Source: Tessaracoccus sp. MC1679
Lineage (GTDB): Bacteria; Actinomycetota; Actinomycetes; Propionibacteriales; Propionibacteriaceae
Reading direction: 5' to 3'
Assembly (NCBI RefSeq): GCF_014164775.1
Contig: NZ_JACJGB010000002.1
Span: forward strand, 310,001-374,000
DNA length: 64,000 bases
Made by a program: the position numbers and the translations under genes. The notes under the pieces were generated by a model. It did not search any database. It saw only the letters and a program-made list of their open reading frames with translations, and was not told where the DNA came from. Shown here piece after piece: positions 1 to 64,000 of this stretch; the stretch's first letter is position 1, and each line of letters opens with the position of its first letter.

Positions 1-1299
1 CGCGTGCACGTGGTCCTCGCGCTGTTTCTCGGCGCCCTGATCGGCGGCCTCGCCGCAGGCCTCGGCCTGGAGGCAACCATGGTGGCGTTCCAGGACGGCC
101 TGGCCGGCGGCGCGAAGATCGCGCTGAGCTACGCGCTGCTCGGTGCTTTCGCGATGGCGGTGGCCCACTCGGGGCTGCCGCAACTGCTCGCCAACTGGCT
201 GATCCGCAAGCTCGATTCGGACGACCTCACGACGTCCCAGAAGGTCACCCGCTGGACCACCGCGGGCCTTCTGACCGGAACCCTGGCCATGGCGATCATG
301 AGCCAGAACCTCATCCCGGTCCACATCGCGTTCATCCCGCTGCTCATCCCGCCGCTGCTGATCGTGATGAACCGCCTGCAACTGGACCGCCGCGCCGTGG
401 CGAGCGTGCTGACGTTCGGCCTCGTCACCACCTACATGTTCCTGCCGATCGGCTTCGGGAAGATCTTCCTCAGCGACATCCTCTACGGCAACATCATCTC
501 CTCCGGACTGGACGTGAGCGACGTCAACGTCATGTCCGCGATGGGCATCCCCGCCCTCGGCATGGTGATCGGCCTCCTGGTGGCCGTGTTCGTCACCTAC
601 CGGCGCCCCCGCGACTACGACCGGGACGCCGTCGTCGACCACGACGCGCCCACCGAGATCAAGCCGTTCCGCATCGTCATCGCCCTGGCTGCCATCGTCG
701 TCTCGTTCGGGATCCAGACCTGGCTGACGCTCGCGGGATCCGCTGCCGATCCGCTGCTGGTGGGCGCGCTGCTCGGCCTGTGCCTGTTCATCATCACCGG
801 CGCTGTGAAGTGGCAGGACGCCGACGAGGTCTTCACCGGCGGCATGCGCATGATGGCGCTCATCGGGCTCATCATGATCGCGGCCCAGGGATTCGCGTCC
901 GTGATGCGCGCGACCGAGCAGATCGCCCCGCTGGTCGAGGGGTCAGCAGCGATCTTCGGGGACAACCGGGGCATGGCGACCTTCGTCATGCTGCTGGTGG
1001 GCCTGCTCGTGACGATGGGCATCGGCAGCTCGTTCTCGACGCTGCCGATCATCGCGGCGATCTACGTGCCGCTGTGCGTCTCGCTCGGATTCTCGCCCGT
1101 GGCGACCGTGGCCATCATCGGCACCGCAGGCGCCCTGGGCGACGCCGGTTCGCCCGCCTCGGACTCGACGCTCGGACCCACGGCGGGCCTGAATGCCGAC
1201 GGGCAGCACGACCACATCCGAGACACCGTCATCCCCACTTTCCTGCACTTCAACCTGCCGCTGCTGGCCGCTGGGTGGGTCGCGGCGATGGTGCTCTGA
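1..1299 (+). CDS. Na+/H+ antiporter family protein (5' end outside window)
   Basis: Polytopic inner-membrane protein of about 430 visible residues with repeated hydrophobic segments. The pattern matches the NhaC/YuiF-like Na+/H+ antiporter family (Pfam Na_H_antiporter), which exchanges cytoplasmic Na+ or an organic ion for protons. A GTG codon at position 4 could be read as a start. However, the reading frame is open to base 1, and the first residues (R-V-H-V-V-L-A-L) look like the interior of the first membrane helix, so the true start is probably a few dozen codons upstream. A Gly/Ser-rich stretch near residues 340-350 (G-I-G-S-S-F-S-T) and a D-A-G-S-P motif near residue 382 resemble the conserved re-entrant regions of the family. 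The gene ends just before the tRNA and is probably core rather than island DNA. The transported ion cannot be told from sequence. Confidence 0.8.
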   Translation, partial: RVHVVLALFLGALIGGLAAGLGLEATMVAFQDGLAGGAKIALSYALLGAFAMAVAHSGLPQLLANWLIRKLDSDDLTTSQKVTRWTTAGLLTGTLAMAIMSQNLIPVHIAFIPLLIPPLLIVMNRLQLDRRAVASVLTFGLVTTYMFLPIGFGKIFLSDILYGNIISSGLDVSDVNVMSAMGIPALGMVIGLLVAVFVTYRRPRDYDRDAVVDHDAPTEIKPFRIVIALAAIVVSFGIQTWLTLAGSAADPLLVGALLGLCLFIITGAVKWQDADEVFTGGMRMMALIGLIMIAAQGFASVMRATEQIAPLVEGSAAIFGDNRGMATFVMLLVGLLVTMGIGSSFSTLPIIAAIYVPLCVSLGFSPVATVAIIGTAGALGDAGSPASDSTLGPTAGLNADGQHDHIRDTVIPTFLHFNLPLLAAGWVAAMVL

Positions 1300-1354
1300 C
1301 CCTTCACCCGGTCCGACTTGAGTCGCCGTCGTCGCCTCCGGTAGGGTCTCGCGT

Positions 1355-1439
1355 GGAGGATTCGCCTAGAGGCCTATGGCGCTCGCTTGGAAAGCGGGTT
1401 GGGTTAACGCCCTCACGAGTTCGAATCTCGTATCCTCCG
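1355..1439 (+). tRNA. tRNA-Ser (anticodon GGA)
   Basis: The acceptor stem GGAGGAT (1355-1361) pairs with ATCCTCC (1432-1438), followed by discriminator G1439 and an encoded CCA at 1440-1442. The anticodon loop TTGGAAA gives GGA. A long variable arm (GGG...CCC) as expected for class II tRNA-Ser follows, then a T-arm with TTCGAAT. The 85-nt length fits tRNA-Ser. Everything from the tRNA 3' end onward for about 39 kb looks accessory, so this gene is the probable integration site of the island. Confidence 0.95.
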
Positions 1440-1446
1440 CCACCAC

Positions 1447-1474
1447 GATTCCCGCTCTGACTAGGGCGGGAATC
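1447..1474 (+). terminator. Hairpin downstream of tRNA-Ser
   Basis: A perfect 9-bp inverted repeat (GATTCCCGC at 1447-1455, GCGGGAATC at 1466-1474) with a 10-nt loop lies just after the tRNA. There is only a weak T-rich tail, but position and stem strength fit a transcript terminator. Confidence 0.6.
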
Positions 1475-1483
1475 GCTATTTCT

Positions 1484-1532
1484 GGGGCACAGCGGGGTGC
1501 CAGACGCGATTCGTGCCCCGAATGTGCCCCGA
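1484..1532. other. Candidate integrase arm-type repeats beside the tRNA attachment site
   Basis: GTGCCCCGA occurs twice in tandem (1513-1521 and 1524-1532), and its core appears inverted as GGGGCAC at 1484-1490. Short repeats at this distance from a tRNA 3' end are typical of arm-type binding sites for tyrosine integrases. No second copy of the tRNA 3' end was seen in the window, so the far attachment site is unknown. The rest of 1533-1955 holds no convincing gene; open frames there lack ribosome sites and family resemblance. Confidence 0.35.
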
Positions 1533-1955
1533 GTTTTTTGGGAGTGCGTGCGCTTCGTGGGGGCACTCGTATCATTTTCCTGGGTGCGATGGACAGGGGA
1601 GTCCCGCATTCAGGCGCCAGGACCCTGCGGCCGCACAGCGCTACATGCCTGGGCGCGCCGGGCATCGTTGACAGGTCGGTGGTCAGGATGGTGCTTGCGT
1701 GGACGGACGTCTCCGGTCAGGCAGCTCCCACGGGAGGCGGGGTCAGCTGTCGACACATGTCCGGTTGGTGCCTGGTGATGGTCCTCCGCCTCGCGCCTCG
1801 GTGGCCTGCTTGGGCACCGAGTGGGCACCAAGGCCCGGAGTAGGGCGCCGTTGCTCACGCTGTGTCCAGCTCCGGGCCGGGTTCTTACTAGCAAGAGAAC
1901 ACGGCGAGGGGGGCACCACCGAATCTCGCGCCCTGCCATCAAAGGAGTTGTCGTA

Positions 1956-2195
1956 ATGGCCGTCGCTACGCATCCCGAAGCCAGCAAGTATCCCAGCGCC
2001 GAGTGGCTATCCCTTCAACAGGCTGCTCTCTACTACGGAGTAAGTGTTGACACTCTACGTCGTCGTATCTCCGCTGGCCGTCTGCCAGCAGCCCGGTTTG
2101 GAGTGCGGCTGATCAGGGTGCGTGTTGAAGACCTCGATCGCTTGTTCCGGCCCATCCCCGTCGGAGATGCCCTCGTCAGGGCCCACGCATCCTGA
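1956..2195 (+). CDS. Excisionase-type helix-turn-helix protein
   Basis: Predicted 79-residue DNA-binding protein of the MerR-like/excisionase (Xis) family. Residues about 18-70 form the typical winged helix: W-L-S-L-Q-Q-A-A-L-Y-Y-G-V-S-V-D-T-L-R-R-R-I-S, then a G-R-L-P-A-A-R-F-G wing. The ATG at 1956 is preceded by AAAGGAG at a good distance. A longer in-frame start at 1821 has no ribosome site and adds an unrelated basic N-terminus. Such proteins direct integrase-mediated excision or act as small regulators of mobile elements. Its place about 0.5 kb from the tRNA attachment site suggests it is left from the island's recombination module. No intact integrase adjoins it. Confidence 0.75.
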   Translation: MAVATHPEASKYPSAEWLSLQQAALYYGVSVDTLRRRISAGRLPAARFGVRLIRVRVEDLDRLFRPIPVGDALVRAHAS

Positions 2196-2230
2196 GAGCC
2201 CCCCGACAACTGCGAGGGTCTGACCCGCGC

Positions 2231-2435
2231 ATCCTGATAGCCATCACCGTCTTCCTGTTCGTCCTCAGGAGTCGGGGCCGTGTCGCCCGTTCCTCTGTCG
2301 GGCCCAGGCACGGGGACGCTCAAGCGCCAACAACCGACCGAATCGGTGCTGGCTGACAGTCTCGCCGATGGCTACATCCCGCGCGAGGGGTATCTCGAGA
2401 GGCTCAGCCTGCTTCAGGAGAAGCAGGACCAGTGA
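2231..2435 (+). pseudogene. Possible frameshifted TM plus SHOCT-domain remnant
   Basis: Two overlapping frames together resemble a small membrane protein. 2231-2290 encodes a hydrophobic helix (I-L-I-A-I-T-V-F-L-F-V-L-R-S-R-G). 2325-2432, one frame over, encodes a SHOCT-like segment (E-S-V-L-A-D-S-L-A-D-G-Y-I-P-R-E-G-Y-L-E-R-L) ending at a TGA. A GTG at 2280 with an AGGAG upstream could also start a 51-residue protein in the second frame. An intact TM+SHOCT gene is present at 11757. I read this as a decayed paralogue. The rest of 2196-2840 shows nothing recognisable. Confidence 0.3.
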
Positions 2436-2840
2436 TCCTGCCCCGGCTGCCGAGGCATGAACCCTGGCTGCCGCAGGCGGGGGCTCTCGCGTCGCTGCGG
2501 GGGCGACAGTCATCAGATGTGCGGATGCCATGAACACGCTCGCGACGGACAGGATGAGGCCGCGCGGGGAGTCCGCGCAGAGGATCAGCAGCCGTGGGGC
2601 TCATGAAACATCTAACTCCCCGTGCCCGAGCATGCGAACAGGTCGGCAGTATCCGGACCCGACCGGCTGGCCGGCCCGAGCCGCCGCCGAGTCCTCGCCC
2701 ATCAGGAGGGACGCCTCCCGAAATTGCCGGGCCGATGGTTTGCGTCAGCTTCCCTGCCGCTGATCAGCCCTTCCTGATCGATCAAGCCACCCGTCGGCTC
2801 CCATTCGGGCCAAGAAGGTGACTGGAGACGGCGGGCTTGC

Positions 2841-3182
2841 TCATTGCTCGCAGCTCGACACGAACTCCGCTACAGGCCCGAGCGCTCCTGCGCGGAGTTG
2901 GTAGTGCACCCAGCGGCCACGCTGGTCTCGTTCGAGAAGTCCGGATTCGACCAGCTTCTTGAGGTGGTGGGACAGGGTTGGCTGAGAGATGCCGAGTGCG
3001 TCGGGCAGGTGGCAGGCGCAGGCCGTGGTATCTGGGGAGTCTGCAACCAATCGGAGCAACCTGAGCCTGACTGGATCTGCGAGCACTTTGAGCACGGCGG
3101 CCAGCCGCTCCGCGTCGGTAGCCGACATGAGTGCGTCATTGCTGGCGGGAGCGCACTCGAGGAGGGGCAGGGTACGGATCAT
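2841..3182 (-). CDS. arsR: ArsR-family metalloid-responsive repressor
   Basis: A 113-residue winged-helix repressor. The recognition region I-S-Q-P-T-L-S-H-H-L-K-K-L lies near residues 67-80. The dyad Cys55-Ala-Cys57 directly before the DNA-binding helix corresponds to the As(III)-binding CxC of SmtB/ArsR proteins. The ATG overlaps the arsC stop by four bases (ATGA), so the two are translationally coupled; an internal Met at residue 19 is a possible alternative start. As last gene of the arsD-arsA-ylbF-ylbF-arsC-arsR run on the minus strand it would repress the operon until arsenite binds. Confidence 0.88.
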   Translation of the reverse strand: MIRTLPLLECAPASNDALMSATDAERLAAVLKVLADPVRLRLLRLVADSPDTTACACHLPDALGISQPTLSHHLKKLVESGLLERDQRGRWVHYQLRAGALGPVAEFVSSCEQ

Positions 3183-3724
3183 GTCGAGAGCTTTCTCGTA
3201 CTGCGTGCTGGTTCGTTGCGGCTGGAGGAGTTCGCCACCTGGCCCTGGAGCGGGTTCCCTCCGGTCATGCCCATCTCATCAAGGAGGTCGTGGACCCGCT
3301 CCGCGATGTCGTCTCGCATCAGCCGGACGCGATCTAGCCCCTCGATACCCTGATCTGCGGGGTCCGGGATGACCCAGGTGTCGATCGTTGCGCGCATGCC
3401 CTCGACGGCCTCCACACGGGCCTCGCTTCCAAGCACGATGATGCGGTCTGCGTCGGTCAGCATCTCTGGTTCGAGCCGGGTCGGAACCTGGTCGGACATG
3501 TCCGCGCCGAGTTCCGCGACCGCAGACGCGGACAGGTCGTGCACCTGCGCGTCCGGTGCAGTTCCTGCTGATCTGACGTTGACGCGCTCACCTGCGCCCT
3601 GCCGCATGATTGCGGCGGCGATCTGCGATTTGCCGGCGTTGTGGACGCACACGAAGAGGACGGTAGGCCTAGCCCGCTCAATGGGGGAAGGCTTCACCGA
3701 GGTGTCAGCGGCCGCGAGATCCAT
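3179..3724 (-). CDS. arsC: Arsenate reductase, LMW-phosphatase fold, C-X5-K type
   Basis: A 181-residue protein of the low-molecular-weight tyrosine phosphatase/arsenate reductase fold. It reduces As(V) to As(III). The catalytic loop is Cys26-V-H-N-A-G-Lys32-S-Q: the usual C-X5-R arginine is lysine. That feature is shared with the mycothiol/mycoredoxin-dependent arsenate reductases of Corynebacterium, and no resolving-cysteine pair is visible. A D-P-A-D segment near residue 116 provides the general acid. The chosen ATG (3724) follows GGGGAGGACC; the frame extends 19 codons further without a ribosome site. The C-terminus has an extra Ser/Arg-rich tail of about 25 residues after the fold. The gene lies downstream of a degenerate region and is coupled to arsR. 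Confidence 0.85.
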   Translation of the reverse strand: MDLAAADTSVKPSPIERARPTVLFVCVHNAGKSQIAAAIMRQGAGERVNVRSAGTAPDAQVHDLSASAVAELGADMSDQVPTRLEPEMLTDADRIIVLGSEARVEAVEGMRATIDTWVIPDPADQGIEGLDRVRLMRDDIAERVHDLLDEMGMTGGNPLQGQVANSSSRNEPARSTRKLST

Positions 3725-3817
3725 CAGGTCCTCCCCTTGCACATCGACGGCTATCGATACGAACCATACCCCCATTCGCAACCGACCAAAGAATGCCCGC
3801 AGCCCTGGGACAGCCTT

Positions 3818-3985
3818 CTAGGCCGGCTTCAGTGTCACGCTGGTGTCGTAGAAGCTGACGCTTCCCCCCACAGGGGCCGATCAGGCAGGTGTTCTTCAGG
3901 GTCGGGTCCGTCCACATCGCCGCGTTGGCGTGGACACCCTTGCGGCGCCGCTCCTCGCCCTCGACGACATGGCCGTTCGTGAACC
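3818..3985 (-). pseudogene. C-terminal remnant of a larger protein (possibly a molybdopterin oxidoreductase)
   Basis: Minus-strand translation gives a run beginning W-F-T-N-G-H-V-V-E-G-E-E-R-R-R-K-G-V, then M-W-T-D-P-T-L-K-N-T-C-L and, after a one-base frameshift near 3868, G-G-S-V-S-F-Y-D-T-S-V-T-L-K-P-A-stop. The two frames join smoothly into one plausible protein tail. The tail resembles the C-terminal cap of DMSO-reductase-family molybdopterin enzymes, but this is from memory of the family and not firm. It has no start and is followed at once by arsC. I infer that a gene was deleted from the ars operon here. Confidence 0.3.
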
Positions 3986-4007
3986 ACGAGGGCAGCGGTT
4001 GGCGAGT

Positions 4008-4379
4008 TCAGCAGCCGGAGGCTGGTGCGATCAGGCTCGGGTAGTCCGCGCCGAGTGCACCACTCACCTCACGAGCCACCGTGGGCAGGTAGGCCTTGAC
4101 GGCGTTGGTGGCCCGCAGGTGGTTCATGATGACCTCGTTGGCCCGGACCTTCTCCTGGCTGCGGCGCAGCTGGTTGACCTGTTCCTGGCTCGGTGGCAGT
4201 CCGGCCTGTTGCGTCCGTACGAGACTGGCCTGCGGGCCACGGAGGGCCATCATGGTCTGTTGCGCCTCAAGGTCGTCGGCCAAGGCGTCGGTTGCGGCCC
4301 GGTAGGCGGCTACGGCGGGGGCTTGGCGGAGTGCGCGGCCGAACGTCAGGGCAGCGTCGTGGAGATCGGGGGTCAGCAT
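4008..4379 (-). CDS. YlbF/YmcA-family small helical protein in arsenic operon (copy 1)
   Basis: A 123-residue, almost wholly helical protein matching the Com_YlbF family: A-A-L-T-F-G-R-A-L-R-Q-A-P-A-V-A-A-Y near the N-terminus and a second helix pair with A-N-E-V-I-M-N-H-L-R. In Bacillus, YlbF and YmcA form a complex with YaaT that carries Fe-S clusters and affects RNA processing; nothing comparable is established for this protein. It ends in S-G-C, a terminal cysteine that could bind a metalloid. The ATG at 4379 has GGAGAAG upstream. It lies 15 bases after the related copy 2 and shares the arsD-arsA transcript, so a role in arsenic handling is likely but unproven. Confidence 0.7.
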   Translation of the reverse strand: MLTPDLHDAALTFGRALRQAPAVAAYRAATDALADDLEAQQTMMALRGPQASLVRTQQAGLPPSQEQVNQLRRSQEKVRANEVIMNHLRATNAVKAYLPTVAREVSGALGADYPSLIAPASGC

Positions 4380-4394
4380 GATTGTCTTCTCCTG

Positions 4395-4796
4395 TCAGCC
4401 GCAGCAGCCGCCGGAGCGGCTGTTGGCGGCAAAGTCGATGCCGACCTCAGCGGTCACGACGGATGCCGTGTCGCGACACACATCCTGGAACGCTGACATG
4501 GCCGCCGCGTAGGCGGCAACCGTCGGGACGCTGAGCATCGCTTCCTGGCTGCGCTCCAGGTCCGCGCGGTGGGCGTCGGTCAGGACTCCCACCGTGATCT
4601 CCGCCCGAAACTCCTGCTGGAGTTGTTCGAACGCGGCAATTGCGGCGTTCGCCTCGGCGTCGGTGGAGACGGCCTCGTCGGCGGCCAGCAGGGCGGTGAA
4701 CTCGTTGCTGGACTTCAGCGCCGCACCGAACGCTCTAGCGGCGGCGTGCACCTCGGCTTCGGCGTCAGCCGGCGCCTGGAGGGTTGGATTCAGCAT
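4395..4796 (-). CDS. YlbF/YmcA-family small helical protein in arsenic operon (copy 2)
   Basis: A 133-residue helical protein related to the next gene. It has the same family pattern (A-A-R-A-F-G-A-A-L-K-S-S-N-E-F near residues 18-32; S-Q-E-A-M-L-S-V-P-T-V-A-A-Y further on) and a Gly/Cys tail S-G-G-C-C-G at the very C-terminus. The vicinal cysteines echo the C-terminal C-C of ArsD encoded two genes upstream. The start at 4796 is chosen for its GAGGAG ribosome site; the frame is open 76 codons further but overlaps arsA out of frame and has no family match. It probably arose with copy 1 by duplication. Confidence 0.7.
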   Translation of the reverse strand: MLNPTLQAPADAEAEVHAAARAFGAALKSSNEFTALLAADEAVSTDAEANAAIAAFEQLQQEFRAEITVGVLTDAHRADLERSQEAMLSVPTVAAYAAAMSAFQDVCRDTASVVTAEVGIDFAANSRSGGCCG

Positions 4797-4863
4797 GTGG
4801 TCAGGGCTCCTCGTGGTGGGTAGGTGTGATGCGGTCGAAGACTGGGCCGTGCGCCGTGGTTTC

Positions 4864-6615
4864 CTAGGAGGCCAGGCGGGCGAGCCGCTTGGGTCCGATG
4901 GGTTCCTCGTGCAGCAGGGGGACGATGGCGAGCCGCTTGGCGCGGGCCCGTACGGAGTCGACAGGTCCTTGTTCCTGGATTGCCCGGTGACGGAGCAGGG
5001 GTGATGTGGTGGTGGCGGCGGCAAGCGACTGGTTGATCACCCAGGCCCAGGGCTGGACGCCGGCCCGCTTCAGGTCGTCCTCGAGGATGCCCGCCTCGAG
5101 GACGGGCGTGGTCTCCGGCAGCGTGACGAGCAGGATCCTGGTGTAGTCGGGGTCCTGGAGTCGCATCATGGGGGTGGCGTAGTGGGCGCCTTCGGGCATG
5201 TTGCGGGCGATCTCGCGGTGATAGGAGCCGGCGGCGTCCATGAGCAGCAGGGTGTGGCCGGTGGGCGCGGTGTCCATCACGACGAACGTGCGACGCGCTT
5301 GGTTGACTAGTCGGGAGAACTGCTTGAAGACCGCGACCTCCTCGGTGCAGGGGGACAGCAGGTCCTCGGCCAAGAGGGCCCGGCCAGCCTCATCAAGGTC
5401 TTTGCCCTTGGTGGCCATGACGTGATCGCGGTACTCCTGGACTGCCTGAGCGGGATTGACCTGCGACATGGTGAGGGTGGGTAGCGCGTCACCTTCCCCC
5501 ATGGTGTGTGCCAGGTGCCCGGCAGGATCGGTGGTGGTGAGGTGGACCTCGTGGCCCAACTCGGCGAGGCGGGTGGCGACCGCCGCGGCGATGGTGGTCT
5601 TCCCGACGCCGCCCTTGCCCATGCACATGATGAGCCCATGCCCGGGGGCGGCAAGGTCGTCGACCATGTCGTTCAACGAGGGGGCGATGTCCTCACGCAA
5701 GTAGCTGACTGAGTCCATCGGAAGCGTCGTTGAGCCGTCGAACAATGACCGGAGCGCGGCGAGGCCGACCATGTTGTCGGGCTTGAGTTCGATGACATCG
5801 CGAGGGACCCCCGCCAACGAGGCCGGCATGTCGGCGACGGCGGCCTGCTCCCGTTCCCGGATGGCGACGACCAGGCTGTCGTCGGCTCCAGCGGTATCGG
5901 GGAGCACCCCGTTGATCACCACGTTGCTGGGCTTGATGCCGGTCTCGCTCAGTTCCTCGGCGGTCCGGGCGAGCTCGGCAAGGCTGGAGGCCTGCGCCCT
6001 GGCGACCAGCACCAGGCGGGTGACCGAAGGATCGGCCAGTGCCGTCACCGCTCCGCCGTAGAGGGTGCGTTGCTTCTCCAGTCCGGACAGGGGGCCCAGG
6101 CAGGAGGCGTCACCCTTGCCTGTGTCGAGGAAGCCGGTCCAGTCGCCGGGCAGCTTCAGGAGCCGGATGGTGTGACCGGTGGGGGCGGTGTCGAACAGGA
6201 CGTGGTCGTAGTCGGCGACCAGCGTCGGGTCGGCCAGCAGTCCGGTGAACTCGTTGAACGATGCGATCTCGGTGGTGCATGATCCGGACAGCTGTTCGGT
6301 CATCTCGGCGATCTCACGTGCGGGCAGGAAGGCTCGAACGGGGCCGATGATTCGCTCACGGTAGTCGGCGGCGGCCTGTTCGGGGTCGATCTCCAGGGCG
6401 TCCAGGCCGGGGACCGACGTCACTGCCGTGATGGTGTTGCCGATCGTCTGGCCGAAAACCTGACCGACGTTGGACGCCGGGTCGGTGCTCACCAGAAGCA
6501 CGCGACGTCCGGCTTCGGCGAGCTGCACCGCCGAGGCGCACGCGATCGAGGTCTTGCCCACGCCGCCCTTGCCGGTGAAGAAGAGGAAGCGCGTGGGACT
6601 GCTGAGGAATTTCAT
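4864..6615 (-). CDS. arsA: ArsA arsenite-stimulated ATPase
   Basis: A 583-residue tandem-duplicated ATPase. It has two P-loops of sequence G-K-G-G-V-G-K-T (residues about 15-22 and 332-339) and two signature motifs D-T-A-P-T-G-H-T, one per half. Each half also has a conserved cysteine in the metalloid site region (G-S-C-T-T-E-I and S-P-C-T-E-E-V). Length and layout equal the classical ArsA that energises the arsenite efflux pore ArsB/Acr3. The ATG at 6615 lies 10 bases after the arsD stop. No ArsB or Acr3 permease gene is visible in this window, so its membrane partner must be elsewhere or missing. Confidence 0.93.
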   Translation of the reverse strand: MKFLSSPTRFLFFTGKGGVGKTSIACASAVQLAEAGRRVLLVSTDPASNVGQVFGQTIGNTITAVTSVPGLDALEIDPEQAAADYRERIIGPVRAFLPAREIAEMTEQLSGSCTTEIASFNEFTGLLADPTLVADYDHVLFDTAPTGHTIRLLKLPGDWTGFLDTGKGDASCLGPLSGLEKQRTLYGGAVTALADPSVTRLVLVARAQASSLAELARTAEELSETGIKPSNVVINGVLPDTAGADDSLVVAIREREQAAVADMPASLAGVPRDVIELKPDNMVGLAALRSLFDGSTTLPMDSVSYLREDIAPSLNDMVDDLAAPGHGLIMCMGKGGVGKTTIAAAVATRLAELGHEVHLTTTDPAGHLAHTMGEGDALPTLTMSQVNPAQAVQEYRDHVMATKGKDLDEAGRALLAEDLLSPCTEEVAVFKQFSRLVNQARRTFVVMDTAPTGHTLLLMDAAGSYHREIARNMPEGAHYATPMMRLQDPDYTRILLVTLPETTPVLEAGILEDDLKRAGVQPWAWVINQSLAAATTTSPLLRHRAIQEQGPVDSVRARAKRLAIVPLLHEEPIGPKRLARLAS

Positions 6616-6625
6616 GTCCACAGCC

Positions 6626-7003
6626 TCAGCAACCGCCGCCGCCGCAGCAGGAGCCGCCACCCACGGTGGCCAAGCTGAAACGCGGACGAAGAGTGGGTGT
6701 GCCAAGGCCCGCGTAGCGGGCGAGCATCTCACGCGTGGGGTAACTGCCGGTCAGCACGGTCACGTCGTCAACCAGGACCAGGGGAAGCCCCTCCGATCCG
6801 GCCGCCTGAAGGAAGCTCATCACCGCTGGGCTCTCCACGAACGCCGTCGGGTCGTTGGCCAGGTTGTGCCGGGTGATGTCGACGCCCTGTTGCTTCACGT
6901 AGTCCAGGTCGGCGGAGAAGTTCACCAACGCCTGGTCCACGTCCTCACCACACACCCCGGTGTTGCAGCACAACGCTGGCTCGAAAACTCGGATATTGAC
7001 CAT
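6626..7003 (-). CDS. arsD: ArsD arsenite metallochaperone
   Basis: A 125-residue thioredoxin-fold chaperone that hands As(III) to ArsA and also represses weakly. The three N-terminal ligands Cys12, Cys13 and Cys18 (A-L-C-C-N-T-G-V-C-G) are exactly placed as in the E. coli protein. The C-terminus carries Cys119-Cys120 and Cys125 in a Gly-rich tail. The ATG at 7003 follows GAGAGGAAA; a start 7 codons upstream lacks this. It is first gene of the ars operon. The roughly 100-base gap upstream abuts the nagA fragment and must hold the promoter. Confidence 0.93.
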   Translation of the reverse strand: MVNIRVFEPALCCNTGVCGEDVDQALVNFSADLDYVKQQGVDITRHNLANDPTAFVESPAVMSFLQAAGSEGLPLVLVDDVTVLTGSYPTREMLARYAGLGTPTLRPRFSLATVGGGSCCGGGGC

Positions 7004-7102
7004 GATTTCCTCTCGAAGACACATCGAAGACCGTCGATGTGAACTCTAGCCTAGTCGAATCGATGGAAGTCAATCTGGCGGGGGTGCCATGCCGGTGGGC
7101 GG

Positions 7103-7810
7103 CTACTGCCAGGTTCCGCCGTACATGACCCTGGTGACGTTCGCGTCGTCGTCGAGGGCGACCAGGTCGGCTCTGGCTCCTGCTGCGACTCTTCCGACGT
7201 TGTGGAGGTTGAGGGTACTCGGCGGGAAGGATGGTGGCGCTGCGGACCGCTTGGGCAAGCGGGATTCCGTAGGCGACGGCGTTGCGTACCGCCCTGTCGA
7301 GGGTGAGGGTGCTGCCGGCGATGGTGTCGAGTCCGGTCAGTCGAGCCACCCGATCGCTGACCTCGACCGGCAGAGCGCCCAGCTGGTAATCGCCGTCCGG
7401 GGCCCCGGCGGCCGCCATGGCATCGGTGATCAGGACGACCCGGTTCGGCAGCAGGCGCATCGGGTAGGCCGCCAGTGCGGGACTCACGTGGATGCCATCG
7501 AAGATCAACTCGACCGTGGTCCGCGAGTCGTCCAGGAACGCCAGGATCGGCCCAGGGTCGCGGTGGCCCAGCGGTGACATCGCGCTGAAGATGTGGGTGA
7601 CCCCTGTAGCGCCCACCTCGATGGCGGCCTTGGTGATGTTGTAGCTGGCGGCGGTATGACCGATGGCCGGAAGGCAACCGTTGGCGAGCAACACCTGAAT
7701 CGCATCCATGGCGCCCGGGAGTTCCGGTGCGATGGTCGCCATACTGATGGTGCCGCCGGCGGCGGCGAGTAAGGCGGCGACGGCGTCGGGGATCGGATCG
7801 GCCAGCAACT
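7103..7810 (-). pseudogene. nagA fragment (N-acetylglucosamine-6-phosphate deacetylase), frameshifted
   Basis: Minus-strand translation matches the middle and C-terminal part of NagA: I-G-H-T-A-A-S-Y, T-H-I-F-S-A-M-S-P, V-L-I-T-D-A-M-A-A-A-G and I-A-G-S-T-L-T-L. After a one-base shift near 7219 it continues L-N-L-H-N-V-G-R-V-A-A-G-A-R-A-D-L-V-A to a stop at 7103. The N-terminal third with the HxH metal ligands is missing. At about 7811 the frame runs without a stop into the N-terminus of a tyrosine integrase. The product cannot be an active deacetylase. Confidence 0.8.
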
Positions 7811-8030
7811 CTCCTCTCCCGAACACGTCCGCCGGGGTCACCGCAACCACCGGCTTCCCCACGACGCCGAAGAAGACCTTCAGGTCATACCAGGCAGCAA
7901 GCACAGAGTTCGGGCGCACCCGAGCCACCAGGAACTCCAGATAGGCATCCAGCAACGGGTCACCGAAGCTGCCCGGCGGCGCCCCCGTCACCCGATCAGC
8001 AGCAGGGAGCAAACACGGCAACAGCGACAT
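7811..8030 (-). pseudogene. N-terminal domain of a tyrosine recombinase, truncated
   Basis: About 73 residues resemble the SAM-like N-terminal core-binding domain of phage-type integrases: D-P-L-L-D-A-Y-L-E-F-L-V-A-R-V-R-P-N-S-V-L, Y-D-L-K-V-F-F, V-T-P-A-D-V-F. The catalytic domain is absent because the sequence passes directly into the nagA fragment in the same frame. Together they form one chimeric open frame that begins about 8030-8045 and crosses the nagA frameshift. This is probably a deletion scar. Confidence 0.65.
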
Positions 8031-8045
8031 TGAGGGCACCTCCAC

Positions 8046-8713
8046 CCGATCCTGACACCCCCACCACAGAGGCGCCGGTCAATCAGAAGATCACCCACAT
8101 ATCAAGCATGAGAGTGAGGTCGGCGAGTGTCCGTGGCCGAGCCTCGGAGCCCGACCCGGGTTGACATTCGACGGCTTGAGCACCGCAGGGCACGACCTTG
8201 CACATCAGGGAGTTGGGTGGCGGTGTGTTCCTCCCAGGCGTCCTCGGGTGTTGATGCCGATGGAACCCAGGCGGGTCTGGCGGCGATCTTGCGGTGAGGT
8301 GGCGTCACGTTTCCCGGCCTACGTGACGAATGCCGCCCGCAGGGAGTGGGGCGCGAACCCCGACGCGCCAACCGGCCTGGGTGTGACTGTGACCGTCCTG
8401 GGGTCCAGCGACCTGCGTGGCCACACTGGGCCATCAGCTGCAGATCGTGGTTTCAGAGGTCGGCAGGTTCACACCACGCGCGGAACTCAGGCCGCAGCGG
8501 TCGTGACTCCACTCGCGCGGCGGCAGCGGCACGTCGTCGCAGGAGACGAGCTGCTGTCGCCGTCGGCAGCCGACGCTCACCGGATTCTCTGGGTGATCCG
8601 ATGTAATACGCGGGTCGATCTGCGGCGTCAGAGGTGGAGCGGCTTGCCACCGCCCAGCGCGAGAACCAATGCTTCGCGGGACTTCCCCGACTTCCCCGGG
8701 TAGGCGATGTGTC
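8046..8713. other. Stretch without recognisable gene
   Basis: Open frames exist on both strands here, but none has a convincing ribosome site, family resemblance or codon use like the neighbours. I see no repeat, tRNA or transposon ends. It is probably decayed island DNA between the integrase fragment and the promoter of the YVTN lipoprotein. Confidence 0.4.
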
Positions 8714-8769
8714 CTTGACGGAACCTTGACCGGATGAGCATCGAAGGCAGACGACTGGGGCGTCATAGT
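8714..8769 (+). promoter_or_regulatory. Tandem-repeat promoter 1 (YVTN lipoprotein)
   Basis: CTTGACG (8714-8720), 4-base spacer, CTTGACC (8725-8731); a -10 element CATAGT begins at 8764, 33 bases after the repeat end. Member of the eleven-promoter set. Confidence 0.75.
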
Positions 8770-8804
8770 GGTCCTACATTTCTACATGTTCTTAGGAGAA
8801 ATCC

Positions 8805-9983
8805 GTGTTCGTTCGCCATGGCGGTCTGCGCCGCCCCCTGTTCCTCACCGTTCTTGTGATGGCCGCCTTGACGCTGACTGCCTGTGGGCAGGATGCACCG
8901 GCTGCTGGTTCGGCTGCGCCGTTGAGCAGTGCCGCCGCTACGCAGAGCGATGAGGGCGCTGCCGGTGAGGGAGGCGCCGGATCCCAAGAACCGATGGCGA
9001 TCCGGGGCACGGTGTGGGTTGCCAGCGAGGACGGTGATTCCTTGTCGGCTATCGACGCGGACACAGGTGTCGTGGTGACCACGGTGAGCGGGATCGAGAG
9101 TCCTCACAATGTTCAGGTGAGCCCTGATGGGGGCACGGTCTGGGCTGTGAGTGGTCACGCCAACGCTGTGGTGGCGCTGGATGCCGCGACGTATGAGCTG
9201 TTGGGGACCGCTCCGACCGGTGTGAACCCTGCGCATGTGGTCGTTAGTCCTGATGGTGAGCAGGTCCTTGTCACGAACTCGGGGGATGACACGCTGAGCG
9301 TCTACGACGCCGAGTCGCTGGAGCTCCGGGCCACCGTTGACCTCAGTGCCGGGCCGCACGGCCTGCGTCCCACCCCGGACGGTGCGGCGGTGGTCGTGGC
9401 CAACACCACAGCGGGCACTGTCGACGTGGTCGACACTGACACCTATGAAGTCACCGCGACGATCCCGGTCGGGGACTCCCCTCCGCAGGTCGCTGTCGCA
9501 CCGGACGGGCGGTACGCCTACGTGAGCCTGGTCGGGTCCAGTTCTGTGGTGAAGGTCGACCTGGTGGAGCAGAAGGTCACGGGATCGGTGTCGGTTCCGT
9601 CGCCGCCGGTCCAGCTGTACCTGACCGCGGACGGGACCCGCCTGCTGTCGGCCGACCAGGGAACCGAGGGCGCCCCTGGCAGTACCGTGTCCGTGATCGA
9701 CCCGGCCTCCATGACCATCGAGGACACCATCGCCGCGGGGGCTGGCCCGCACGGGGTGGTTATCGAACCGACCGGGCAGCGGGCCTGGGTGACCAACCTC
9801 TATGACGACACCGTCTCCGTGATCGACCTGTCGACCAACCAGACCGTCTCGACTGTGTCTGTGGGCGACAAGCCAAACGGCATCAGCTACAGCCCGCAAC
9901 CGCCTACGCCCGGACCCGCCACTACCAGCGTCACCGTCCCCGACTACGCCACCGGAGCCGAGGGCGGCCACGCGGAGCACTGA
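8805..9983 (+). CDS. YVTN beta-propeller lipoprotein
   Basis: A 392-residue exported protein. The signal peptide ends in the lipobox L-T-A-C27, so it should be lipid-anchored on the outer face of the membrane. After a low-complexity Ala/Gly linker come repeated blades of the YVTN/YncE type, each with V-S-P-D-G or similar turns (Q-V-S-P-D-G-G-T-V, V-V-S-P-D-G-E-Q-V, V-A-P-D-G-R-Y-A-Y-V). The propeller typically binds ligands or other proteins; no catalytic residues are evident. GTG start with AGGAGAA upstream. Its promoter carries the same tandem repeat as the copper genes, so it is probably induced by copper or the same envelope stress. The substrate is unknown. Confidence 0.8.
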   Translation: MFVRHGGLRRPLFLTVLVMAALTLTACGQDAPAAGSAAPLSSAAATQSDEGAAGEGGAGSQEPMAIRGTVWVASEDGDSLSAIDADTGVVVTTVSGIESPHNVQVSPDGGTVWAVSGHANAVVALDAATYELLGTAPTGVNPAHVVVSPDGEQVLVTNSGDDTLSVYDAESLELRATVDLSAGPHGLRPTPDGAAVVVANTTAGTVDVVDTDTYEVTATIPVGDSPPQVAVAPDGRYAYVSLVGSSSVVKVDLVEQKVTGSVSVPSPPVQLYLTADGTRLLSADQGTEGAPGSTVSVIDPASMTIEDTIAAGAGPHGVVIEPTGQRAWVTNLYDDTVSVIDLSTNQTVSTVSVGDKPNGISYSPQPPTPGPATTSVTVPDYATGAEGGHAEH

Positions 9984-10046
9984 CCCGGCTGGGCGACCCT
10001 CCATCCTGATCGACGGTGCGGTCCTCGAAATAGCAGCCGCTTCTCG

Positions 10047-10088
10047 GCCCGCAGTTCCACATCCGACATTGGGGGTGGAACTGCGGGC
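10047..10088 (+). terminator. Strong hairpin after YVTN lipoprotein gene
   Basis: A 14-bp perfect inverted repeat (10047-10060 with 10075-10088) around a 14-base loop. It lies between the lipoprotein stop and the IS left end. There is no T-tract. It probably ends transcription and shields the IS from it. Confidence 0.6.
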
Positions 10089-10255
10089 GCTGCGGGTGCG
10101 TGTCTGCCCGCGCGCAACCATGAGCTTCTATCTCCGGGACATCTGCGCGGGATGGGTGTGGAGGGAGGGCCGAATCGCTACTTTTGGCGGGGGCGGGATC
10201 CCGGGCGATAGGCACGGATGGTCCTGCTCCATCGCGGCCATCCTGGGTCTGGACT

Positions 10256-11653
10256 GGGACTGTACGTTTTCCGGTGTAACTCCGATCTAGGAGGTACCCG
10301 ATGAGGATGCAGGTTGAGCCGGTCGCTGAGGCGGTCGTGATGGAGGTCGAGGACCAGGTGACGGCGACGGGAACGGCCCCGCTGGTGGACAGAGATTTGG
10401 TGGCGCAGCTCGTGGGCGACGCGCAGCGGCTGGGGCTGTCGGTGGAGGGCGAGGGCGGGCTGTTAGCGCAGCTGACCAAGCTGGTCCTGGAGTCGGCGCT
10501 GGAGGGCGAGATGACCGCGCATCTGGGCTATGACAAGCACGAGCGGGTCGAGGGCAGCGACAACGCCCGTAACGGGACCCGGTCGAAGACGGTGCTGACG
10601 AAGGCCGGCCCGGTTGAGATCGCTGTGCCGAGGGATCGGGCGGGCTCGTTTGAGCCGGTCGTGGTGGCGAAGCGGCAGCGGCGTCTGGGGGCGATCGAGG
10701 ATGTGGTGTTGTCGCTGTCGGCGCGTGGGCTGACCCATGGCGATATCGCGGCGCATCTGGCCGATGTGTATGGCTCTGAGGTGTCGAAGACCACGATCTC
10801 GACGATCACCGACAAGGTCCTGGACTCGATGGGCGAGTGGCAGAACCGGCCGCTGGACCCGGTGTATCCGGTGGTGTTCATCGACGCGATCCATGTCAAA
10901 GTCCGTGACGGTCAGGTCGCGAACCGGCCGATCTACGTCGCGTTGGCGGTCACTGTCGACGGGAACCGCGACATCCTCGGGCTGTGGGCCGGTGACGGCG
11001 GCGAGGGCGCGAAGTACTGGCAGCAGGTGCTCACCGAGATCAAGAACCGCGGCGTCACCGACGTGTTGATGCTGGTGTGCGACGGACTGAAAGGTCTACC
11101 GGATTCGGTGGGGAACGTGTGGCCGCAAACGATCGTGCAGACCTGCGTGGTCCACCTGATCCGCGGCTCGTTCCGTTACGCGGCAAGGCAGGACTGGGAC
11201 AAGCTGGCCCGCGCGCTGCGGCCCATCTACACCGCCGACACCGTGTCCGCGGCCGAGGACCGGTTCCTGGAGTTCACCGAGCAGTGGGGTGCTAAGTATC
11301 CGGCGATCGTGCGCTTGTGGGAGAACGCGTGGCCGGAGGTTCGTCTCGTTCCTGCAGTTGACAAAGAGATCCGCCGGATCGTATGCACCACCAACGCGAT
11401 CGAGTCGGTCAACGCCAGGATCCGAAAAGCAGTCAAAGCCCGCGGGCACTTCCCCAACGAGCAGGCCGCACTCAAGTGCGTCTACCTCGCCGTGATGGCA
11501 CTGGACCCCACCGGCAAGGGAAGAGCCCGTTGGACACAGCGCTGGAAGGGAGCCCTCAACGCGTTCGAGATCACCTTCGACGGTCGGCTCTCCGCCGGCC
11601 GCCGATACTGAGAGTCAAACAACCATGAGATACACCGAAAACTTGACAGACCC
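10256..11653 (+). mobile_element. IS256-family insertion sequence
   Basis: About 1.4 kb element holding one transposase gene. Imperfect terminal inverted repeats are visible: left 10256-10282 (GGGACTGTACGTTTTC core) and right 11627-11653, whose complement begins GGGTCTGTCAAGTTTTC and shares GGTGTA and CTC further in. No 8-9 bp target duplication is seen in the flanks (TCTGGACT and GAGGGAAT), so the insertion may be old or rearranged. It separates the YVTN lipoprotein from the SHOCT-protein operon and may have displaced that operon's original promoter. Confidence 0.8.
10301..11611 (+). CDS. IS256-family (Mutator-type) transposase
   Basis: A 436-residue DDE transposase of the Transposase_mut family. 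The likely triad is Asp195 (V-V-F-I-D-A-I-H-V-K), Asp261 (L-V-C-D-G-L-K-G) and Glu368 (T-N-A-I-E-S-V-N-A-R-I-R-K). An upstream basic region, R-N-G-T-R-S-K-T-V near residues 89-97, is typical. ATG start with AGGAGG six bases upstream. The gene is full length and shows no frameshift, so it could still be active. Confidence 0.93.
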   Translation: MRMQVEPVAEAVVMEVEDQVTATGTAPLVDRDLVAQLVGDAQRLGLSVEGEGGLLAQLTKLVLESALEGEMTAHLGYDKHERVEGSDNARNGTRSKTVLTKAGPVEIAVPRDRAGSFEPVVVAKRQRRLGAIEDVVLSLSARGLTHGDIAAHLADVYGSEVSKTTISTITDKVLDSMGEWQNRPLDPVYPVVFIDAIHVKVRDGQVANRPIYVALAVTVDGNRDILGLWAGDGGEGAKYWQQVLTEIKNRGVTDVLMLVCDGLKGLPDSVGNVWPQTIVQTCVVHLIRGSFRYAARQDWDKLARALRPIYTADTVSAAEDRFLEFTEQWGAKYPAIVRLWENAWPEVRLVPAVDKEIRRIVCTTNAIESVNARIRKAVKARGHFPNEQAALKCVYLAVMALDPTGKGRARWTQRWKGALNAFEITFDGRLSAGRRY

Positions 11654-11756
11654 GAGGGAATCTTTACTCCGCAGGCGCGAGGATCCTTACGTGTGACGGT
11701 CAAGCTTGTTCCATCGGGTGGTCACGGGACCACCCACTCGGTCCAAGAGGATAGAC

Positions 11757-12017
11757 ATGATGGGTTACGGCGGTTTTGGCGGGATGGGGTGGGGCGGCAT
11801 GGTCGGTATGGTGCTGCTGTGGGCGGTGCTAATCGGTCTGGTGGTGTGGGCGGTGACCAGGCTCTTGCCAACGCGCCCCTACGGTGGCGGCATGCAGCCC
11901 GGGCCGGAGACGCCGGAGGAGATCCTGGATCGTCGGTTCGCCCGCGGCGAGATTGACGTCGAGACGTATCAGGTGCAGCGGGCTGCGCTGGCCTCGGCCC
12001 GGGGTGAACGCCGATGA
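11757..12017 (+). CDS. Small membrane protein with SHOCT domain
   Basis: An 86-residue protein. A Gly/Met-rich start (M-M-G-Y-G-G-F-G-G-M-G-W-G-G-M) leads into one membrane helix (V-L-L-W-A-V-L-I-G-L-V-V-W-A-V). A C-terminal SHOCT motif follows (T-P-E-E-I-L-D-R-R-F-A-R-G-E-I-D-V-E-T-Y). SHOCT peptides commonly accompany copper-responsive and envelope genes; their role is unclear. Start chosen at 11757 (AGAGGA upstream). The stop overlaps the next gene by four bases, so it is first in a SHOCT / Met-rich / response regulator / kinase operon. Confidence 0.75.
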   Translation: MMGYGGFGGMGWGGMVGMVLLWAVLIGLVVWAVTRLLPTRPYGGGMQPGPETPEEILDRRFARGEIDVETYQVQRAALASARGERR

Positions 12018-12748
12018 CTGGGCGGGGCCTGACTCAGGCCGGCCCACGCTGGCTGGCGTGGCTGGTGTTGGTGGTCGCGAGCGTGCTGTTCGTAGGCTCG
12101 GTGGTCTTGGCCGCTTGGGGAGGTGCTCGCCCTTACCCTGGCGCTGCCGGTGTCGCGCCGAACTGGGACGGGCATGGTCCGATGATGGGAGCCAACGGTC
12201 GCGGGTGGGTCGGACCGTCGGGCGGAATGATGGGCGCCGGGGGCGGCTCCATGATGAGCGGCTCCATGATGGGCGGCGGGGTGTGGCTGGCCGGCGACGG
12301 CGTCCGGGTCGACACCATCACCCAGGCAAGAGCTCGCGCGACGCAGGCTGCGGCGGTCAGTGGGCTCATACCGGGCGAGGTGATGCAGTTCACCAACAAC
12401 TTCTACGTCGAGTTGAGGGACGCCTCCGGTGAGGCCACCACCGAGGTGCTCGTGGACCCGGCAACCGGCGCGGTGTCCACCGAGTACGGGCCGGCCATGA
12501 TGTGGAACACCGGCAGCCGGACCGCGGCCATGTCCGCTGATGAGGCCGACACGATCGCCAACCGATGGCTGCAGGCAAATGCCGCCGGTGAGACGGCGGC
12601 AGGGACGGCCATGGAGTATCCGGGGTACTACACCCTCGACACCGCCTCGGGCGGTACAACAGTGGGCATGCTGTCGGTCAACGCCACCACCGGGGCGGTC
12701 TGGTACCACACGTGGCACGGCGAGTTCGTCGCTGAGGAGGACGCTTGA
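12014..12748 (+). CDS. Membrane-anchored Met-rich exported protein
   Basis: A 244-residue protein with an N-terminal membrane anchor (W-L-A-W-L-V-L-V-V-A-S-V-L-F-V-G-S). A Met/Gly segment follows (G-P-M-M-G..., G-G-M-M-G, S-M-M-S-G-S-M-M-G), suited to Cu(I) binding. The C-terminal half has two PepSY-like repeats (V-D-P-A-T-G-A-V-S and V-N-A-T-T-G-A-V-W). Likely an extracytoplasmic metal-binding sensor accessory or chaperone, since the next two genes are a two-component pair joined by overlaps. I do not know a named family member. Confidence 0.65.
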   Translation: MTGRGLTQAGPRWLAWLVLVVASVLFVGSVVLAAWGGARPYPGAAGVAPNWDGHGPMMGANGRGWVGPSGGMMGAGGGSMMSGSMMGGGVWLAGDGVRVDTITQARARATQAAAVSGLIPGEVMQFTNNFYVELRDASGEATTEVLVDPATGAVSTEYGPAMMWNTGSRTAAMSADEADTIANRWLQANAAGETAAGTAMEYPGYYTLDTASGGTTVGMLSVNATTGAVWYHTWHGEFVAEEDA

Positions 12749-13470
12749 GCGTGGGTTCTGACAAGCAGCCGAGCGTCCTGGTGGTCGACGACGAACCCAG
12801 CCTGGTCAGGGTGGTGGAGGGCTACCTGACCACGGATGGGTTCACCGTGCGCACCGCCGGCGACGGCGAGACGGCGCTCGCACTCGCGCGGGAATCAGAG
12901 CCTGACGTGGTTGTGCTCGACCTGGGGCTGCCCGGCATGGACGGCGTCGAGGTGTGCCGGCAGCTGCGGACGTTCAGCAGCTGCTACGTCCTGATGTTGA
13001 CCGCGCGCGCCGACGAGGTGGACATGCTCATCGGGCTCGCGGTGGGAGCCGACGACTACGTCACCAAACCCTTCTCCGCCCGAGCACTGGTCGCGCGGGT
13101 CAGGACGCTGCTACGGCGACCGCGGACCCCAGCCGGCGCCACGGCACAGGAAGCCCCGGAGGCACGCGTCTTCGGGGACCTGACGGTGGACGTTCCGGCG
13201 CGCGAAGTGCGGGTTGCCGGCTCACTGGTGGCGTTGACGCGCACCGAGTACGACCTGCTGGAGGCGTTGAGCGGGAGTCCCCGCATCGTGTTCACCCGCC
13301 AACAGTTGCTCGACCGCGTCTGGAAGGACACGACGGGCTCGGCCGCGAGCGACGAGCACCTTGTCGACATCCACGTCGGCCACCTGCGTCGCAAGCTCGG
13401 TGACGACCCCCGCGACGCCCGCTACGTGCTCACCGTCCGTGGGGTCGGCTATCGGATGGGCCCGGGATGA
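12745..13470 (+). CDS. OmpR-family response regulator (system 1)
   Basis: A 241-residue response regulator. The receiver domain has the acidic pair D15-D16 and phospho-acceptor Asp59 (V-V-V-L-D-L-G-L-P-G), plus a conserved Lys in Y-V-T-K-P-F. The C-terminal winged helix (about 145-240) has L-T-R-T-E-Y-D-L-L and V-R-G-V-G-Y-R-M. The start may be TTG 12745 (overlapping the previous stop) or GTG 12751; both lie behind GAGGAGG. It is coupled to the kinase gene by a four-base overlap. It closely resembles the regulator at 23700, so the two systems are paralogues. No copy of the CTTGACC repeat lies near it. Confidence 0.9.
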   Translation: MSVGSDKQPSVLVVDDEPSLVRVVEGYLTTDGFTVRTAGDGETALALARESEPDVVVLDLGLPGMDGVEVCRQLRTFSSCYVLMLTARADEVDMLIGLAVGADDYVTKPFSARALVARVRTLLRRPRTPAGATAQEAPEARVFGDLTVDVPAREVRVAGSLVALTRTEYDLLEALSGSPRIVFTRQQLLDRVWKDTTGSAASDEHLVDIHVGHLRRKLGDDPRDARYVLTVRGVGYRMGPG

Positions 13471-14600
13471 CCGCCCACCGAAAGGAGCCGCGACTGGCAC
13501 GACTCGCCCTGGCCCCCCGACTCCTCCTCAACAACGTGCTCGTCATCCTGGCCGGCGCCGGCACAGTGCTCGTAGTGGTGCTCCTGGTCACCCCGTCGGT
13601 GTTCCAGCTCCACCTGGACAGGGCGGGCGTCGCGACCGACTCAGACGCCCTCCAACACATTCTCATGGCGGTTCAGGACGCCGTCCTCGTGGCCGTGGGG
13701 ATCGGCATCGCTGCCGCGGCGTTCACGGCCGCAACAATCAGCTGGGTGGTGGCCCGCCGGCTCGCCGCTCCTGTGTGGGACGCGGCTGACACCAGCCGTC
13801 GACTGGCGGACGGAGACCTGGACGCCCGCGTGCTCGATCCCGGTATGGGCCCCGAGTTCGCCACCCTGGCCGCGTCGGTTAACGAGCTGGCCGAGCGACT
13901 CCAGGCCACCGAGGACACCCGCCGCGCACTCACCGCCGACCTGGCCCACCAGCTCCGCACGCCCATCGCCTCCATCGAAGCCACCATCGAGGCCGTCCGC
14001 GACGACGTGCTGCCCGCCGACCACCAAACCTGGGACACCCTCGCCGCCCAGAGCACCCGGCTCCGCCGCCTCGTCGCCGACCTCGAGGTCGTCTCCCGCG
14101 CCGAGGAACGTCAACTGCTCCTCAGCGCCGAACCCGTTCCTGTCCCCAGCTTGATCGACGCGGCCGTTGGGGCGCATTCGGAGTGCTACCGGTCCGCCGG
14201 CGTCCGGCTTGACGCCTCCGTCGCTGACAGCACTCCTCGCGTGCTGGTCGACCCCGAACGAATCCAGGAAGTCCTCGGCAGCCTGCTCGACAACGCGCTC
14301 CGCTGCACCCCGGCCGGCGGCACCGTCACCATGGCCGGTCGGCCCAGCCCGTCCGGGGACGCGGCGGTCATCACAGTGACCGACACCGGCATCGGCCTCA
14401 CCCCGGCCGAAGCGGGGCAGATCTTTCGCCGCTTCGCGAAGGCTGCGGACAGCCCTGGCTCCGGCCTTGGGCTGACCATCGCCCGCGCCATCGTCGAGGC
14501 CCACCACGGGACCCTCACCGCGGACAGTGCCGGCCCCGGCACCGGCGCCCGATTCACGATCACCCTCCCTGCCAGCGGTTCCCGGCGAACCCGCCACTGA
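13467..14600 (+). CDS. Sensor histidine kinase (system 1)
   Basis: A 377-residue membrane kinase with two helices (about 22-42 and 68-92) flanking a very short extracytoplasmic loop rich in His and Asp. A HAMP linker follows, then the H-box with phospho-His161 (D-L-A-H-Q-L-R-T-P-I-A), and N-box L-L-D-N-A-L-R, G1 box D-T-G-I-G-L and G2 box G-S-G-L-G-L of the ATPase domain. The small sensor loop suggests the ligand reaches the kinase through the Met-rich partner encoded upstream. That partnership is inference. Confidence 0.9.
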   Translation: MTAHRKEPRLARLALAPRLLLNNVLVILAGAGTVLVVVLLVTPSVFQLHLDRAGVATDSDALQHILMAVQDAVLVAVGIGIAAAAFTAATISWVVARRLAAPVWDAADTSRRLADGDLDARVLDPGMGPEFATLAASVNELAERLQATEDTRRALTADLAHQLRTPIASIEATIEAVRDDVLPADHQTWDTLAAQSTRLRRLVADLEVVSRAEERQLLLSAEPVPVPSLIDAAVGAHSECYRSAGVRLDASVADSTPRVLVDPERIQEVLGSLLDNALRCTPAGGTVTMAGRPSPSGDAAVITVTDTGIGLTPAEAGQIFRRFAKAADSPGSGLGLTIARAIVEAHHGTLTADSAGPGTGARFTITLPASGSRRTRH

Positions 14601-15025
14601 AGGCAGGCGGAACTAGCAACACCAACTCCCTGAGCCTTGATCCACCCGTGGAGTGGCTCAGCATGGTGGAGGGACAGGAGGCGCCTGCTTCTGGCTTGGG
14701 ATACAGGTGGCTACGACCAGAAAGCTCAGGCCAGGCCCGTCCGGGAGTTGGCCCTGGCGAAGAGTAGGCTCACCCGAGTCCACGCACCTACCCCGCACGC
14801 GGCGAGCACTTCCTCACCCAGATGCAACAAGACACCGACGAGCGTTGAGCCAAGCACCAGGATGTCGCCGCCGATCGCCTGCCCAAGCCCCACTCTGAAT
14901 CGTGGGACCCAGGCCCTCAGACTTCTTGATCAAAAGCGGAGGGGATAGTTGAACGGATCTATACATTGTCGCGGGACAGTGGTCTTATCGGCCGGATCGA
15001 CCGGCACCGACATGAAGGAGACCAC
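14601..15025. other. Intergenic stretch with weak promoter candidate
   Basis: No coding region is recognised. A single CTTGATC (14925-14931) and a TACATT (14962-14967) lie upstream of the next small gene and may be a degenerate member of the tandem-repeat promoter set. The first repeat is poor and the spacing is 31, so I do not count it. Confidence 0.3.
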
Positions 15026-15241
15026 ATGATCACCACGCGCAAGATCGCTGCCCTCGTTACCGCCGCCGCGGCGGTGGTCGCGATGACCGCCGCCACCGCC
15101 GGAGCGGCCGAGCCCACCACCGGACGCGAGTTCGCCAGCCACGTCCGCATGATGGCCCAGCCAGACATGGGCTTCGACGGCACGCGCAACCCCGGCATGC
15201 ATCAGGGATTCTCCGGCATGGAGGCTCACCACTCCTCCTGA
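15026..15241 (+). CDS. Small secreted Met/His-containing peptide
   Basis: A 71-residue protein with a clear Sec signal peptide (M-I-T-T-R-K-I-A-A-L-V-T then an Ala/Val-rich core, likely cleaved after A-T-A-G-A). The mature part of about 44 residues carries scattered Met and His (V-R-M-M-A-Q, N-P-G-M-H-Q, S-G-M-E-A-H-H) that could bind copper. AAGGAGA precedes the ATG. Followed by a strong terminator. Placed between a copper-type two-component system and CueP; a periplasmic copper-buffering role is plausible but not shown. Confidence 0.65.
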   Translation: MITTRKIAALVTAAAAVVAMTAATAGAAEPTTGREFASHVRMMAQPDMGFDGTRNPGMHQGFSGMEAHHSS

Positions 15242-15264
15242 CCAGATCGGTCGGCTCGTCACGC

Positions 15265-15298
15265 GATCCCCGCCAGGCACCCAGCCCGGGCGGGGATC
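15265..15298 (+). terminator. Rho-independent-like hairpin
   Basis: GATCCCCGCC (15265-15274) pairs with GGCGGGGATC (15289-15298) around a 14-base loop just after the small secreted peptide gene. Confidence 0.6.
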
Positions 15299-15425
15299 CC
15301 GCTGACTCGAGGCCCGCAACGCCGCATCAGGACGCGACGAGCGATGAAACCAACCCTCACTGTCACCACCTCACCAACGGTCAGGGATGGCCCCAGGCGC
15401 GTCCACGGCGGGCTCACCCCCAGGA

Positions 15426-16040
15426 CTATAGAAGCTGCAAGGTGGTCAGGCAGGTGGGGCCCTCAGCGTCGGAGGAGAAGCGGCTCTCGGCGCGCTTCCC
15501 GTCCTTGGTGACGACGACGACGCCCGCGAGGTCCTTGGGGATCCAGAAACCGACGAAGCCGTTGGCGTAGGTGGTCGCGTCCTCGTCGACGAGCACCTCA
15601 CCTGAATCGGTGGTGATCGTCACCTTCACGTCCGCCTCAGCCAATTCCCCTCGGCAGGTGCCGAGGTTGTGGAAGTAGCACTCATGAGTGGTGGTCTCGT
15701 ACGGCGCGATCGACAGGTAGAACTCATCACCGTCGAGGGGCATCGAGGCCTCGATGGTGCCGTCGCTGAGCAGTACCTCGTCGTAGCGCACCGACGCGGC
15801 CAGCGGCAGCGGGCGCTGAGCGTCGAGCCGGTCGAGCGCCTCCACGACCTCGGCGCCGCTCTTCCCCACCAACCCGTGCGCCGCAAGCAACGCCCCCGCG
15901 TCCCCCGCCGCGACGCTCGGCGCCGCCGTCGACACGGAATCTCGCGGGGTCTCGGCAACCTCCGGGGTTGAGCAAGCCGACAGCGCCAAGACGGCGGCGA
16001 GCGGCACAGCGATACGAATGGTCAGATGATGGCGGCGCAT
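15426..16040 (-). CDS. cueP: CueP-family periplasmic copper-binding lipoprotein
   Basis: A 204-residue lipoprotein (lipobox L-S-A-C23) of the CueP family. The conserved cysteines are visible: Cys121 and Cys129 in T-H-E-C-Y-F-H-N-L-G-T-C, and Cys198 near the C-terminus (P-T-C-L-T-T). In Salmonella, CueP binds copper in the periplasm and supports reduction or delivery of copper to superoxide dismutase. Transcribed leftward from a tandem-repeat promoter at 16126-16181, which ties it to the other copper genes. Confidence 0.85.
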   Translation of the reverse strand: MRRHHLTIRIAVPLAAVLALSACSTPEVAETPRDSVSTAAPSVAAGDAGALLAAHGLVGKSGAEVVEALDRLDAQRPLPLAASVRYDEVLLSDGTIEASMPLDGDEFYLSIAPYETTTHECYFHNLGTCRGELAEADVKVTITTDSGEVLVDEDATTYANGFVGFWIPKDLAGVVVVTKDGKRAESRFSSDAEGPTCLTTLQLL

Positions 16041-16125
16041 GGGTGTCTCCAGGAGCTATGTGTCTTCAAGGAAGTCGAGGTGTCCGCGATGTACCGCGGC
16101 ACCGTTTCGGACATGTCGTCCAACC

Positions 16126-16181
16126 AGAATGCCGCAATCGCTGAGTGCGCTAGTCACACGCTTAGTCAAGATTAGATCAAG
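16126..16181 (-). promoter_or_regulatory. Tandem-repeat promoter 2 (cueP)
   Basis: On the minus strand: CTTGATC (16181-16175), taat, CTTGACT (16170-16164), with a -10 CATTCT starting at 16131, 33 bases after the repeat. Same geometry as the plus-strand members. Confidence 0.75.
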
Positions 16182-16238
16182 AAGATCCCGAGGTGGCGGG
16201 GCGAAAGTGACACGATCCTCGTCTGTTAGCATCGTCAC

Positions 16239-16648
16239 ATGACGATAACAAAGACGATCGAGGATGTGTCTGAAGTCGGGGATCTGTCGGTGGCGGCTGC
16301 CTTCTTCCACGGCTTGTCCGATCCTTCGCGGCTGGCGATTCTTCAACACTTGACGTTGGGCGAGCATCGGGTGCGTGATCTGACTGCACATCTCGGGTTG
16401 GCGCAGTCGACGGTGAGCGCCCACCTGGCGTGTCTGCGAGAGTGCGGCCTCGTGTCGTCGCGGCCGGAGGGACGCGCGTCGGTGTTCTCGCTGGTGGCGG
16501 CCCAGGAACTGCTGGCCATGTTGTCGGCCGCGGAGCGCCTGCTTGAGTCGAGCGGGCAGGCTGTGGCGCTGTGTCCGAACTATGGGGTCGGCACCACCAC
16601 GAACCCCTCCCCCGATCTGTTGAAGGCCCACGGGGCGGAGGCCCAGCG

Positions 16649-16652
<4 letters not shown>
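16239..16652 (+). CDS. cmtR: CmtR-type Cd/Pb-sensing ArsR-family repressor
   Basis: A 137-residue winged-helix repressor. The recognition helix region reads A-Q-S-T-V-S-A-H-L-A-C-L-R-E-C-G. Cys65 and Cys69 in that helix and Cys112 near the C-terminus (A-L-C-P-N) reproduce the three Cd/Pb ligands of mycobacterial CmtR (4-residue and about 41-residue spacing). It overlaps the cadA-type ATPase gene by four bases. A TAGCAT about ten bases before the ATG suggests a leaderless or nearly leaderless transcript. It probably derepresses cadA and the CDF gene in response to cadmium or lead. Confidence 0.82.
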
Positions 16653-18645
<1,993 letters not shown>

Positions 18646-18649
<4 letters not shown>

Positions 18650-19566
18650 GCGACACCCACGACCACACCCACGCGAATCCGGGGACCAACCGGACCAGGC
18701 TGGCGATCGCGTTCGGGATCACCGCCACCATCCTGATCGCCGAGGTCATCGGCGCATGGTGGACCAACAGCCTCGCCCTCCTCGTCGACGCCGGGCATAT
18801 GCTCACTGACGCCTCCGGCCTGCTGATGGCACTGATCGCCGCCTCCCTGGCCCTGCGGCCGCCCACACCGGAGCGGACCTGGGGATACCGTCGCGCGGAG
18901 GTGCTGGCCGCCGGCGCCCAGTCCGCGATCCTCCTCGCCGTCGGGATCTACGCTTTCATCGAAGGGGTCCGTCGGCTCTTCGACCCGGCAGAGGTCACCG
19001 CTGGCGGGCTGCTGGTGTTCGGGATCGTCGGACTCGTCGGCAACATCGTCGCCATGCTTGTCCTGGGCGCGGGCCGCGCCGCGAACCTCAACATGCGTGC
19101 CGCGTTCCTCGAAGTGGTCAACGACGCCCTCGGATCCGTGGCGGTCATCATCAGCGCGATCGTCATCTCGCTCACCGGATGGACCCGGATCGACGCCATC
19201 GCCGGGATGCTGATCGCCGCCCTGATCGTCCCCCGCGCGATCACGATCCTCAAGGAAGCCGGGGGGATCCTGCTCGAATCCACCCCCAGAGGCCTGAAGC
19301 TCGACGACGTCCGCCGGCACATCCTTCAGGTCCCGCACGTGATCGGGGTGCACGACCTGCACGCCTCCACCATCGCCACCGGGCTACCGGTCCTCACCGC
19401 CCATGTCGTCGTCGACGAATCCTGCTTCACGCAGGGGCACGTCTCCCAGAAGCTTCGGGACCTCCAAACCTGCGTCGCCGAACACTTCGACGTCAGCGTC
19501 GAACACTCCACCTTCCAGATCGAAGCCCCCTCCCATAGCGCACTGGAACGCCACTCACACCACTGA
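18646..19566 (+). CDS. Cation diffusion facilitator (CzcD/ZitB-like)
   Basis: A 306-residue metal/proton antiporter. The His-rich N-terminus (D-T-H-D-H-T-H) and C-terminus (H-S-H-H) flank six membrane helices. The metal site motifs are H-M-L-T-D in helix 2 (D-A-G-H-M-L-T-D) and N-D-A-L-G-S in helix 5, in the CzcD/ZnT arrangement, indicating Zn2+ or Cd2+ export. A cytoplasmic C-terminal domain follows. The ATG overlaps the ATPase stop by four bases, making a tight cmtR-ATPase-CDF operon. Confidence 0.92.
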
Positions 19567-19706
19567 AACAACGCTCATGGGAATCCGGTTGGCCCCGACG
19601 AAGGCTGGCAGTCGACGCCGTGAACACGGCGGAAGGACGTAGGATCGGGCATCGCACACCTCCCCGAGGGCGCCCATCCACCGCCGAGAATCAAGGAAGG
19701 TCAGAC

Positions 19707-20300
19707 ATGAGACAGTCAGGGCGCCACCCCTCAGCCCGGTGGGTGAGTCACCTCGCCTTGGTCCTCACCGTGATGATCCTGACCGGTTGCTCAAGTGGAT
19801 CGGGCCAGGCGGGAGTGTTTGACTCAGCAGGTTTTCAAGGAGGTGACGGTTCAGTGACCATTGTCCCTGCCGAGCAGCGGCGATCGGCCCCAGAGCTGGC
19901 CGGGGAAACCTTGGACGGTGCACCGCTGACCACTGCAGACTTCCCGGGCCAACTCCTGGTGCTCAACGTTTGGGGATCATGGTGCGCCCCCTGCCGGTCT
20001 GAAGCACCCGCCCTCGTCGAAGCGGCCGCCCAACTGCCGGGGGTGCAGTTCATCGGCATAAACACCCGCGACCTCAACCCGGCCCCGGCGCAGGCGTTCG
20101 TTCGGGCCTTCGACATCCCCTACCCCAACATCTACGACCCCGACGGTGCGCTCCTGCTCGAGTTCGGGCAGCTTCCACCCAAGGCTATCCCCAGTACTTT
20201 GGTCATCGATTCTGAAGGGCGGGTCGCTGCACGGATACTCGGTGAGACCACCGCCTCGACGTTGGTCGGCATCATCGAAGACGTCACGGCGGCGGAATGA
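19707..20300 (+). CDS. TlpA/ResA-like thiol-disulfide lipoprotein
   Basis: A 197-residue membrane-anchored thioredoxin. Lipobox I-L-T-G-C28; thioredoxin fold with W-C93-A-P-C96 and the cis-proline segment A-I-P-S-T. Such proteins reduce disulfides outside the membrane, for example in cytochrome c maturation or for damaged metalloproteins. AAGGAAGG precedes the ATG. The stop overlaps the CcdA-like gene by four bases; CcdA would supply electrons from the cytoplasm. No haem lyase or cytochrome gene adjoins it, so a role in keeping extracytoplasmic thiols reduced under metal stress is more likely. Confidence 0.85.
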   Translation: MRQSGRHPSARWVSHLALVLTVMILTGCSSGSGQAGVFDSAGFQGGDGSVTIVPAEQRRSAPELAGETLDGAPLTTADFPGQLLVLNVWGSWCAPCRSEAPALVEAAAQLPGVQFIGINTRDLNPAPAQAFVRAFDIPYPNIYDPDGALLLEFGQLPPKAIPSTLVIDSEGRVAARILGETTASTLVGIIEDVTAAE

Positions 20301-21049
20301 TCCCTCTCGAGTCCTGGGTAAGCCAAGCGATGTCATCGTCACTGCTCCTGGGGATCCCTGTCGCCATGCTCGCCGGTGTCATCTCTTTCGCCTCGCCCTG
20401 CGTCTTGCCCCTGCTCCCAGGCTACCTGTCGTTTGCCTCTGGTCTTGGGGCCCACGAGATCACTCAAGGAACCGGCAACCGACGACTCCTGCTCCTGGGA
20501 ACCCTGGGATTCGTGCTCGGGTTCGCCGTCGTTTTCGTCCTCACAGGGGCCCTCCTGGGTGGCCTCGGAGCCGTCCTACTCACCTACGAGCGCATCATCA
20601 CGATCACTGCCGGAATCCTGATCATCCTGATGGGGCTGGGCTTCCTCGGCTGGATCCCCCTGCCCGCGCAGCGACGCCCGCAAACCGCCCGCGCCGGAGC
20701 CCTCGCCTCCCCCCTACTCGGGATAGCCTTCGGCCTCGGCTGGACCCCTTGCATCGGCCCCACCCTGTCTGTGGTTCTCACCCTCGCCCTCAACGAGGGC
20801 TCGGCCGCCCGTGGCGGGCTGCTGGCCTTCTGCTACGCAATCGGCCTTGGCCTGCCCTTCCTCGCCTTCGCGGCTTCGTTCACCACATTCGCTCCCCATT
20901 TCGAGTGGCTCAAGCGCCACCAACGCGCCCTGCAGCGTGCCGGTGGTGGGCTGCTCATTGTGGTTGGGATATCCATGGTCACCGGCCTGTGGGCCATCCT
21001 CGTTGCCTACCTGCGACAGTGGGCCTCAACATTCGGGACCATCCTGTGA
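20297..21049 (+). CDS. ccdA: CcdA/DsbD-type membrane electron carrier
   Basis: A 250-residue protein with about six membrane helices. The two redox cysteines of the CcdA family are in F-A-S-P-C-V-L-P-L-L-P-G-Y near residue 35 and in G-W-T-P-C-I-G-P near residue 150. It passes reducing equivalents from cytoplasmic thioredoxin to the TlpA-like protein encoded upstream. Full family length. Confidence 0.9.
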   Translation: MIPLESWVSQAMSSSLLLGIPVAMLAGVISFASPCVLPLLPGYLSFASGLGAHEITQGTGNRRLLLLGTLGFVLGFAVVFVLTGALLGGLGAVLLTYERIITITAGILIILMGLGFLGWIPLPAQRRPQTARAGALASPLLGIAFGLGWTPCIGPTLSVVLTLALNEGSAARGGLLAFCYAIGLGLPFLAFAASFTTFAPHFEWLKRHQRALQRAGGGLLIVVGISMVTGLWAILVAYLRQWASTFGTIL

Positions 21050-21688
21050 ACATGGGGCACCCGAAGGAAACCCTCATCACGTTGGCCAGCACCTCCGATC
21101 CCATGCTTCGGGCGCCGGCTCACCTCCGGAGCCACGGGCTGGTGATACCCCAACCCACATGGCCAGGACGGTGCTCACCGTGGTCAGGGGGCGACCGTGG
21201 CGATGCGAAGACGGCGCCCCAGCCACCAGGCCACCACACCGAAGACCGCGAATCCAGCGATGTTCCAGCTTGCTGCCTCGGCCCAGGGATCGATTTTACC
21301 CCGCGTAGCTCCGCCAGGAGGAGGTGAACATCGCGTCTGCACGGACCTCATCGAAGCGCTGGAAAAGGAATCGCCCAAATGAAAGAGTTCCTCAAGTGCT
21401 ACCAGTGCGCTGACGCGTCCGACGACCGCTGGGCCCTGCTACTAGGAACTCGCAGCCCTGACGGCAGGAAGGGGACCGACTTACCCGTCAACCCAGCTAG
21501 ACACCTACAGGCACTTGCGCCGCCACACAGGGCTGGGACTGCCAGGCTGATGCCGGCCAGGCATAGAGCCCTGATCGGGACACCAACGGCTGCCTCTCGA
21601 TCAGCCAGCGGGCGAACTCACGTAGAGGTGCTCGCGAAAACTGGAGCGCACCACGCCCGCAGGGCTGATCCGGTGGACCCCCAAGGCA
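21050..21688. other. Convergent intergenic stretch without clear gene
   Basis: Open frames here lack ribosome sites. One minus-strand frame (21184-21300) reads like a terminal membrane helix (W-N-I-A-G-F-A-V-F-G-V-V-A-W-W-L-G-R-R) ending in a stop and may be the tail of a lost membrane-protein gene. Nothing else is recognised. Confidence 0.3.
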
Positions 21689-22312
21689 TCACTGGAGGCG
21701 CGTGGTGACCTCGTCGAGGAGTTCCTTCGGGTCGAGCCACATGGAGGGGTAGTTGCCATTCCAGCGTTGGACGCCGTCGCCGTCGATGAGGACGAAGCCG
21801 TGGCCGGGCATCCCGGGGTGCATGCCCTTGTCGAGGACGTCGTACGCCTTCGACACGGTCCCGTCGTCGAGGAGATAGGGGGTGGTGACGCCGAACTGCT
21901 GCATGTCGGGCAGGATCTGCTCGGCGCTGTTCATGACGATGGGCAGCACCTCGATGCCCGCCTCGGCGAATCCGGGGTTCTTCTCGATCTCGGCCATCTG
22001 CATGGTGCAGGAGGCGCAGCCGGCGCCTTCGTTGAAATAGATCAGCACCGGGTTGGGTCGCAGGTCGCTGAGAGTGACGCTGGTGCCGGCTGTGGTGGTG
22101 AGGGTGAAGTCGGGTGCGAGGCGCTGGGTGTCGCCCTGCTCGGGGATGGCGGTCCACAGCCCGTAGCCGACGACGGCCACGACGATCACAGTGACCAGTG
22201 CGCCGATGATCCGGGTCCATGTGCGGCGCGTCTTGTCGCGCTGAGTCTCGGCCTGTTGGCGGGCTTTGAGTTGCTCGCGGCGGGAGGGTGCCGGTGTGGT
22301 GGTGGGGGTCAT
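21689..22312 (-). CDS. Membrane-anchored redoxin (AhpC/TSA-TlpA type)
   Basis: A 207-residue protein. A charged cytoplasmic N-terminus and one helix (about 34-53) are followed by an extracytoplasmic redoxin domain starting A-P-D-F-T-L. The redox pair is Cys99-A-S-Cys102 (G-A-G-C-A-S-C-T). It overlaps the CcdA-like gene by four bases as last of a three-gene leftward operon (Grx-like, CcdA-like, redoxin). The tandem-repeat promoter upstream suggests induction together with copper genes. Confidence 0.8.
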   Translation of the reverse strand: MTPTTTPAPSRREQLKARQQAETQRDKTRRTWTRIIGALVTVIVVAVVGYGLWTAIPEQGDTQRLAPDFTLTTTAGTSVTLSDLRPNPVLIYFNEGAGCASCTMQMAEIEKNPGFAEAGIEVLPIVMNSAEQILPDMQQFGVTTPYLLDDGTVSKAYDVLDKGMHPGMPGHGFVLIDGDGVQRWNGNYPSMWLDPKELLDEVTTRLQ

Positions 22313-23274
22313 CGGGGCTCCTGGGAGGGGATGGTCGGTGCGCCGGTCTCCTCAGGCGCAGGGGTCTGTGAGGGTTCGGTGTCGCAGCATTCGTGGGCCG
22401 AGGCCACTGGTTGGGCGTGTCGGCGGTCGCGGAGGGTGGCGACGACGAACACGGCCACCAGGGCGAGCAGCGCGAGGCCGAGGACGGTTTCGGGGATGGG
22501 GGCGGTGATCGCGATCAGCCAGGCGAAGACCTCGGAGAGCCAGGCGCCCATGCCCACGAGAGGGGCGTCGGCACCGGTCATCTCGGTGGCGCCGGCTTGG
22601 CCGATCACGAGGATGCCCATGATCACGAACCCGACGGCGACCAGCAGGTTGACGGTGTTGGTAGCCAGCATGAAGCGCCCCAGGCTGATCCGGATGGGCT
22701 TGGCGCGGAGGCTGCGCATCCTTTCGGGCCGTTTGTCCCACAGCAGCGCCATCACGAATAGGGGGATCACCATCCCGAACACGTAGGCCAGACCGAGCAC
22801 CAGGCCGCCCACGGGTGAGCCGGACAGCGCGGACAGGGTCATCACCCCGGCGAGGACGGGTGCGCAGCAGCTGGAGGCGATGCCGGAGAACACGCCGAGG
22901 CTGAAGAAGGTGGCGGTGTCGCCGCGGGCGGTATCGGGGGCGCGGAGGAACGACGGCATGGACCACATCGCCCCCGACAACGCGAGCAGGCCGAGTCCGA
23001 TCATCAACAGGCCGCCGGTCCAGTAGAGAACGACGTGGTACTTGGCGATGGCGCCGGCGATCAGGCTGACGCCCATCGTGATGGGGACCAGAACGAGCGC
23101 GAGGCCGGCGGCGAACACGAAGGTCAGCGGGATCAGTCTCCAGCGGCGGTTCTTCGCGGCCGCGGCCAGGTAGCTGGGGGCGAGGAACACGATGCAGCAC
23201 GGGGCGAACAGCGCCACCCCGCCGGCGAGGAATGCCGCCAGGATCCCGCCGGCGCTGAGCAGGTCGGCGCCCAT
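22309..23274 (-). CDS. CcdA-like membrane thiol carrier with double-Cys motifs
   Basis: A 321-residue membrane protein related to CcdA/DsbD but longer. Cysteine pairs lie in F-A-P-C-C-I-V-F-L-A-P near residue 26 and S-S-C-C-A-P-V-L near residue 135; there are at least seven hydrophobic helices and a C-terminal tail with a further C-C (H-E-C-C-D). It probably moves electrons or a thiol/copper-bound intermediate between the cytoplasmic glutaredoxin-like protein and the outer redoxin. The adjacent cysteines, instead of a single cysteine, are unusual and may bind Cu(I). Confidence 0.75.
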   Translation of the reverse strand: MGADLLSAGGILAAFLAGGVALFAPCCIVFLAPSYLAAAAKNRRWRLIPLTFVFAAGLALVLVPITMGVSLIAGAIAKYHVVLYWTGGLLMIGLGLLALSGAMWSMPSFLRAPDTARGDTATFFSLGVFSGIASSCCAPVLAGVMTLSALSGSPVGGLVLGLAYVFGMVIPLFVMALLWDKRPERMRSLRAKPIRISLGRFMLATNTVNLLVAVGFVIMGILVIGQAGATEMTGADAPLVGMGAWLSEVFAWLIAITAPIPETVLGLALLALVAVFVVATLRDRRHAQPVASAHECCDTEPSQTPAPEETGAPTIPSQEPR

Positions 23275-23576
23275 CAGCGGGCACCCAGGTGGTCGACGAG
23301 CCGAGCGAGTTTGCCGCGCGGAATGCGGCCGGCGTGGAAATAGCTGCCCGCCACCAGCGTCAGCGGGAAGCTCCCAGGCCGGTGCTCGGCGATCAGTGCC
23401 TGACCTCGCGGGGACTCCGCCTCCACCGTCGTGAGCCGCAGCAGGCCTGCGCGGTCCAGGGAGTGGAGGCGCTGGTGGGCGTCGTCGCAGAAGTGGCAGG
23501 CCGGGGTGGTGACCAGGGTGACGTCCACCACATCGGTGGGGGCGGCCGCCAAGGCAGGTGCCGGGATCTCGTTCAC
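23274..23576 (-). CDS. Glutaredoxin/mycoredoxin-like protein
   Basis: A 100-residue thioredoxin-fold protein with Cys27-H-F-Cys30 (T-P-A-C-H-F-C-D-D-A), typical of glutaredoxin-like proteins of actinobacteria that use mycothiol. First gene of the leftward redox operon; its stop touches the ATG of the CcdA-like gene. Likely cytoplasmic electron donor to it. Confidence 0.75.
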   Translation of the reverse strand: MNEIPAPALAAAPTDVVDVTLVTTPACHFCDDAHQRLHSLDRAGLLRLTTVEAESPRGQALIAEHRPGSFPLTLVAGSYFHAGRIPRGKLARLVDHLGAR

Positions 23577-23582
23577 CCTTCC

Positions 23583-23637
23583 AGCCTCAACCCTGTAGAT
23601 CAGGGAACGGTTCAGGCGGGGTCAAGGTTCGGCCAAG
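23583..23637 (-). promoter_or_regulatory. Tandem-repeat promoter 3 (redox operon), three repeats
   Basis: On the minus strand: CTTGGCC (23637-23631), gaac, CTTGACC (23626-23620), ccgc, CTGAACC (23615-23609), all on an 11-bp period. A poor -10 (GAGGCT from 23588) starts 32 bases after the second repeat. The site lies between this operon and the response regulator gene at 23700, so it may also affect that gene. Confidence 0.6.
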
Positions 23638-23699
23638 AACACTCCCGGAGAGGTCGATCGAGGCGGGTTGGCGGGTGGGCGTGTGGCAATAATGGCTGT

Positions 23700-24410
23700 A
23701 TGGCTGAGCCCGGCAGGTCGAGTGTGTTGGTGGTCGATGACGAGCGCCCGCTGGCGGGGATCGTCGCGTCCTACCTGAACAAGGCGGGGTTTGACACGTC
23801 CCTGGCCTACACCGGCCCGGACGGGGTCCGTTCGGCGCAGGAGCTGGATCCCGACGTGATCATTCTTGATCTTGGTCTGCCTGGCATTGACGGGATCGAG
23901 GTGTGCCGCCAGATCCGGTTGTTCTCCGACTGCTACATCCTGATGCTGACCGCCCGGGCCGACGAGGTCGACAAGCTGATCGGTTTGTCGGTGGGCCCCG
24001 ACGACTACCTGACCAAACCGTTCAGCCCCCGCGAACTGGTCGCCCGCGTCAACACCGTCCTGCGCCGGCCCCGCCGGCCAGCAGGCCGGCCACAGGTGGC
24101 CCTCCCCCCGAGGGAGTTCGGGCGGTTGCGGGTGGACGCGGAGGGCCGCGACGTGTGGGTCGACGACCAGCAGGTGGGGCTGACCCGCACCGAGTTCGAC
24201 ATCCTCGACGCACTGTCAGCTCGACCCAACGTGGCGCTCAGTCGTCGCCAGATCATCGACGCGGTGTGGGGCGCCGGCTGGGTCGGCGACGATCACGTCG
24301 TCGACGTCCATGTGGCGAACCTGCGCAAGAAGCTCGACGATCCCCCCACGGAACCGCGCTACATCCTCACCGTCCGCGGCGTCGGATACCGGATGGGAGC
24401 AGGAGGATGA
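23700..24410 (+). CDS. OmpR-family response regulator (system 2)
   Basis: A 236-residue regulator: receiver with D13-D14, phospho-Asp57 (V-I-I-L-D-L-G-L-P-G) and Y-L-T-K-P-F; winged-helix domain with L-T-R-T-E-F-D-I-L and V-R-G-V-G-Y-R-M. No Shine-Dalgarno precedes the ATG. Its start lies 63 bases from the three-repeat site shared with the divergent redox operon, which makes it the best candidate to bind the CTTGACC repeats. The link is inferred from position and from the 11-bp period typical of OmpR/PhoB dimers. Confidence 0.88.
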   Translation: MAEPGRSSVLVVDDERPLAGIVASYLNKAGFDTSLAYTGPDGVRSAQELDPDVIILDLGLPGIDGIEVCRQIRLFSDCYILMLTARADEVDKLIGLSVGPDDYLTKPFSPRELVARVNTVLRRPRRPAGRPQVALPPREFGRLRVDAEGRDVWVDDQQVGLTRTEFDILDALSARPNVALSRRQIIDAVWGAGWVGDDHVVDVHVANLRKKLDDPPTEPRYILTVRGVGYRMGAGG

Positions 24411-25546
24411 TGCGGCTCAGAGGCTACGTCGGCCGGATGCGGTGGGGCACCCGCACCTTCCTCACCCAGGCGCTGGTGGTGGCGGTCGGTGTGATCACCG
24501 CCGCCCTGGTCGCGATGGTGGTCGGGCCTCCGCTGTTCCACGAACATCTGCAGCAACTCGGGCACTCTGACGGCACCGCCGAGATGGGACACGTGGAACA
24601 GGCGTTCCTCGACGCCGGCGTCAGGTCGCTGGGCATCGGCCTGGTGGTCGCCCTGGCACTCGCCATCGGCCTGGCCTGGCTGGAGACCAAACGGCTGCGC
24701 CGCCCCCTCGAACAACTGACCGCCGCCGCCGCCCAGCTGGAGGCCGGCGACTACACCGCCCGCGTCCCGGCGACGGCGACAAGTCCCGAGTTCAACGCCG
24801 TCGCCGACGCATTCAACGACATGGCCAGCCGGCTGGACTCCACCGAAACCAGCCGACGGCGGCTTCTCTCCGACGTGGCACACGAGCTCCGCACGCCCCT
24901 GGCCACCCTGACCGCTGAGCTGGAGGCCGTCATCGACGACGTGGTCCCCTGGGACCACGACAGCCAACAGCTGCTCACCCTCCAGGCCGCCCGGCTCAAG
25001 AAGATCGCCGCCGACCTCGACGACGTATCCCGCGCCGAGGAAGGCCGATTCACCCTCGACACCCAGACCCAGCCGATCCGGGACCTCATCGAGCCCGCCG
25101 TCGCCTCCGTCGCCACCCGATACGAGAACAAGGGAGTCACGTTGTCTGCGGACTCGGACCCGGGCTCCGTCGCAGCGGATCCGCAGCGGGTGGGTCAGAT
25201 ACTCGGCAACCTCCTCGACAACGCGCTGCGGCACACCTCCGCCGGCGGGATCGTGCACATCAGTGCACGCGAGTCCAGGGACGAGGTGGTGATCACGGTC
25301 ACCGACACCGGCGATGGCCTGACCCCCGACCAGATCGCCAAGGTGTTCGACCGGTTCTACCGCGCTGACACGGCACGGGCCCGCGATGCGGGCGGTTCCG
25401 GGATCGGGCTGACCATCGCCCGCAGCCTCGCCCTGGCTCACGGCGGCTCACTGACAGCCGCCAGCCCCGGCCCCGGACACGGCTCGATCTTCACCCTGCA
25501 CCTGCCCACCGCGCCAGCACCTGAGCGGGTCTTGATCGATTCTTGA
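24407..25546 (+). CDS. Sensor histidine kinase (system 2)
   Basis: A 379-residue membrane kinase with helices near 20-42 and 70-92 and a short outer loop rich in His (L-F-H-E-H-L-Q-Q-L-G-H, M-G-H-V-E) that could sense copper directly. HAMP, then H-box with His159 (D-V-A-H-E-L-R-T-P-L-A), N-box L-L-D-N-A-L-R-H, and G boxes D-T-G-D-G-L and G-S-G-I-G-L. Overlaps the regulator by four bases. The promoter of the next gene lies across its stop codon. Confidence 0.88.
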   Translation: MMRLRGYVGRMRWGTRTFLTQALVVAVGVITAALVAMVVGPPLFHEHLQQLGHSDGTAEMGHVEQAFLDAGVRSLGIGLVVALALAIGLAWLETKRLRRPLEQLTAAAAQLEAGDYTARVPATATSPEFNAVADAFNDMASRLDSTETSRRRLLSDVAHELRTPLATLTAELEAVIDDVVPWDHDSQQLLTLQAARLKKIAADLDDVSRAEEGRFTLDTQTQPIRDLIEPAVASVATRYENKGVTLSADSDPGSVAADPQRVGQILGNLLDNALRHTSAGGIVHISARESRDEVVITVTDTGDGLTPDQIAKVFDRFYRADTARARDAGGSGIGLTIARSLALAHGGSLTAASPGPGHGSIFTLHLPTAPAPERVLIDS

Positions 25547-25586
25547 CCTTACACGGGTTGGCTCTTGAGCTGATCGTTCATAGCCT
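25531..25586 (+). promoter_or_regulatory. Tandem-repeat promoter 4 (DUF305 lipoprotein)
   Basis: CTTGATC (25531-25537), gatt, CTTGACC (25542-25548); -10 TAGCCT begins at 25581, 33 bases on. The repeats overlap the last codons of the kinase gene. Confidence 0.75.
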
Positions 25587-25634
25587 CGACGTTAGGACCG
25601 GCGGCCCCCGTCGGCCAGGAATGGAGCATCTTTC

Positions 25635-26288
25635 ATGACACGCACTAAGCGGATCACTGCCACTTTGGCGGGGCTGGTCCTGACGGCCACCCTGGCGGCC
25701 TGCGCGGACCAGGGCGCCACTCCCCCCGCGGCGACCACCTCCCCGACAGGCAGCACCTCCGCCACGGCCACTGAGTCCGAGTCGGCGTCGGCGAGCGCCT
25801 CATCTGAGGTGGCCGCCGACCACAACGACCAGGACACCACGTTCGCGCAGATGATGATCATCCATCACGAGGGCGCCATCGAGATGTCTCAGCTGGCGAT
25901 CGAACGCGCCGAATCCCCCGAGGTCGTGGCCCTCGCGGAGCGCATCGCCGAGGCCCAGGGCCCGGAGATCGAGGAGATGACCGCCTGGCTCAGCGCCTGG
26001 GGTGAAGATGTCTCCCCCGGTGGGCATGGCGGCATGGACATGGGCGGCATGGACATGAACGGAATGAGCCAGGAGGAGATGATGACCCAACTCGACGGCA
26101 TGTCCGGCGCCGACTTTGATCAGGCGTTCCTCGAGGCCATGATCGCCCACCACGAGGGTGCGATCGGGATGTCCGAGCAGCAGTTGGCCGAGGGGCAGAA
26201 CCCGGATGCTCTCATGTTGGCGGAGAAGATCATCGCCGACCAGCAGACTGAGATCACCGAGATGCAGGAGATGCTCACCAGCCTCTGA
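25635..26288 (+). CDS. DUF305 (CopM-like) copper-binding lipoprotein
   Basis: A 217-residue lipoprotein (lipobox L-A-A-C23) with a Ser/Thr/Ala linker, then two DUF305 repeats. Each repeat has the M-I-x-H-H-E-G-A-I-x-M-S motif (I-I-H-H-E-G-A-I-E-M-S and I-A-H-H-E-G-A-I-G-M-S), with a Met-rich loop between them (G-G-M-D-M-G-G-M-D-M-N-G-M). DUF305 proteins such as cyanobacterial CopM bind copper outside the membrane. Driven by promoter 4. Confidence 0.88.
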   Translation: MTRTKRITATLAGLVLTATLAACADQGATPPAATTSPTGSTSATATESESASASASSEVAADHNDQDTTFAQMMIIHHEGAIEMSQLAIERAESPEVVALAERIAEAQGPEIEEMTAWLSAWGEDVSPGGHGGMDMGGMDMNGMSQEEMMTQLDGMSGADFDQAFLEAMIAHHEGAIGMSEQQLAEGQNPDALMLAEKIIADQQTEITEMQEMLTSL

Positions 26289-26313
26289 CCAACCCAGGCG
26301 TGCAAGCGATGAG

Positions 26314-26346
26314 GCGCCCGTCCAGCCGTTGTGGCTGGGCGGGCGC
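26314..26346 (+). terminator. Strong hairpin between convergent genes
   Basis: A 14-bp stem (26314-26327 with 26333-26346, one G-U pair) and a 5-base loop, followed by TTCGTCGG. It lies between the DUF305 gene and the convergent YHS-like gene and could serve both. Confidence 0.7.
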
Positions 26347-26390
26347 TTCGTCGGTTGCCCTGGTTGGCGCGAACGCCGTACCTGGCGGGG

Positions 26391-26681
26391 TTAGGCGGCT
26401 GGGTTGCTGGCGAGATGCTCGGCGTCGAAGAGGTCCTGGCAACGTCGGCAGCAGAAGTAGAACCGCTGGCCTTCGACGTCGCGGAACAGTCCCGCCGCCT
26501 CCGCGGTGGACTTCAGCGTGCTGGTCCCGCGGACCGTGCAGGTGACCAGCTCGTCGCCTGGGCCCGCCACCACGTCATGTTGACAGTGATGGCCCCCACC
26601 CTGACCGCCGCCGGCGTGACCGCCGCAGCAGCCTGCCTCCTGCTGGTTCCCGTGCTGGTGTCCATGCTCGTGATTGCACAT
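26391..26681 (-). CDS. His/Cys-rich small protein with YHS/TRASH-like end
   Basis: A 96-residue protein starting with a metal-binding head (C-N-H-E-H-G-H-Q-H, then C-C-G-G-H and H-H-C-Q-H). It ends in a YHS/TRASH-like motif (F-Y-F-C-C-R-R-C-Q-D-L-F). Such motifs bind soft metals in copper and mercury loci. AAAGGAAA precedes the ATG. Last gene of the leftward lgt operon. Likely a cytoplasmic copper buffer; the role is inferred. Confidence 0.7.
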   Translation of the reverse strand: MCNHEHGHQHGNQQEAGCCGGHAGGGQGGGHHCQHDVVAGPGDELVTCTVRGTSTLKSTAEAAGLFRDVEGQRFYFCCRRCQDLFDAEHLASNPAA

Positions 26682-26716
26682 GTGCTTGGTTTCCTTTCAT
26701 TTCATTGTGGTGTTGA

Positions 26717-27148
26717 TCATGGGGTGGGCGAGGCGCTGTGGTGCCCCTCGTGGTCCTCGGTGCCGGACGCGCTGGCGGAGGCCGCCGGTGACGGCGTGTC
26801 TGGTTGGTTGGGGGTGGCGGGGTTGAACAGTGGCCCGATCACGAACGCGGACAGGGCGAACAGGGCGGTGAACACCGCGACCCCGATCGCGGGGGCCTTC
26901 CGGGTGCCGAATCGGCGACGCAGCCGTCGCAGCAGCGGGATGCTCAGCAGCAACCCGACCACATAGAGGAGCGAGTTGCCGAGGAACCCGGTCAGGAACG
27001 CGGCCCCGGCCAGGAAGCCGATGTGATGCATCACGTGCGGCGCCAGTCCCATCAGGGCGCCGACGGTGGCCCTGGTCCCGGCCCACAGCGCACCCCAGAA
27101 CCCGCGACCACCCCTCACGGCTGTGGCCGGCTCGGTGATCGTGTCCAT
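26717..27148 (-). CDS. Integral membrane protein of unknown function in lgt operon
   Basis: A 143-residue protein with about three hydrophobic helices (P-H-V-M-H-H-I-G-F-L-A-G region, L-L-Y-V-V-G-L-L-L, and V-A-V-F-T-A-L-F-A-L). A C-terminal extension of Pro/Ser/Ala ends with H-E-G-H-H. His residues at both membrane faces could handle metal. I prefer the ATG at 27148, which has GGGAGG upstream; an in-frame GTG at 27160 overlaps the lgt end. No known family is recognised. Confidence 0.6.
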   Translation of the reverse strand: MDTITEPATAVRGGRGFWGALWAGTRATVGALMGLAPHVMHHIGFLAGAAFLTGFLGNSLLYVVGLLLSIPLLRRLRRRFGTRKAPAIGVAVFTALFALSAFVIGPLFNPATPNQPDTPSPAASASASGTEDHEGHHSASPTP

Positions 27149-27156
27149 GGCGCCGC

Positions 27157-27954
27157 TCACCTCCCGACCGGGTGAGAGCTAAGGACGGCCGATTCGGAGC
27201 CGACAGGAGCATCTGAGGGCGCAACTGCGGGGTGGAAGGCGTCTCGCAGGATCAGGGCGACGCCCAGAATGATACTGACGATGCCGATCAGCTGCGCCTC
27301 GGTGAGGCCCAACAGGACGTGCGGGTTGATCCGGACGACCTCGGCGAGCAGGCGTGCCGCGCCGCTGAGCAGCAGGTAGGACCCGAACACGGCCAGCGGT
27401 CGCAGCCTGCGACCCAGCGCCCACAGGATGCCGGCGATCAGGAAGGCGCCGGCGGCCTCATACAGCTGGACGGGATGCACCGGCACGTCCACCGGCACCA
27501 CCCCGTTGGGGAACGCCATCCCCCAGGGCAGGTCGGTGGGTGTGCCGTACGTGCCGTCACCGGCGAGGAAGCAGCCGATCCGGCCGATGCCGTAGGCCAC
27601 CGAGAGCGGGGCCGCCATCGCGCCCGCCACCCGTCCAAGGGGGAGGTCGTGGCGTCGGGTCATCACGATCACCGCGATCGCCCCCGCGATCAGGCCGCCG
27701 TACCAGACGAACCCCGAGCCGCCGAACAGGTGCCAACTGAGGTTGTCCCAGTTCGCGATCAGGTAGTACACCTTGGCGCCGACGAATCCCCACACTGTCG
27801 CCCACAACGCGATCGAGTGCGCCAAGTCCTTGTCGTAGCCGATCCGCGTGAACGCTCGACCCAGCAGATACGCGCCGACCAGCAGCGCCAGCGCCTTACT
27901 CAGCCCATAGGACTGGATCCCTACACCAAATATCGAGAACACCTCAGGCCACAC
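27157..27954 (-). CDS. lgt: Prolipoprotein diacylglyceryl transferase (Lgt-like)
   Basis: A 265-residue membrane enzyme that transfers diacylglycerol from phosphatidylglycerol to the lipobox cysteine of prolipoproteins. Seven helices; the family motifs are visible: Y-G-G-L-I-A-G near residue 85 and Y-G-I-G-R-I-G-C-F-L-A-G-D near residue 121. First gene of an operon with two small metal-linked genes, under tandem-repeat promoter 5. The chromosome should have its own Lgt, so this is likely a second, stress-induced copy serving the island's lipoproteins (YVTN, CueP, DUF305, TlpA). That is inference. Confidence 0.88.
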   Translation of the reverse strand: MWPEVFSIFGVGIQSYGLSKALALLVGAYLLGRAFTRIGYDKDLAHSIALWATVWGFVGAKVYYLIANWDNLSWHLFGGSGFVWYGGLIAGAIAVIVMTRRHDLPLGRVAGAMAAPLSVAYGIGRIGCFLAGDGTYGTPTDLPWGMAFPNGVVPVDVPVHPVQLYEAAGAFLIAGILWALGRRLRPLAVFGSYLLLSGAARLLAEVVRINPHVLLGLTEAQLIGIVSIILGVALILRDAFHPAVAPSDAPVGSESAVLSSHPVGR

Positions 27955-28016
27955 AGCCCACTCCCATCGTCAAAGAAGTTCCAGGCGCACGACGTGACCG
28001 CGCGGCCTCAGTGCCC

Positions 28017-28071
28017 AGTCTGAACCGGTCACGTCAAGCAACGAGCAGGACCCGGACAAGGTTTGGTCAAG
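28017..28071 (-). promoter_or_regulatory. Tandem-repeat promoter 5 (lgt operon)
   Basis: On the minus strand: CTTGACC (28071-28065), aaac, CTTGTCC (28060-28054); -10 CAGACT from 28022, 32 bases on. Faces away from promoter 6, giving a divergent pair. Confidence 0.7.
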
Positions 28072-28120
28072 ATCCCCGTCCCCAGCCCGGACGAGGTGTC
28101 GCGGCCGTAAGGCCCGGAAA

Positions 28121-28176
28121 CTTGACCGAAGCCTGACCCCCTGACGGTGATCTCCGCACTAGAGCGTGCCTACCCT
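28121..28176 (+). promoter_or_regulatory. Tandem-repeat promoter 6 (ABC exporter)
   Basis: CTTGACC (28121-28127), gaag, CCTGACC (28132-28138); -10 TACCCT at 28171-28176, 33 bases on, followed directly by a CsoR-like operator. Confidence 0.78.
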
Positions 28177-28180
28177 GATG

Positions 28181-28199
28181 ACATACCCCTTGGGGGTGT
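28181..28199 (+). promoter_or_regulatory. CsoR-like operator, ABC exporter promoter
   Basis: ACATACCCCTTGGGGGTGT is a near-palindrome of the TACCCC..GGGGTA type bound by copper sensors of the CsoR family. It begins 43 bases after promoter 6 repeats and covers the expected transcription start. Confidence 0.7.
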
Positions 28200-28328
28200 C
28201 GTGGCGCCGCCACGGGTCACCCGACACACCACGGCTCGGGTCGTTGAGGAATGGGCCCTTGTGGCGGTCTGGCGAAGCCCACTGGCGGGTGCGTGAAAGT
28301 CACATGGGATTCGAAGGCGGTGATCGAC

Positions 28329-29000
28329 ATGGGTTCAAGCGGCGCCTCTTCTGATGGCGTTCGAGCGGACGTGGTCCTCGCGGGGACCGCGATCTCCAAG
28401 ACCTATCGTCAGGGGCTGTGGCCGTTCGTGCGGCGCAACCATGTGCTCGACGGTGTGTCACTGTCGCTGAGCCGCGGCGAGGTCGTCGGGCTGGTCGGGG
28501 AGAACGGATCGGGCAAATCGACGCTGATGCAGATCCTGGTCGGGGGGTTGGCAGCCGACGCCGGCGCCGTGGAGCTGCAGGGGGCCTTGGGGTACTGTCC
28601 GCAGCGTCCGGTGGTGTTCGAGCGCCTGACGCGCGATGAACATTTCGAGCTATTCGCGGTGGCCTACGGGATGAGCCGGGATGAGCGGCTCCGGGCGCAG
28701 GGAACCTTGTACGAGGAACTTGACTTTGGGCGATACGCGCACGAGCGGGCGGACCGGCTCTCCGGGGGCACCCTCGCGAAACTGAATCTTGCCCTGGCTC
28801 TGCTACCGGACCCGGCGGTCCTGCTGCTGGACGAGCCCTATGCCGGGTTCGATTGGGACACCTATCTTCGGTTCTGGGAGCTCGTCGCGCGCGGGCGCTC
28901 ATCCGGGCGGGCAGTGCTGGTGATCAGTCATTTCATCGCCGACGAGGCGCGGTTCGACCGCATCATCGAACTGCGTGACGGGAAGGCGACCCCGAAATGA
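28329..29000 (+). CDS. ABC transporter ATP-binding protein, copper-regulated
   Basis: About 223-residue ATPase. Walker A G-E-N-G-S-G-K-S-T; signature L-S-G-G-T instead of the usual LSGGQ; Walker B L-L-L-D-E-P-Y-A-G-F-D; switch His in V-I-S-H. It belongs to the exporter class partnered by ABC-2 permeases. Start ATG 28329 is the best of several in-frame options (GTG 28320 also has AAGG upstream). Overlaps the permease by four bases. The double copper control of its promoter suggests a role in copper stress; the substrate is unknown. Confidence 0.82.
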   Translation: MGSSGASSDGVRADVVLAGTAISKTYRQGLWPFVRRNHVLDGVSLSLSRGEVVGLVGENGSGKSTLMQILVGGLAADAGAVELQGALGYCPQRPVVFERLTRDEHFELFAVAYGMSRDERLRAQGTLYEELDFGRYAHERADRLSGGTLAKLNLALALLPDPAVLLLDEPYAGFDWDTYLRFWELVARGRSSGRAVLVISHFIADEARFDRIIELRDGKATPK

Positions 29001-30541
29001 CCGCGGTCGGGGTGCTGACCCGCCGATTCCTCCTGGACTACGGCCGCAACCCGGTGAACCTGGTGGTCCTGATTCTGATCCCGGTCGTGTTCGTGTGGGT
29101 GGCCGCGGAACCGATGGCCGATGCCGCGAAACTGCTGGGCGGCACTGGCCGGGCAGTCGAGACCGCGACCACCGGCTGGGCCGCCGCGTTCCTGGCGGCG
29201 CTGGCGATGTTCTTCCAGGTTGGCCAGGCGAGATCGGCGGACCGTCGTCTGGTCCTGGCGGGCCTCCCCGCCCCAGCCCTCGTTGTCGCCAGAATGTCGA
29301 CCGGCCTGCTGATCGCTGCACTGGCCTCCACAGCGGCCCTGGCGACGCTGTTCCTGCGCACCGCAGTGGACGAGCCGCTCCGCGTCGCGGCCGGGACGAT
29401 GATGTTCGCCGTCATCTACGTCGGGATCGGCGCCGCGGTCGGATCGGTCGTCACGGACCAGGTCAACGGCACGGTGGTGATCCTGCTCGTCTGGATCCTC
29501 GACGTGTTCTTCGGACCGGCGCTCACCTCGCCCGACCGGGTGCAGATCACCCGCTGGATGCCCACCCACTTCGTCACACTGTGGATGGTGGACCTGCCCT
29601 TGGGCCATGGGGGAAACCTCGGCGACCTCGCCATCGCACTGGTGTGGGTCGGCGGAGCCCTCCTGTCGAGCGGACTGCTCCTGACGCGCGCGACACGCAA
29701 CGCTCGGCACCCGGACGGCTCGCATCGACCGGGCTGGGCGGGGCAAGTCGGGAAGAGCTTCCGGATGGGGATGCGACAGTACCGACGCAACCCAGCCCTC
29801 TGGGTCCTCCTCGTAACGGTGCCGGTGATCTTCATCTGGCTGTCGAAACTGATCACCGAAGAGCGGTTCTCCGTGATGCGGGTGATCGACGGCGGGCAGG
29901 AGGTCGACATGCGGTTCTGGCTGCCCGACACGCACACCGGAACCATGGCGCCGATCGCGGTGGCCTCGCTGGCCGCCGTGGCTGGGCTGTTCATCGCCCT
30001 CAACAACCGTGATGGGGATCGCCGCCTGGTCCAGGCCGGGATGCGCCGATCCGCACTGCTGGTCGGCCGCATCAAGGAGGTCGCAGCCGCGGTCCTCGTC
30101 GCAGCGGCCGCATCCCTGACAATCACGGCCATGGTGTTCACGGCCCGTCAATGGGCGGGATTCATCGCCGGCACCTTACTGATCGGAGCCGTCTACGCAC
30201 TGCTGGGGATGTGCCTCGGATTCCTCCTTGGACGCGTCACGGGAGTACTGATCGCATTCGTCATCCCTTTCCTGGATCTCGGTATCACGCAGAGCCCGAT
30301 GCTGCGGCTGGAACCACCCGGCGCCGCAGCGTTCCTCCCGGGCTACGGGCCCTACCGCGTCCTCATCGACACCGGCCTCACCGACACCTTCGACGAAACG
30401 GGGGGCCTCCTCATCGCCGCGGTCTGGATCCTCGGGCTCACTTCAGTCGTCGTGGTCATGTTCAGCACCCGCACAAGCACCACAAAACCGGTGCCCATAG
30501 GAAGCACGCGCGGCCCGACCCCGGTCTTGTCGGGATCTTGA
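28997..30541 (+). CDS. ABC-2 type permease (duplicated, 514 residues)
   Basis: A membrane protein of about twelve helices in two similar halves. The first begins L-L-D-Y-G-R-N-P-V-N-L-V-V-L and the second R-Q-Y-R-R-N-P-A-L-W-V-L-L; each half starts with a short amphipathic helix and R-N-P before helix 1. This is the ABC-2 exporter fold, with two permease units fused in one chain. A large soluble loop follows the first helix of each half. The last codons overlap promoter 7. It pairs with the preceding ATPase; cargo could be a copper-binding metabolite or lipid, but nothing in the sequence shows it. Confidence 0.75.
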   Translation: MTAVGVLTRRFLLDYGRNPVNLVVLILIPVVFVWVAAEPMADAAKLLGGTGRAVETATTGWAAAFLAALAMFFQVGQARSADRRLVLAGLPAPALVVARMSTGLLIAALASTAALATLFLRTAVDEPLRVAAGTMMFAVIYVGIGAAVGSVVTDQVNGTVVILLVWILDVFFGPALTSPDRVQITRWMPTHFVTLWMVDLPLGHGGNLGDLAIALVWVGGALLSSGLLLTRATRNARHPDGSHRPGWAGQVGKSFRMGMRQYRRNPALWVLLVTVPVIFIWLSKLITEERFSVMRVIDGGQEVDMRFWLPDTHTGTMAPIAVASLAAVAGLFIALNNRDGDRRLVQAGMRRSALLVGRIKEVAAAVLVAAAASLTITAMVFTARQWAGFIAGTLLIGAVYALLGMCLGFLLGRVTGVLIAFVIPFLDLGITQSPMLRLEPPGAAAFLPGYGPYRVLIDTGLTDTFDETGGLLIAAVWILGLTSVVVVMFSTRTSTTKPVPIGSTRGPTPVLSGS

Positions 30542-30581
30542 CCACACCCAGACCAGTCCCGGACACAGCCCGGGGCACCAT
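30526..30581 (+). promoter_or_regulatory. Tandem-repeat promoter 7 (CopZ-like gene, copy A)
   Basis: CTTGTCG (30526-30532), ggat, CTTGACC (30537-30543); -10-like CACCAT at 30576, 33 bases on. Lies across the permease stop codon. Confidence 0.65.
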
Positions 30582-30627
30582 CGACCTGGACACGCGAAAC
30601 CGACCAGAGAAGAGAGGGTGATTCGAC

Positions 30628-30903
30628 GTGACGACGATGACACAGACCACCTACGGGGTGCGCGGACTCAGCTGCTGGCGCTGCATGATCAGCGCCGTCG
30701 ACGCAGTCCGCGCCCTACCCGGGGTGCACACCGTCGCCCTGGATCTGGAGCCGCACGGCGAGTCGCTGCTGACCCTGGCCCCGGCCGGAGCCGTGACCTG
30801 CGACCAGGTCCGAGCCACCCTCGACCGCTCCGGATTCGAGCTGACCCGACGCCTGCGCCGCCCCCGCCCCGGGGTCCGACACCGCTCCACGCCGCCTCTG
30901 TGA
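30628..30903 (+). CDS. CopZ-like heavy-metal-associated domain protein (copy A)
   Basis: A 91-residue protein with one HMA-type ferredoxin-like domain. The metal motif is G-L-S-C-W-R-C followed by [14 protein letters not shown], matching the GMxCxxC...GV pattern of copper chaperones. An Arg/Pro-rich tail of about 20 residues follows. GTG start with AGAGGG upstream. Likely delivers Cu(I) to the P1B ATPases. A close paralogue lies at 35894. Confidence 0.8.
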   Translation: MTTMTQTTYGVRGLSCWRCMISAVDAVRALPGVHTVALDLEPHGESLLTLAPAGAVTCDQVRATLDRSGFELTRRLRRPRPGVRHRSTPPL

Positions 30904-30919
30904 GCGGTGGCCCGGAAAT

Positions 30920-30975
30920 CTTGACCGAAGCCTGACCCCCCCTGGGTCGTTTCCGAACCTTCCCGGGTCTACCCT
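30920..30975 (+). promoter_or_regulatory. Tandem-repeat promoter 8
   Basis: CTTGACC (30920-30926), gaag, CCTGACC (30931-30937); -10 TACCCT at 30970, 33 bases on. A duplicate of promoter 10, now driving the GAPDH and CPD-ATPase genes. Confidence 0.78.
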
Positions 30976-30980
30976 CGACA

Positions 30981-30997
30981 TATACCCCCCCAGGGTA
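30981..30997 (+). promoter_or_regulatory. CsoR-like operator, copy A
   Basis: TATACCCCCCCAGGGTA, 44 bases after the end of promoter 8 repeats and just past its -10; identical to the site at 36254. Confidence 0.7.
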
Positions 30998-31030
30998 ATG
31001 GGTGGGAGTCGAGAAGAAGTGGAGATTGTG

Positions 31031-31084
31031 ATGCTCTGGCTGGTCATAGGTGGGGCGGTGGGGCCTTCTCGTCCACCACCGTAG
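31031..31084 (+). pseudogene. Truncated copA start (17 codons)
   Basis: The first ten codons equal the start of the ATPase at 36304 ([10 protein letters not shown]). The sequence then diverges and hits a stop at 31082. It is the broken edge of duplication copy A. With its own ribosome site it could act as a short leader in front of the GAPDH gene. Confidence 0.7.
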
Positions 31085-31215
31085 TGAGCTGGTCACCATC
31101 ATCGGCAGCCAAGGAGTTGCCGATAGCGCGCCGCCTGACCCTCACCGGCCGAACCCATCGACCACGACCCAAGATTCAGAGAACACACGACACGAAACAA
31201 GCACTGGAGGCTGTT

Positions 31216-32271
31216 ATGAATATCAAGGTTGCCGTCAACGGCTACGGAGTGATCGGCAAGCGGGTCGCCGACGCCGTCCGGGCAATGCCGGACATGGACC
31301 TCGTCGGGGTGGCGGACATCGCCACGGACTGGCACGTACGGACTGCAGCCGGGCTCGGCATAGATGTGTTCGCGGCCACCCACGACGCGCGCACCGCGAT
31401 GCAGTCGGCCGGGGTGCCCCTGGCTGGGACACTGCCTGATCTGCTCGACCAAGTGGACGTGGTCGTGGATACCACCCCGAAGAAGGTCGCCGCCACCAAC
31501 CTGCAGGCCTACCGGGCCGCCCAAGTCAAGGCCGTATTCCAGGGTGGGGAGTCCCATGCCACCACCGGGCATTCCTTTGTCGCCCAGGCCAACTACGCCA
31601 CCGCGCTCGGCCGGGACTCCACCCGGGTGGTGTCCTGCAACACCACCAGCATCGTGCGCGTCCTCGGCGCGTTGCAGGACGCCGACCTCCTCGCCCGCGC
31701 CCGCGGGGTGCTCATCCGCCGGGCCACCGACCCGGGCGAGTCTCACCATGGCGGCATCATGAACACCATGGTCCCCGAGGGATCCATCCCGTCCCACCAG
31801 GGCCCCGACGCCCGTACAGTCCTGCCCAACCTGGATGTGGTGACCATGGCGGCGAAGGCCGCCCACACCCAGACACACAACCACTACTGGACCCTGCAGC
31901 TGAACCGACCGGCCAGCCGCGAGGAGGTCCTAGAGGCGCTGCGGGCCGCACCCCGGATTGCATTCATCCGGATGGCCGACGGTCTCACTGCCCTGAACAC
32001 AACGGTCGAACTTATGCGCGACCTGGGCCGGCCGCGGGGGGACATGTGGGAGGTCGCCCTGTGGGAAGACGTCCTGACCGTCGAGGGAGACGAGGCCTAC
32101 CTCACCTATCAGGTCTACAACGAGGCCATCGTCGTCCCCGAGACCATCGATGCCATACGCGCACTGGCCGGCACCGTGACCGACGGCTCCACCTCGATCA
32201 AAATGACGGACGAGGCCCTGGGGATGCGCCGGGAGTTCCTTCCCGCCCCGGTCCGGGCGACGACGGCCTGA
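31216..32271 (+). CDS. Type II (archaeal-type) glyceraldehyde-3-phosphate dehydrogenase
   Basis: A 351-residue NAD(P)-dependent oxidoreductase of the archaeal class. Rossmann start V-N-G-Y-G-V-I-G-K-R; catalytic Cys141 in V-V-S-C-N-T-T-S-I-V-R; H-T-Q-T-H further on. It oxidises glyceraldehyde-3-phosphate to 1,3-bisphosphoglycerate. ACTGGAGG precedes the ATG. It sits between a copper-controlled promoter and a copper-type ATPase. Since Cu(I) inactivates ordinary GAPDH, a spare enzyme for copper stress is a reasonable inference. A role in arsenate detoxification (as with ArsJ) is the main alternative, but no ArsJ is present. Confidence 0.85.
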   Translation: MNIKVAVNGYGVIGKRVADAVRAMPDMDLVGVADIATDWHVRTAAGLGIDVFAATHDARTAMQSAGVPLAGTLPDLLDQVDVVVDTTPKKVAATNLQAYRAAQVKAVFQGGESHATTGHSFVAQANYATALGRDSTRVVSCNTTSIVRVLGALQDADLLARARGVLIRRATDPGESHHGGIMNTMVPEGSIPSHQGPDARTVLPNLDVVTMAAKAAHTQTHNHYWTLQLNRPASREEVLEALRAAPRIAFIRMADGLTALNTTVELMRDLGRPRGDMWEVALWEDVLTVEGDEAYLTYQVYNEAIVVPETIDAIRALAGTVTDGSTSIKMTDEALGMRREFLPAPVRATTA

Positions 32272-32352
32272 GCCCCGACGGACGGGCAGGCATCCGCCGA
32301 GCCCGTCGGCGCACGACCTGTCGGCCAAGCGGCCTGAAAGGAAGACCCGATC

Positions 32353-34758
32353 ATGAAGAGTCAAACCACGGTCCTGGAGGCCGGTGGCCTGCACTGGGCC
32401 ACCTCGGAATCAGTGATCGAGAAGACGTTACTAGGGGTACCCGGCGTGCTGGCCGTCGAGGCCAGCGCTGTCTCCCAGACCGCGACGGTCACCTACGACC
32501 CGAACCAGACCTCGGTCGCCCAACTGGTCGGCTGGGTCAACGACTGCGGCTACCACTGCACCGGGCAGTCGGTACCTAGCCACATCTGCCACACCATGGC
32601 GGAACCGGTCTCGACCGACCCCCACATCGGCCACGAACGGCACACCGGCCACGGGGGTGGGGATGAGGCTGGCGGATCCGCGCAGGCGGTGATGGGCCAC
32701 GGCGGGCATGGTGGGTCGATGGTGGACATGGTGCGAGACATGCGCAACCGTCTCCTGGTCGCCGCGGTCCTGTCGGTGGTCATCTTGTTCTGGTCGCCGA
32801 TCGGGCGGGAGGTCCTGGGGTTCACCGTGCCGGCACCCTTCGGGCTACGCGACGACGTCTTCTCTCTGATCTTGTCCCTGCCGGTGGTGTTCTACTCGGC
32901 GTGGATCTTCTTCGACGGGGCCTTCCGGGCGCTCCGCGCGAGGACGCTGGACATGATGGTCCTGGTGGCGGTCGCGGTCGGGGCAGGCTGGTTGTACAGC
33001 CTGGTGGTCACGTTCACCGGCGGGGGTGAGGTCTTCTACGAAGCCGCCACGGTCCTGACCACCTTCGTCCTGCTCGGGCACTGGCTGGAGATGCGGGCCC
33101 GTGGCGGCGCGAACGACGCTGTGCGCACGCTGCTCGAACTCGCGCCCTCCCAGGCAGTCGTGCTCCGGGACGGTCAGCCCGTGGAGGTCCCGACCTCCGA
33201 AGTCGTCACCGGTGACCTGCTACTGGTACGGCCGGGGGCGAAGATCCCAGTCGATGCGGTGGTGGAGGAGGGGGAGTCCGAAGTCGACGAGTCGATGGTG
33301 ACCGGAGAGTCCATGCCGGTGGAGAAGGCGCCCGGCGCGGACGTGATCGGTGCCTCGATCAACACCACCGGCACCTTGCGTGTCCGCGCCGCGAGAGTCG
33401 GCGCGGACACCGCGTTGGCGCAGATCGTCAAGATGGTTCAGGAGGCCCAGAACTCCAAGGCCCCGGGCCAGCGCCTGGCCGACCGGGCCGCGTTCTGGCT
33501 GGTGTTCGTCGCCCTCATCGGGGGCACCGTCACCTTCGCGGTATGGATGCTCGCCGGCGTCGGCGTGGCACAGGCGATGCTCTTCGCCATCACCGTCGTG
33601 GTGATCACATGCCCCGACGCTCTCGGTCTGGCGACCCCGACTGCGATCATGGTCGGTACCGGGATGGGCGCCAAGCGGGGAGTGTTGTTCAAGAACGCCA
33701 CCGCCCTCGAGGGGATGGCGAGGATCGACACGGTGGTGATGGACAAGACGGGCACCCTGACCAAGGGGGAGCCTGAGGTCACCGACGTTGTCGCGGCGGG
33801 GATGGGCGAGGATGAGATGCTGGCCTTGGTCGCTGCCGTCGAACGTGAGTCTGAACACCCCCTGGCCCGCGCCATCGACCGCCGAGCCGCCGAGCGCGGC
33901 GTGCCCGTGCTCTCCGTGAGCGAGTTCCTCAACGTCCCGGGCCACGGCGCAACCGCCACCGTCGACGGCCGACGTGTCCTGGTGGGAAACCTCCGCCTGA
34001 TGGTCCGGGAGAACGTCGACCTCGGCGACCTGGCCGTGAGCCGTGACGAGTTGGCCGCATCGGGGCGCACCGCGGTGCTCGTCGCGGTGGATGGGCGCGC
34101 GGTTGGTGTCATCGCATTGGCCGACGCCGCGCGGGACACTGCTGCTGCCGCTGTCGCCGCCCTGCACGAGTCCGGGATCGAGGTCGTCATGCTGACCGGC
34201 GACAACGAGGCCACCGCTCTACGTATCGCTGACCAGCTCGGCATCGACACCGTCATCGCCGAGGTTCTGCCCGGGGACAAGGCGAACAAGATCGCCGAGT
34301 TGCAGCAGTCCGGAAAGACGGTCGCGATGGTGGGTGATGGCGTCAACGACGCGCCTGCGTTGGCCCAGGCCGACATCGGTATCGCGATTGGTGCCGGGAC
34401 GGACGTGGCCATCGAGACCGCGGACATCGTCCTGATGCGCTCCGATCCTTTGGACGTCTCCGTCGCACTGCGCATCGGCAAGGGAACCGTACGCAAGGAG
34501 CGTCAGAACCTGGCCTGGGCCATCGGCTACAACGTCATCGCGCTGCCGATCGCCGCCGGGGTGTTTTACCCCGCTTTCGGCCTGATGCTGCGCCCAGAGA
34601 TCGCCGCCCTCTCGATGTCGGGCTCCACGGTCATCGTCACCGTCAATGCCCTCCTGCTCAAACAGCTCAGGCTGCCCGCGCAGCAGGCCCCGGCCGCGCC
34701 GCAAGGCCAGGCCCGGGAGCCGGAGCCCACCGCTCCAGTGCCGTCCGGCATCCGCTGA
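32353..34758 (+). CDS. P1B-type copper ATPase with CPD motif and His-rich N-terminus
   Basis: An 801-residue metal ATPase. The N-terminal HMA fold (1-75) has lost its CxxC: G-L-H-W-A-T-S-E replaces GMTCxxC. A His-rich linker follows ([11 protein letters not shown] and M-G-H-G-G-H-G-G). The transport motif is Cys420-Pro421-Asp422 ([13 protein letters not shown]) rather than CPC or CPH. Other motifs are intact: T-G-E-S, phospho-Asp464 in [21 protein letters not shown]. The His-rich N-terminus resembles the CopB group, which prefers Cu2+ or Ag+; the CPD ligand set implies a shifted specificity. Confidence 0.88.
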
Positions 34759-34771
34759 CCGGGGGGTGGGC

Positions 34772-35716
34772 GTGGACGACCCTGTTGGCCTCACCGCTTC
34801 GGCGACGGGAGCGGGGACCGAAGAAACCCGGCGGCCGAAGGCGTTGCGGATGCTGTGGATCACAGCGGCCTGGGGGGCGTGCTTCGTGGCGATCGAGTGG
34901 GGGCTCCGCGACGCCCCCCTCCTGTGGTTCGCCGCGCTGCGGGCCCTCATCGCCGGGGCGGCCCTGTTGGCCCTCGGCGCCGCCTTGCACCGCCCTGTCC
35001 CCCGTGGCTGGCGCGCCTGGGGACTCATCACGGTCCTAGGCCTGGTCAACGTCACAGTGGCATTCGCCGCGATGTTCGGCGGGGTCGCCGGCGGCGCGAC
35101 CGGGACCGCCGCGGTGCTGGCCAACGCCCAGCCCCTGCTGATCCTCCTCCCCGCCTGGTATTTCTACGGCGAGAGGCTCTCCCCCCGGACTTCGGCCGCC
35201 CTGGTCGTCGGCTTCGCCGGGCTGGTCGCCGTTGCGCTGCCCGGTGGCGGGGGCAGCGGGGCGGCATTGTCGCTCCTGTCAGCCGCCGCCGTGACCGCCG
35301 GCACCCTGCTCTCCCGGCGGCTGACCGGGCTGGATCTGGTCACGGCCACCGCGTGGCACCTGCTGATTGGCGCGGCTGGACTGATGATGCTCGCCGCGGC
35401 CGTGGAGGGCCCGCCGGTGATCCTATGGAGTCCCCGCTTCACCCTCTCGCTGGCGTTCCTGGCCCTTGTTGGTACCGCAGCGACGACCATGGCGTGGTTC
35501 GCCGAGGCGCGCCGCAGCCGGCTCGACACGTTGACGGCGTGGACGTTCCTGACTCCGGTCCTTGGTATCGCGTTGGCCTCCGTCGCACTGGGCGAGCGAC
35601 CGGGCGGATGGACCGCCGCCGGGCTCCTCGCTGTGCTGGCGGCCATGTGGATCGCTCTTCGACCACCTCACCGGCCCCCCACGCACCCGACGGCTGTCGG
35701 CCCCGCCGACTGGTGA
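34772..35716 (+). CDS. EamA/DMT-family transporter
   Basis: A roughly 314-residue protein with ten membrane helices in two EamA repeats (W-G-A-C-F-V-A-I-E-W near the start; A-W-T-F-L-T-P-V-L-G-I-A in the second half), typical of drug/metabolite exporters. The start is uncertain: GTG 34772 or 34766, or ATG 34850 at the first helix. It lies 13 bases after the ATPase stop and presumably shares its transcript. The substrate is unknown. Confidence 0.75.
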   Translation: MDDPVGLTASATGAGTEETRRPKALRMLWITAAWGACFVAIEWGLRDAPLLWFAALRALIAGAALLALGAALHRPVPRGWRAWGLITVLGLVNVTVAFAAMFGGVAGGATGTAAVLANAQPLLILLPAWYFYGERLSPRTSAALVVGFAGLVAVALPGGGGSGAALSLLSAAAVTAGTLLSRRLTGLDLVTATAWHLLIGAAGLMMLAAAVEGPPVILWSPRFTLSLAFLALVGTAATTMAWFAEARRSRLDTLTAWTFLTPVLGIALASVALGERPGGWTAAGLLAVLAAMWIALRPPHRPPTHPTAVGPADW

Positions 35717-35726
35717 GCCACACGGC

Positions 35727-35775
35727 CGGTCACCTGAGCAACGAGTAGGACCCGGACAGGGTGCAGTGAAGATCC
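35727..35775. repeat. Decayed copy of the lgt promoter region
   Basis: These 49 bases closely match 28026-28075, the control region of the leftward lgt operon, including a degenerate minus-strand repeat pair. No leftward gene uses it here. Confidence 0.6.
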
Positions 35776-35791
35776 GACCACCTGGCCGGGT

Positions 35792-35847
35792 CTTGTCGGG
35801 ATCTTGACCCCACCCAGACCGGTTCCCGACATCGCGGGGGGCACCAT
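35792..35847 (+). promoter_or_regulatory. Tandem-repeat promoter 9 (CopZ-like gene, copy B)
   Basis: CTTGTCG (35792-35798), ggat, CTTGACC (35803-35809); -10-like CACCAT at 35842, 33 bases on. Confidence 0.65.
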
Positions 35848-35893
35848 CGAACATGGACACGCGAAACCGACCAGGAAGAGAGGGTGATTCGAC

Positions 35894-36208
35894 GTGGCGA
35901 CGATGACACAGGCCACCTACGGGGTGCGCGGGCTCAGCTGCTGGCGCTGCATGATCAGCGCTGTGGACGCGGTCCGGGCCTTGCCCGGGGTGCACACCGT
36001 CGGCATGGATTTGGAGCCGCACGGCGAGTCGCTGTTGACGCTGGCGCCGGCCGGTGCAGTGACCAGCTCGCAGGTCCGAGCCACCCTCGACCGCTCCGGG
36101 TTCGAACTGACCCGACGCCGGCGCCGCCCCCGACCCGGGTCCCGCCACCGACTTGCCCTCACCACAGTCCCTGTGGACGACGGCCGGGAAATCTTGACCG
36201 AACCCTGA
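35894..36208 (+). CDS. CopZ-like heavy-metal-associated domain protein (copy B)
   Basis: A 104-residue paralogue of the gene at 30628, with the same [15 protein letters not shown] motif. A longer tail ends in E-I-L-T-E-P and runs across promoter 10. GTG start with AGAGGG upstream. Likely the Cu(I) chaperone for the CPC ATPase that follows. Confidence 0.8.
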
Positions 36209-36248
36209 CCCCCTCTGGGTCATTTCCGAACCTTCCTGGGTCTACCCT
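36193..36248 (+). promoter_or_regulatory. Tandem-repeat promoter 10 (copA)
   Basis: CTTGACC (36193-36199), gaac, CCTGACC (36204-36210); -10 TACCCT at 36243, 33 bases on. Overlaps the end of the CopZ-like gene. Confidence 0.78.
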
Positions 36249-36253
36249 CGAGT

Positions 36254-36270
36254 TATACCCCCCCAGGGTA
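36254..36270 (+). promoter_or_regulatory. CsoR-like operator, copA promoter
   Basis: TATACCCCCCCAGGGTA, 44 bases after promoter 10 repeats, positioned to block initiation. A csoR gene follows the ATPase. Confidence 0.75.
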
Positions 36271-36303
36271 ATGGGTGGGAGTCGAGAAGAAGTGGAGATT
36301 GTG

Positions 36304-39102
36304 ATGCTCTGGCTGGTCATAGGTGGGGCGGTGGTCCTGACCGGGCTGCTGTTGTGGTTCTTCTTTGGCCCGAAACGGGCCGGGAAAGTCCGCATCGAGG
36401 ACGGTGTTCAGGTGGTCGATGTGACCGTCGACGGGGGCTACAACCCCGGCGTGATCGAGGGGGTGCGTCCCGGGATGCCGGTGCGGATCATGTTCGACCG
36501 CCGAGAGGGCGGTGAGTGCACCTCGCGAGTTGTGATGTCGGACTTCAAGGTCAACGCGAGCCTTCCCGCGTACCGCACCACCGCCGTCGAGTTCACGCCC
36601 ACGGAGGCCGGCGAGTTCCGCTTCGCATGCGGCATGAACATGGTCTCCGGTCTGATCCGCGTCACCGGCGACCCCCACACCGCACCAGCCCCCCTCACCG
36701 CACCGGAGCATCATGCGCAGACGACCGCCTCCCCGGCGGCGACGGGTCTGTCGACCGACGGCGCCGATGACGATGAGGCGGAGCGGGCCGCGGAGATCGG
36801 GGACCTGACCCGGCGGGTGACCATCGGCGCGATCCTCACAGCCCCGGCGCTGATCGCGGTGATGGCCGTCGAACTGTTCGGCGCCACCTGGGTGCCTGAG
36901 ATCTTGATGAGTCCGTGGTTGCAGTTGGCGTTGATTGCGCCGGTGATGCTGTGGTCGGGGTGGCCGATCCACCGCGTCGGGTGGCGGGCCTTGTCGCACC
37001 GCACCGCGGACATGAACTCGCTGATCACGCTGGGCACTGTCGCGGCGTTCGGTTACAGCCTGGTGGTCACCTTCGCCCCCGGCCTCCTGCCTGAGGAGTT
37101 GCGGCAGGTGTACTTCGAAGCCGTCGGGGTGATCATCACGTTGATCCTGCTCGGCCGTCTCCTGGAAACCAAAGCCAAGGCCGGCACCGGTGAGGCCATC
37201 CGTAAGCTGATCGGCCTCCAGCCCCGCACCGCGCGGGTCCTGCGCGACGACACCGAACTGGAGATCCCGGTCGAGGACGTCGTCGTCGGCGATGTGATCG
37301 TGATCCGTCCCGGGGAGAAGATGCCCGTCGACGGTGAAGTGATCCACGGATCCTCCGCTGTCGACGAGTCGATGGTGACCGGCGAATCCATCCCTGCGGC
37401 CAAGACCGTCGGCGACACCATCATCGGCGCCACCATCAACGCCACCGGGGCACTGCGATATGTCGCCACCAAGGTCGGCTCCGACACCATGCTCGCCCAG
37501 ATCATCAAACTGGTCCGTGAGGCCCAGGGCTCGAAGGCCCCCATCCAACGCCTGGTGGACAAGGTCTCCAGCTACTTCGTCCCGGTCGTGATCATCATCG
37601 CGGTGTGGACGCTGGCGATCTGGCTGCTGGTGGGTCCCCCGCCGGTGTTCGTGTTCGCGCTCGTCGCCGCGGTCTCGGTCCTGATCATCGCCTGCCCCTG
37701 CGCCTTGGGGCTCGCGACCCCGATGTCGATCACCGTGGGCACCGGCAAGGGAGCCGAACACGGCATCCTGATCCGCTCCGCTGAAGCACTGGAAACCGCG
37801 CACAAGCTTGACGCGATCATCCTCGATAAGACCGGCACCATCACCAAGGGTGTACCGACCCTCACCGACGTCGCCACCGTGGCAGCGTTCGATGAGAACC
37901 AGCTCCTCGGCTGGGTCGCCGCTATCGAGAACAGCTCCGAGCACCCCCTGGCGGCGGCGATCGTGACCGGCGCCACCGACCGCGGTCTCACCCTGGGCGA
38001 GGTCACCGACTTCGACTCGGTCACCGGGCAAGGCGTCCGCGGCCACGTCGACGGCCACGACGTCCTGGTCGGCAACCGGCGACTTCTCGACGAAAATGGC
38101 ATCAGTACCGACACGCTGCGGCCGCTGCATGACGCGCTCGCAGCAGGGGGCAAGACGCCGATGCTGGTGGCCGTCGACGGGCTCCCCGCGGGAATCGTGG
38201 CGGTCGCCGACACCATCAAGGACGGCTCCCCCGCCGCGGTCGCGGCCCTCCAGGCACGCGGCATCGAGGTCATCATGATGACTGGCGACAACCGGGCAAC
38301 CGCCGCCGCGATCGCCTCCCAGGTCGGGATCCGTCGCGTGGTCGCCGAAGTGATGCCCGCCCACAAGGCCGCCGAGGTCCGACGCCTCCAGGACGAAGGC
38401 AAGATCGTCGGAATGGTCGGCGACGGCATCAACGACGCCCCCGCCCTCGCGCAGGCAGACGTCGGCTCCGCGATCGGCACCGGCACCGACGTAGCCATCG
38501 AATCCTCCGACATCACCCTGATCTCCGGCGCCCTGTCAGGGGTGGTCACCGCCGTTGACCTGTCGCGGGCCACTATGCGCAACATCAAACAGAACCTGGT
38601 GTTCGCGTTCCTGTACAACACCCTCGGCATCCCCATCGCCGCAGGTTTGCTCTACCCGTTCTTCGGGATCCTGCTCAGCCCCATGGTCGCCGCCGCGGCC
38701 ATGGCGCTGTCCTCACTGTCGGTGGTCACCAACGCCAACCGGCTCCGCCGCTGGGCACCACACCCCATCGACCAGACCCCCACCCCCGTCACCCCCGTCA
38801 CCCCCGTCGTCGAAATCGGCGGCGAAACCCCCACCACCCAGCACCACACCACCGGAAAGGACACCCCCATGTTCGGCAAGAAGACCACCGCCACCGCCCA
38901 GATCGATCCCGTCTGCGGCATGAAGGTCAAGCCCGCCACCGCGGCCGCCACCCGCACCATCGGCGAGACCACGATCTACTTCTGCTCCACCCACTGCGCC
39001 GAAGCCTTCGACGCCGACCCCGCCCGCTACGGACACCCCCACGCCCCGGCCGAGCACCCCCACGAGCCCACCCACACCCCCGCCCCGCACCACCACCACT
39101 AG
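36304..39102 (+). CDS. copA: Copper P1B-1 ATPase with N-terminal cupredoxin-like and C-terminal YHS domains
   Basis: A 932-residue fusion. Residues 1-25: membrane helix. About 30-120: cupredoxin-like domain with its metal loop F-A-C109-G-M111-N-M113. About 160-840: P1B ATPase with Cys464-Pro465-Cys466, T-G-E-S, phospho-Asp508 (D-K-T-G-T-I-T), S-E-H-P-L-A and G-D-G-I-N-D-A-P. A low-complexity linker follows, then a YHS domain (I-D-P-V-C871-G-M and F-C-S-T-H-C) and a His-rich end. No HMA domain is present; the separate CopZ-like protein may take that role. It exports Cu(I). GTG 36301 or ATG 36304 may be the start. Controlled by promoter 10 and a CsoR operator; csoR follows at 39131. Confidence 0.9.
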
Positions 39103-39130
39103 GCGCCGAACCAGACCAGGTCCAGGACAC

Positions 39131-39412
39131 ATGACCAGCAACCCACAGCGTCAGGAACTCATCGGCCAACTCGCGGTGATCGAAGGCCACATCCGTGGCA
39201 TCGCCCGCATGGTCGACCAGGACGCCAACTGCATCGAGATCCTCACCCAGACCTCAGCAGTCACCGGCTCGCTGCGCTCAGTCGCCCTGGACCTGGTCGG
39301 CAACCACCTCCAGCACTGCCTCACCCAGGCCATCCAGTCAGCAGATCCCGCCTACCGCGACGCCAAGGTCGCCGAGGCCTCCACAGCCATCGCCCGCCTC
39401 GTCCGCAGCTGA
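39131..39412 (+). CDS. csoR: CsoR-family copper-sensing repressor
   Basis: A 93-residue all-helical repressor (DUF156). The Cu(I) ligands Cys34, His59 and Cys63 reproduce the Cys-x24-His-x3-Cys spacing of mycobacterial CsoR (A-N-C-I-E-I-L-T-Q and N-H-L-Q-H-C). Apo-CsoR binds GC-rich operators such as those at 28181, 30981 and 36254; copper releases it. Located 28 bases after copA. Confidence 0.92.
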   Translation: MTSNPQRQELIGQLAVIEGHIRGIARMVDQDANCIEILTQTSAVTGSLRSVALDLVGNHLQHCLTQAIQSADPAYRDAKVAEASTAIARLVRS

Positions 39413-39418
39413 ACCGTT

Positions 39419-39473
39419 CTTGATCAGAGGTTGACCGGCCGCGGATCGGATCTGAATCCGGCCCCCGCACAGT
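39419..39473 (+). promoter_or_regulatory. Tandem-repeat promoter 11 (Met/His peptide)
   Basis: CTTGATC (39419-39425), agag, GTTGACC (39430-39436); -10-like CACAGT from 39468, 32 bases on. Confidence 0.65.
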
Positions 39474-39505
39474 GGAAGCAGCACCCGAACGAGAGGAACC
39501 GGCTC

Positions 39506-39760
39506 ATGAGCCTCCACAGCCACCACCGCCCCACCGACACCGGCCCCGACGCCCCACCCGCGGCCACCGGACCCGCCCAGCAGCACCAAGGCCATGGTGG
39601 CCACATGTGGCACATGCTCCTGATGTGCCTACCGTTGATCGGGTTCGGCCTGTGGTCCCTGTTCAGCGGAGGCGGCGGAGGCGCGCTGATCGGCGGCCTC
39701 CTCTGCGCAGGCATGATGCTGCTCATGCACGGCCGCCCAGGCGGCGGGCACCGCCACTGA
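39506..39760 (+). CDS. Small Met/His-rich membrane protein
   Basis: An 84-residue protein. His-rich head (M-S-L-H-S-H-H-R-P), a Q-H-Q-G-H-G-G-H-M-W-H-M stretch at the membrane edge, two short helices (L-L-M-C-L-P-L-I-G-F-G-L-W and L-I-G-G-L-L-C-A-G-M-M-L-L-M), and an end G-G-G-H-R-H. GAGAGGA precedes the ATG. The ligands suit Cu(I) binding in or near the membrane. No named family is recognised. Confidence 0.7.
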   Translation: MSLHSHHRPTDTGPDAPPAATGPAQQHQGHGGHMWHMLLMCLPLIGFGLWSLFSGGGGGALIGGLLCAGMMLLMHGRPGGGHRH

Positions 39761-39849
39761 ACCTTGGCCGCGGCGAAGGCTCCGACCCCACCACACAAAC
39801 CAAGCGAACGCCCAAGGCAAGGGGGTACCAGTGACCAGAAGCGCCGCTC

Positions 39850-40363
39850 CCCACGGCATCCATCCGTCTGGTACCACGGCGCCACGGGGCCGACCGCCTC
39901 CTGGCCACCGTCCTCTTCAGCCGCACCCTCCCACTGATCCGCTACGAATTGACCGACTCGATCCGGCTGGCCACCGAACCCTGCGCGTGTGGACTGCCGT
40001 TCCGGTGCCTGGACAGTCGCCGGCCGCACCGAAGCGACCCTCCGCATGCACAGCCGAACCGGAGAACCGGAGCTGATTCAGCCTGGCCGGTTCCACGACG
40101 CCCTCGAACCGCTAGCCATCCACGGCTGGCAGGTCCAACAAACCACCGAGGGGATCACGGTACGAATCGTCGACCCTGACCAACAGGTGGACCTCGACCA
40201 GATCACCCGCAGACTCAGAGCCGCACTCACATCCGCAGAAGTCAGCGACGATATCCACTTCGAAATCACCCCGGTTCAGGAACCTGCCCGCACCCCGCTC
40301 GGCAAGGCCCCCCTCATCATCGGCCAGAAGCAGGGGAGGCCGGGAGTCGAGGGATCGCGCTGA
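39850..40363 (+). pseudogene. C-terminal fragment of a phenylacetate-CoA ligase/F390-synthetase-like protein
   Basis: Frames joined near 40017 read L-P-L-I-R-Y-E-L-T-D-S-I-R-L-A, C-A-C-G-L-P-F-R-C-L-D, then A-G-R-T-E-A-T-L-R and a ferredoxin-like tail (H-G-W-Q-V-Q-Q-T-T-E-G-I-T-V-R and P-L-G-K-A-P-L-I-I). This matches the C-terminal region of the PaaK-like AMP-forming ligase family. The adenylate-binding core and start are missing and there is a frameshift, so it is dead. It ends inside the convergent ABC gene and may mark the right side of the island. Confidence 0.6.
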
Positions 40364-41108
40364 TCAGTTGTCGCGTGTACGCCTCGTGTGGGTCATTCAG
40401 GATCGACATCGTCTCTCCCGTCTCGATGACCGTGCCGTCTTTGAGGACCAGTGTGGTGTCGCACAGCGCCGCGACCACGCTCATGTCGTGGGAGACCATC
40501 ACGATGCTCAACTGTCGCTCGCGGCGGAGTCGGGCCAGCAAGTCGATCACCTCGATGCGGGTGGTGACGTCCAGGGCGCTGACCGGCTCGTCGGCCACCA
40601 GGACGGCTGGGTCCGTGACCAGGGCCCGGGCGATGGCGATCCGTTGCCGTTGGCCTCCGGAGAACTCGTGGGGGTAGCGGGCGAGGGTGTCGACGTCCAG
40701 GCCCACCTCCTCGATCGCGGCCGCCACCCGGGCACGCCGATCGGCCGACGATCCGCCGATGCCCAGCGACACCAGCGGCTCGGCGACGATCCTGTCGACG
40801 CGCATCCTGGGGTCCAGTGAGGCGTAGGGGTCCTGGAACACGGGCTGAACCGTTTGGCGCAGCTCCCGCACCTGGCGGCGGTCCCGCACATTCAGCTCCG
40901 CCCCGTTGAAGAGGACGCGGCCGACGGTGGGCGGGTGGAGCGCGAGCAGCAGTTTCAGTGCGGTGGATTTGCCTGAGCCCGACTCGCCGACGATCCCGAG
41001 GCTTTCGCCGCGGGGCAGCGCGAAAGTGACGCGGTTGAGGGCGGGGTCGGTGGCGCCGTGGTAGGTGAAGCCGACGGACTCGAAGGCCAGCAGTAATGGC
41101 GTGGTCAC
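40317..41108 (-). CDS. Peptide/nickel ABC importer ATPase (DppF/NikE type)
   Basis: A 263-residue ATPase: Walker A G-E-S-G-S-G-K-S-T, signature F-S-G-G-Q, Walker B V-L-V-A-D-E-P, switch His in V-S-H-D. The sequence R-Q-T-V-Q-P-V-F-Q-D-P-Y-A-S-L-D-P is typical of the oligopeptide/nickel subfamily. Last gene of a five-gene importer operon, overlapping the previous ATPase by four bases. Confidence 0.9.
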   Translation of the reverse strand: MTTPLLLAFESVGFTYHGATDPALNRVTFALPRGESLGIVGESGSGKSTALKLLLALHPPTVGRVLFNGAELNVRDRRQVRELRQTVQPVFQDPYASLDPRMRVDRIVAEPLVSLGIGGSSADRRARVAAAIEEVGLDVDTLARYPHEFSGGQRQRIAIARALVTDPAVLVADEPVSALDVTTRIEVIDLLARLRRERQLSIVMVSHDMSVVAALCDTTLVLKDGTVIETGETMSILNDPHEAYTRQLISAIPRLPASPASGR

Positions 41109-41905
41109 GAGACCCTCCCCGTGGTCAGTGCCTCGTCGAGTGCGCGGGCGCTGCCGACGAGCCGGCGCGTGTACAGGTCGGTCGGTGCGTGGACGATCTG
41201 ATCGATCGGACCCCGTTCAACGATCTGGCCGCCCTGCATGACCAGGGCGCGGCTGACGGTCTGTGAGACCACGGCGATGTCGTGGGAGACGAACACCAGC
41301 CCCATCCCATGATCGACACAGAGTCGACGGATGAGGTCGAGGATCTCCGCCTGGACGGTGACGTCGAGGGCGGTGGTCGGTTCGTCGGCGATCAGCATCG
41401 CCGGGCGGCAGGCCAGAGCCATCGCGATGGCGACGCGCTGCCTCTGTCCGCCAGAGATTTCGTGGGGGAACGCCCGCAACAGCCGCTCGGTGTCGGGTAG
41501 CGCTACCTCCGCCAACGCCCGCTCGACGGCGCCCTTCACAGCGTGTCCACGCAAGCCTTGGTGCCGCCTGAGGGGCTCGGCGATGAGTTCGCCGACTCGG
41601 GTGAGGGGGTCGAGCGCGGTTGAGGGGTCCTGGAAGATCTTCGCCATCCGGCGTCCCCGGATCCCCAGCAACTGCTTCTTGGAGGCTCCGACGATCTGGG
41701 TGCCGTCGACGCGAACGGATCCTGAGGCCGTCAGTGACCGGGGCAGCAGGCCGAGCAACGCCAAGGTGGTGACCGACTTCCCGGAGCCTGACTCGCCGAT
41801 GATCCCGACCCGTTCGCCCGGGTCGAGGCTGAACGAGATGGCGTCGACGACGCGCTTGCCGGATCCCGCGACCGTGATGGTGAGGTCCTCGACCTCGATG
41901 CTCAT
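41105..41905 (-). CDS. Peptide/nickel ABC importer ATPase (DppD/NikD type)
   Basis: A 266-residue ATPase: Walker A G-E-S-G-S-G-K-S-V, F-Q-D-P-S-T-A-L-D-P, signature I-S-G-G-Q-R-Q-R, Walker B M-L-I-A-D-E-P-T, H-D-I-A-V-V. The chosen ATG overlaps the permease stop by four bases. It forms the nucleotide-binding heterodimer with the next gene product. Confidence 0.9.
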   Translation of the reverse strand: MSIEVEDLTITVAGSGKRVVDAISFSLDPGERVGIIGESGSGKSVTTLALLGLLPRSLTASGSVRVDGTQIVGASKKQLLGIRGRRMAKIFQDPSTALDPLTRVGELIAEPLRRHQGLRGHAVKGAVERALAEVALPDTERLLRAFPHEISGGQRQRVAIAMALACRPAMLIADEPTTALDVTVQAEILDLIRRLCVDHGMGLVFVSHDIAVVSQTVSRALVMQGGQIVERGPIDQIVHAPTDLYTRRLVGSARALDEALTTGRVS

Positions 41906-42780
41906 CTGCGCTCCCGTCGGGTCGGATCGAAACGTTCGCGTAGGCCGTCGGCCAACGAGTTCGCCCCCAGCACGATCACCAGGATGACCACGCCCGGTGC
42001 GACGGCGCCCCACGGGGCGGTCAGCACGGTGCTCTGCGCGCCCTGCAGCAGGCGGCCCAGCGACGAGTTCGGTGGTGGGACCCCCAGTCCGAGGTACGAG
42101 AGGCTCGCTTCCGCGAGGACGGCGGTGCCGAAGATGAGCGCGGCGGTCACCACGAGCGTGGGCCACATGTTGGGCAGCAGGTGGATGAACACGATACGCA
42201 GCCAACTGGTGCCCGACGTGCGGGCAGCGGTGACGAACTGCCGCCGCAGCAGCCCTTTGGCCAGGATGCGGGTGAGTCGCGCCACCACCGCCGAGGCTGC
42301 CAATCCGATCGAGACCACCGCCGAGGTCAGGCTGGCGCCCTGCATGGCGCCGATCAACATCGCGAGCAGCAGGGTGGGAAAGGCGATCACCACGTCCAGG
42401 AGAGAGGACTGCACGTCGTCAACCCAGCCGGTGGCGAACGCGGCGATCAGGCCGACGATGACGCCGATCGCCATCGCGATCGCCATGCTGCTGAGACCGA
42501 CCGTCAGTGCAATCCTCGTGCCCACCATGACGAAGCTGGCGGTGTCGCGGCCGAGCTTGTCCGTGCCCAACCAGTGATTAGGTCCGGGTGGTTCGAGGCG
42601 TCCGCCGGTGGTGTCGGCCAGGTCGTAAGGCAGCCAAAGGAGCGAGACGACGCCGATGATCCCCACTGCCGCCAGTAGCACCAGGCCGATCAGGAGGCTC
42701 ACCGGCAGCCCCCGCCGTCGAGCCGGGGCCGGGGCGATCGGCTCCGGGAGTGCGCTGCGGATCTCGATCCCGGCGCTCAC
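41902..42780 (-). CDS. Peptide/nickel ABC importer permease (DppC/NikC type)
   Basis: A 292-residue permease with an N-terminal helix (L-P-V-S-L-L-I-G-L-V-L-L), the H-W-L-G-T-D-K-L-G-R-D motif of the DppC family, about five more helices and the coupling helix R-T-S-G-T-S-W-L-R-I-V-F-I-H-L-L-P-N. GTG start overlaps the DppB-like stop by four bases. Confidence 0.9.
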   Translation of the reverse strand: MSAGIEIRSALPEPIAPAPARRRGLPVSLLIGLVLLAAVGIIGVVSLLWLPYDLADTTGGRLEPPGPNHWLGTDKLGRDTASFVMVGTRIALTVGLSSMAIAMAIGVIVGLIAAFATGWVDDVQSSLLDVVIAFPTLLLAMLIGAMQGASLTSAVVSIGLAASAVVARLTRILAKGLLRRQFVTAARTSGTSWLRIVFIHLLPNMWPTLVVTAALIFGTAVLAEASLSYLGLGVPPPNSSLGRLLQGAQSTVLTAPWGAVAPGVVILVIVLGANSLADGLRERFDPTRRERR

Positions 42781-43742
42781 GCGTGCGCCCCGGAGAGGCT
42801 GGACCGCAGTCGCGGATCGACGAAGCGCTGGGCCACGTCGGCCGCGAAACCGACGATCAGCACGAAGAACGTTGTCACCAGGAGGATCCCCTGGATGCTG
42901 GGATAGTCGTGCTGGGCGATGGCTTTGGTCAGCATGCTCCCCAACCCGGGCAGCGTGAACACGCTCTCCACCACGACGGCGCCCAGCAGTGTGGACGCGA
43001 GCTCGATCCCCAGGATCGAGATGACGGGCACCGAGGCGTTGCGGACCCCGTGGCGCAGGAACGCCTCGCCGAAGCCGCTGCCCAACGCCTGCGCGTTGCG
43101 GAGGTAGTCGCTCTCCAGGACATCGAGGGTGGCCGACCGGACGTAGCGCACCAGCGAGGCGGTCATGACGATCACGATCGTGGTGGCCGGTAGGAAGAGG
43201 GAGCGCAGCGCCGCGAGCGGGTCCGCCCAGCCCTCGCGAGGGAACCCCCCGGAGGGGAACAACCGAAGCTCCAACGCGAACAGCCACACGAGCAGGATCC
43301 CGATCCAGAAGACGGGCACCGCGATGCCGAGCTGCGCCACAGCGGTCACGGCGACGCCGAGCCGCGTGTGCGACCGAGCCGCGGCGACGTACCCGATCCC
43401 GCTGGCGAGCATGACGGAGATGACGAAGGAGATCAAGGTCAGCGGCAGAGTCACCTCCAACCGGGAAACGATGTCGGGCAGCACGGGGGTGCCGGAGATG
43501 AACGAGGTGCCCAGGTCGAGTCGCATCACGTCTCCGACCCACCGCACTAGCTGTTCGTGGACGGGAAGGTTGGAGCCCACCTGCTGTTGCGCGGCCTCGA
43601 TCTGCTCCGGGGTCGCGTCGACCGACAGAAGGGCGTTGGCGGGGTCGCCGGGCAAGAGCCGCAGCAGGACGAAGATCAGCAGCATCGCCAGAACCAACGA
43701 CATCAGCAGGAAAGCGGCGCGCCGGGCCAGGTAACTACCCAT
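42777..43742 (-). CDS. Peptide/nickel ABC importer permease (DppB/NikB type)
   Basis: A 321-residue permease: N-terminal helix, L-L-P-G-D-P-A, six helices and the coupling region Y-L-R-N-A-Q-A-L-G-S-G-F-G-E-A-F-L-R-H-G-V-R-N-A. ATG 43742 is preferred to a start four codons upstream. Confidence 0.9.
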   Translation of the reverse strand: MGSYLARRAAFLLMSLVLAMLLIFVLLRLLPGDPANALLSVDATPEQIEAAQQQVGSNLPVHEQLVRWVGDVMRLDLGTSFISGTPVLPDIVSRLEVTLPLTLISFVISVMLASGIGYVAAARSHTRLGVAVTAVAQLGIAVPVFWIGILLVWLFALELRLFPSGGFPREGWADPLAALRSLFLPATTIVIVMTASLVRYVRSATLDVLESDYLRNAQALGSGFGEAFLRHGVRNASVPVISILGIELASTLLGAVVVESVFTLPGLGSMLTKAIAQHDYPSIQGILLVTTFFVLIVGFAADVAQRFVDPRLRSSLSGAHA

Positions 43743-43785
43743 GCTCCGGCACACCGCCCTCCCGTGTTGTGATGCCTAGAACTAC

Positions 43786-45330
43786 TCAGGCCTTGGTGAT
43801 GTTGTACACGTAGAACTGCGAGTTCAGACCGTTGACCGGGAACCCAGACACCTCGCTGCTCGCCACCACGATCTGCGGATAGAGGTAGAGCCAGTTGCTG
43901 GCCGCCTCGGTGGCGATGATGGTGTTGGCCTCCTTGAGCTTGGCGGTCTGCTCCTCGGGGGTGGCGGCCTGTTCGGCCTCGCCCACGAGTCGCTGAACGT
44001 CGGCGTTGTCGTAGCCCCAGTAGAAGTCCGGGTTGCCGTACCAGACCACGTCGCGGTCGTTGACATGCTCCTGAAGGGTCGCCTCGAACGCACGCTCCTT
44101 GAACACCACGGAGTACCACTCGTCGGCCGTGATCACCTTGATGTCGACGGTGATGCCCACCTTCGCGAGTTCCGACTTCAGGAACTCGGCCACGGCCGGG
44201 TGCGGGTCGTAGTTGGGCGTCTGCAGCGTGAACGTGAACCCGTCGGCCAGGCCCGCCTCGTCGAGCAGCTGCTTGGACAGCTCCGGGTCGTACGGGTTGA
44301 GGGAGGTCAGGTCCTCGTACCACGGGTCCGTGGGGGGCACCATGGAGCCGATGAGCTGGCCGCGGCCCGCCCAGATGGACTCCAGCAGCTTTTCGCGGTC
44401 GACGGCGGAGTACACGGCGCGACGGACGCGGGCGTCGCCGAACGGGGCCACGCGGTCGTTGAACGCCAGGAGTTCCTTGGTGGTGGAGGTGCCCTCGCTG
44501 ATCTGGAAATCGTCGCTGCCCTCGAACGGGGTCAGGGCGTCGGGGCTCTGGATCGTGGTGACCAGATCGATCTCTCCGGTCAGCAGCGCGTTCGACTCCG
44601 CGCTCGCGTCGGTGAAGTAGTGGAACGTGGCGCGCGCGTTCTTCGCCGGCTCGCCCCAGTAGTCGTCGTTGCGGACGATGCTGAGGGTGCTGCCGCGCTG
44701 CCACTCGTCGAACACATAGGGACCGGTGCCGTCGGCTTCGACCTTGGCATCGGCGAGGTCAGGGTTGACGATCCACACGTAGGCCATGAGGTAGGGAAAC
44801 GAGATGGAGCGGTTCTTCAGCGTGAACTCGACCGTCTGGTCGTCCGGGGTGGCCACGGACTCGACGACGGCGTAGCTGCTCTTGCGTGCCGCCTGCGACG
44901 CCTCGGAGGTGACGCGCTCGAAGCTGGCCTTCACATCGGCTGAGGTGAGCTCCCTGCCAGAGTGGAAGGTGACCCCCTCCCGGAGGGTGAAGGTGTAGGT
45001 GAGGCCGTCGTCGCTGACCTGGTAGTCCTCGGCCAACAGGTTGGTCAGCGAGCCGTCGTCGTTGAGCTTGATCAGCGACTCGTACACGTTGCCGTTGAGG
45101 GCCTCGGTGACACCCTGACCGCCCGCATCGACGTTGCTGAGGTTGCTGGGCTCGTACAGGGACCCGATCTCGATCAAAGCCTCCGCATCGAACGCGGCTG
45201 GCGCACCGTCCACGGACGACGATCCGACGCTGGGGGTCTCGTCACCGGAAGGACTGGCGCACCCCGTCAGCATGAGGCCGGCGGCCAACATCCCTGCCAG
45301 GGCTCGCACGATGTGACGTGGGTGATTCAT
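43786..45330 (-). CDS. ABC importer substrate-binding lipoprotein (SBP family 5)
   Basis: A 514-residue lipoprotein (lipobox M-L-T-G-C). Family 5 features: Y-E-S-L-I-K-L, L-A-E-D-Y-Q-V-S-D-D-G-L-T-Y-T-F-T-L-R-E-G-V-T-F-H-S-G and G-T-G-P-Y-V-F. It binds peptides, nickel chelates or similar and feeds the permease encoded downstream. GGAAGGA precedes the ATG. The ligand cannot be assigned; the metal-island neighbourhood is not proof of a metal ligand. Confidence 0.9.
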   Translation of the reverse strand: MNHPRHIVRALAGMLAAGLMLTGCASPSGDETPSVGSSSVDGAPAAFDAEALIEIGSLYEPSNLSNVDAGGQGVTEALNGNVYESLIKLNDDGSLTNLLAEDYQVSDDGLTYTFTLREGVTFHSGRELTSADVKASFERVTSEASQAARKSSYAVVESVATPDDQTVEFTLKNRSISFPYLMAYVWIVNPDLADAKVEADGTGPYVFDEWQRGSTLSIVRNDDYWGEPAKNARATFHYFTDASAESNALLTGEIDLVTTIQSPDALTPFEGSDDFQISEGTSTTKELLAFNDRVAPFGDARVRRAVYSAVDREKLLESIWAGRGQLIGSMVPPTDPWYEDLTSLNPYDPELSKQLLDEAGLADGFTFTLQTPNYDPHPAVAEFLKSELAKVGITVDIKVITADEWYSVVFKERAFEATLQEHVNDRDVVWYGNPDFYWGYDNADVQRLVGEAEQAATPEEQTAKLKEANTIIATEAASNWLYLYPQIVVASSEVSGFPVNGLNSQFYVYNITKA

Positions 45331-45447
45331 CAAAAGGTCCTTCCGGTATGGCTCGCGAGCTTCGCCTCGCACGACTGCCAACATCCGCGGAGGCAGAATC
45401 ATTCCTTGTGGGAGATCGATTTCGCCGCAGGCGGACGACATCGCGCC

Positions 45448-45882
45448 TCAGACGTCGGAGCCCTTCATGGTGACAGGGGTGCCGAGCTCGATGGTCCGCG
45501 ACACCGTGCACAGCCGATCATGCGCCTGCTGGATACCGCGCCCCAGCAGGAGGCGTGCGCGATCCCCATTCTCGCCCTCCGGGAAGACGACCCGGAAAGT
45601 CACCTCGATGTCCTCCAGCCGGTTCCCGGTGGAGTCCTTGACCTTCGAGGCCGTGACATCGACATTGAACACGTCCGGCTCGGAGCGACGATGCGTGATC
45701 AGATCCACATCGATCGCGCCGCAGCCGGCGATCGCCGCCATCAACAGCTCCACCGGAGTGAAATCGCTGCTATCGCCGCTCCCGATAGGTAGAGTCCCCC
45801 CGCGCTCATTGCGGGCCTCGAAACTCAGATGACTCAAGCGGGACACCTGCACAGCGGCGGGGCGACGGGTCTCTTCGATCAT
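45448..45882 (-). CDS. OsmC-family peroxide/thiol protein
   Basis: A 144-residue protein of the OsmC/Ohr fold with the two redox cysteines: Cys54 in M-A-A-I-A-G-C-G-A-I-D and a second in A-H-D-R-L-C-T-V-S-R-T. OsmC proteins reduce organic hydroperoxides. Upstream of the importer operon on the same strand, 117 bases apart, so co-transcription is possible. Confidence 0.85.
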   Translation of the reverse strand: MIEETRRPAAVQVSRLSHLSFEARNERGGTLPIGSGDSSDFTPVELLMAAIAGCGAIDVDLITHRRSEPDVFNVDVTASKVKDSTGNRLEDIEVTFRVVFPEGENGDRARLLLGRGIQQAHDRLCTVSRTIELGTPVTMKGSDV

Positions 45883-45967
45883 TTAGTCCTCCTTCGTCCC
45901 GCCCAGCCTAGGTCTTCCGGCCGGAGGGTCTGAGGGGGCCTCATCAGATCCTCCGTCGAGATCGTGA

Positions 45968-46081
45968 CCGGGGCCGAGCACGGCCCGTCCATCAAGATCA
46001 CCTCGGGTCCACCGCGATCCGCAGGCGCTGCTCAGACTCAGAAAGGCCGGAGGCGGACTGCCTCAGCTTGTCCTTCACTCG
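45968..46081 (-). pseudogene. Degenerate pstB fragment
   Basis: This stretch matches, with small deletions, a segment of the intact pstB at about 49264-49388: GGGGCCGAGCACGGC, CCGTCCATCAAGATCACC and CAGCTTGTCCTTCAC can be aligned one after another. It covers only the region from the signature motif to Walker B. It is the remnant of a second pst locus or an aberrant duplication. Confidence 0.8.
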
Positions 46082-46098
46082 AGCCGGTTGAACCCCAG

Positions 46099-46312
46099 CT
46101 ACTGGACCGACCGGCCCTCGATCATGGTCGACACATTGGCCGCTACGGCAGCCAGGTAGTCCATCTCGGCCCGCTGGTAGCGCAAGGCCATCTTGGGTGA
46201 GGTGTGGCCAGCGATTGCCTGCACCGCTCGGAGGTTTCCTCCTGACAACCTATAGGCCAAGGTGAGGCCGGTCACCCTTGTGCCGTGGAAGACGTACCCA
46301 CCGTGACTGGTT
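46099..46312 (-). pseudogene. C-terminal remnant of a tyrosine integrase
   Basis: About 68 residues encode the end of a phage-type integrase: box II H-G-T-R-V-T-G-L-T-L, G-H-T-S-P-K-M-A-L-R-Y-Q-R-A-E and a tail ending in M-I-E-G-R-S-V-Q-stop, so the H-x-x-R, His and Tyr residues are retained. The catalytic N-terminal part is absent. It abuts the truncated PCD-VOC gene on one side and the pstB fragment on the other. Confidence 0.7.
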
Positions 46313-46879
46313 CTCGTAGGTGATCCGTCCGCCGGCGGCCCGTAGCGCAGTTGTCCTCTGTGCCACCAGGTCCCACGGGGTGCCCGCGTCGAGATGAATC
46401 CGGTTGCGCAACGGCCGGGGCGGGTCCATCCCCTGGAACCAGAGCCGCGGTTGGCGGCCCAGCGGGTCAGCCAGCCGGTCATCCGCGACGCGATCGAAGC
46501 GGAAAGCGGCCTGCCAGAACGGCGCGAGCGTCGCTGCGACGGTGGCGTCGATCGCGATCTGCATGCGCTGCACCGCTGCCGGGTCAGCGCGTAGGCCGAG
46601 GTCAGCGGCCGCGGCCGAGATCTGCCGGGCGAGGGAGACGTCGCGTTCGCTGAGCTGGCCCACGTCGTGGCTGAACAGCCGAAGGTGGACGCCCGATGCC
46701 CGCACGTCGATGTCGGGATGGTGCCCGGCGGCCTCGGCGAGATCAGCTACTCGCCGCACGAGCACGGCGCCACCGAGGTGCGAACGGGTATCGAACCACG
46801 CGTCGGCACCGGCGTTCAGGGCCCGCCAGTCCCCGGTGCCGCCGGCTTCCTGGAACTGCTGCGGGGTCATGATCGTCAT
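46250..46879 (-). CDS. Truncated PCD-VOC fusion protein
   Basis: Residues about 17-95 match pterin-4a-carbinolamine dehydratase (A-G-H-H-P-D-I-D-V-R and V-H-L-R-L-F-S-H-D-V). About 105-188 match a VOC/glyoxalase-like domain (W-F-Q-G-M-D, R-N-R-I-H-L-D, G-G-R-I-T-Y-E-N). After about 46317 the sequence turns into integrase DNA in another frame, adding some 20 aberrant residues. The last metal-ligand strand of the VOC domain is lost, so the product is probably impaired. The intact form occurs widely in actinobacteria; its role is poorly known. Confidence 0.65.
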   Translation of the reverse strand: MTIMTPQQFQEAGGTGDWRALNAGADAWFDTRSHLGGAVLVRRVADLAEAAGHHPDIDVRASGVHLRLFSHDVGQLSERDVSLARQISAAAADLGLRADPAAVQRMQIAIDATVAATLAPFWQAAFRFDRVADDRLADPLGRQPRLWFQGMDPPRPLRNRIHLDAGTPWDLVAQRTTALRAAGGRITYENQSRWVRLPRHKGDRPHLGL

Positions 46880-46987
46880 AGCTCATCGTGCCACCGAGCA
46901 CCCCCTTCGCCCAGAGCCAGCGAATGCAGTCACAACGTCCGCGTCGACACTCGTGGCGCTGGCGGGATACCCAGGTAGGGTGATTGC

Positions 46988-47317
46988 GTGGTGTCGATTC
47001 AGGGTGCAGCGAGACAGGCGAGTGGCGCTGCCCGGCGTCCGTTGACGCGGGCGGAAGCCATAGAACTGTCGCAGACGCTTCGGGTGATCGCGGATCCGAC
47101 CCGCCTTCAGTTGCTGTCGATGTTGCATGGCAGCGAGTCCAAGGAGTCCTGCGTGACGGATCTGGCGGAGGCCCTCGACCTCAGTGCGGCCACCATCAGC
47201 CACCACATGTCATTGATGCACGATGGTGGTCTGCTCACCAGAGAACGACGCGGCCGCCAGGTCTGGTACTCCATCCGGGCTGAGCGCCGCGAATCAGTCT
47301 CCGATCTCCTCGGTTGA
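46988..47317 (+). CDS. ArsR-family repressor
   Basis: A 109-residue winged-helix protein: A-D-P-T-R-L-Q-L-L-S-M-L, then a single Cys in E-S-C-V-T-D-L, and D-L-S-A-A-T-I-S-H-H-M-S-L-M. Only one cysteine of the usual CxC is present. A TAGGGT -10 box (46976-46981) ends six bases before the GTG, so the mRNA is likely leaderless. The arsC-like gene follows one base after its stop. Probably senses arsenite. Confidence 0.85.
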   Translation: MVSIQGAARQASGAARRPLTRAEAIELSQTLRVIADPTRLQLLSMLHGSESKESCVTDLAEALDLSAATISHHMSLMHDGGLLTRERRGRQVWYSIRAERRESVSDLLG

Positions 47318-47318
47318 C

Positions 47319-48260
47319 GTGACCCAGCCACCGCGCAGCCACGGGACGCCGCTGGGGCCAGCCGACGCCGAGCGCCGAGCGGCCCAACTGGCAGCACTGG
47401 TCAACCCAGACCTGGTGATGGTGCTCAGCCACATCGCCGCCAGCGAGATACCACTCGCGGTGGAGGAACTCTCGGCTGCCACCGACCTGCCGTCCAACGA
47501 AGTTGAGCGACACCTCGGCACCCTCATCGATCGCGGTCTGGCCGAGCAGTCGCGCACTCAAAGCCTCGGTTTCAACCCCACGGCCGAGGCGCTGATCCAC
47601 TTCGGGCGGTTCCTGACTGTGCGCGCCGCAGACAACCACCCATCGCCCGACGACGAGACGCTGCCTCCGGCGCTGGCAAGGGTGGTGGACCGGTTGGCCT
47701 ACCGGTTCGCCGCCAGCTTCTCGCGCGAGACCGTCAGCCGTCTCGTGGCCGACAGCTACACACGTCTCTCCGCCCGCGCACGAATCCGGACTCACATCCT
47801 GCCTATGACGGAGAAGTTCGCCGCCGATCGACTGTCAGCCCTCGCAGTGGTGGAAGGCCGGGTCGCCTCCGGTGTGCCCGAAGTGTTGTTCGTCTGCACC
47901 CACAACGCCGGTCGATCACAGATGGCCGCTGCCTTCCTCCGCCGTGAGGCTGCGGAGCAGGTACACGTGCGAACCGCAGGCACGAAGCCGGCCGCGCGGG
48001 TGAACCCGGCGGTGATCGCGGCGATGGCGGAGATCGGTATCGACATGCTGCAAGAGTTCCCCAAGCCGCTGACCGACGAGGTGGTGCTGGCCAGCGACGT
48101 CGTGATCACCATGGGGTGCGGCGACTCGTGCCCCGTGTACCCGGGGCGCCGCTACCTGAACTGGGACATCGACGACCCCAGCGGCCAACCTCCCGACCGT
48201 GTGCGCGCCATTCGTGACGACCTTCAGCGGCGGGTCCACGACCTGATCACGAGCCTCTGA
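47319..48260 (+). CDS. ArsC-type arsenate reductase with N-terminal regulator-like domain
   Basis: A 313-residue fusion. Residues about 20-90 look like a winged helix (V-N-P-D-L-V-M-V-L-S-H-I-A and L-P-S-N-E-V-E-R-H-L-G-T-L). About 95-180 form a helical bundle. About 185-313 are LMW-phosphatase-type ArsC with Cys193-T-H-N-A-G-Arg199-S-Q and the resolving-cysteine segment M-G-C-G-D-S-C-P-V-Y-P-G, as in thioredoxin-linked enzymes. GTG start directly after the arsR stop. Reduces arsenate; the N-terminal domain may bind DNA or dimerise. Confidence 0.8.
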   Translation: MTQPPRSHGTPLGPADAERRAAQLAALVNPDLVMVLSHIAASEIPLAVEELSAATDLPSNEVERHLGTLIDRGLAEQSRTQSLGFNPTAEALIHFGRFLTVRAADNHPSPDDETLPPALARVVDRLAYRFAASFSRETVSRLVADSYTRLSARARIRTHILPMTEKFAADRLSALAVVEGRVASGVPEVLFVCTHNAGRSQMAAAFLRREAAEQVHVRTAGTKPAARVNPAVIAAMAEIGIDMLQEFPKPLTDEVVLASDVVITMGCGDSCPVYPGRRYLNWDIDDPSGQPPDRVRAIRDDLQRRVHDLITSL

Positions 48261-48271
48261 AACAGGCTCGA

Positions 48272-49006
48272 TCAGCCCAGCGGCGTGGGATCCACCCAGC
48301 GGTACCCGACCCCGCGCACCGACTGCACGGCGTCGTCCGCTTCCACGCCGTGAGCCAGGAGCCGACGGCGGAGGCGCCCGATCGCGACCCGCACCGCCAC
48401 CACCGCGTCGACCCTGCTGGAGCCGAGCACCGCCTGCAGCGCATCAGTGGGGACGGTATGTGGCGAGTTGCGCACAAGCACTTCCAGCAGTTGGAAGTCT
48501 TTGGGGCTGAGCGTCACCATCTGATCGCCCAGTTTCAGCGCCGAGGCCTCCGGATGCAGCGCCGCTGCCGCGCCGGTGACGACCCGACCGGGGCCACTGA
48601 CCCCGATGCCTCGTAGGTGATCGCACAGTTCCGACGATGAGAGGGGAAACGAGATCAGGCCCTGCGCCCCGGCGTCCAGGGCTGCCACGACCATGCCCGG
48701 ATCCTGGTCACCCGAGAGGCCCACGAGAACAGGAACCCCCGCATAGCCCCTGACCGCGGAGATGAAGTGGGCGATCTCCACGCCAGGCAGGCTCAGCGGC
48801 ACCACCACGACGGAGACGTCTCCCTCTCCCACCGCGATGAGCGCCGACGCCCCGTCGAAATGGATCTCCACATCGACGCCCCGCTGTGAGAACGCCCACA
48901 GCGGCTGCCCGAGCGGGGAGGGGAGGCCTTCCGGGGGAATCACCACCGCCCTCACCGGCCAGCGTGGCGGTCGGACACCCGCAGTCCGGACAGCAGATGC
49001 GCCCAT
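48272..49006 (-). CDS. Atypical OmpR-type regulator downstream of pst
   Basis: A 244-residue protein. The C-terminal winged helix is clear (V-T-L-S-P-K-D-F-Q-L-L-E-V-L-V-R-N, V-A-I-G-R-L-R-R-R-L, V-R-G-V-G-Y-R-W). The N-terminal domain has the receiver fold but lacks the acidic pocket and the phospho-acceptor aspartate: V-S-V-V-V-V-P-L-S-L-P-G replaces the usual VxLLDLxLPG. It begins four bases after pstB, so it should be co-transcribed with phosphate uptake genes. Probably not phosphorylated. Confidence 0.75.
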   Translation of the reverse strand: MGASAVRTAGVRPPRWPVRAVVIPPEGLPSPLGQPLWAFSQRGVDVEIHFDGASALIAVGEGDVSVVVVPLSLPGVEIAHFISAVRGYAGVPVLVGLSGDQDPGMVVAALDAGAQGLISFPLSSSELCDHLRGIGVSGPGRVVTGAAAALHPEASALKLGDQMVTLSPKDFQLLEVLVRNSPHTVPTDALQAVLGSSRVDAVVAVRVAIGRLRRRLLAHGVEADDAVQSVRGVGYRWVDPTPLG

Positions 49007-49010
49007 CGAC

Positions 49011-49835
49011 TCAGCCGAACCGGCCCGAGATGTAGTCCTCCGTGCGCTTATCAGACGGCCGCTCGAAGATGGTGCGCGTGTCGTCGTACTCGACCAGCCG
49101 GCCCGTGCGCTGACCGGTGATCGGATCCTGCGCGGCTGTGAAGAACGCTGTCCGGTCCGCGACACGCCCGGCCTGCTGCATGTTGTGGGTGACGATGATG
49201 ATGGCGTAGTCCTCGCGGAGTTGGATCATCAGATCCTCGATGGCCCCAGTCGAGATGGGGTCCAGGGCCGAGCACGGCTCGTCCATCAGGATCACCTCGG
49301 GCTTGACGGCGATGGTCCGCGCGATGCACAGGCGCTGCTGCTGGCCGCCGGAGAGTCCGAAGGCCGACTGCTTGAGCTTGTCCTTGACCTCGTCCCAGAT
49401 CGCCGCACGGCGCAGACTCTCCTCCACCAGGTCGTCCATGCTGTCGACCTTCATCTTCGTGACCCGCGGGCCGTATGCGATGTTGTCGTAGATGGACTTG
49501 GGGAACGGGTTGGGTTTCTGGAAGACCATGCCGATCCGTCGCCGGACCTCGATGGCGTCCACCTGGGGAGCGTAGATGTCCTGGCCGTGGTAGCGGACGG
49601 ACCCGGTGAGCCGTGATCCCTGAACGAGGTCGTTCATGCGGTTGAGCGACCGGAGAAGGGTCGACTTGCCGCAGCCCGAGGGGCCGATCAGCGCGGTGAT
49701 CTCGTGCTGGGAGAAGGACATGTTCACATCCGTGACGGCAAGGAAGTCGCCGTAGTAGATGCTCACGTCGCCGCAGCTGATGATCGTGGAGGGCGCTTTG
49801 GTGGAGTGTGCCGGGTTCATGGCGTGCACGGTCAT
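49011..49835 (-). CDS. pstB: Phosphate ABC importer ATPase PstB
   Basis: A 274-residue ATPase: Walker [20 protein letters not shown], signature L-S-G-G-Q-Q-Q-R, Walker B I-L-M-D-E-P, T-H-N-M-Q-Q. All are hallmarks of PstB. Last of the pstSCAB set and followed by the atypical regulator. Confidence 0.95.
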
Positions 49836-49854
49836 GGTGTCCTCAGAGACTCGT

Positions 49855-50811
49855 TCACCAGCGACGCTGGTAGTGGTTGCGGATGAAGATGGCGAGCCCG
49901 TTCATGGCCAGCAGAAGCACCAGCAGCAGGATGCTCGCGGCTGCGGCGAGGACGTGGAACTCGGCCTGCGGTCGGCCGACCCAGTTGAAGATCTGGATCG
50001 GCATGGTGGTGTAGCCACTCAGGATCCCGTTGGGATCGAAGCTCAGGAACACCAGTCCTCCGAGGACCAGAAGAGGCGCGGCCTCGCCGAAGGCTCGCGA
50101 TAGCGCGAGGATCGATCCCGTGGCAATACCTGGCACGGCGGCGGGCAAGGTCTGCAGCCAGGTCGTCTGCAGGGGCGTTGCCCCGAGCGCCAGCGAACCC
50201 TGCCGGATCTCGACCGAGACGGCGCGGAGGGCCTCACGGGTGGAGATGATGATGACGGGGAGGATGAGCAGCGCCAACGCGGTGGCGCCGACGATCACCA
50301 TGTTCTTGTTTCCGACCCCGACGAAGGAGAGGAAGGCGAGCGTCAGGAGACCGTACACGACCGACGGGATCGCGGCCAGGTTCTGCACGTTGAGTTCGAT
50401 GACCCGGTTGAACCATTTGGTCCGGTCGCTGAACTCCTCGAGATACACCGCGGCGGCGATACCGAGCGGAATGGCCATCACGGCGGTGGTGCCGATCACC
50501 CACAGGGAGCCGAGGATGGCGGGCTTGGCGCCCGCCCGCTCCGGATCAGAGGCCGGGTACTCCGTGAGGAGCCGCGAATCGAGCCGGGGTAGGCCCTCGA
50601 TGAACGTGGTCACGATCAGGGTGAGGAGGAAGATGAGGGCGAACGCGACTGCCAGCCACATGACGACGAGGAAGGCCAGGGCCTTGGGGCTGTTCTCGCC
50701 TCCCTCGGCCCTTCCCAGGGGTCGGTGGGCGGGAGAACCGGACCCGTCGGGCCCGGAAGTGGTGGCTGGCGCCAAAGGCCTTGCGGATCGTTGGGTGGTG
50801 TTCTCGGCCAT
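49855..50811 (-). CDS. pstA: Phosphate ABC importer permease PstA
   Basis: A 318-residue permease with a Pro/Gly-rich cytoplasmic N-terminus of about 40 residues, six helices and the motifs [12 protein letters not shown] and [11 protein letters not shown]. The ATG abuts the pstC stop. Confidence 0.95.
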
Positions 50812-51755
50812 CAGTACTCCTCCCGGAAGCGTCGAACCAGAGCGATGCTGATGAAGTTGATCACCAGTGTGACGAGGAACAGCAGAAGACCGACGGCGAA
50901 GAGCGTGTCGTACTCCAGCGACCCGACCCGAGAGTCACCCAGTGCCGCGTTGGCGATGAAGCCTGTCATCGTCTGCCCTTGTTCAAGCGGGCCTGTGACC
51001 ATGCGGGCCTGGTTTCCCGCGGCGATGGCGACGATCATGGTTTCGCCAACAGCGCGTGACACACCGAGAATGACGGCGGCGAGGATCCCCGACATGGCTG
51101 CGGGGAACACCACGCGAAGGGTGGTCTGCATGCGGTTGGCGCCGAGCGCGGCCGACCCCTGGCGCATGGCGTCGGGAACCGCGGTCATGGCGTCCTCACT
51201 GATAGAGGCAATGGTGGGGATGATCATCACGCCCATGACCAGTCCTGCAGCGAACACGCTGAACGCGCCGGTCTCCAGGGCCAGCCACTCCTTCAGCACC
51301 GTGGCCTGGATGAACGTCAGAGCGAAGAGTCCGTAGATCACGGTCGGCACGCCGGCCAGCACTTCAAGGATCGGCTTGAGGAATGCCCGGAGGCGGCGCG
51401 GGGCGTACTCCGCCAGATAGATGGCCGAAGCGAGGCCCAGCGGCACTGCGACCAGCAGCGCGATCGCGCTCGTCCACAGAGTGGCGGTGATCAATGGCAA
51501 CACACCGAAGCTGGCGTCGGCGAACCGCGGCGCCCACCTCGTGCCGAAGAGGAAGTCCCAGACGGGTACCTCCCGGAAGAAGCCGATGGACGGTATCACC
51601 AGGGCCACGACGATGCCCACCGTGATGAGGACCGACAATGCCGCCGCCACCCTGAGCAGGGTCATGACCACGGTCTCACCGTGACGGGCGCGGTGGCCCA
51701 GGTCCAGGGCTGGGGACCTCTCGGCCCCCAGCCCCTGAGCAGTTGTGCTGGACAT
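50811..51755 (-). CDS. pstC: Phosphate ABC importer permease PstC
   Basis: A 314-residue permease with six helices: E-V-L-A-G-V-P-T-V-I-Y-G-L and A-L-G-A-N-R-M-Q-T-T-L-R-V-V-F-P-A-A. ATG 51755 is 24 bases after the pstS stop. Confidence 0.95.
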   Translation of the reverse strand: MSSTTAQGLGAERSPALDLGHRARHGETVVMTLLRVAAALSVLITVGIVVALVIPSIGFFREVPVWDFLFGTRWAPRFADASFGVLPLITATLWTSAIALLVAVPLGLASAIYLAEYAPRRLRAFLKPILEVLAGVPTVIYGLFALTFIQATVLKEWLALETGAFSVFAAGLVMGVMIIPTIASISEDAMTAVPDAMRQGSAALGANRMQTTLRVVFPAAMSGILAAVILGVSRAVGETMIVAIAAGNQARMVTGPLEQGQTMTGFIANAALGDSRVGSLEYDTLFAVGLLLFLVTLVINFISIALVRRFREEY

Positions 51756-51778
51756 CAGAAGTTGTCTCGACCGCTCGA

Positions 51779-52774
51779 TCAGCTGAGCGACGCGAGCTCT
51801 TCCAGGGCCGTGGCCTTCTGCTCTTCGGTCAGGCCGACGAACAGCGCGGATTCGGCGATCTCGGCCTCGTTCTCGACATAGAAGTCGACGAAGGACTTCA
51901 CCTGCGGCTTCTCGGTGTATGCATTGTTGGCCACGTAGATGAACAGCGGACGGCTCAATGGTGCGTACTCGCCGCTCTGGACGGTCTCCTTGGACGGAGC
52001 CACACACCCGGCACCGTTGTCGACCTGGACTGCCTTGATGATGTCGGGGTTCTCCTCGACGTAGCTGAGGCCGAAGTAGCCCACCGCACCCTTGTCGCCG
52101 GAGACGCCCTGGATGGTGATGTTGTCGTCCTCGGAGGGGGCGTAGTCGGTGCGCGAGGCGCCCTCCTCGCCGTTGATGGCGTCAGTGAAGTAGTCGAACG
52201 TGCCGGAGTCGGTGCCAGCGCCGAACAGGGTCAGCGCCTGGTCGGGGAAGCTGGGATCGATCTGGTTCCAGTTCATGATCTGGCCCTCGGACTCAGGCGC
52301 CCACATGGCCTGGAGCTGCTCGACTGTCAGGCACTCGGCCCAGTCGTTCTCAGGGTTGATGACGACGGCGAGCCCGTCGTTGGCCATGATGATTTCGGTG
52401 AACTCGATCCCGGCGTCGGCGCAGGCCTGCGCCTCCTCGTCCTTGATCGCACGGGAAGCGTTGGAGATATCGGTCTCCCCCGCGCAGAACTTCTGGAAGC
52501 CGCCACCGGTACCGGAGGTGGCAACGGTCACGTTGATGCCGGCCTCCACGTCGCGGAACTTGTCAGCAGCAGCCTCGGTGAGAGGGGCAACGGTGGAGGA
52601 GCCGTCGGCGGCAACGGATCCGGAGAGGCCGGCCGAGGTGCCGTCGGAGGAGGCCGCAGACGAGGCCGCGTCCGAGCTCGGTGCCGCAGGGGAGGTCTGG
52701 CCACCGCAGGCGGTGAGCAGCAGCGCAGAGGCGCAGCCCACGGCCGCGAGGGAGAGTCGAATGCGTCGAGTCAT
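51779..52774 (-). CDS. pstS: Phosphate-binding lipoprotein PstS
   Basis: A 331-residue lipoprotein (lipobox L-L-T-A-C). Phosphate-binding loops: A-D-G-S-S-T-V-A-P near residue 56, S-G-T-G-G-G-F near 86, and G-T-D-S-G-T-F-D-Y-F. AAAGGAC precedes the ATG. Expressed from a promoter with PHO-box repeats upstream. Confidence 0.95.
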   Translation of the reverse strand: MTRRIRLSLAAVGCASALLLTACGGQTSPAAPSSDAASSAASSDGTSAGLSGSVAADGSSTVAPLTEAAADKFRDVEAGINVTVATSGTGGGFQKFCAGETDISNASRAIKDEEAQACADAGIEFTEIIMANDGLAVVINPENDWAECLTVEQLQAMWAPESEGQIMNWNQIDPSFPDQALTLFGAGTDSGTFDYFTDAINGEEGASRTDYAPSEDDNITIQGVSGDKGAVGYFGLSYVEENPDIIKAVQVDNGAGCVAPSKETVQSGEYAPLSRPLFIYVANNAYTEKPQVKSFVDFYVENEAEIAESALFVGLTEEQKATALEELASLS

Positions 52775-52855
52775 GTCGCAATGTCCTTTCGGGTGTGCAT
52801 CAGCACAGTGACGAACCGGCAGCTGAACGCCGCCGCGACCTATAGAAGCCCGTCT

Positions 52856-52877
52856 AAATGAACGGAAGGTGAACGCG
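52856..52877 (-). promoter_or_regulatory. PHO box upstream of pstS
   Basis: On the minus strand this reads as two direct repeats, GTTCACC and GTTCATT, on an 11-bp period, the PhoP site of actinobacteria. Further GTTCA half-sites lie at about 52822-52826, 52881-52885 and 52914-52918. Confidence 0.75.
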
Positions 52878-53054
52878 CTCTGAACTGGCGGCACACTTCG
52901 ATCCACATCAAGATGAACGCCGTTACCATCGAGCCCACACACGTCGCACGATGGTGAAGATGCCGGCGTGAACCCGCCGCGTTGCATCGGCAACTGTGCA
53001 ACTCGTGGCCGGTGACCGGCGTACTGCTGGTTGAGCATTCCAGAGCGGGGATGA

Positions 53055-53363
53055 TTGTGGGGCTGCAAGCCACGTCGACGGACAGACGAGTACTCGCTGG
53101 TGGCGCCCACAGCCGTGGCGCTGTCGGCCGGATGCGGGTCGGGGACGTTACCGGAGATCACCTCGCTGCCGTCGATCTCGATGCCCGCCAGGCCGACCGC
53201 TCTACCCTCTCTCTCCCGACCCACGGCGACGGCCACCGCCGTGGACGCCGAGACCAGCCTCCTGACGAGTGCCGCCGCGCGCCTGCGCTCCGCCCGCGCC
53301 GGCGTGGAGGAAGCCCGGCGAACGATGCTGACGCTGCTGAACGAGGGAGCCCAGGACAGCTGA
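53055..53363 (+). CDS. Possible small lipoprotein
   Basis: A 102-residue frame starting at TTG 53055 with GGGGAT upstream. A basic head (K-P-R-R-R) and short hydrophobic core end in L-S-A-G-C, like a lipobox. A Pro/Ser/Thr linker and a short amphipathic helix (L-R-S-A-R-A-G-V-E-E-A-R-R-T-M-L) follow. The start codon is weak and no family is recognised. Confidence 0.4.
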   Translation: MWGCKPRRRTDEYSLVAPTAVALSAGCGSGTLPEITSLPSISMPARPTALPSLSRPTATATAVDAETSLLTSAAARLRSARAGVEEARRTMLTLLNEGAQDS

Positions 53364-53530
53364 GCTGTCCCCGACCAGACACCTGAGCCCAGCGGACATC
53401 TGACCTCGAGGAGTGCGATCCGAACCGCAGGTATTAGGCTGAGACTCGACCGAATCCCCGTAGGCCGCTCAGCGAACCGGTAGTGGCGGAGCCAAGCCGG
53501 CGGTCTCGATGGTCAATGGTGGAGGTTGGG

Positions 53531-54415
53531 ATGCAGCGACTGTGTCCGGGGCTGGTGCTCTCGGAGCGTTATCGGCTGATCCGCCATGTCGCCTCCGGCG
53601 GCATGGGCCAGGTGTGGGAAGCCGTGGACGACACCCTCGAACGCAGGGTCGCGTTGAAGATCATGCACCCGCACACACAGCACGAGCTGGCTCTCGCCGA
53701 TCGGTTCCGCGATGAGGCCCGGTTCGCCGCGCAACTGTCCCAGTCCAACATCGTGACGGTCTACGACTTCCTCGAACACGAGGGCCTGTCCTGCCTGGTG
53801 ATGGAGTTCGTGGAAGGCCCCAACCTCGCCGCCCTTCTGGCTGGCGGCCCGTTGGGCGCGGACGAAGTCCGTGACCTCATCCGGCAGCTGGCCTCGGCCC
53901 TGGCCCTGGCACACGAGGCCGGGATCGTCCACCGAGACATGAAGCCGGCCAACGTGATGGTGACCGGGAACCACGCCCAGCTGATGGATTTCGGCATCGC
54001 TCGCTCCGTCGACGCCGACTCGCGCACGCTGACCGGCCAGGTACTCGGCACCGCGCACTACCTGAGCCCGGAGCAGGCGCTGGGGCAGACCGTCGGACCC
54101 GCCGCCGACATCTACAGCCTGGGCATCCTCGCACACGAGATGCTGACCACCACCAAGCCGTTCGATCGCCTGACACCGATCGCCACAGCGCTGGCCCATG
54201 TGCAGGATCCTCCGCCGCCCCTGCCTCCCGGCACGCCGGAGGACCTGGTGGCGCTCGTCACGGCCTGCCTCGCCAAGGATCCAGATCAGCGCCCCTCTGC
54301 GGCCCTTATCGTGCGGATGATGGAGGACCCGGCGAGCGATCCTCATCACCCCGCAGGCCTGGAGGCGGCGATGGCGCAGTCGGACCTCCCCAGGCGCGCG
54401 CTGCTCGACGACTGA
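53531..54415 (+). CDS. Soluble Ser/Thr protein kinase
   Basis: A 294-residue Hanks-type kinase: G-G-M-G-Q-V-W-E, Lys43 (R-V-A-L-K-I-M), H134-R-D136-M-K-P-A-N-V-M, D-F-G-I-A, and the activation segment with G-T-A-H-Y-L-S-P-E-Q-A. The chain ends soon after the catalytic domain and has no membrane helix or PASTA repeats, unlike PknB. GGAGG precedes the ATG at 53531. The target is unknown; no phosphatase gene adjoins it. Confidence 0.9.
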   Translation: MQRLCPGLVLSERYRLIRHVASGGMGQVWEAVDDTLERRVALKIMHPHTQHELALADRFRDEARFAAQLSQSNIVTVYDFLEHEGLSCLVMEFVEGPNLAALLAGGPLGADEVRDLIRQLASALALAHEAGIVHRDMKPANVMVTGNHAQLMDFGIARSVDADSRTLTGQVLGTAHYLSPEQALGQTVGPAADIYSLGILAHEMLTTTKPFDRLTPIATALAHVQDPPPPLPPGTPEDLVALVTACLAKDPDQRPSAALIVRMMEDPASDPHHPAGLEAAMAQSDLPRRALLDD

Positions 54416-54484
54416 CCCGAGGTCCCAGGACGGAAGCGCCGGCTCGAGACTCCTGTCCAGCATGCACGTGTGCCCCGCTCAGGG

Positions 54485-55198
54485 TCAGCCGCCGACCGGG
54501 TGCCCTGCCGAGGCCGGATAGGCCGCCCTGGCCAGGCCGTCGAGCAGCAGGTCCAGCGTGAACTCGAACTCATTGTTGCTGTCGCACCAACCGAGGGGGT
54601 CCTCGGCGTTGTCGTGGACCTCTGAGGCCACCATCGCGGTCAGGTGAGGTAGGGCTTCGGCCATCGCAGCGAACTCCGCGTCCGAGGCCTCCTGGTCAGT
54701 CGCGCCGCCCTCCGAACTGGGGCTGAACAGCTCCTGGGTGAACCCCAGCACCATGGTCCCGAGGGCGTGGATGGCCCGATGGCCGAGGTGGTAGCTCAGG
54801 CCGCCCCGCACCATGGTGGCGAGAATCTCCTCGTAGTAGGGGTACAGGCCCGGCGGAATGCTCGCGCGTGAGCCGAGGAGGGCCGGTGCCCAGCGGTGCC
54901 GCACCATCACCTCGCGCGCGGCGAGGCAGCGGCGCCGCAGCGCCGTGCTCCAGTCGTCGTCGGCACGCTCCCGATCCGCAACCGCCACATTGATCTCGTC
55001 GATCACGGCCTCGGCCAGAGCGTCGAGGAGGCGCTCCTTGCCCGCCACGTGGTGGTAGAGGGACATCGCCTCGACGCAGAGGTCCGCCGCGAGCCGGCGC
55101 ATGGTGAGAGCGGAGACTCCCTCGGCGTCCACCAAGGCCATGGCAGCCGCGAACACCCGCTGCCTACTCAGCGGTGTGCGCACGGATCCTGCGGTCAC
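54485..55198 (-). CDS. TetR-family repressor
   Basis: A 237-residue regulator with the N-terminal helix-turn-helix (M-R-R-L-A-A-D-L-C-V-E-A-M-S-L-Y-H-H-V) and a TetR_C-type ligand domain. Divergent from the DUF4386 gene; two palindromes in the shared promoter region are its likely operators. Confidence 0.88.
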   Translation of the reverse strand: MTAGSVRTPLSRQRVFAAAMALVDAEGVSALTMRRLAADLCVEAMSLYHHVAGKERLLDALAEAVIDEINVAVADRERADDDWSTALRRRCLAAREVMVRHRWAPALLGSRASIPPGLYPYYEEILATMVRGGLSYHLGHRAIHALGTMVLGFTQELFSPSSEGGATDQEASDAEFAAMAEALPHLTAMVASEVHDNAEDPLGWCDSNNEFEFTLDLLLDGLARAAYPASAGHPVGG

Positions 55199-55224
55199 AA
55201 TCTCCCCTTCCCCTCTTGCGCAAC

Positions 55225-55255
55225 CTTACACCGTATGGGTCTCTTACAACGTAAG
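55225..55255. promoter_or_regulatory. Paired TetR-type operators
   Basis: CTTACAACGTAAG (55243-55255) is a perfect 5-bp inverted repeat with a 3-base spacer. CTTACACCGTATG (55225-55237) is a near copy 18 bp upstream. Both lie between the divergent tetR and DUF4386 genes. Confidence 0.7.
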
Positions 55256-55275
55256 GCTCTTGGCAGGAGAACCTC

Positions 55276-55992
55276 ATGTCAACCACCGCCACACCCCTCA
55301 CCAGCGCTCGACCCGCCACACCCATGCCCGGGGTGATCCGCACCGCGCGCACCACCGGCCTCCTCTACCTCGGGCTCGCGGTCACCGGGATGCTCAGCTA
55401 CATGGTCATCCGCAGCCAGCTCTACGTCGCGGATGACCCCTCGGCCACCCTCGCCAACCTGACCCAGCAGCCGTTTCTCGCGCGTCTCGGCATCGTGATG
55501 GAGATGGGCGTCGTGATCACCCAGGCGCTCGTCGCCGTGTGGTTCTACCGCCTCTTCCGGACCGTCAACTCGTTCGCGGCCGGCTCGATCGCCGCGTTCG
55601 GCATGGTCAACGCCGCGGCGATCCTCGTCAGCGGGGCCCTGATCGCCAGCGCGTTCAGCGTCAGCCAGGACCCCTCGCTCGCCGTCAGTGGCGGGGCGGC
55701 CGCGACCGCGCAGCTGTTGTACGTCATGAGCGGGCACCTGTGGATCATCGGCGGCATCTTCTTCGGCCTCTGGCTCATCCCGATGGGCTGGCTCGCCAGG
55801 CGGTCCGGGTGGATGCCCAGCGCGATGGGCTGGATCCTCATGGTGGGCGGGGTGGGATACGTGGCCAACGCCGTCCTCAGCTACCTGCTCCCGATGGGCG
55901 GCCCCGCCCTGGACCTGCTCACCGTGCCCGCCACCATCGGCGAGCTGTGGATCGTGGGCTATCTCTGCCTCCGCGGAGTGCGCCGGCACTGA
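55276..55992 (+). CDS. DUF4386-family membrane protein
   Basis: A 238-residue protein with about six helices (T-G-L-L-Y-L-G-L-A-V-T-G-M-L near the start; W-I-L-M-V-G-G-V-G-Y-V-A-N-A-V-L later), matching the DUF4386 pattern. AGGAGAA precedes the ATG. Probably repressed by the divergent TetR protein. Biochemical role unknown. Confidence 0.8.
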   Translation: MSTTATPLTSARPATPMPGVIRTARTTGLLYLGLAVTGMLSYMVIRSQLYVADDPSATLANLTQQPFLARLGIVMEMGVVITQALVAVWFYRLFRTVNSFAAGSIAAFGMVNAAAILVSGALIASAFSVSQDPSLAVSGGAAATAQLLYVMSGHLWIIGGIFFGLWLIPMGWLARRSGWMPSAMGWILMVGGVGYVANAVLSYLLPMGGPALDLLTVPATIGELWIVGYLCLRGVRRH

Positions 55993-56054
55993 TGCCGAGC
56001 GCTCATCGTGCCGAGTTGCTGATGCCGCCGGAATGGTGTCGGTGACGACGAGGG

Positions 56055-56130
56055 GTCTGCAACTTGCTATCCATAGGGCGGCTTCTGCATATATGCGCAG
56101 ATGCCGCTCTATGGGTAGCAAGTTGCAGAC
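56055..56130. repeat. Long near-perfect inverted repeat
   Basis: A 76-base palindrome. The outer 15 bases (56055-56069 and 56116-56130) pair perfectly and the inner arms pair with a few mismatches around an ATATAT-like centre. Lies alone between two genes. Could be a repetitive extragenic element or a bidirectional terminator. Confidence 0.75.
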
Positions 56131-56160
56131 ACACAAACCCGACCCTCCCGTCATGATGGG

Positions 56161-56856
56161 GTGGTGGAGTCTTCGTACCAACGCACCGTCGCCTGCGAGG
56201 ACCGCGATTTCCCCGAATGGCACGGCGGATGCAGGCACGCGATGGTGTGGGCCGTCGATGCGGACGTCGACGCGGTCCGTGCAGGGGTCGGGGAGGCGCG
56301 CGGGCGCCTGGCCGACGTCCTCCTCCCCCGCTACGACCGGCAGCCACACGTCACCGTCGCCTACGCGGGTCTCGCACCCTCCCCCGGCGCCCGCCCCGGC
56401 GAGGAGCCGTACGGACCAGGGCGGCTGGCCTCGGATGTCGCGGCGCTGCGCCGGCTCGCCGCGGGGCCGTTCACGGTCAGGGTCGCGGGGTTGGGGTCGT
56501 TCCCGATGGTGCCGTATCTGGCCGCCGAGGCGCCCGAGCTGCACGCGGCCCATCGGGCCTTCGCCGTGGGCGGCGGCGGGTACGTGCCGCACGTCACCGT
56601 CGGGCACTACTCGGTGTCGCGGCCCCTGACCGACATCGCGGCCCGGGTCGACGGCTGGGCGCCGCCAGCCGTGGAGGTGGAGGTCCGGGAGTGGCTCCTG
56701 CTGGCCTATGAGACCCACGACATCGCGGGCCCCCTCACCACGCTCGGGCGCCTCTCGCTGGCCGATGGGACGTGGACGGTCGAGTCGGAACTGCCCGGTT
56801 TCACCCGTGACGGAGCCCTGTCCGCGCGGTCGCGGGCGGCAGGCCACACCGGCTGA
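56161..56856 (+). CDS. 2H phosphoesterase (2'-5' RNA ligase family)
   Basis: A 231-residue protein with the two H-x-T motifs of the 2H superfamily (Q-P-H-V-T-V-A-Y near residue 64 and V-P-H-V-T-V-G-H near residue 142). It likely opens or forms 2'-phosphodiester bonds in RNA or nucleotides. GTG start; no strong ribosome site. The substrate is unknown. Confidence 0.75.
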   Translation: MVESSYQRTVACEDRDFPEWHGGCRHAMVWAVDADVDAVRAGVGEARGRLADVLLPRYDRQPHVTVAYAGLAPSPGARPGEEPYGPGRLASDVAALRRLAAGPFTVRVAGLGSFPMVPYLAAEAPELHAAHRAFAVGGGGYVPHVTVGHYSVSRPLTDIAARVDGWAPPAVEVEVREWLLLAYETHDIAGPLTTLGRLSLADGTWTVESELPGFTRDGALSARSRAAGHTG

Positions 56857-56860
56857 GGGC

Positions 56861-57640
56861 CTAGACAGCCCTGTTGAGCAGGGCCACCAGAACCAGGAAC
56901 GCGGCCAGAGTGACCTCGACGATGGATCCGAACACGTCGCCGGTCATCCCGCCGAGTCGCCGACGCAGGTGGCGGGCCCACAGGAACCCGACCCCGCCCG
57001 CCGCGACCGTCGCGCCCACGAACACCGCTGCGCCGCTCAAGCCAAAGGCTTGCGCACCGACCCCCGCCGCGACACCCACCACCGCGACCCCGGTGAGGAC
57101 CGCCGTGGCGCGCGAGGTGGCGCCGATGAACAGCGCCCCGAATCCATGCTGCCGTGCCGACGCCCGCGACACTGTGGCCAGCGTGACCACGCCGCGGCCC
57201 ACCATCGCCGCGACAGTCAAGGCCCCCGCCGCCAGCAGCCCGCCCCGCTCTGCCAGCGACGCCAGCGCTGCGCCGTCGATCAGCAGCGCCAGGGCCAGCG
57301 CGACCACGCCCATCGGCCCGATGTCGGACTGCCGCATGATCACCAACGCCTCCGCGGCGGGCTTCCGCGACCCCAAGCCGTCGGCCGTATCGGCCAGCCC
57401 GTCCAGGTGCAGCGCCCCCGTGAGGAGCGCGACGACGGCGAGCGCCAGCGCCGCGCCCAACCATCCGCCCGCCCCCAGGGCGACCACACCCCACAGCACC
57501 GCCCCGGCCAGCGCCCCCACCAGAAGCCCAACCCACGGGAACGCCGCCATGGCGCGCCCGGCCAGCCAGCGGTCGATCTCGGCCACGGGCGGCACCGGAA
57601 TCACGGTGAACAGCCCTAACGCGGCCACGAATCCCCTCAC
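56861..57640 (-). CDS. cobS: Adenosylcobinamide-GDP ribazoletransferase
   Basis: A 259-residue membrane enzyme joining GDP-cobinamide and alpha-ribazole to make cobalamin (5'-phosphate). Motifs of the family: H-L-D-G-L-A-D-T-A-D-G-L near residue 82 and R-Q-S-D-I-G-P-M-G near residue 104. GTG start overlaps the cobU stop by four bases. Confidence 0.93.
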   Translation of the reverse strand: MRGFVAALGLFTVIPVPPVAEIDRWLAGRAMAAFPWVGLLVGALAGAVLWGVVALGAGGWLGAALALAVVALLTGALHLDGLADTADGLGSRKPAAEALVIMRQSDIGPMGVVALALALLIDGAALASLAERGGLLAAGALTVAAMVGRGVVTLATVSRASARQHGFGALFIGATSRATAVLTGVAVVGVAAGVGAQAFGLSGAAVFVGATVAAGGVGFLWARHLRRRLGGMTGDVFGSIVEVTLAAFLVLVALLNRAV

Positions 57641-58266
57641 TTGAGCCGCCTGGCGATCCCCGCCGTGCACAGCCACACCTCTCCGCAGACCGCCGCCAGG
57701 CGGGCATTCAGCCTGCCCAGTTCGTCACGGTAGAGCCGGCCCGACGGCGTGGCCGGGACGATGCCCGACCCCACCTCGTTGCTCACCACGATCGCGTCGC
57801 GGGCGGTACGAGCGAGCGCGTCGACCAGCCGCGACACCTCCGCCTCCACCCGATCCCGCCAGCCCGGCGCGTCGTCCCAGGCGCCGGCGTCGAAGAGGAC
57901 ACGGTCCAGCCAGACGGCCGCGCAGTCGATCAGCACCGCGGCGGGATCGTCGGCTTCCAGCACCGCCGCGAGGTCCTTCGTCTCGGTGGTCCGCCACGAC
58001 GGGGGCCGACGCGCAACGTGGAGCGCGACGCGCTCGGCCCACTCCGCGTCGCCGTCGAGCACCTCGGAGGTCGCTACGTACTCCACGTCCGCGGCCCCCG
58101 CCAGCTGGGCTTCCGCCCACGACGACTTGCCCGACCTCGCCCCACCCAGGACCAGCGCCGTTCCCCGGCCGTGGACCATCGGCGTCACCTCGGCGCGCTG
58201 GGCGAGGCGGCCGAGCAACTCCATGGCGGTCTCATCGACGGGGTCCACTCGGAGGCTGAAGTCCAC
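57637..58266 (-). CDS. cobU: Adenosylcobinamide kinase/GTP transferase
   Basis: A 209-residue bifunctional enzyme with P-loop G-G-A-R-S-G-K-S, V-L-I-D-C-A-A-V-W-L and N-E-V-G-S-G-I-V-P. An N-terminal extension of about 35 residues precedes the P-loop. GTG 58266, one base after the cobA stop, is the best start; ATG 58224 is possible. Acts before CobS. Confidence 0.9.
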   Translation of the reverse strand: MDFSLRVDPVDETAMELLGRLAQRAEVTPMVHGRGTALVLGGARSGKSSWAEAQLAGAADVEYVATSEVLDGDAEWAERVALHVARRPPSWRTTETKDLAAVLEADDPAAVLIDCAAVWLDRVLFDAGAWDDAPGWRDRVEAEVSRLVDALARTARDAIVVSNEVGSGIVPATPSGRLYRDELGRLNARLAAVCGEVWLCTAGIARRLK

Positions 58267-58267
58267 C

Positions 58268-59014
58268 TCAGTCCTCGAGCTCAAGAGCGGCCACTTCGCC
58301 GATCACGACGATGGCCGGCGGCCGGATCCCGGCCCTCTCCGACTCCTCGGCGATCCGCAACAGGGGCGCGCGCAGGGTCAGCTGCCCGGGCGTGGTGCCG
58401 TCGGCCACCACCGCCGACGGGGTGTCGCCGGGGAGCCCGTGGCGCTGCAGCTCGGCCGCGATATCGGGCAGGTTCTGCACCCCCATGAGGACCACAAGCG
58501 TGAGATTGGCCGCGGCGAGTGCTGCCCAGTTGACGTCGCTGCGGGGGTCCGACGGCGGCACGTGGCCGGACACCACAACGAAGCCCTGCGTGAGCCCTCG
58601 ATGGGTGACGGGGATGCCGGCCAGCGCCGGGACCGACACCGCGGAGGTCACCCCCGGGATGACCCGGACCGGAACCCCGGCGGCCCGGCACGCCAGCCAT
58701 TCCTCGCCGCCACGTCCGAAGACGTAGTTGTCGCCTCCCTTGAGTCTCACCACGCGAAGGCCCCGGTGCGCACGGTCAACCAGGATGGCGTTGATCTCCT
58801 CCTGCGGGGTGAAGTCGCCGCGCGGGATCTTGCCCACGTTGATGATCTCAGCCCCCGGCCTGGCCTCATCGATGCACTGGAGCGCGCCCAGGCGATCGTG
58901 GACGATGACGTCGGCCTGCCGGATCGCGGCGAGGCCGGCCACGGTCATGAGACCGGGATCCCCCGGGCCTCCGCCGACCAGGATGACGCTGCCGGGCGCG
59001 AACTCGTGATGCAT
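58268..59014 (-). CDS. cobA: Uroporphyrinogen-III C-methyltransferase
   Basis: A 248-residue SUMT: V-G-G-G-P-G-D-P-G-L-M-T-V near residue 13, Y-V-F-G-R-G-G-E-E, P-G-V-T-S-A and P-V-T-H-R-G. It methylates uroporphyrinogen III to precorrin-2 for corrinoid and sirohaem synthesis. GGAG precedes the ATG. The short gap upstream leaves no room for a cobalamin riboswitch. Confidence 0.93.
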   Translation of the reverse strand: MHHEFAPGSVILVGGGPGDPGLMTVAGLAAIRQADVIVHDRLGALQCIDEARPGAEIINVGKIPRGDFTPQEEINAILVDRAHRGLRVVRLKGGDNYVFGRGGEEWLACRAAGVPVRVIPGVTSAVSVPALAGIPVTHRGLTQGFVVVSGHVPPSDPRSDVNWAALAAANLTLVVLMGVQNLPDIAAELQRHGLPGDTPSAVVADGTTPGQLTLRAPLLRIAEESERAGIRPPAIVVIGEVAALELED

Positions 59015-59099
59015 GGGGGTCTCCTCGTGACGCTCAGCCCACACCCTAGCGATCGCGGGGACCGGCGCACTCCACGCGTCGCTTCCGTAGACTCACCCC

Positions 59100-60092
59100 A
59101 TGCGTGACGCCGTTGATGACCTGATCTGGGACGAAGCCCCCAAGCAAGCCGGGGCGGTGGCGCTGCTGGACTCCCCCGCGCTCGTCGACGACGCCCTCAC
59201 GCTCACCGCTGATGTGCGGGTGTGGTGCGACGACTGGCGCGACGCCGCCAAGGTCCCCGCCGACCTCCTCGTCGAGCACCCCTCGGACCTTGCCGGGGTG
59301 GACGTCGCGCTCGCCCGCCTCCCCAAGTCTTTGGGGGCACTCGACGAGATGGCCGCGCTCGTGCAGGGCGCCCAGGACGTCACCTTCGTGGGAGGCGCCC
59401 GGATCCGGCACCTCAACCGCTCCATGAACGAGGTCCTCGGCAAGCACTTCACCGCCGTCGCCGCCAGCCTCGGTCGCTCGAAGTGCCGCGTGCTCCGCGC
59501 CTGGGGACCCGAGGGGCACGAGTCGGACTGGCCGAAGGTGCGCGAGCACGCGGACCTCGGCTTCGCCGTCGCCGCCCATGGCGCCACCTTCGGGGGGACC
59601 AAGATCGACCCGGGCTCCCGCCTGCTCATCTCGGCTCTCGCGGGCGGCGGCCGCACCGCGGGCCTCGAGGCCGACGATGTCCTGGACTTCGGCTGCGGCA
59701 ACGGGACGCTCTCGATGTGGCTGGCCAAGGCGGGCATGCGGGTCCTGGCCCGCGACGTCAGCTGGTCCGCGGTGGCGGCCACCGCCGTCGCCGCCGAGGT
59801 CAACCGCCTCACCGTCGACGCCACCTGGGGCGCCGGCCTGGACGGCTACGCCGATGGCAGCGTGGACGCCATCGTCACCAACCCACCGTTCCATCAGGGG
59901 GTGGCCAAGGAGTCCTCCGACACCCTGGAGATGTTCGACGACGCCCGCCGCGTGCTGCGTCCCGGCGGCCAGCTGTGGTGCGTGTTCAACTCCCACCTGC
60001 CGTGGCGAAAGGAACTCAACGAGCGCGTCGGCCCCACGAAGGTGGCCGAGCAGGATCCGCGCTACACGGTCACGGTGACCACGGCCAGGTGA
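59100..60092 (+). CDS. RsmC/RlmG-like rRNA (guanine-N2) methyltransferase
   Basis: A 330-residue protein. The C-terminal SAM-binding domain has V-L-D-F-G-C-G-N-G-T-L-S and the N6/N2-amine motif T-N-P-P-F-H-Q-G. The N-terminal half is the degenerate methyltransferase domain typical of RsmC/RlmG. Substrate probably G in 16S or 23S rRNA. Confidence 0.8.
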   Translation: MRDAVDDLIWDEAPKQAGAVALLDSPALVDDALTLTADVRVWCDDWRDAAKVPADLLVEHPSDLAGVDVALARLPKSLGALDEMAALVQGAQDVTFVGGARIRHLNRSMNEVLGKHFTAVAASLGRSKCRVLRAWGPEGHESDWPKVREHADLGFAVAAHGATFGGTKIDPGSRLLISALAGGGRTAGLEADDVLDFGCGNGTLSMWLAKAGMRVLARDVSWSAVAATAVAAEVNRLTVDATWGAGLDGYADGSVDAIVTNPPFHQGVAKESSDTLEMFDDARRVLRPGGQLWCVFNSHLPWRKELNERVGPTKVAEQDPRYTVTVTTAR

Positions 60093-60197
60093 CCACCGAT
60101 CCCCGCCATCGGGGTTATCAGGGACAACTCAGGGGTTTCACAGGCGCCTCATAGACTTGGTGGGTTACCTGAGGGCATACCCACCAGAGGAGCCGCG

Positions 60198-61613
60198 ATG
60201 AGCAACGAGCAGAACCCGAATCCGTGGAGCCGAGACGCCTGGAAGGACGTCGACGCCCCCGGCCAGGACGAGCCCACCACACCCGTGCACCCCGCCGCGC
60301 AGTCCGGCGAGCAGCCGGTCCAGCCGCAGGGACCCTCCAGCGAGGGGCAGGGCTTCGTCGCGCAGCAGTTCTCCACGCAGGGCTCCCCCACGCAGGGCCC
60401 CCAGCGGCTCGACTTCCCACCGCCGGCCTACCCCTTCGGCCAGCCCTCCGCCTCGTTCGGCGCCTCACCCACCCCCACCGCGACCACACGACCCAAGGGG
60501 CGCTCGAGGGTCGCGGGCCTCCTCGCCGTCGCGGTGCTCGCCGCGGGCGTCGGCGGAGGTGCCGGGTTCGGGGCCGCCCGCCTCGCCAGCCAGGACGCGG
60601 CCAACGCCGCGGCGAGCGCGTCCTCCTCCACGCTCCCCACCGAGACCCAGGTGGTTCAGGCCGACCCCAACAGCCCCAACTGGACGGTCGTGGCGGACGC
60701 GGCCTCCCGCGCCGTCGTGGCCATCCAGGTCACCGGCCAGGACGGATCCGGCGGGCAGGGCTCAGGCGTTGTCATCGACGGCGAGGGTCACATCGTCACC
60801 AACAACCATGTCGTCTCCGGCAGCGGCAGCGGCGCCCGGATCGTCGTCCTGCTGGGCGACACGTCCTACGTGGCGGAGATGGTGGGCACGGACCCGTCCA
60901 CGGACCTGGCTGTGATCAAGCTGGTGGATCCGCCGTCGGACCTCACCGTCATGGCCTACGCGGACGAGACGGAGCTGGCCGTGGGCGATCCCGTGATGGC
61001 CATCGGCAACCCCCTCGGGCTGGCGGACACCGTCACCACGGGCATCGTCTCGGCCCTCAACCGGCCCGTCACCACGCGCGCGGTCACCAACAGCACCGTC
61101 GGCCAGGGACAGCAGGACGTGGTGGTCACGGCGGCCATCCAGACCAACGCGGCCATCAACCCCGGCAACTCGGGCGGCGCGCTGGTCAACGCCGCGGGCG
61201 AACTGGTGGGCATCACCTCCTCGATCGCCTCCCTGGCTTCATCGAGCGACAGCGCCGGCAACATCGGCATCGGATTCGCGATCGGCGCGGACCAGGTGCA
61301 GTACGTGGCCGAGCAGCTGATCGCCAACGGTGTCGCCGAACACCCGCAGATCGGGGTCAGCGCCAGCGACATCAACACCACCGGCCGGATGGGCGCTGCC
61401 ATCGCCGAGGTGGTGCCCGGGTCGCCGGCCGAGGCGGTGGGCATGCAGGTGGGTGATCTCGTCACCGCCGTCAACGGCAACCCTGTCACGTCGACGGAGT
61501 CGCTGGTGGCCCTGGTGCGCGCCGGCCGGGTGGGCCGCGACATGACGCTCAGCGTGCTGCGCGACGGCGAGGAGTTGGAGCTCGTCGTCACCCCCATCGC
61601 TGCCGCCCGGTGA
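60198..61613 (+). CDS. HtrA/DegP-like serine protease
   Basis: A 471-residue membrane-anchored protease. A disordered Pro/Gln-rich cytoplasmic part (1-100) and one helix (about 104-125) are followed by a trypsin-like domain with the triad His204 (T-N-N-H-V-V), Asp236 (S-T-D-L-A-V) and Ser325 (G-N-S-G-G-A). A PDZ domain (about 380-470) completes it. Degrades or refolds damaged exported proteins. AGAGGAG precedes the ATG. Confidence 0.93.
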   Translation: MSNEQNPNPWSRDAWKDVDAPGQDEPTTPVHPAAQSGEQPVQPQGPSSEGQGFVAQQFSTQGSPTQGPQRLDFPPPAYPFGQPSASFGASPTPTATTRPKGRSRVAGLLAVAVLAAGVGGGAGFGAARLASQDAANAAASASSSTLPTETQVVQADPNSPNWTVVADAASRAVVAIQVTGQDGSGGQGSGVVIDGEGHIVTNNHVVSGSGSGARIVVLLGDTSYVAEMVGTDPSTDLAVIKLVDPPSDLTVMAYADETELAVGDPVMAIGNPLGLADTVTTGIVSALNRPVTTRAVTNSTVGQGQQDVVVTAAIQTNAAINPGNSGGALVNAAGELVGITSSIASLASSSDSAGNIGIGFAIGADQVQYVAEQLIANGVAEHPQIGVSASDINTTGRMGAAIAEVVPGSPAEAVGMQVGDLVTAVNGNPVTSTESLVALVRAGRVGRDMTLSVLRDGEELELVVTPIAAAR

Positions 61614-61690
61614 GCGGCGTCGTGCGCCGTGGCGTCCCACCGTCGGCCGCCGCGCCCGTGCCGGCCGGCTCCCCCGGATAGCCTGGCCCC

Positions 61691-62566
61691 ATGGAGATTC
61701 GCGTCACGCTGGCAGCCATGGGGCCTATCCCGGAGTCGCTCGTCGCGCTCGTGCCCACCACCGGGCACGTCATCAGCGACGAGACCCACTACGGGCAGCG
61801 GATCAGCATGTTCACCGAGCACGAGGATCCGGCGGCGCTGCGCAGGGCCCTCCGCGCGGTGGCCGGGCCGGTGGCCGTCGGGGTGGTGACCGGGCCCCTG
61901 GCCAGGGTCCCCGCCAAGCTGATGCTCATGGACGTGGACTCCACCCTCACCACCACCGAGGCCATCGATCTACTGGCCGAGCACGCCGGGGTCGGCCCGC
62001 GGGTGGCGGCGATCACCGAGCGGGCGATGCGCGGCGAGCTGGACTTCGCCCAGTCGCTCGAGGAGCGCGTCGCCACCCTCAAAGGGCTTCCCACCAGCAT
62101 CTTCACCGCCGTCGGCGAGGCGATGACGCTCTCCAACGGGGCCGCCGAGCTGATCGCCGCGGCCCACGGCTGCGGCGCGAAGGTGGGCGTGACCTCGGGC
62201 GGCTTCAGCCAACTCGTCGCCCCGCTGGCCGAGCGCCTCGGGCTGGACTTCTTCAACGCCAACACCCTCGAGACCGAGCTCGTCGACGGCGAGGAGCGGC
62301 TGACCGGCCGGGTGACCGGCCCCATCGTCGATCGGGATCAGAAGGCGCGCGATCTCCTCCGCTTCGCCCACGCGGAGGGCGTGGACCCCGCCCTGACGGT
62401 CGCGGTGGGCGACGGCGCCAACGACCTGGGCATGTTCGACGCCGCGGGGCTGTCCATCGCCTACTGCGCCAAGCCTGTGACCGCCGCGCACGCCGACGTG
62501 GCCATCAACTTCCCCCGCCTCGACGCGGTGGCCGCGTTCGCCTTCAAGAGCGCACCGCTGGCCTAG
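61691..62566 (+). CDS. serB: Phosphoserine phosphatase
   Basis: A 291-residue HAD phosphatase making serine from phosphoserine. Nucleophile motif L-M-D81-V-D83-S-T-L-T, motif II V-T-S-G-G-F, motif III/IV V-G-D-G-A-N-D-L. An N-terminal extension of about 75 residues replaces the ACT domain of some homologues. Confidence 0.92.
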   Translation: MEIRVTLAAMGPIPESLVALVPTTGHVISDETHYGQRISMFTEHEDPAALRRALRAVAGPVAVGVVTGPLARVPAKLMLMDVDSTLTTTEAIDLLAEHAGVGPRVAAITERAMRGELDFAQSLEERVATLKGLPTSIFTAVGEAMTLSNGAAELIAAAHGCGAKVGVTSGGFSQLVAPLAERLGLDFFNANTLETELVDGEERLTGRVTGPIVDRDQKARDLLRFAHAEGVDPALTVAVGDGANDLGMFDAAGLSIAYCAKPVTAAHADVAINFPRLDAVAAFAFKSAPLA

Positions 62567-62738
62567 GGAACCACTGACCAATCATGTCCTGGCTGCGGTG
62601 CACCGGATCGGGCGATCTGACACCCCTCCATCTGAATATGGACGTCAAGTACACACACCAGATGTAGTGGCGCCATCTCATCCCGCCCGGCACGTCCTCG
62701 CCGAGAACAGCATCGATCAGTGCTTCCCCAGTGTCTCG

Positions 62739-63335
62739 CTAGCTGTTCCAGCGGACGATCGCCGGCGAGTCCTTCTCCCAGCCCAGCACGCTCAGCGACC
62801 CCGTCAGCAATGGGAAGCTGGCGGCCATCTCCACGGGTGCGCCCAGCCACAGCATGGACAGCACCCGCAGCGCGTGCCCATGCCCGAAGATCAGCACCCT
62901 CTCCTCGCCGGCTGCGCGGGCCCTGTCGATCGCCCGGCCCAGCCGCTCCACCACATGCTCCTTCGTCTCCCCCTCCGGGAACCCCTCCCGCTCGATGGCA
63001 GGGGCGCCGTGGGTCCAGATTCGCCAGCCCGGGACCCGCTCCGCGATCTGCACGCTGGTGAGCCCCTCGCCGGGACCGTAGGACCACTCCACGAGGTCCG
63101 GATCGATCTCAGGCGCCGGGAAACCGGCGAGCGCGGCGGTCTCCATCGCGCGGCGACGCGGCGAGCTGAGCACCAGGCCGAAGTGTTCCCCGGCAAGGCG
63201 CTCGCCCATCCGTTCGGCGTCGTCACGCCCCTCCGGTAAAAGCCCCAGATCCGTCACGGACGTGTGCCGCCCGACCTGGGACCACTCGGTGGCGCCATGG
63301 CGCACGAGCCACAGTTGGGTGCGTGGATTGCTCAT
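62739..63335 (-). CDS. Histidine phosphatase (phosphoglycerate-mutase-like)
   Basis: A 198-residue protein with the catalytic R-H-G-A-T-E-W near residue 12, E-W-S-Y-G-P-G-E-G and the second His in F-G-H-G-H. Broad-specificity phosphatase of the PhoE/CobC branch. Distance from cobSU and opposite context do not support calling it CobC. The start at 63335 is taken at M-S-N-P-R-T-Q-L-W-L-V-R-H. Confidence 0.8.
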   Translation of the reverse strand: MSNPRTQLWLVRHGATEWSQVGRHTSVTDLGLLPEGRDDAERMGERLAGEHFGLVLSSPRRRAMETAALAGFPAPEIDPDLVEWSYGPGEGLTSVQIAERVPGWRIWTHGAPAIEREGFPEGETKEHVVERLGRAIDRARAAGEERVLIFGHGHALRVLSMLWLGAPVEMAASFPLLTGSLSVLGWEKDSPAIVRWNS

Positions 63336-63575
63336 CGCTGTCCTCTCGTCGGGCCCGGCTGACCCCTGGGTCCAATCTACGTTTGCCCACCCCCATCCGG
63401 GCGGCGTGGTGCATCCTGCAAAGATGGGATGACGGCAGCCCAGCCGGGCTGACCACCCCGTCAGTGCACACCGTTGCACTGGTCTGCCCGCCGATCGGAC
63501 TAAGTCCCGCGCGGCGGAAATGGCGTGCGTTCGCCGGTAGGGTGAGAGCGCACCGCAAATCTTCAAGGAGGACAG

Positions 63576-64000
63576 ATGTCAGGTCGCATCCGCAACGAGG
63601 CATTCAAGCAGAAGGTCATGTCGGCCCACGACGCCGCCGCCCTCGTCCAGAACGGATGGAATGTCGGCTTCTCGGGCTTCACCGGATCCGGCTACCCCAA
63701 GGCGTTCCCGGAGGCCCTCGCCGCCATCATCGACGCCCGGCACGGGCACGGCGAAGAGTTCCGGATCGGCGTGTGGACCGGAGCGTCCACTGCCCCCGAG
63801 CTCGACGGCGTCCTGGCCCGCACGGGCGGCATCTCGTACCGTGCCCCGTACCAGTCGGATCCCGAGATGCGCAGCGCCATCAACGCCGGCACCTCGTACT
63901 ACCAGGACATCCACCTCTCCCACATGGGACCCCAGGTGTCGCAGGGCTTCCTCGGCCACCTCAACGTCGCCGTCGTCGAGGCCACCTCCATCACGGCGGA
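63576..64000 (+). CDS. Succinyl-CoA:acetate CoA-transferase family protein (3' end outside window)
   Basis: The first 141 codons are visible. The start G-F-S-G-F-T-G-S-G-Y-P-K and later V-W-T-G-A-S-T-A-P-E-L-D and L-S-H-M-G-P match the acetyl-CoA hydrolase/succinyl-CoA:acetate transferase family. In propionic bacteria this enzyme swaps CoA between succinate and acetate or propionate during fermentation. AAGGAGGA precedes the ATG. The catalytic glutamate lies beyond the window. Confidence 0.88.
   Translation, partial: MSGRIRNEAFKQKVMSAHDAAALVQNGWNVGFSGFTGSGYPKAFPEALAAIIDARHGHGEEFRIGVWTGASTAPELDGVLARTGGISYRAPYQSDPEMRSAINAGTSYYQDIHLSHMGPQVSQGFLGHLNVAVVEATSITA

Follow-up and report, generated by a model that had tools for sequence, protein, structure and literature searches.

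ArsA and ArsD are commonly regarded as a full donor-acceptor pair, and ArsD has a thioredoxin-like fold. Its cysteines Cys12, Cys13 and Cys18, which lie near the N-terminus, have been reported to pass As(III) to ArsA (available text of PMC12607644). A different use of cysteines is described for the RicA-RicF-RicT complex (Y-complex) of Bacillus subtilis: according to the available text of PMC6751060, RicF (YlbF), with two cysteines in its tail, and RicA (YmcA), with one terminal cysteine, help to ligate a shared [4Fe-4S] cluster. A third related system has names in NCBIfam, which lists HcsL (NF041416) and HcsS (NF041415) as "halo-CC-star" proteins, without a function. HcsL belongs to the Com_YlbF family (PF06133) and ends in a CC; in arsD-arsA operons its gene follows arsA immediately. 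In the open PMC literature we found no paper on a YlbF-ArsA linkage and no mention of halo-CC-star; the available passages of a paper that mentions both YlbF and arsenic draw no link between them, and the main text, as available, of a study on Com_YlbF proteins of Staphylococcus aureus contains none of the words arsenic, arsenite, metal or cysteine (PMC12445100).

The ars cluster of Tessaracoccus sp. MC1679

The window analysed here is a stretch of 64,000 nt of Tessaracoccus sp. MC1679 (NZ_JACJGB010000002.1, positions 310,001-374,000), in which the genes arsD, arsA, ylbF2, ylbF1, a low-molecular-weight (LMW)-PTP gene and arsR follow each other in this order, all on the (-) strand. The arsD gene (6626..7003, (-)) is predicted to encode an As(III) metallochaperone (PF06953, 136.8 bits versus a cut-off of 27; NF033727, 124.3 versus 90), which has an N-terminal CC....C formed by residues 12, 13 and 18, and a Gly-rich tail, GGGSCCGGGGC, with a CC...C pattern. 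The predicted product of arsA (4864..6615, (-)) is a two-domain arsenical pump-driving ATPase (NCBIfam TIGR04291, 809 bits versus 650). The metalloid cysteines are conserved in this ArsA: in a cysteine listing, Cys113, Cys172 and Cys423 match the positions of C113, C172 and C422 of the E. coli protein, whose metalloid role has been described (PMC2963123, available text).

Downstream of arsA lie ylbF2 (4395..4796, (-)), whose 133 aa product has the tail SRSGGCCG, and ylbF1 (4008..4379, (-)), whose 123 aa product ends in APASGC, the last residue being its sole cysteine. The start of ylbF2 at 4796 was picked by alignment to relatives, and the frame stays open farther upstream. From their sequences both proteins are assigned to Com_YlbF (54.0 bits for YlbF2 and 51.7 for YlbF1, versus the Pfam gathering cut-off of 23.9). 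An earlier note on this DNA had described tails of SGC on copy 1, SGGCCG on copy 2 and a Gly-rich CC...C on ArsD, and these tails, as well as the coordinates, are confirmed in the sequence. A structure model of YlbF2 (pLDDT 82) predicts a soluble-looking helical bundle. When it was compared with known structures (VIA-align), the six best rows were all YlbF-family chains (Z 8.0-10.4, rmsd 3.5-8.9), including RicF of the RicA-RicF complex, RicA, YmcA and YheA. It should be noted that helical bundles readily reach middling Z values, and the fold call therefore leans on a profile built from 12 sequences, which matches 2oee with an E of 2e-11. The predicted fold class of the pair is thus the helical RicF/YmcA/YheA type.

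The cluster is completed by an arsC-like gene of the LMW-PTP family (3179..3724, (-); PF01451, 58.3 bits versus 23.2), a candidate arsenate reductase that scores far under the cut-offs of the NCBIfam arsenate reductase models (best 49.3 versus 157.6), and by arsR (2841..3182, (-)), encoding an ArsR/SmtB regulator (NF033788, 80.8 bits versus 55). An inverted-repeat scan revealed an 8-bp repeat, CACATCGA-N6-TCGATGTG, in the arsD leader (7020..7041, (-)); it is a candidate operator to which ArsR may bind. A related operator-like sequence with 5-bp arms, TATCGATAGCCGTCGATG, was detected by pattern scan upstream of arsC (3742..3759, (-)), where no inverted repeat of at least 6 bp is present. The strip between ylbF1 and arsC (3725-4007) has no visible likeness in two other pair loci, L011 and L012. 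The last nine codons and the stop of ylbF2 (4395..4424, (-)), immediately before ylbF1, are predicted to form a hairpin with a UCCG loop. This element occurs once in the window, and its nucleotides are identical across four genomes; the longest other identity run in the four aligned genes is five codons. Tail conservation among these four close copies may thus partly reflect the RNA. Rfam yielded two sub-threshold matches, taken as chance; the promoter scan found none, and one terminator-like site was detected, below the number in shuffled sequences.

Conservation of the pair, its tails and its linkage to arsA

Whole-genome searches covered the Actinomycetota, and haloarchaea were covered via plasmids. 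The ylbF1-ylbF2 pair is present in seven actinobacterial genomes belonging to two classes, and adjoins arsA in all seven, in more than one arrangement. It is collinear with arsDA in the window and at loci L012 and L013, and is headed by arsR and divergent from arsDA at L011, L116 and L117. At L093 it lies behind arsR on the same strand as arsA, the contig stopping within arsA. Apart from the pair, no other Com_YlbF match was detected at E 0.01 in the five pair genomes searched. Using tblastn, P0001 and P0002 gave no match in plasmids, and P0002 none in viral contigs; a near-identity search of plasmids returned arsA pieces only (71-75%). An ArsP_1 permease gene with an adjoining thioredoxin-like gene is located near the pair at L013, L116 and L117.

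The tail cysteines are conserved along with the linkage. The C-terminal residue of YlbF1 is a cysteine in 7/7 actinobacterial copies, the window's included, and all seven YlbF2 copies have two tail cysteines, as CC followed by Gly in five and as C-x4-C in those of L116 and L117. In an alignment of all 14 pair proteins the tail cysteine is one of 7 invariant columns out of 136. The 2+1 pattern of tail cysteines is hence conserved in the bacterial pairs. It also exceeds the window background, since the other genes are nearly devoid of terminal cysteines: after setting aside the seven calls of the ars region from 73 rough gene calls, 1 of the remaining 66 has a Cys among its last four residues, and CC is absent from the final six residues of all of them (Cys fraction, 0.9%). 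However, three of four unlinked single YlbF genes of family f28, located away from arsA, also end in Cys-rich tails; the YlbF family has had such tails for a long time. This, and the [4Fe-4S] role of the RicF and RicA tails, implies that a Cys tail on a YlbF protein is not peculiar to arsenic and on its own is no argument for it.

On haloarchaeal plasmids the order arsD-arsA-hcsL-hcsS was found in 14/14 loci read, with arsA-hcsL and hcsL-hcsS overlaps in all 13 annotated ones. A profile built from YlbF2 relatives aligns with haloarchaeal HcsL along almost its whole length, including the last GGCC of its GGGCC end (E 2.6e-17). HcsL is also the best NCBIfam match of YlbF2, at 61.5 bits (28.7 for YlbF1), although the bacterial proteins, at 23.9-65.5 bits, are all under the model cut-off of 140. 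YlbF2 (4395-4796) shares the HcsL context, as it adjoins arsA and has a C-terminal CC, here trailed by one Gly, a residue that distinguishes five of the seven YlbF2 copies from HcsL. The likeness does not extend to HcsS: at a cut-off of 55, YlbF2 scores 11.9 bits against its model and YlbF1 is absent from the list at E up to 1. HcsS has 59-74 aa, and its match to YlbF profiles is confined to their C-terminal third, whereas YlbF1 is a full-length YlbF protein with a single terminal Cys; HcsS carries CC and two to three tail cysteines, giving a haloarchaeal total of four or five instead of three. The earlier note had named a lack of conservation of the gene linkage and of the cysteine tails as grounds against its idea; both the linkage to arsA and the YlbF tails do recur, across two classes of actinobacteria as well as among haloarchaea. 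Its remark that a metalloid role would be new needs qualifying, since HcsL and HcsS are already named and annotated behind arsA on haloarchaeal plasmids, with no function given.

The third tail, that of ArsD, behaves differently. Of the six actinobacterial pair loci in which ArsD could be read, three have this tail (window, L012 and L013) and L011, L116 and L117 lack it, as do 14/14 haloarchaeal loci read; the N-terminal CC..C is present in loci lacking the tail. A Cys-tailed reading frame, presumably arsD, lies just upstream of arsA in 26 of the best-scoring 30 arsA loci (in three of the remaining four, rough gene calling yielded no distinct gene at that place), and ArsD Cys tails as such are ordinary. 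A conserved chain of three Cys tails was therefore rejected: of the proposed hand-over path, the YlbF tails and the arsA linkage were kept, but the ArsD tail is missing from several loci in which the pair is kept and is unsupported as a step.

The two paralogues seem to have been inherited together. In a tree of 26 rows, HcsL, YlbF2 and YlbF1 form three groups with modest to good support; YlbF1 and YlbF2 each keep to a group of their own that spans both classes (82/86 and 85/81; bootstrap frequencies, 86% and 87%), suggesting that the pair has travelled together. Support for this history is modest because an earlier tree, with other rows including PDB chains, disagreed: it weakly joined YlbF1 and YlbF2 of Propionibacteriaceae (83/71), left YlbF1 of genome G348 unplaced, and did not recover the three groups. 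The four Propionibacteriaceae arsA genes cluster together in a single group (quick method, SH-aLRT 97); identity to the window's ArsA is 34-35% for haloarchaeal ArsA and 48% for the G348 piece.

Possible roles of the pair

As this arrangement recurs in distant bacteria and, as a variant, in salt-loving archaea, the pair probably helps the arsenic-export ATPase to catch or receive arsenite. By analogy with their relatives RicA and RicF, YlbF1 and YlbF2 would form a heterodimer, in which YlbF2 would contribute two tail cysteines, and YlbF1 its terminal one, to a three-thiolate site for As(III) or Sb(III). This dimer would dock on ArsA and, acting alongside ArsD or after it, pass the metalloid to the Cys113/Cys172/Cys423 site; HcsL and the shortened HcsS would play the same part in haloarchaea. 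We infer the heterodimer, As(III) as the ligand, the docking and the direction of transfer, and consider that such a dimer binding As(III) and passing it to ArsA is quite possible, if still short of probable. The C-x4-C tails of L116 and L117 and the larger cysteine count of the haloarchaeal version do not favour this reading. Like ArsD, the pair would be a small operon-encoded ArsA partner with vicinal cysteines; it differs in having no family match in common with ArsD, whose functional cysteines are near the N-terminus, and ArsD is already encoded in the same operon.

Fe-S clusters are prone to damage by As(III), which speaks against one main alternative, namely that the tails hold a cluster as in RicA-RicF-RicT, and that the pair senses redox or arsenite damage and regulates ArsA or ars mRNA. 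The closest experimentally studied relatives do have a [4Fe-4S] cluster on tail cysteines with the same 2+1 pattern, the same family and fold and two paralogues, and PSP1/RicT-like proteins with two CGRxxCC motifs occur in 3/5 pair genomes, including the window's, where a RicAFT-like Fe-S complex may therefore exist. However, no RicT-like gene was seen within the ars cluster, and genomes G146 (99% complete) and G348 (97%) keep the pair with no PSP1 detected at E 0.01. Moreover, the linkage observed is to arsA/arsD, and the CC of five of the seven YlbF2 tails suits an Fe-S cluster poorly, as no case of adjacent cysteines ligating one cluster is documented, complex I N2 possibly excepted, according to the available text of PMC6751060. 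We consider this alternative unlikely.

A role as ArsA scaffold or regulator (a subunit, a co-chaperone or a link to a membrane partner), with tails that touch ArsA and bind no metalloid, would be consistent with the linkage, and with the ArsP_1 permease near the pair at three loci. It would also fit with the lack of an ACR3 match in the four Propionibacteriaceae pair genomes (in G348, a fragment scoring 96 bits lies where a contig ends), and with the novel transporter proposed for Halobacterium, where arsB plays no role (PMC3600143, available text). Yet ACR3 is absent from 39 of the 56 Propionibacteriaceae arsA genomes (the arsA and ACR3 searches each drew 195 genomes) and present in 17, so that its absence from the four pair genomes among them is not distinctive (Fisher p = 0.30), and the idea of the pair as an ACR3 replacement is not supported. 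ACR3 is also annotated beside the haloarchaeal version in 5/13 annotated loci read. ArsB-family PF02040 matches exceed the Pfam cut-off, away from the pair, in 3/5 genomes (107.7 bits in G146, 95.8 and 82.1 in G148, and a partial match of 26.0 in the window's genome), so the efflux partner may be an ordinary one. Together with the soluble-looking YlbF2 model, this makes a scaffold rather improbable. Short Gly/Ser tails that carry CC or C can be good As(III) binders, and co-regulation inside the ars cluster is plausible for a cytosolic sponge that buffers or sequesters arsenite without contacting ArsA. Nevertheless, a bacterial pair has only three tail cysteines, and the linkage to arsA persists through differing gene orders and in two domains of life, making a sponge very unlikely.

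To return to arsenite transfer to ArsA, its broader form, for which we see a real but somewhat lesser chance, is that bacteria and archaea have a second, YlbF-based As(III) metallochaperone, in which a RicF/RicA-type heterodimer with 2+1 tail cysteines was turned into a metalloid site that loads ArsA. If true, the pair would add a third and a fourth conserved component to ArsA and ArsD in two domains of life, the loading of ArsA with As(III) would sometimes be more elaborate, and this might be relevant to how Halobacterium NRC-1 exports arsenite, so far unexplained (available text of PMC3600143). The RicAF architecture would then be a general builder of cysteine-tail metal sites, beyond RNA processing, and the YlbF family would gain a function outside RNA processing, as well as offering a clean test of what makes a site built from cysteine tails take Fe-S or As(III).

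The ars cluster of the window

On the minus strand of the window, arsD (6626-7003, Pfam ArsD) is followed at spacings of 10, 67 and 15 bases by arsA (4864-6615, Pfam ArsA), ylbF2 (4395-4796) and ylbF1 (4008-4379), the last two both Pfam Com_YlbF. Behind them come a gene of the LMW-PTP family at 3179-3724, which is a candidate arsC, and then arsR (2841-3182). Checked against the window sequence, the gene coordinates and tail sequences of the earlier note are correct. Cys113, Cys172 and Cys423 of ArsA, which passes the TIGR04291 cut-off, correspond to three cysteines described as important in E. coli (PMC2963123). Among the 66 rough gene calls of the window outside the ars region (73 minus the seven of that region), a Cys lies within the final four residues in one, and CC within the final six in none.

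ATCGA/TCGAT half-sites are common to 7020-7041, upstream of arsD, and 3742-3759, upstream of the candidate arsC, and are likely ArsR operators; by eye, resembling sequences are present upstream of arsD in three pair loci of the family (L011-L013). Between ylbF1 and the candidate arsC, the strip 3725-4007 (minus strand) holds what may be a small gene with a broken frame, one frame giving KNTCLIGPCGG and another SVSFYDTSVTLKPA; nothing like it was seen in L011 or L012. Adjoining arsD, 6945-8045 (minus strand) looks on inspection like a broken gene for an N-acetylglucosamine-6-phosphate deacetylase-like protein, in whose place L013 carries an amidohydrolase gene (PF01979, 5008-6123), and a Mutator-family transposase (PF00872, 10301-11611, plus strand) lies close to the cluster.

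Linkage of the pair to arsA in actinobacteria and haloarchaea

The profile of HcsL, a haloarchaeal "halo-CC-star" protein, matched in 4 of 198 genomes of the window's family, Propionibacteriaceae, in each as two adjacent copies adjoining arsA and arsD. Among 396 genomes drawn from the phylum, eight matched. Two of them, the window's genome and G348, carry pairs, and six have single matches, of which G226 has a full arsA and G472 a weak arsA-like match only, both on a different contig; no arsA was found at E 1e-30 in the other four. Of 66 genomes from the class to which G348 belongs, three matched, each with a pair: in G348, arsA lies upstream of arsR, ylbF2 and ylbF1, and the contig stops within arsA, and in G600 and G617 arsR-ylbF2-ylbF1 is divergent from arsD-arsA. 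Since these three and the four family loci all carry arsA beside the pair, the linkage for which the earlier note proposed a search holds in all seven actinobacterial pairs (arsD being readable in six). A pattern-based scan of genome contigs gave at least three loci. In five pair genomes, the four of the family and G348, the pair proteins were the sole Com_YlbF proteins at E 0.01. Lone YlbF genes of another actinobacterial family (L014-L017) are unlinked to arsA, and three of the four end in GCxCxH. The G348 locus (L093) has, between arsA and arsR, a small frame at about 9370-9662 (plus strand) with a likely membrane helix, as judged by eye.

With HcsL of the Halobacterium plasmid pNRC100 as tblastn query, 24 plasmid records matched, all haloarchaeal and nine at 99% or more. 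Fourteen regions were read: the order arsD-arsA-hcsL-hcsS is present in all 13 annotated ones, with the same frames in the unannotated L106, and the other ten records each have annotated hcsL, hcsS and arsA at or next to the match. HcsL ends in GGGCC in all 14 regions, and HcsS in CC in the 13 annotated ones and in a single C in the L106 frame. A profile comparison of YlbF2 with HcsL gave E 2.6e-17 with GGCC aligned. HcsS, for which two proteins tested gave no Pfam match, aligns to the C-terminal third only of the YlbF profiles (hhalign probabilities 54-91%), and therefore looks like a shortened YlbF.

HcsL and HcsS are named NCBIfam families (NF041416 and NF041415) that plasmid annotation places behind arsA, directly so on pNRC100. 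The bacterial pair proteins score under both cut-offs and are not counted as members. No published account of the YlbF/Hcs-arsA linkage was found in the open-access literature; the pNRC100 cluster is reported in PMC3600143 as arsADRC, with a novel transporter proposed because arsB had no role.

Tail cysteines and the ylbF2 hairpin

The earlier note had pointed to similar terminal cysteines in both YlbF proteins and ArsD. Those of the pair are conserved: YlbF1 ends in Cys in 7/7 cases (its sole Cys in six), YlbF2 has two tail cysteines in 7/7 (CC in five, C-x4-C in two), and the last Cys is among the seven invariant columns of 136 in an alignment of the 14 pair proteins. The ArsD tail is kept less, and is absent in all 14 haloarchaeal regions read. 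The larger tree separates YlbF1 from YlbF2 in modestly supported groups, each with members from the two classes; this separation was not seen in an earlier tree built from a different set of rows. On the larger-tree reading, an old duplicated pair may have stayed together while the surrounding gene order changed.

All four Propionibacteriaceae copies of ylbF2 agree at every base of their last nine codons; the longest other run of identity in the four aligned genes is five codons. Of 620 other columns with an invariant amino acid (Met and Trp excluded), 205 have the same codon throughout; a naive product calculated from this comes to about 1e-4 and takes no account of relatedness or codon bias. 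A predicted hairpin with a UCCG loop (4395-4424, minus strand) overlaps the CCG tail codons just before the ylbF1 start, and is possibly an mRNA processing or coupling element. The pNRC100 tail uses other codons, and the G348 tail has the last codons in common and lacks the hairpin; protein-level conservation of the tail therefore holds without it.

Candidate membrane partners and possible site on the pair

No ACR3 match was found in the four Propionibacteriaceae pair genomes. ArsB-family matches are present away from the pair in three of five pair genomes, and ArsP_1 matches in four of the five. An ArsP_1 permease accompanied by a thioredoxin-like gene lies near the pair in L013 (3476-4890), L116 (1960-3531) and L117 (10982-12416), and is a candidate membrane partner; the family scan of the thioredoxin-like gene covered L116 and L117.

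In the B. subtilis RicAFT complex, PMC6751060 describes one [4Fe-4S] cluster ligated by C134 and C146 of RicF (YlbF), the C-terminal C141 of RicA, and C167 of RicT. The ars pair has the same two-plus-one cysteine layout as RicF and RicA, and no RicT gene was seen in the ars cluster. The main rivals to an arsenic site are a scaffold role for the pair and an Fe-S site on it; PSP1 (RicT-like) proteins with CGRxxCC motifs, present in three of the five pair genomes searched, speak for the latter, although none was found in the other two, which are nearly complete.

Trivalent arsenic is well suited by three thiolates. Because of this, and of the two-plus-one layout in a cluster where no RicT gene was seen, we tentatively prefer an As(III) site, a reading to which we give a little less than an even chance: YlbF1 and YlbF2 would form a heterodimer, which would make the site and dock on ArsA.
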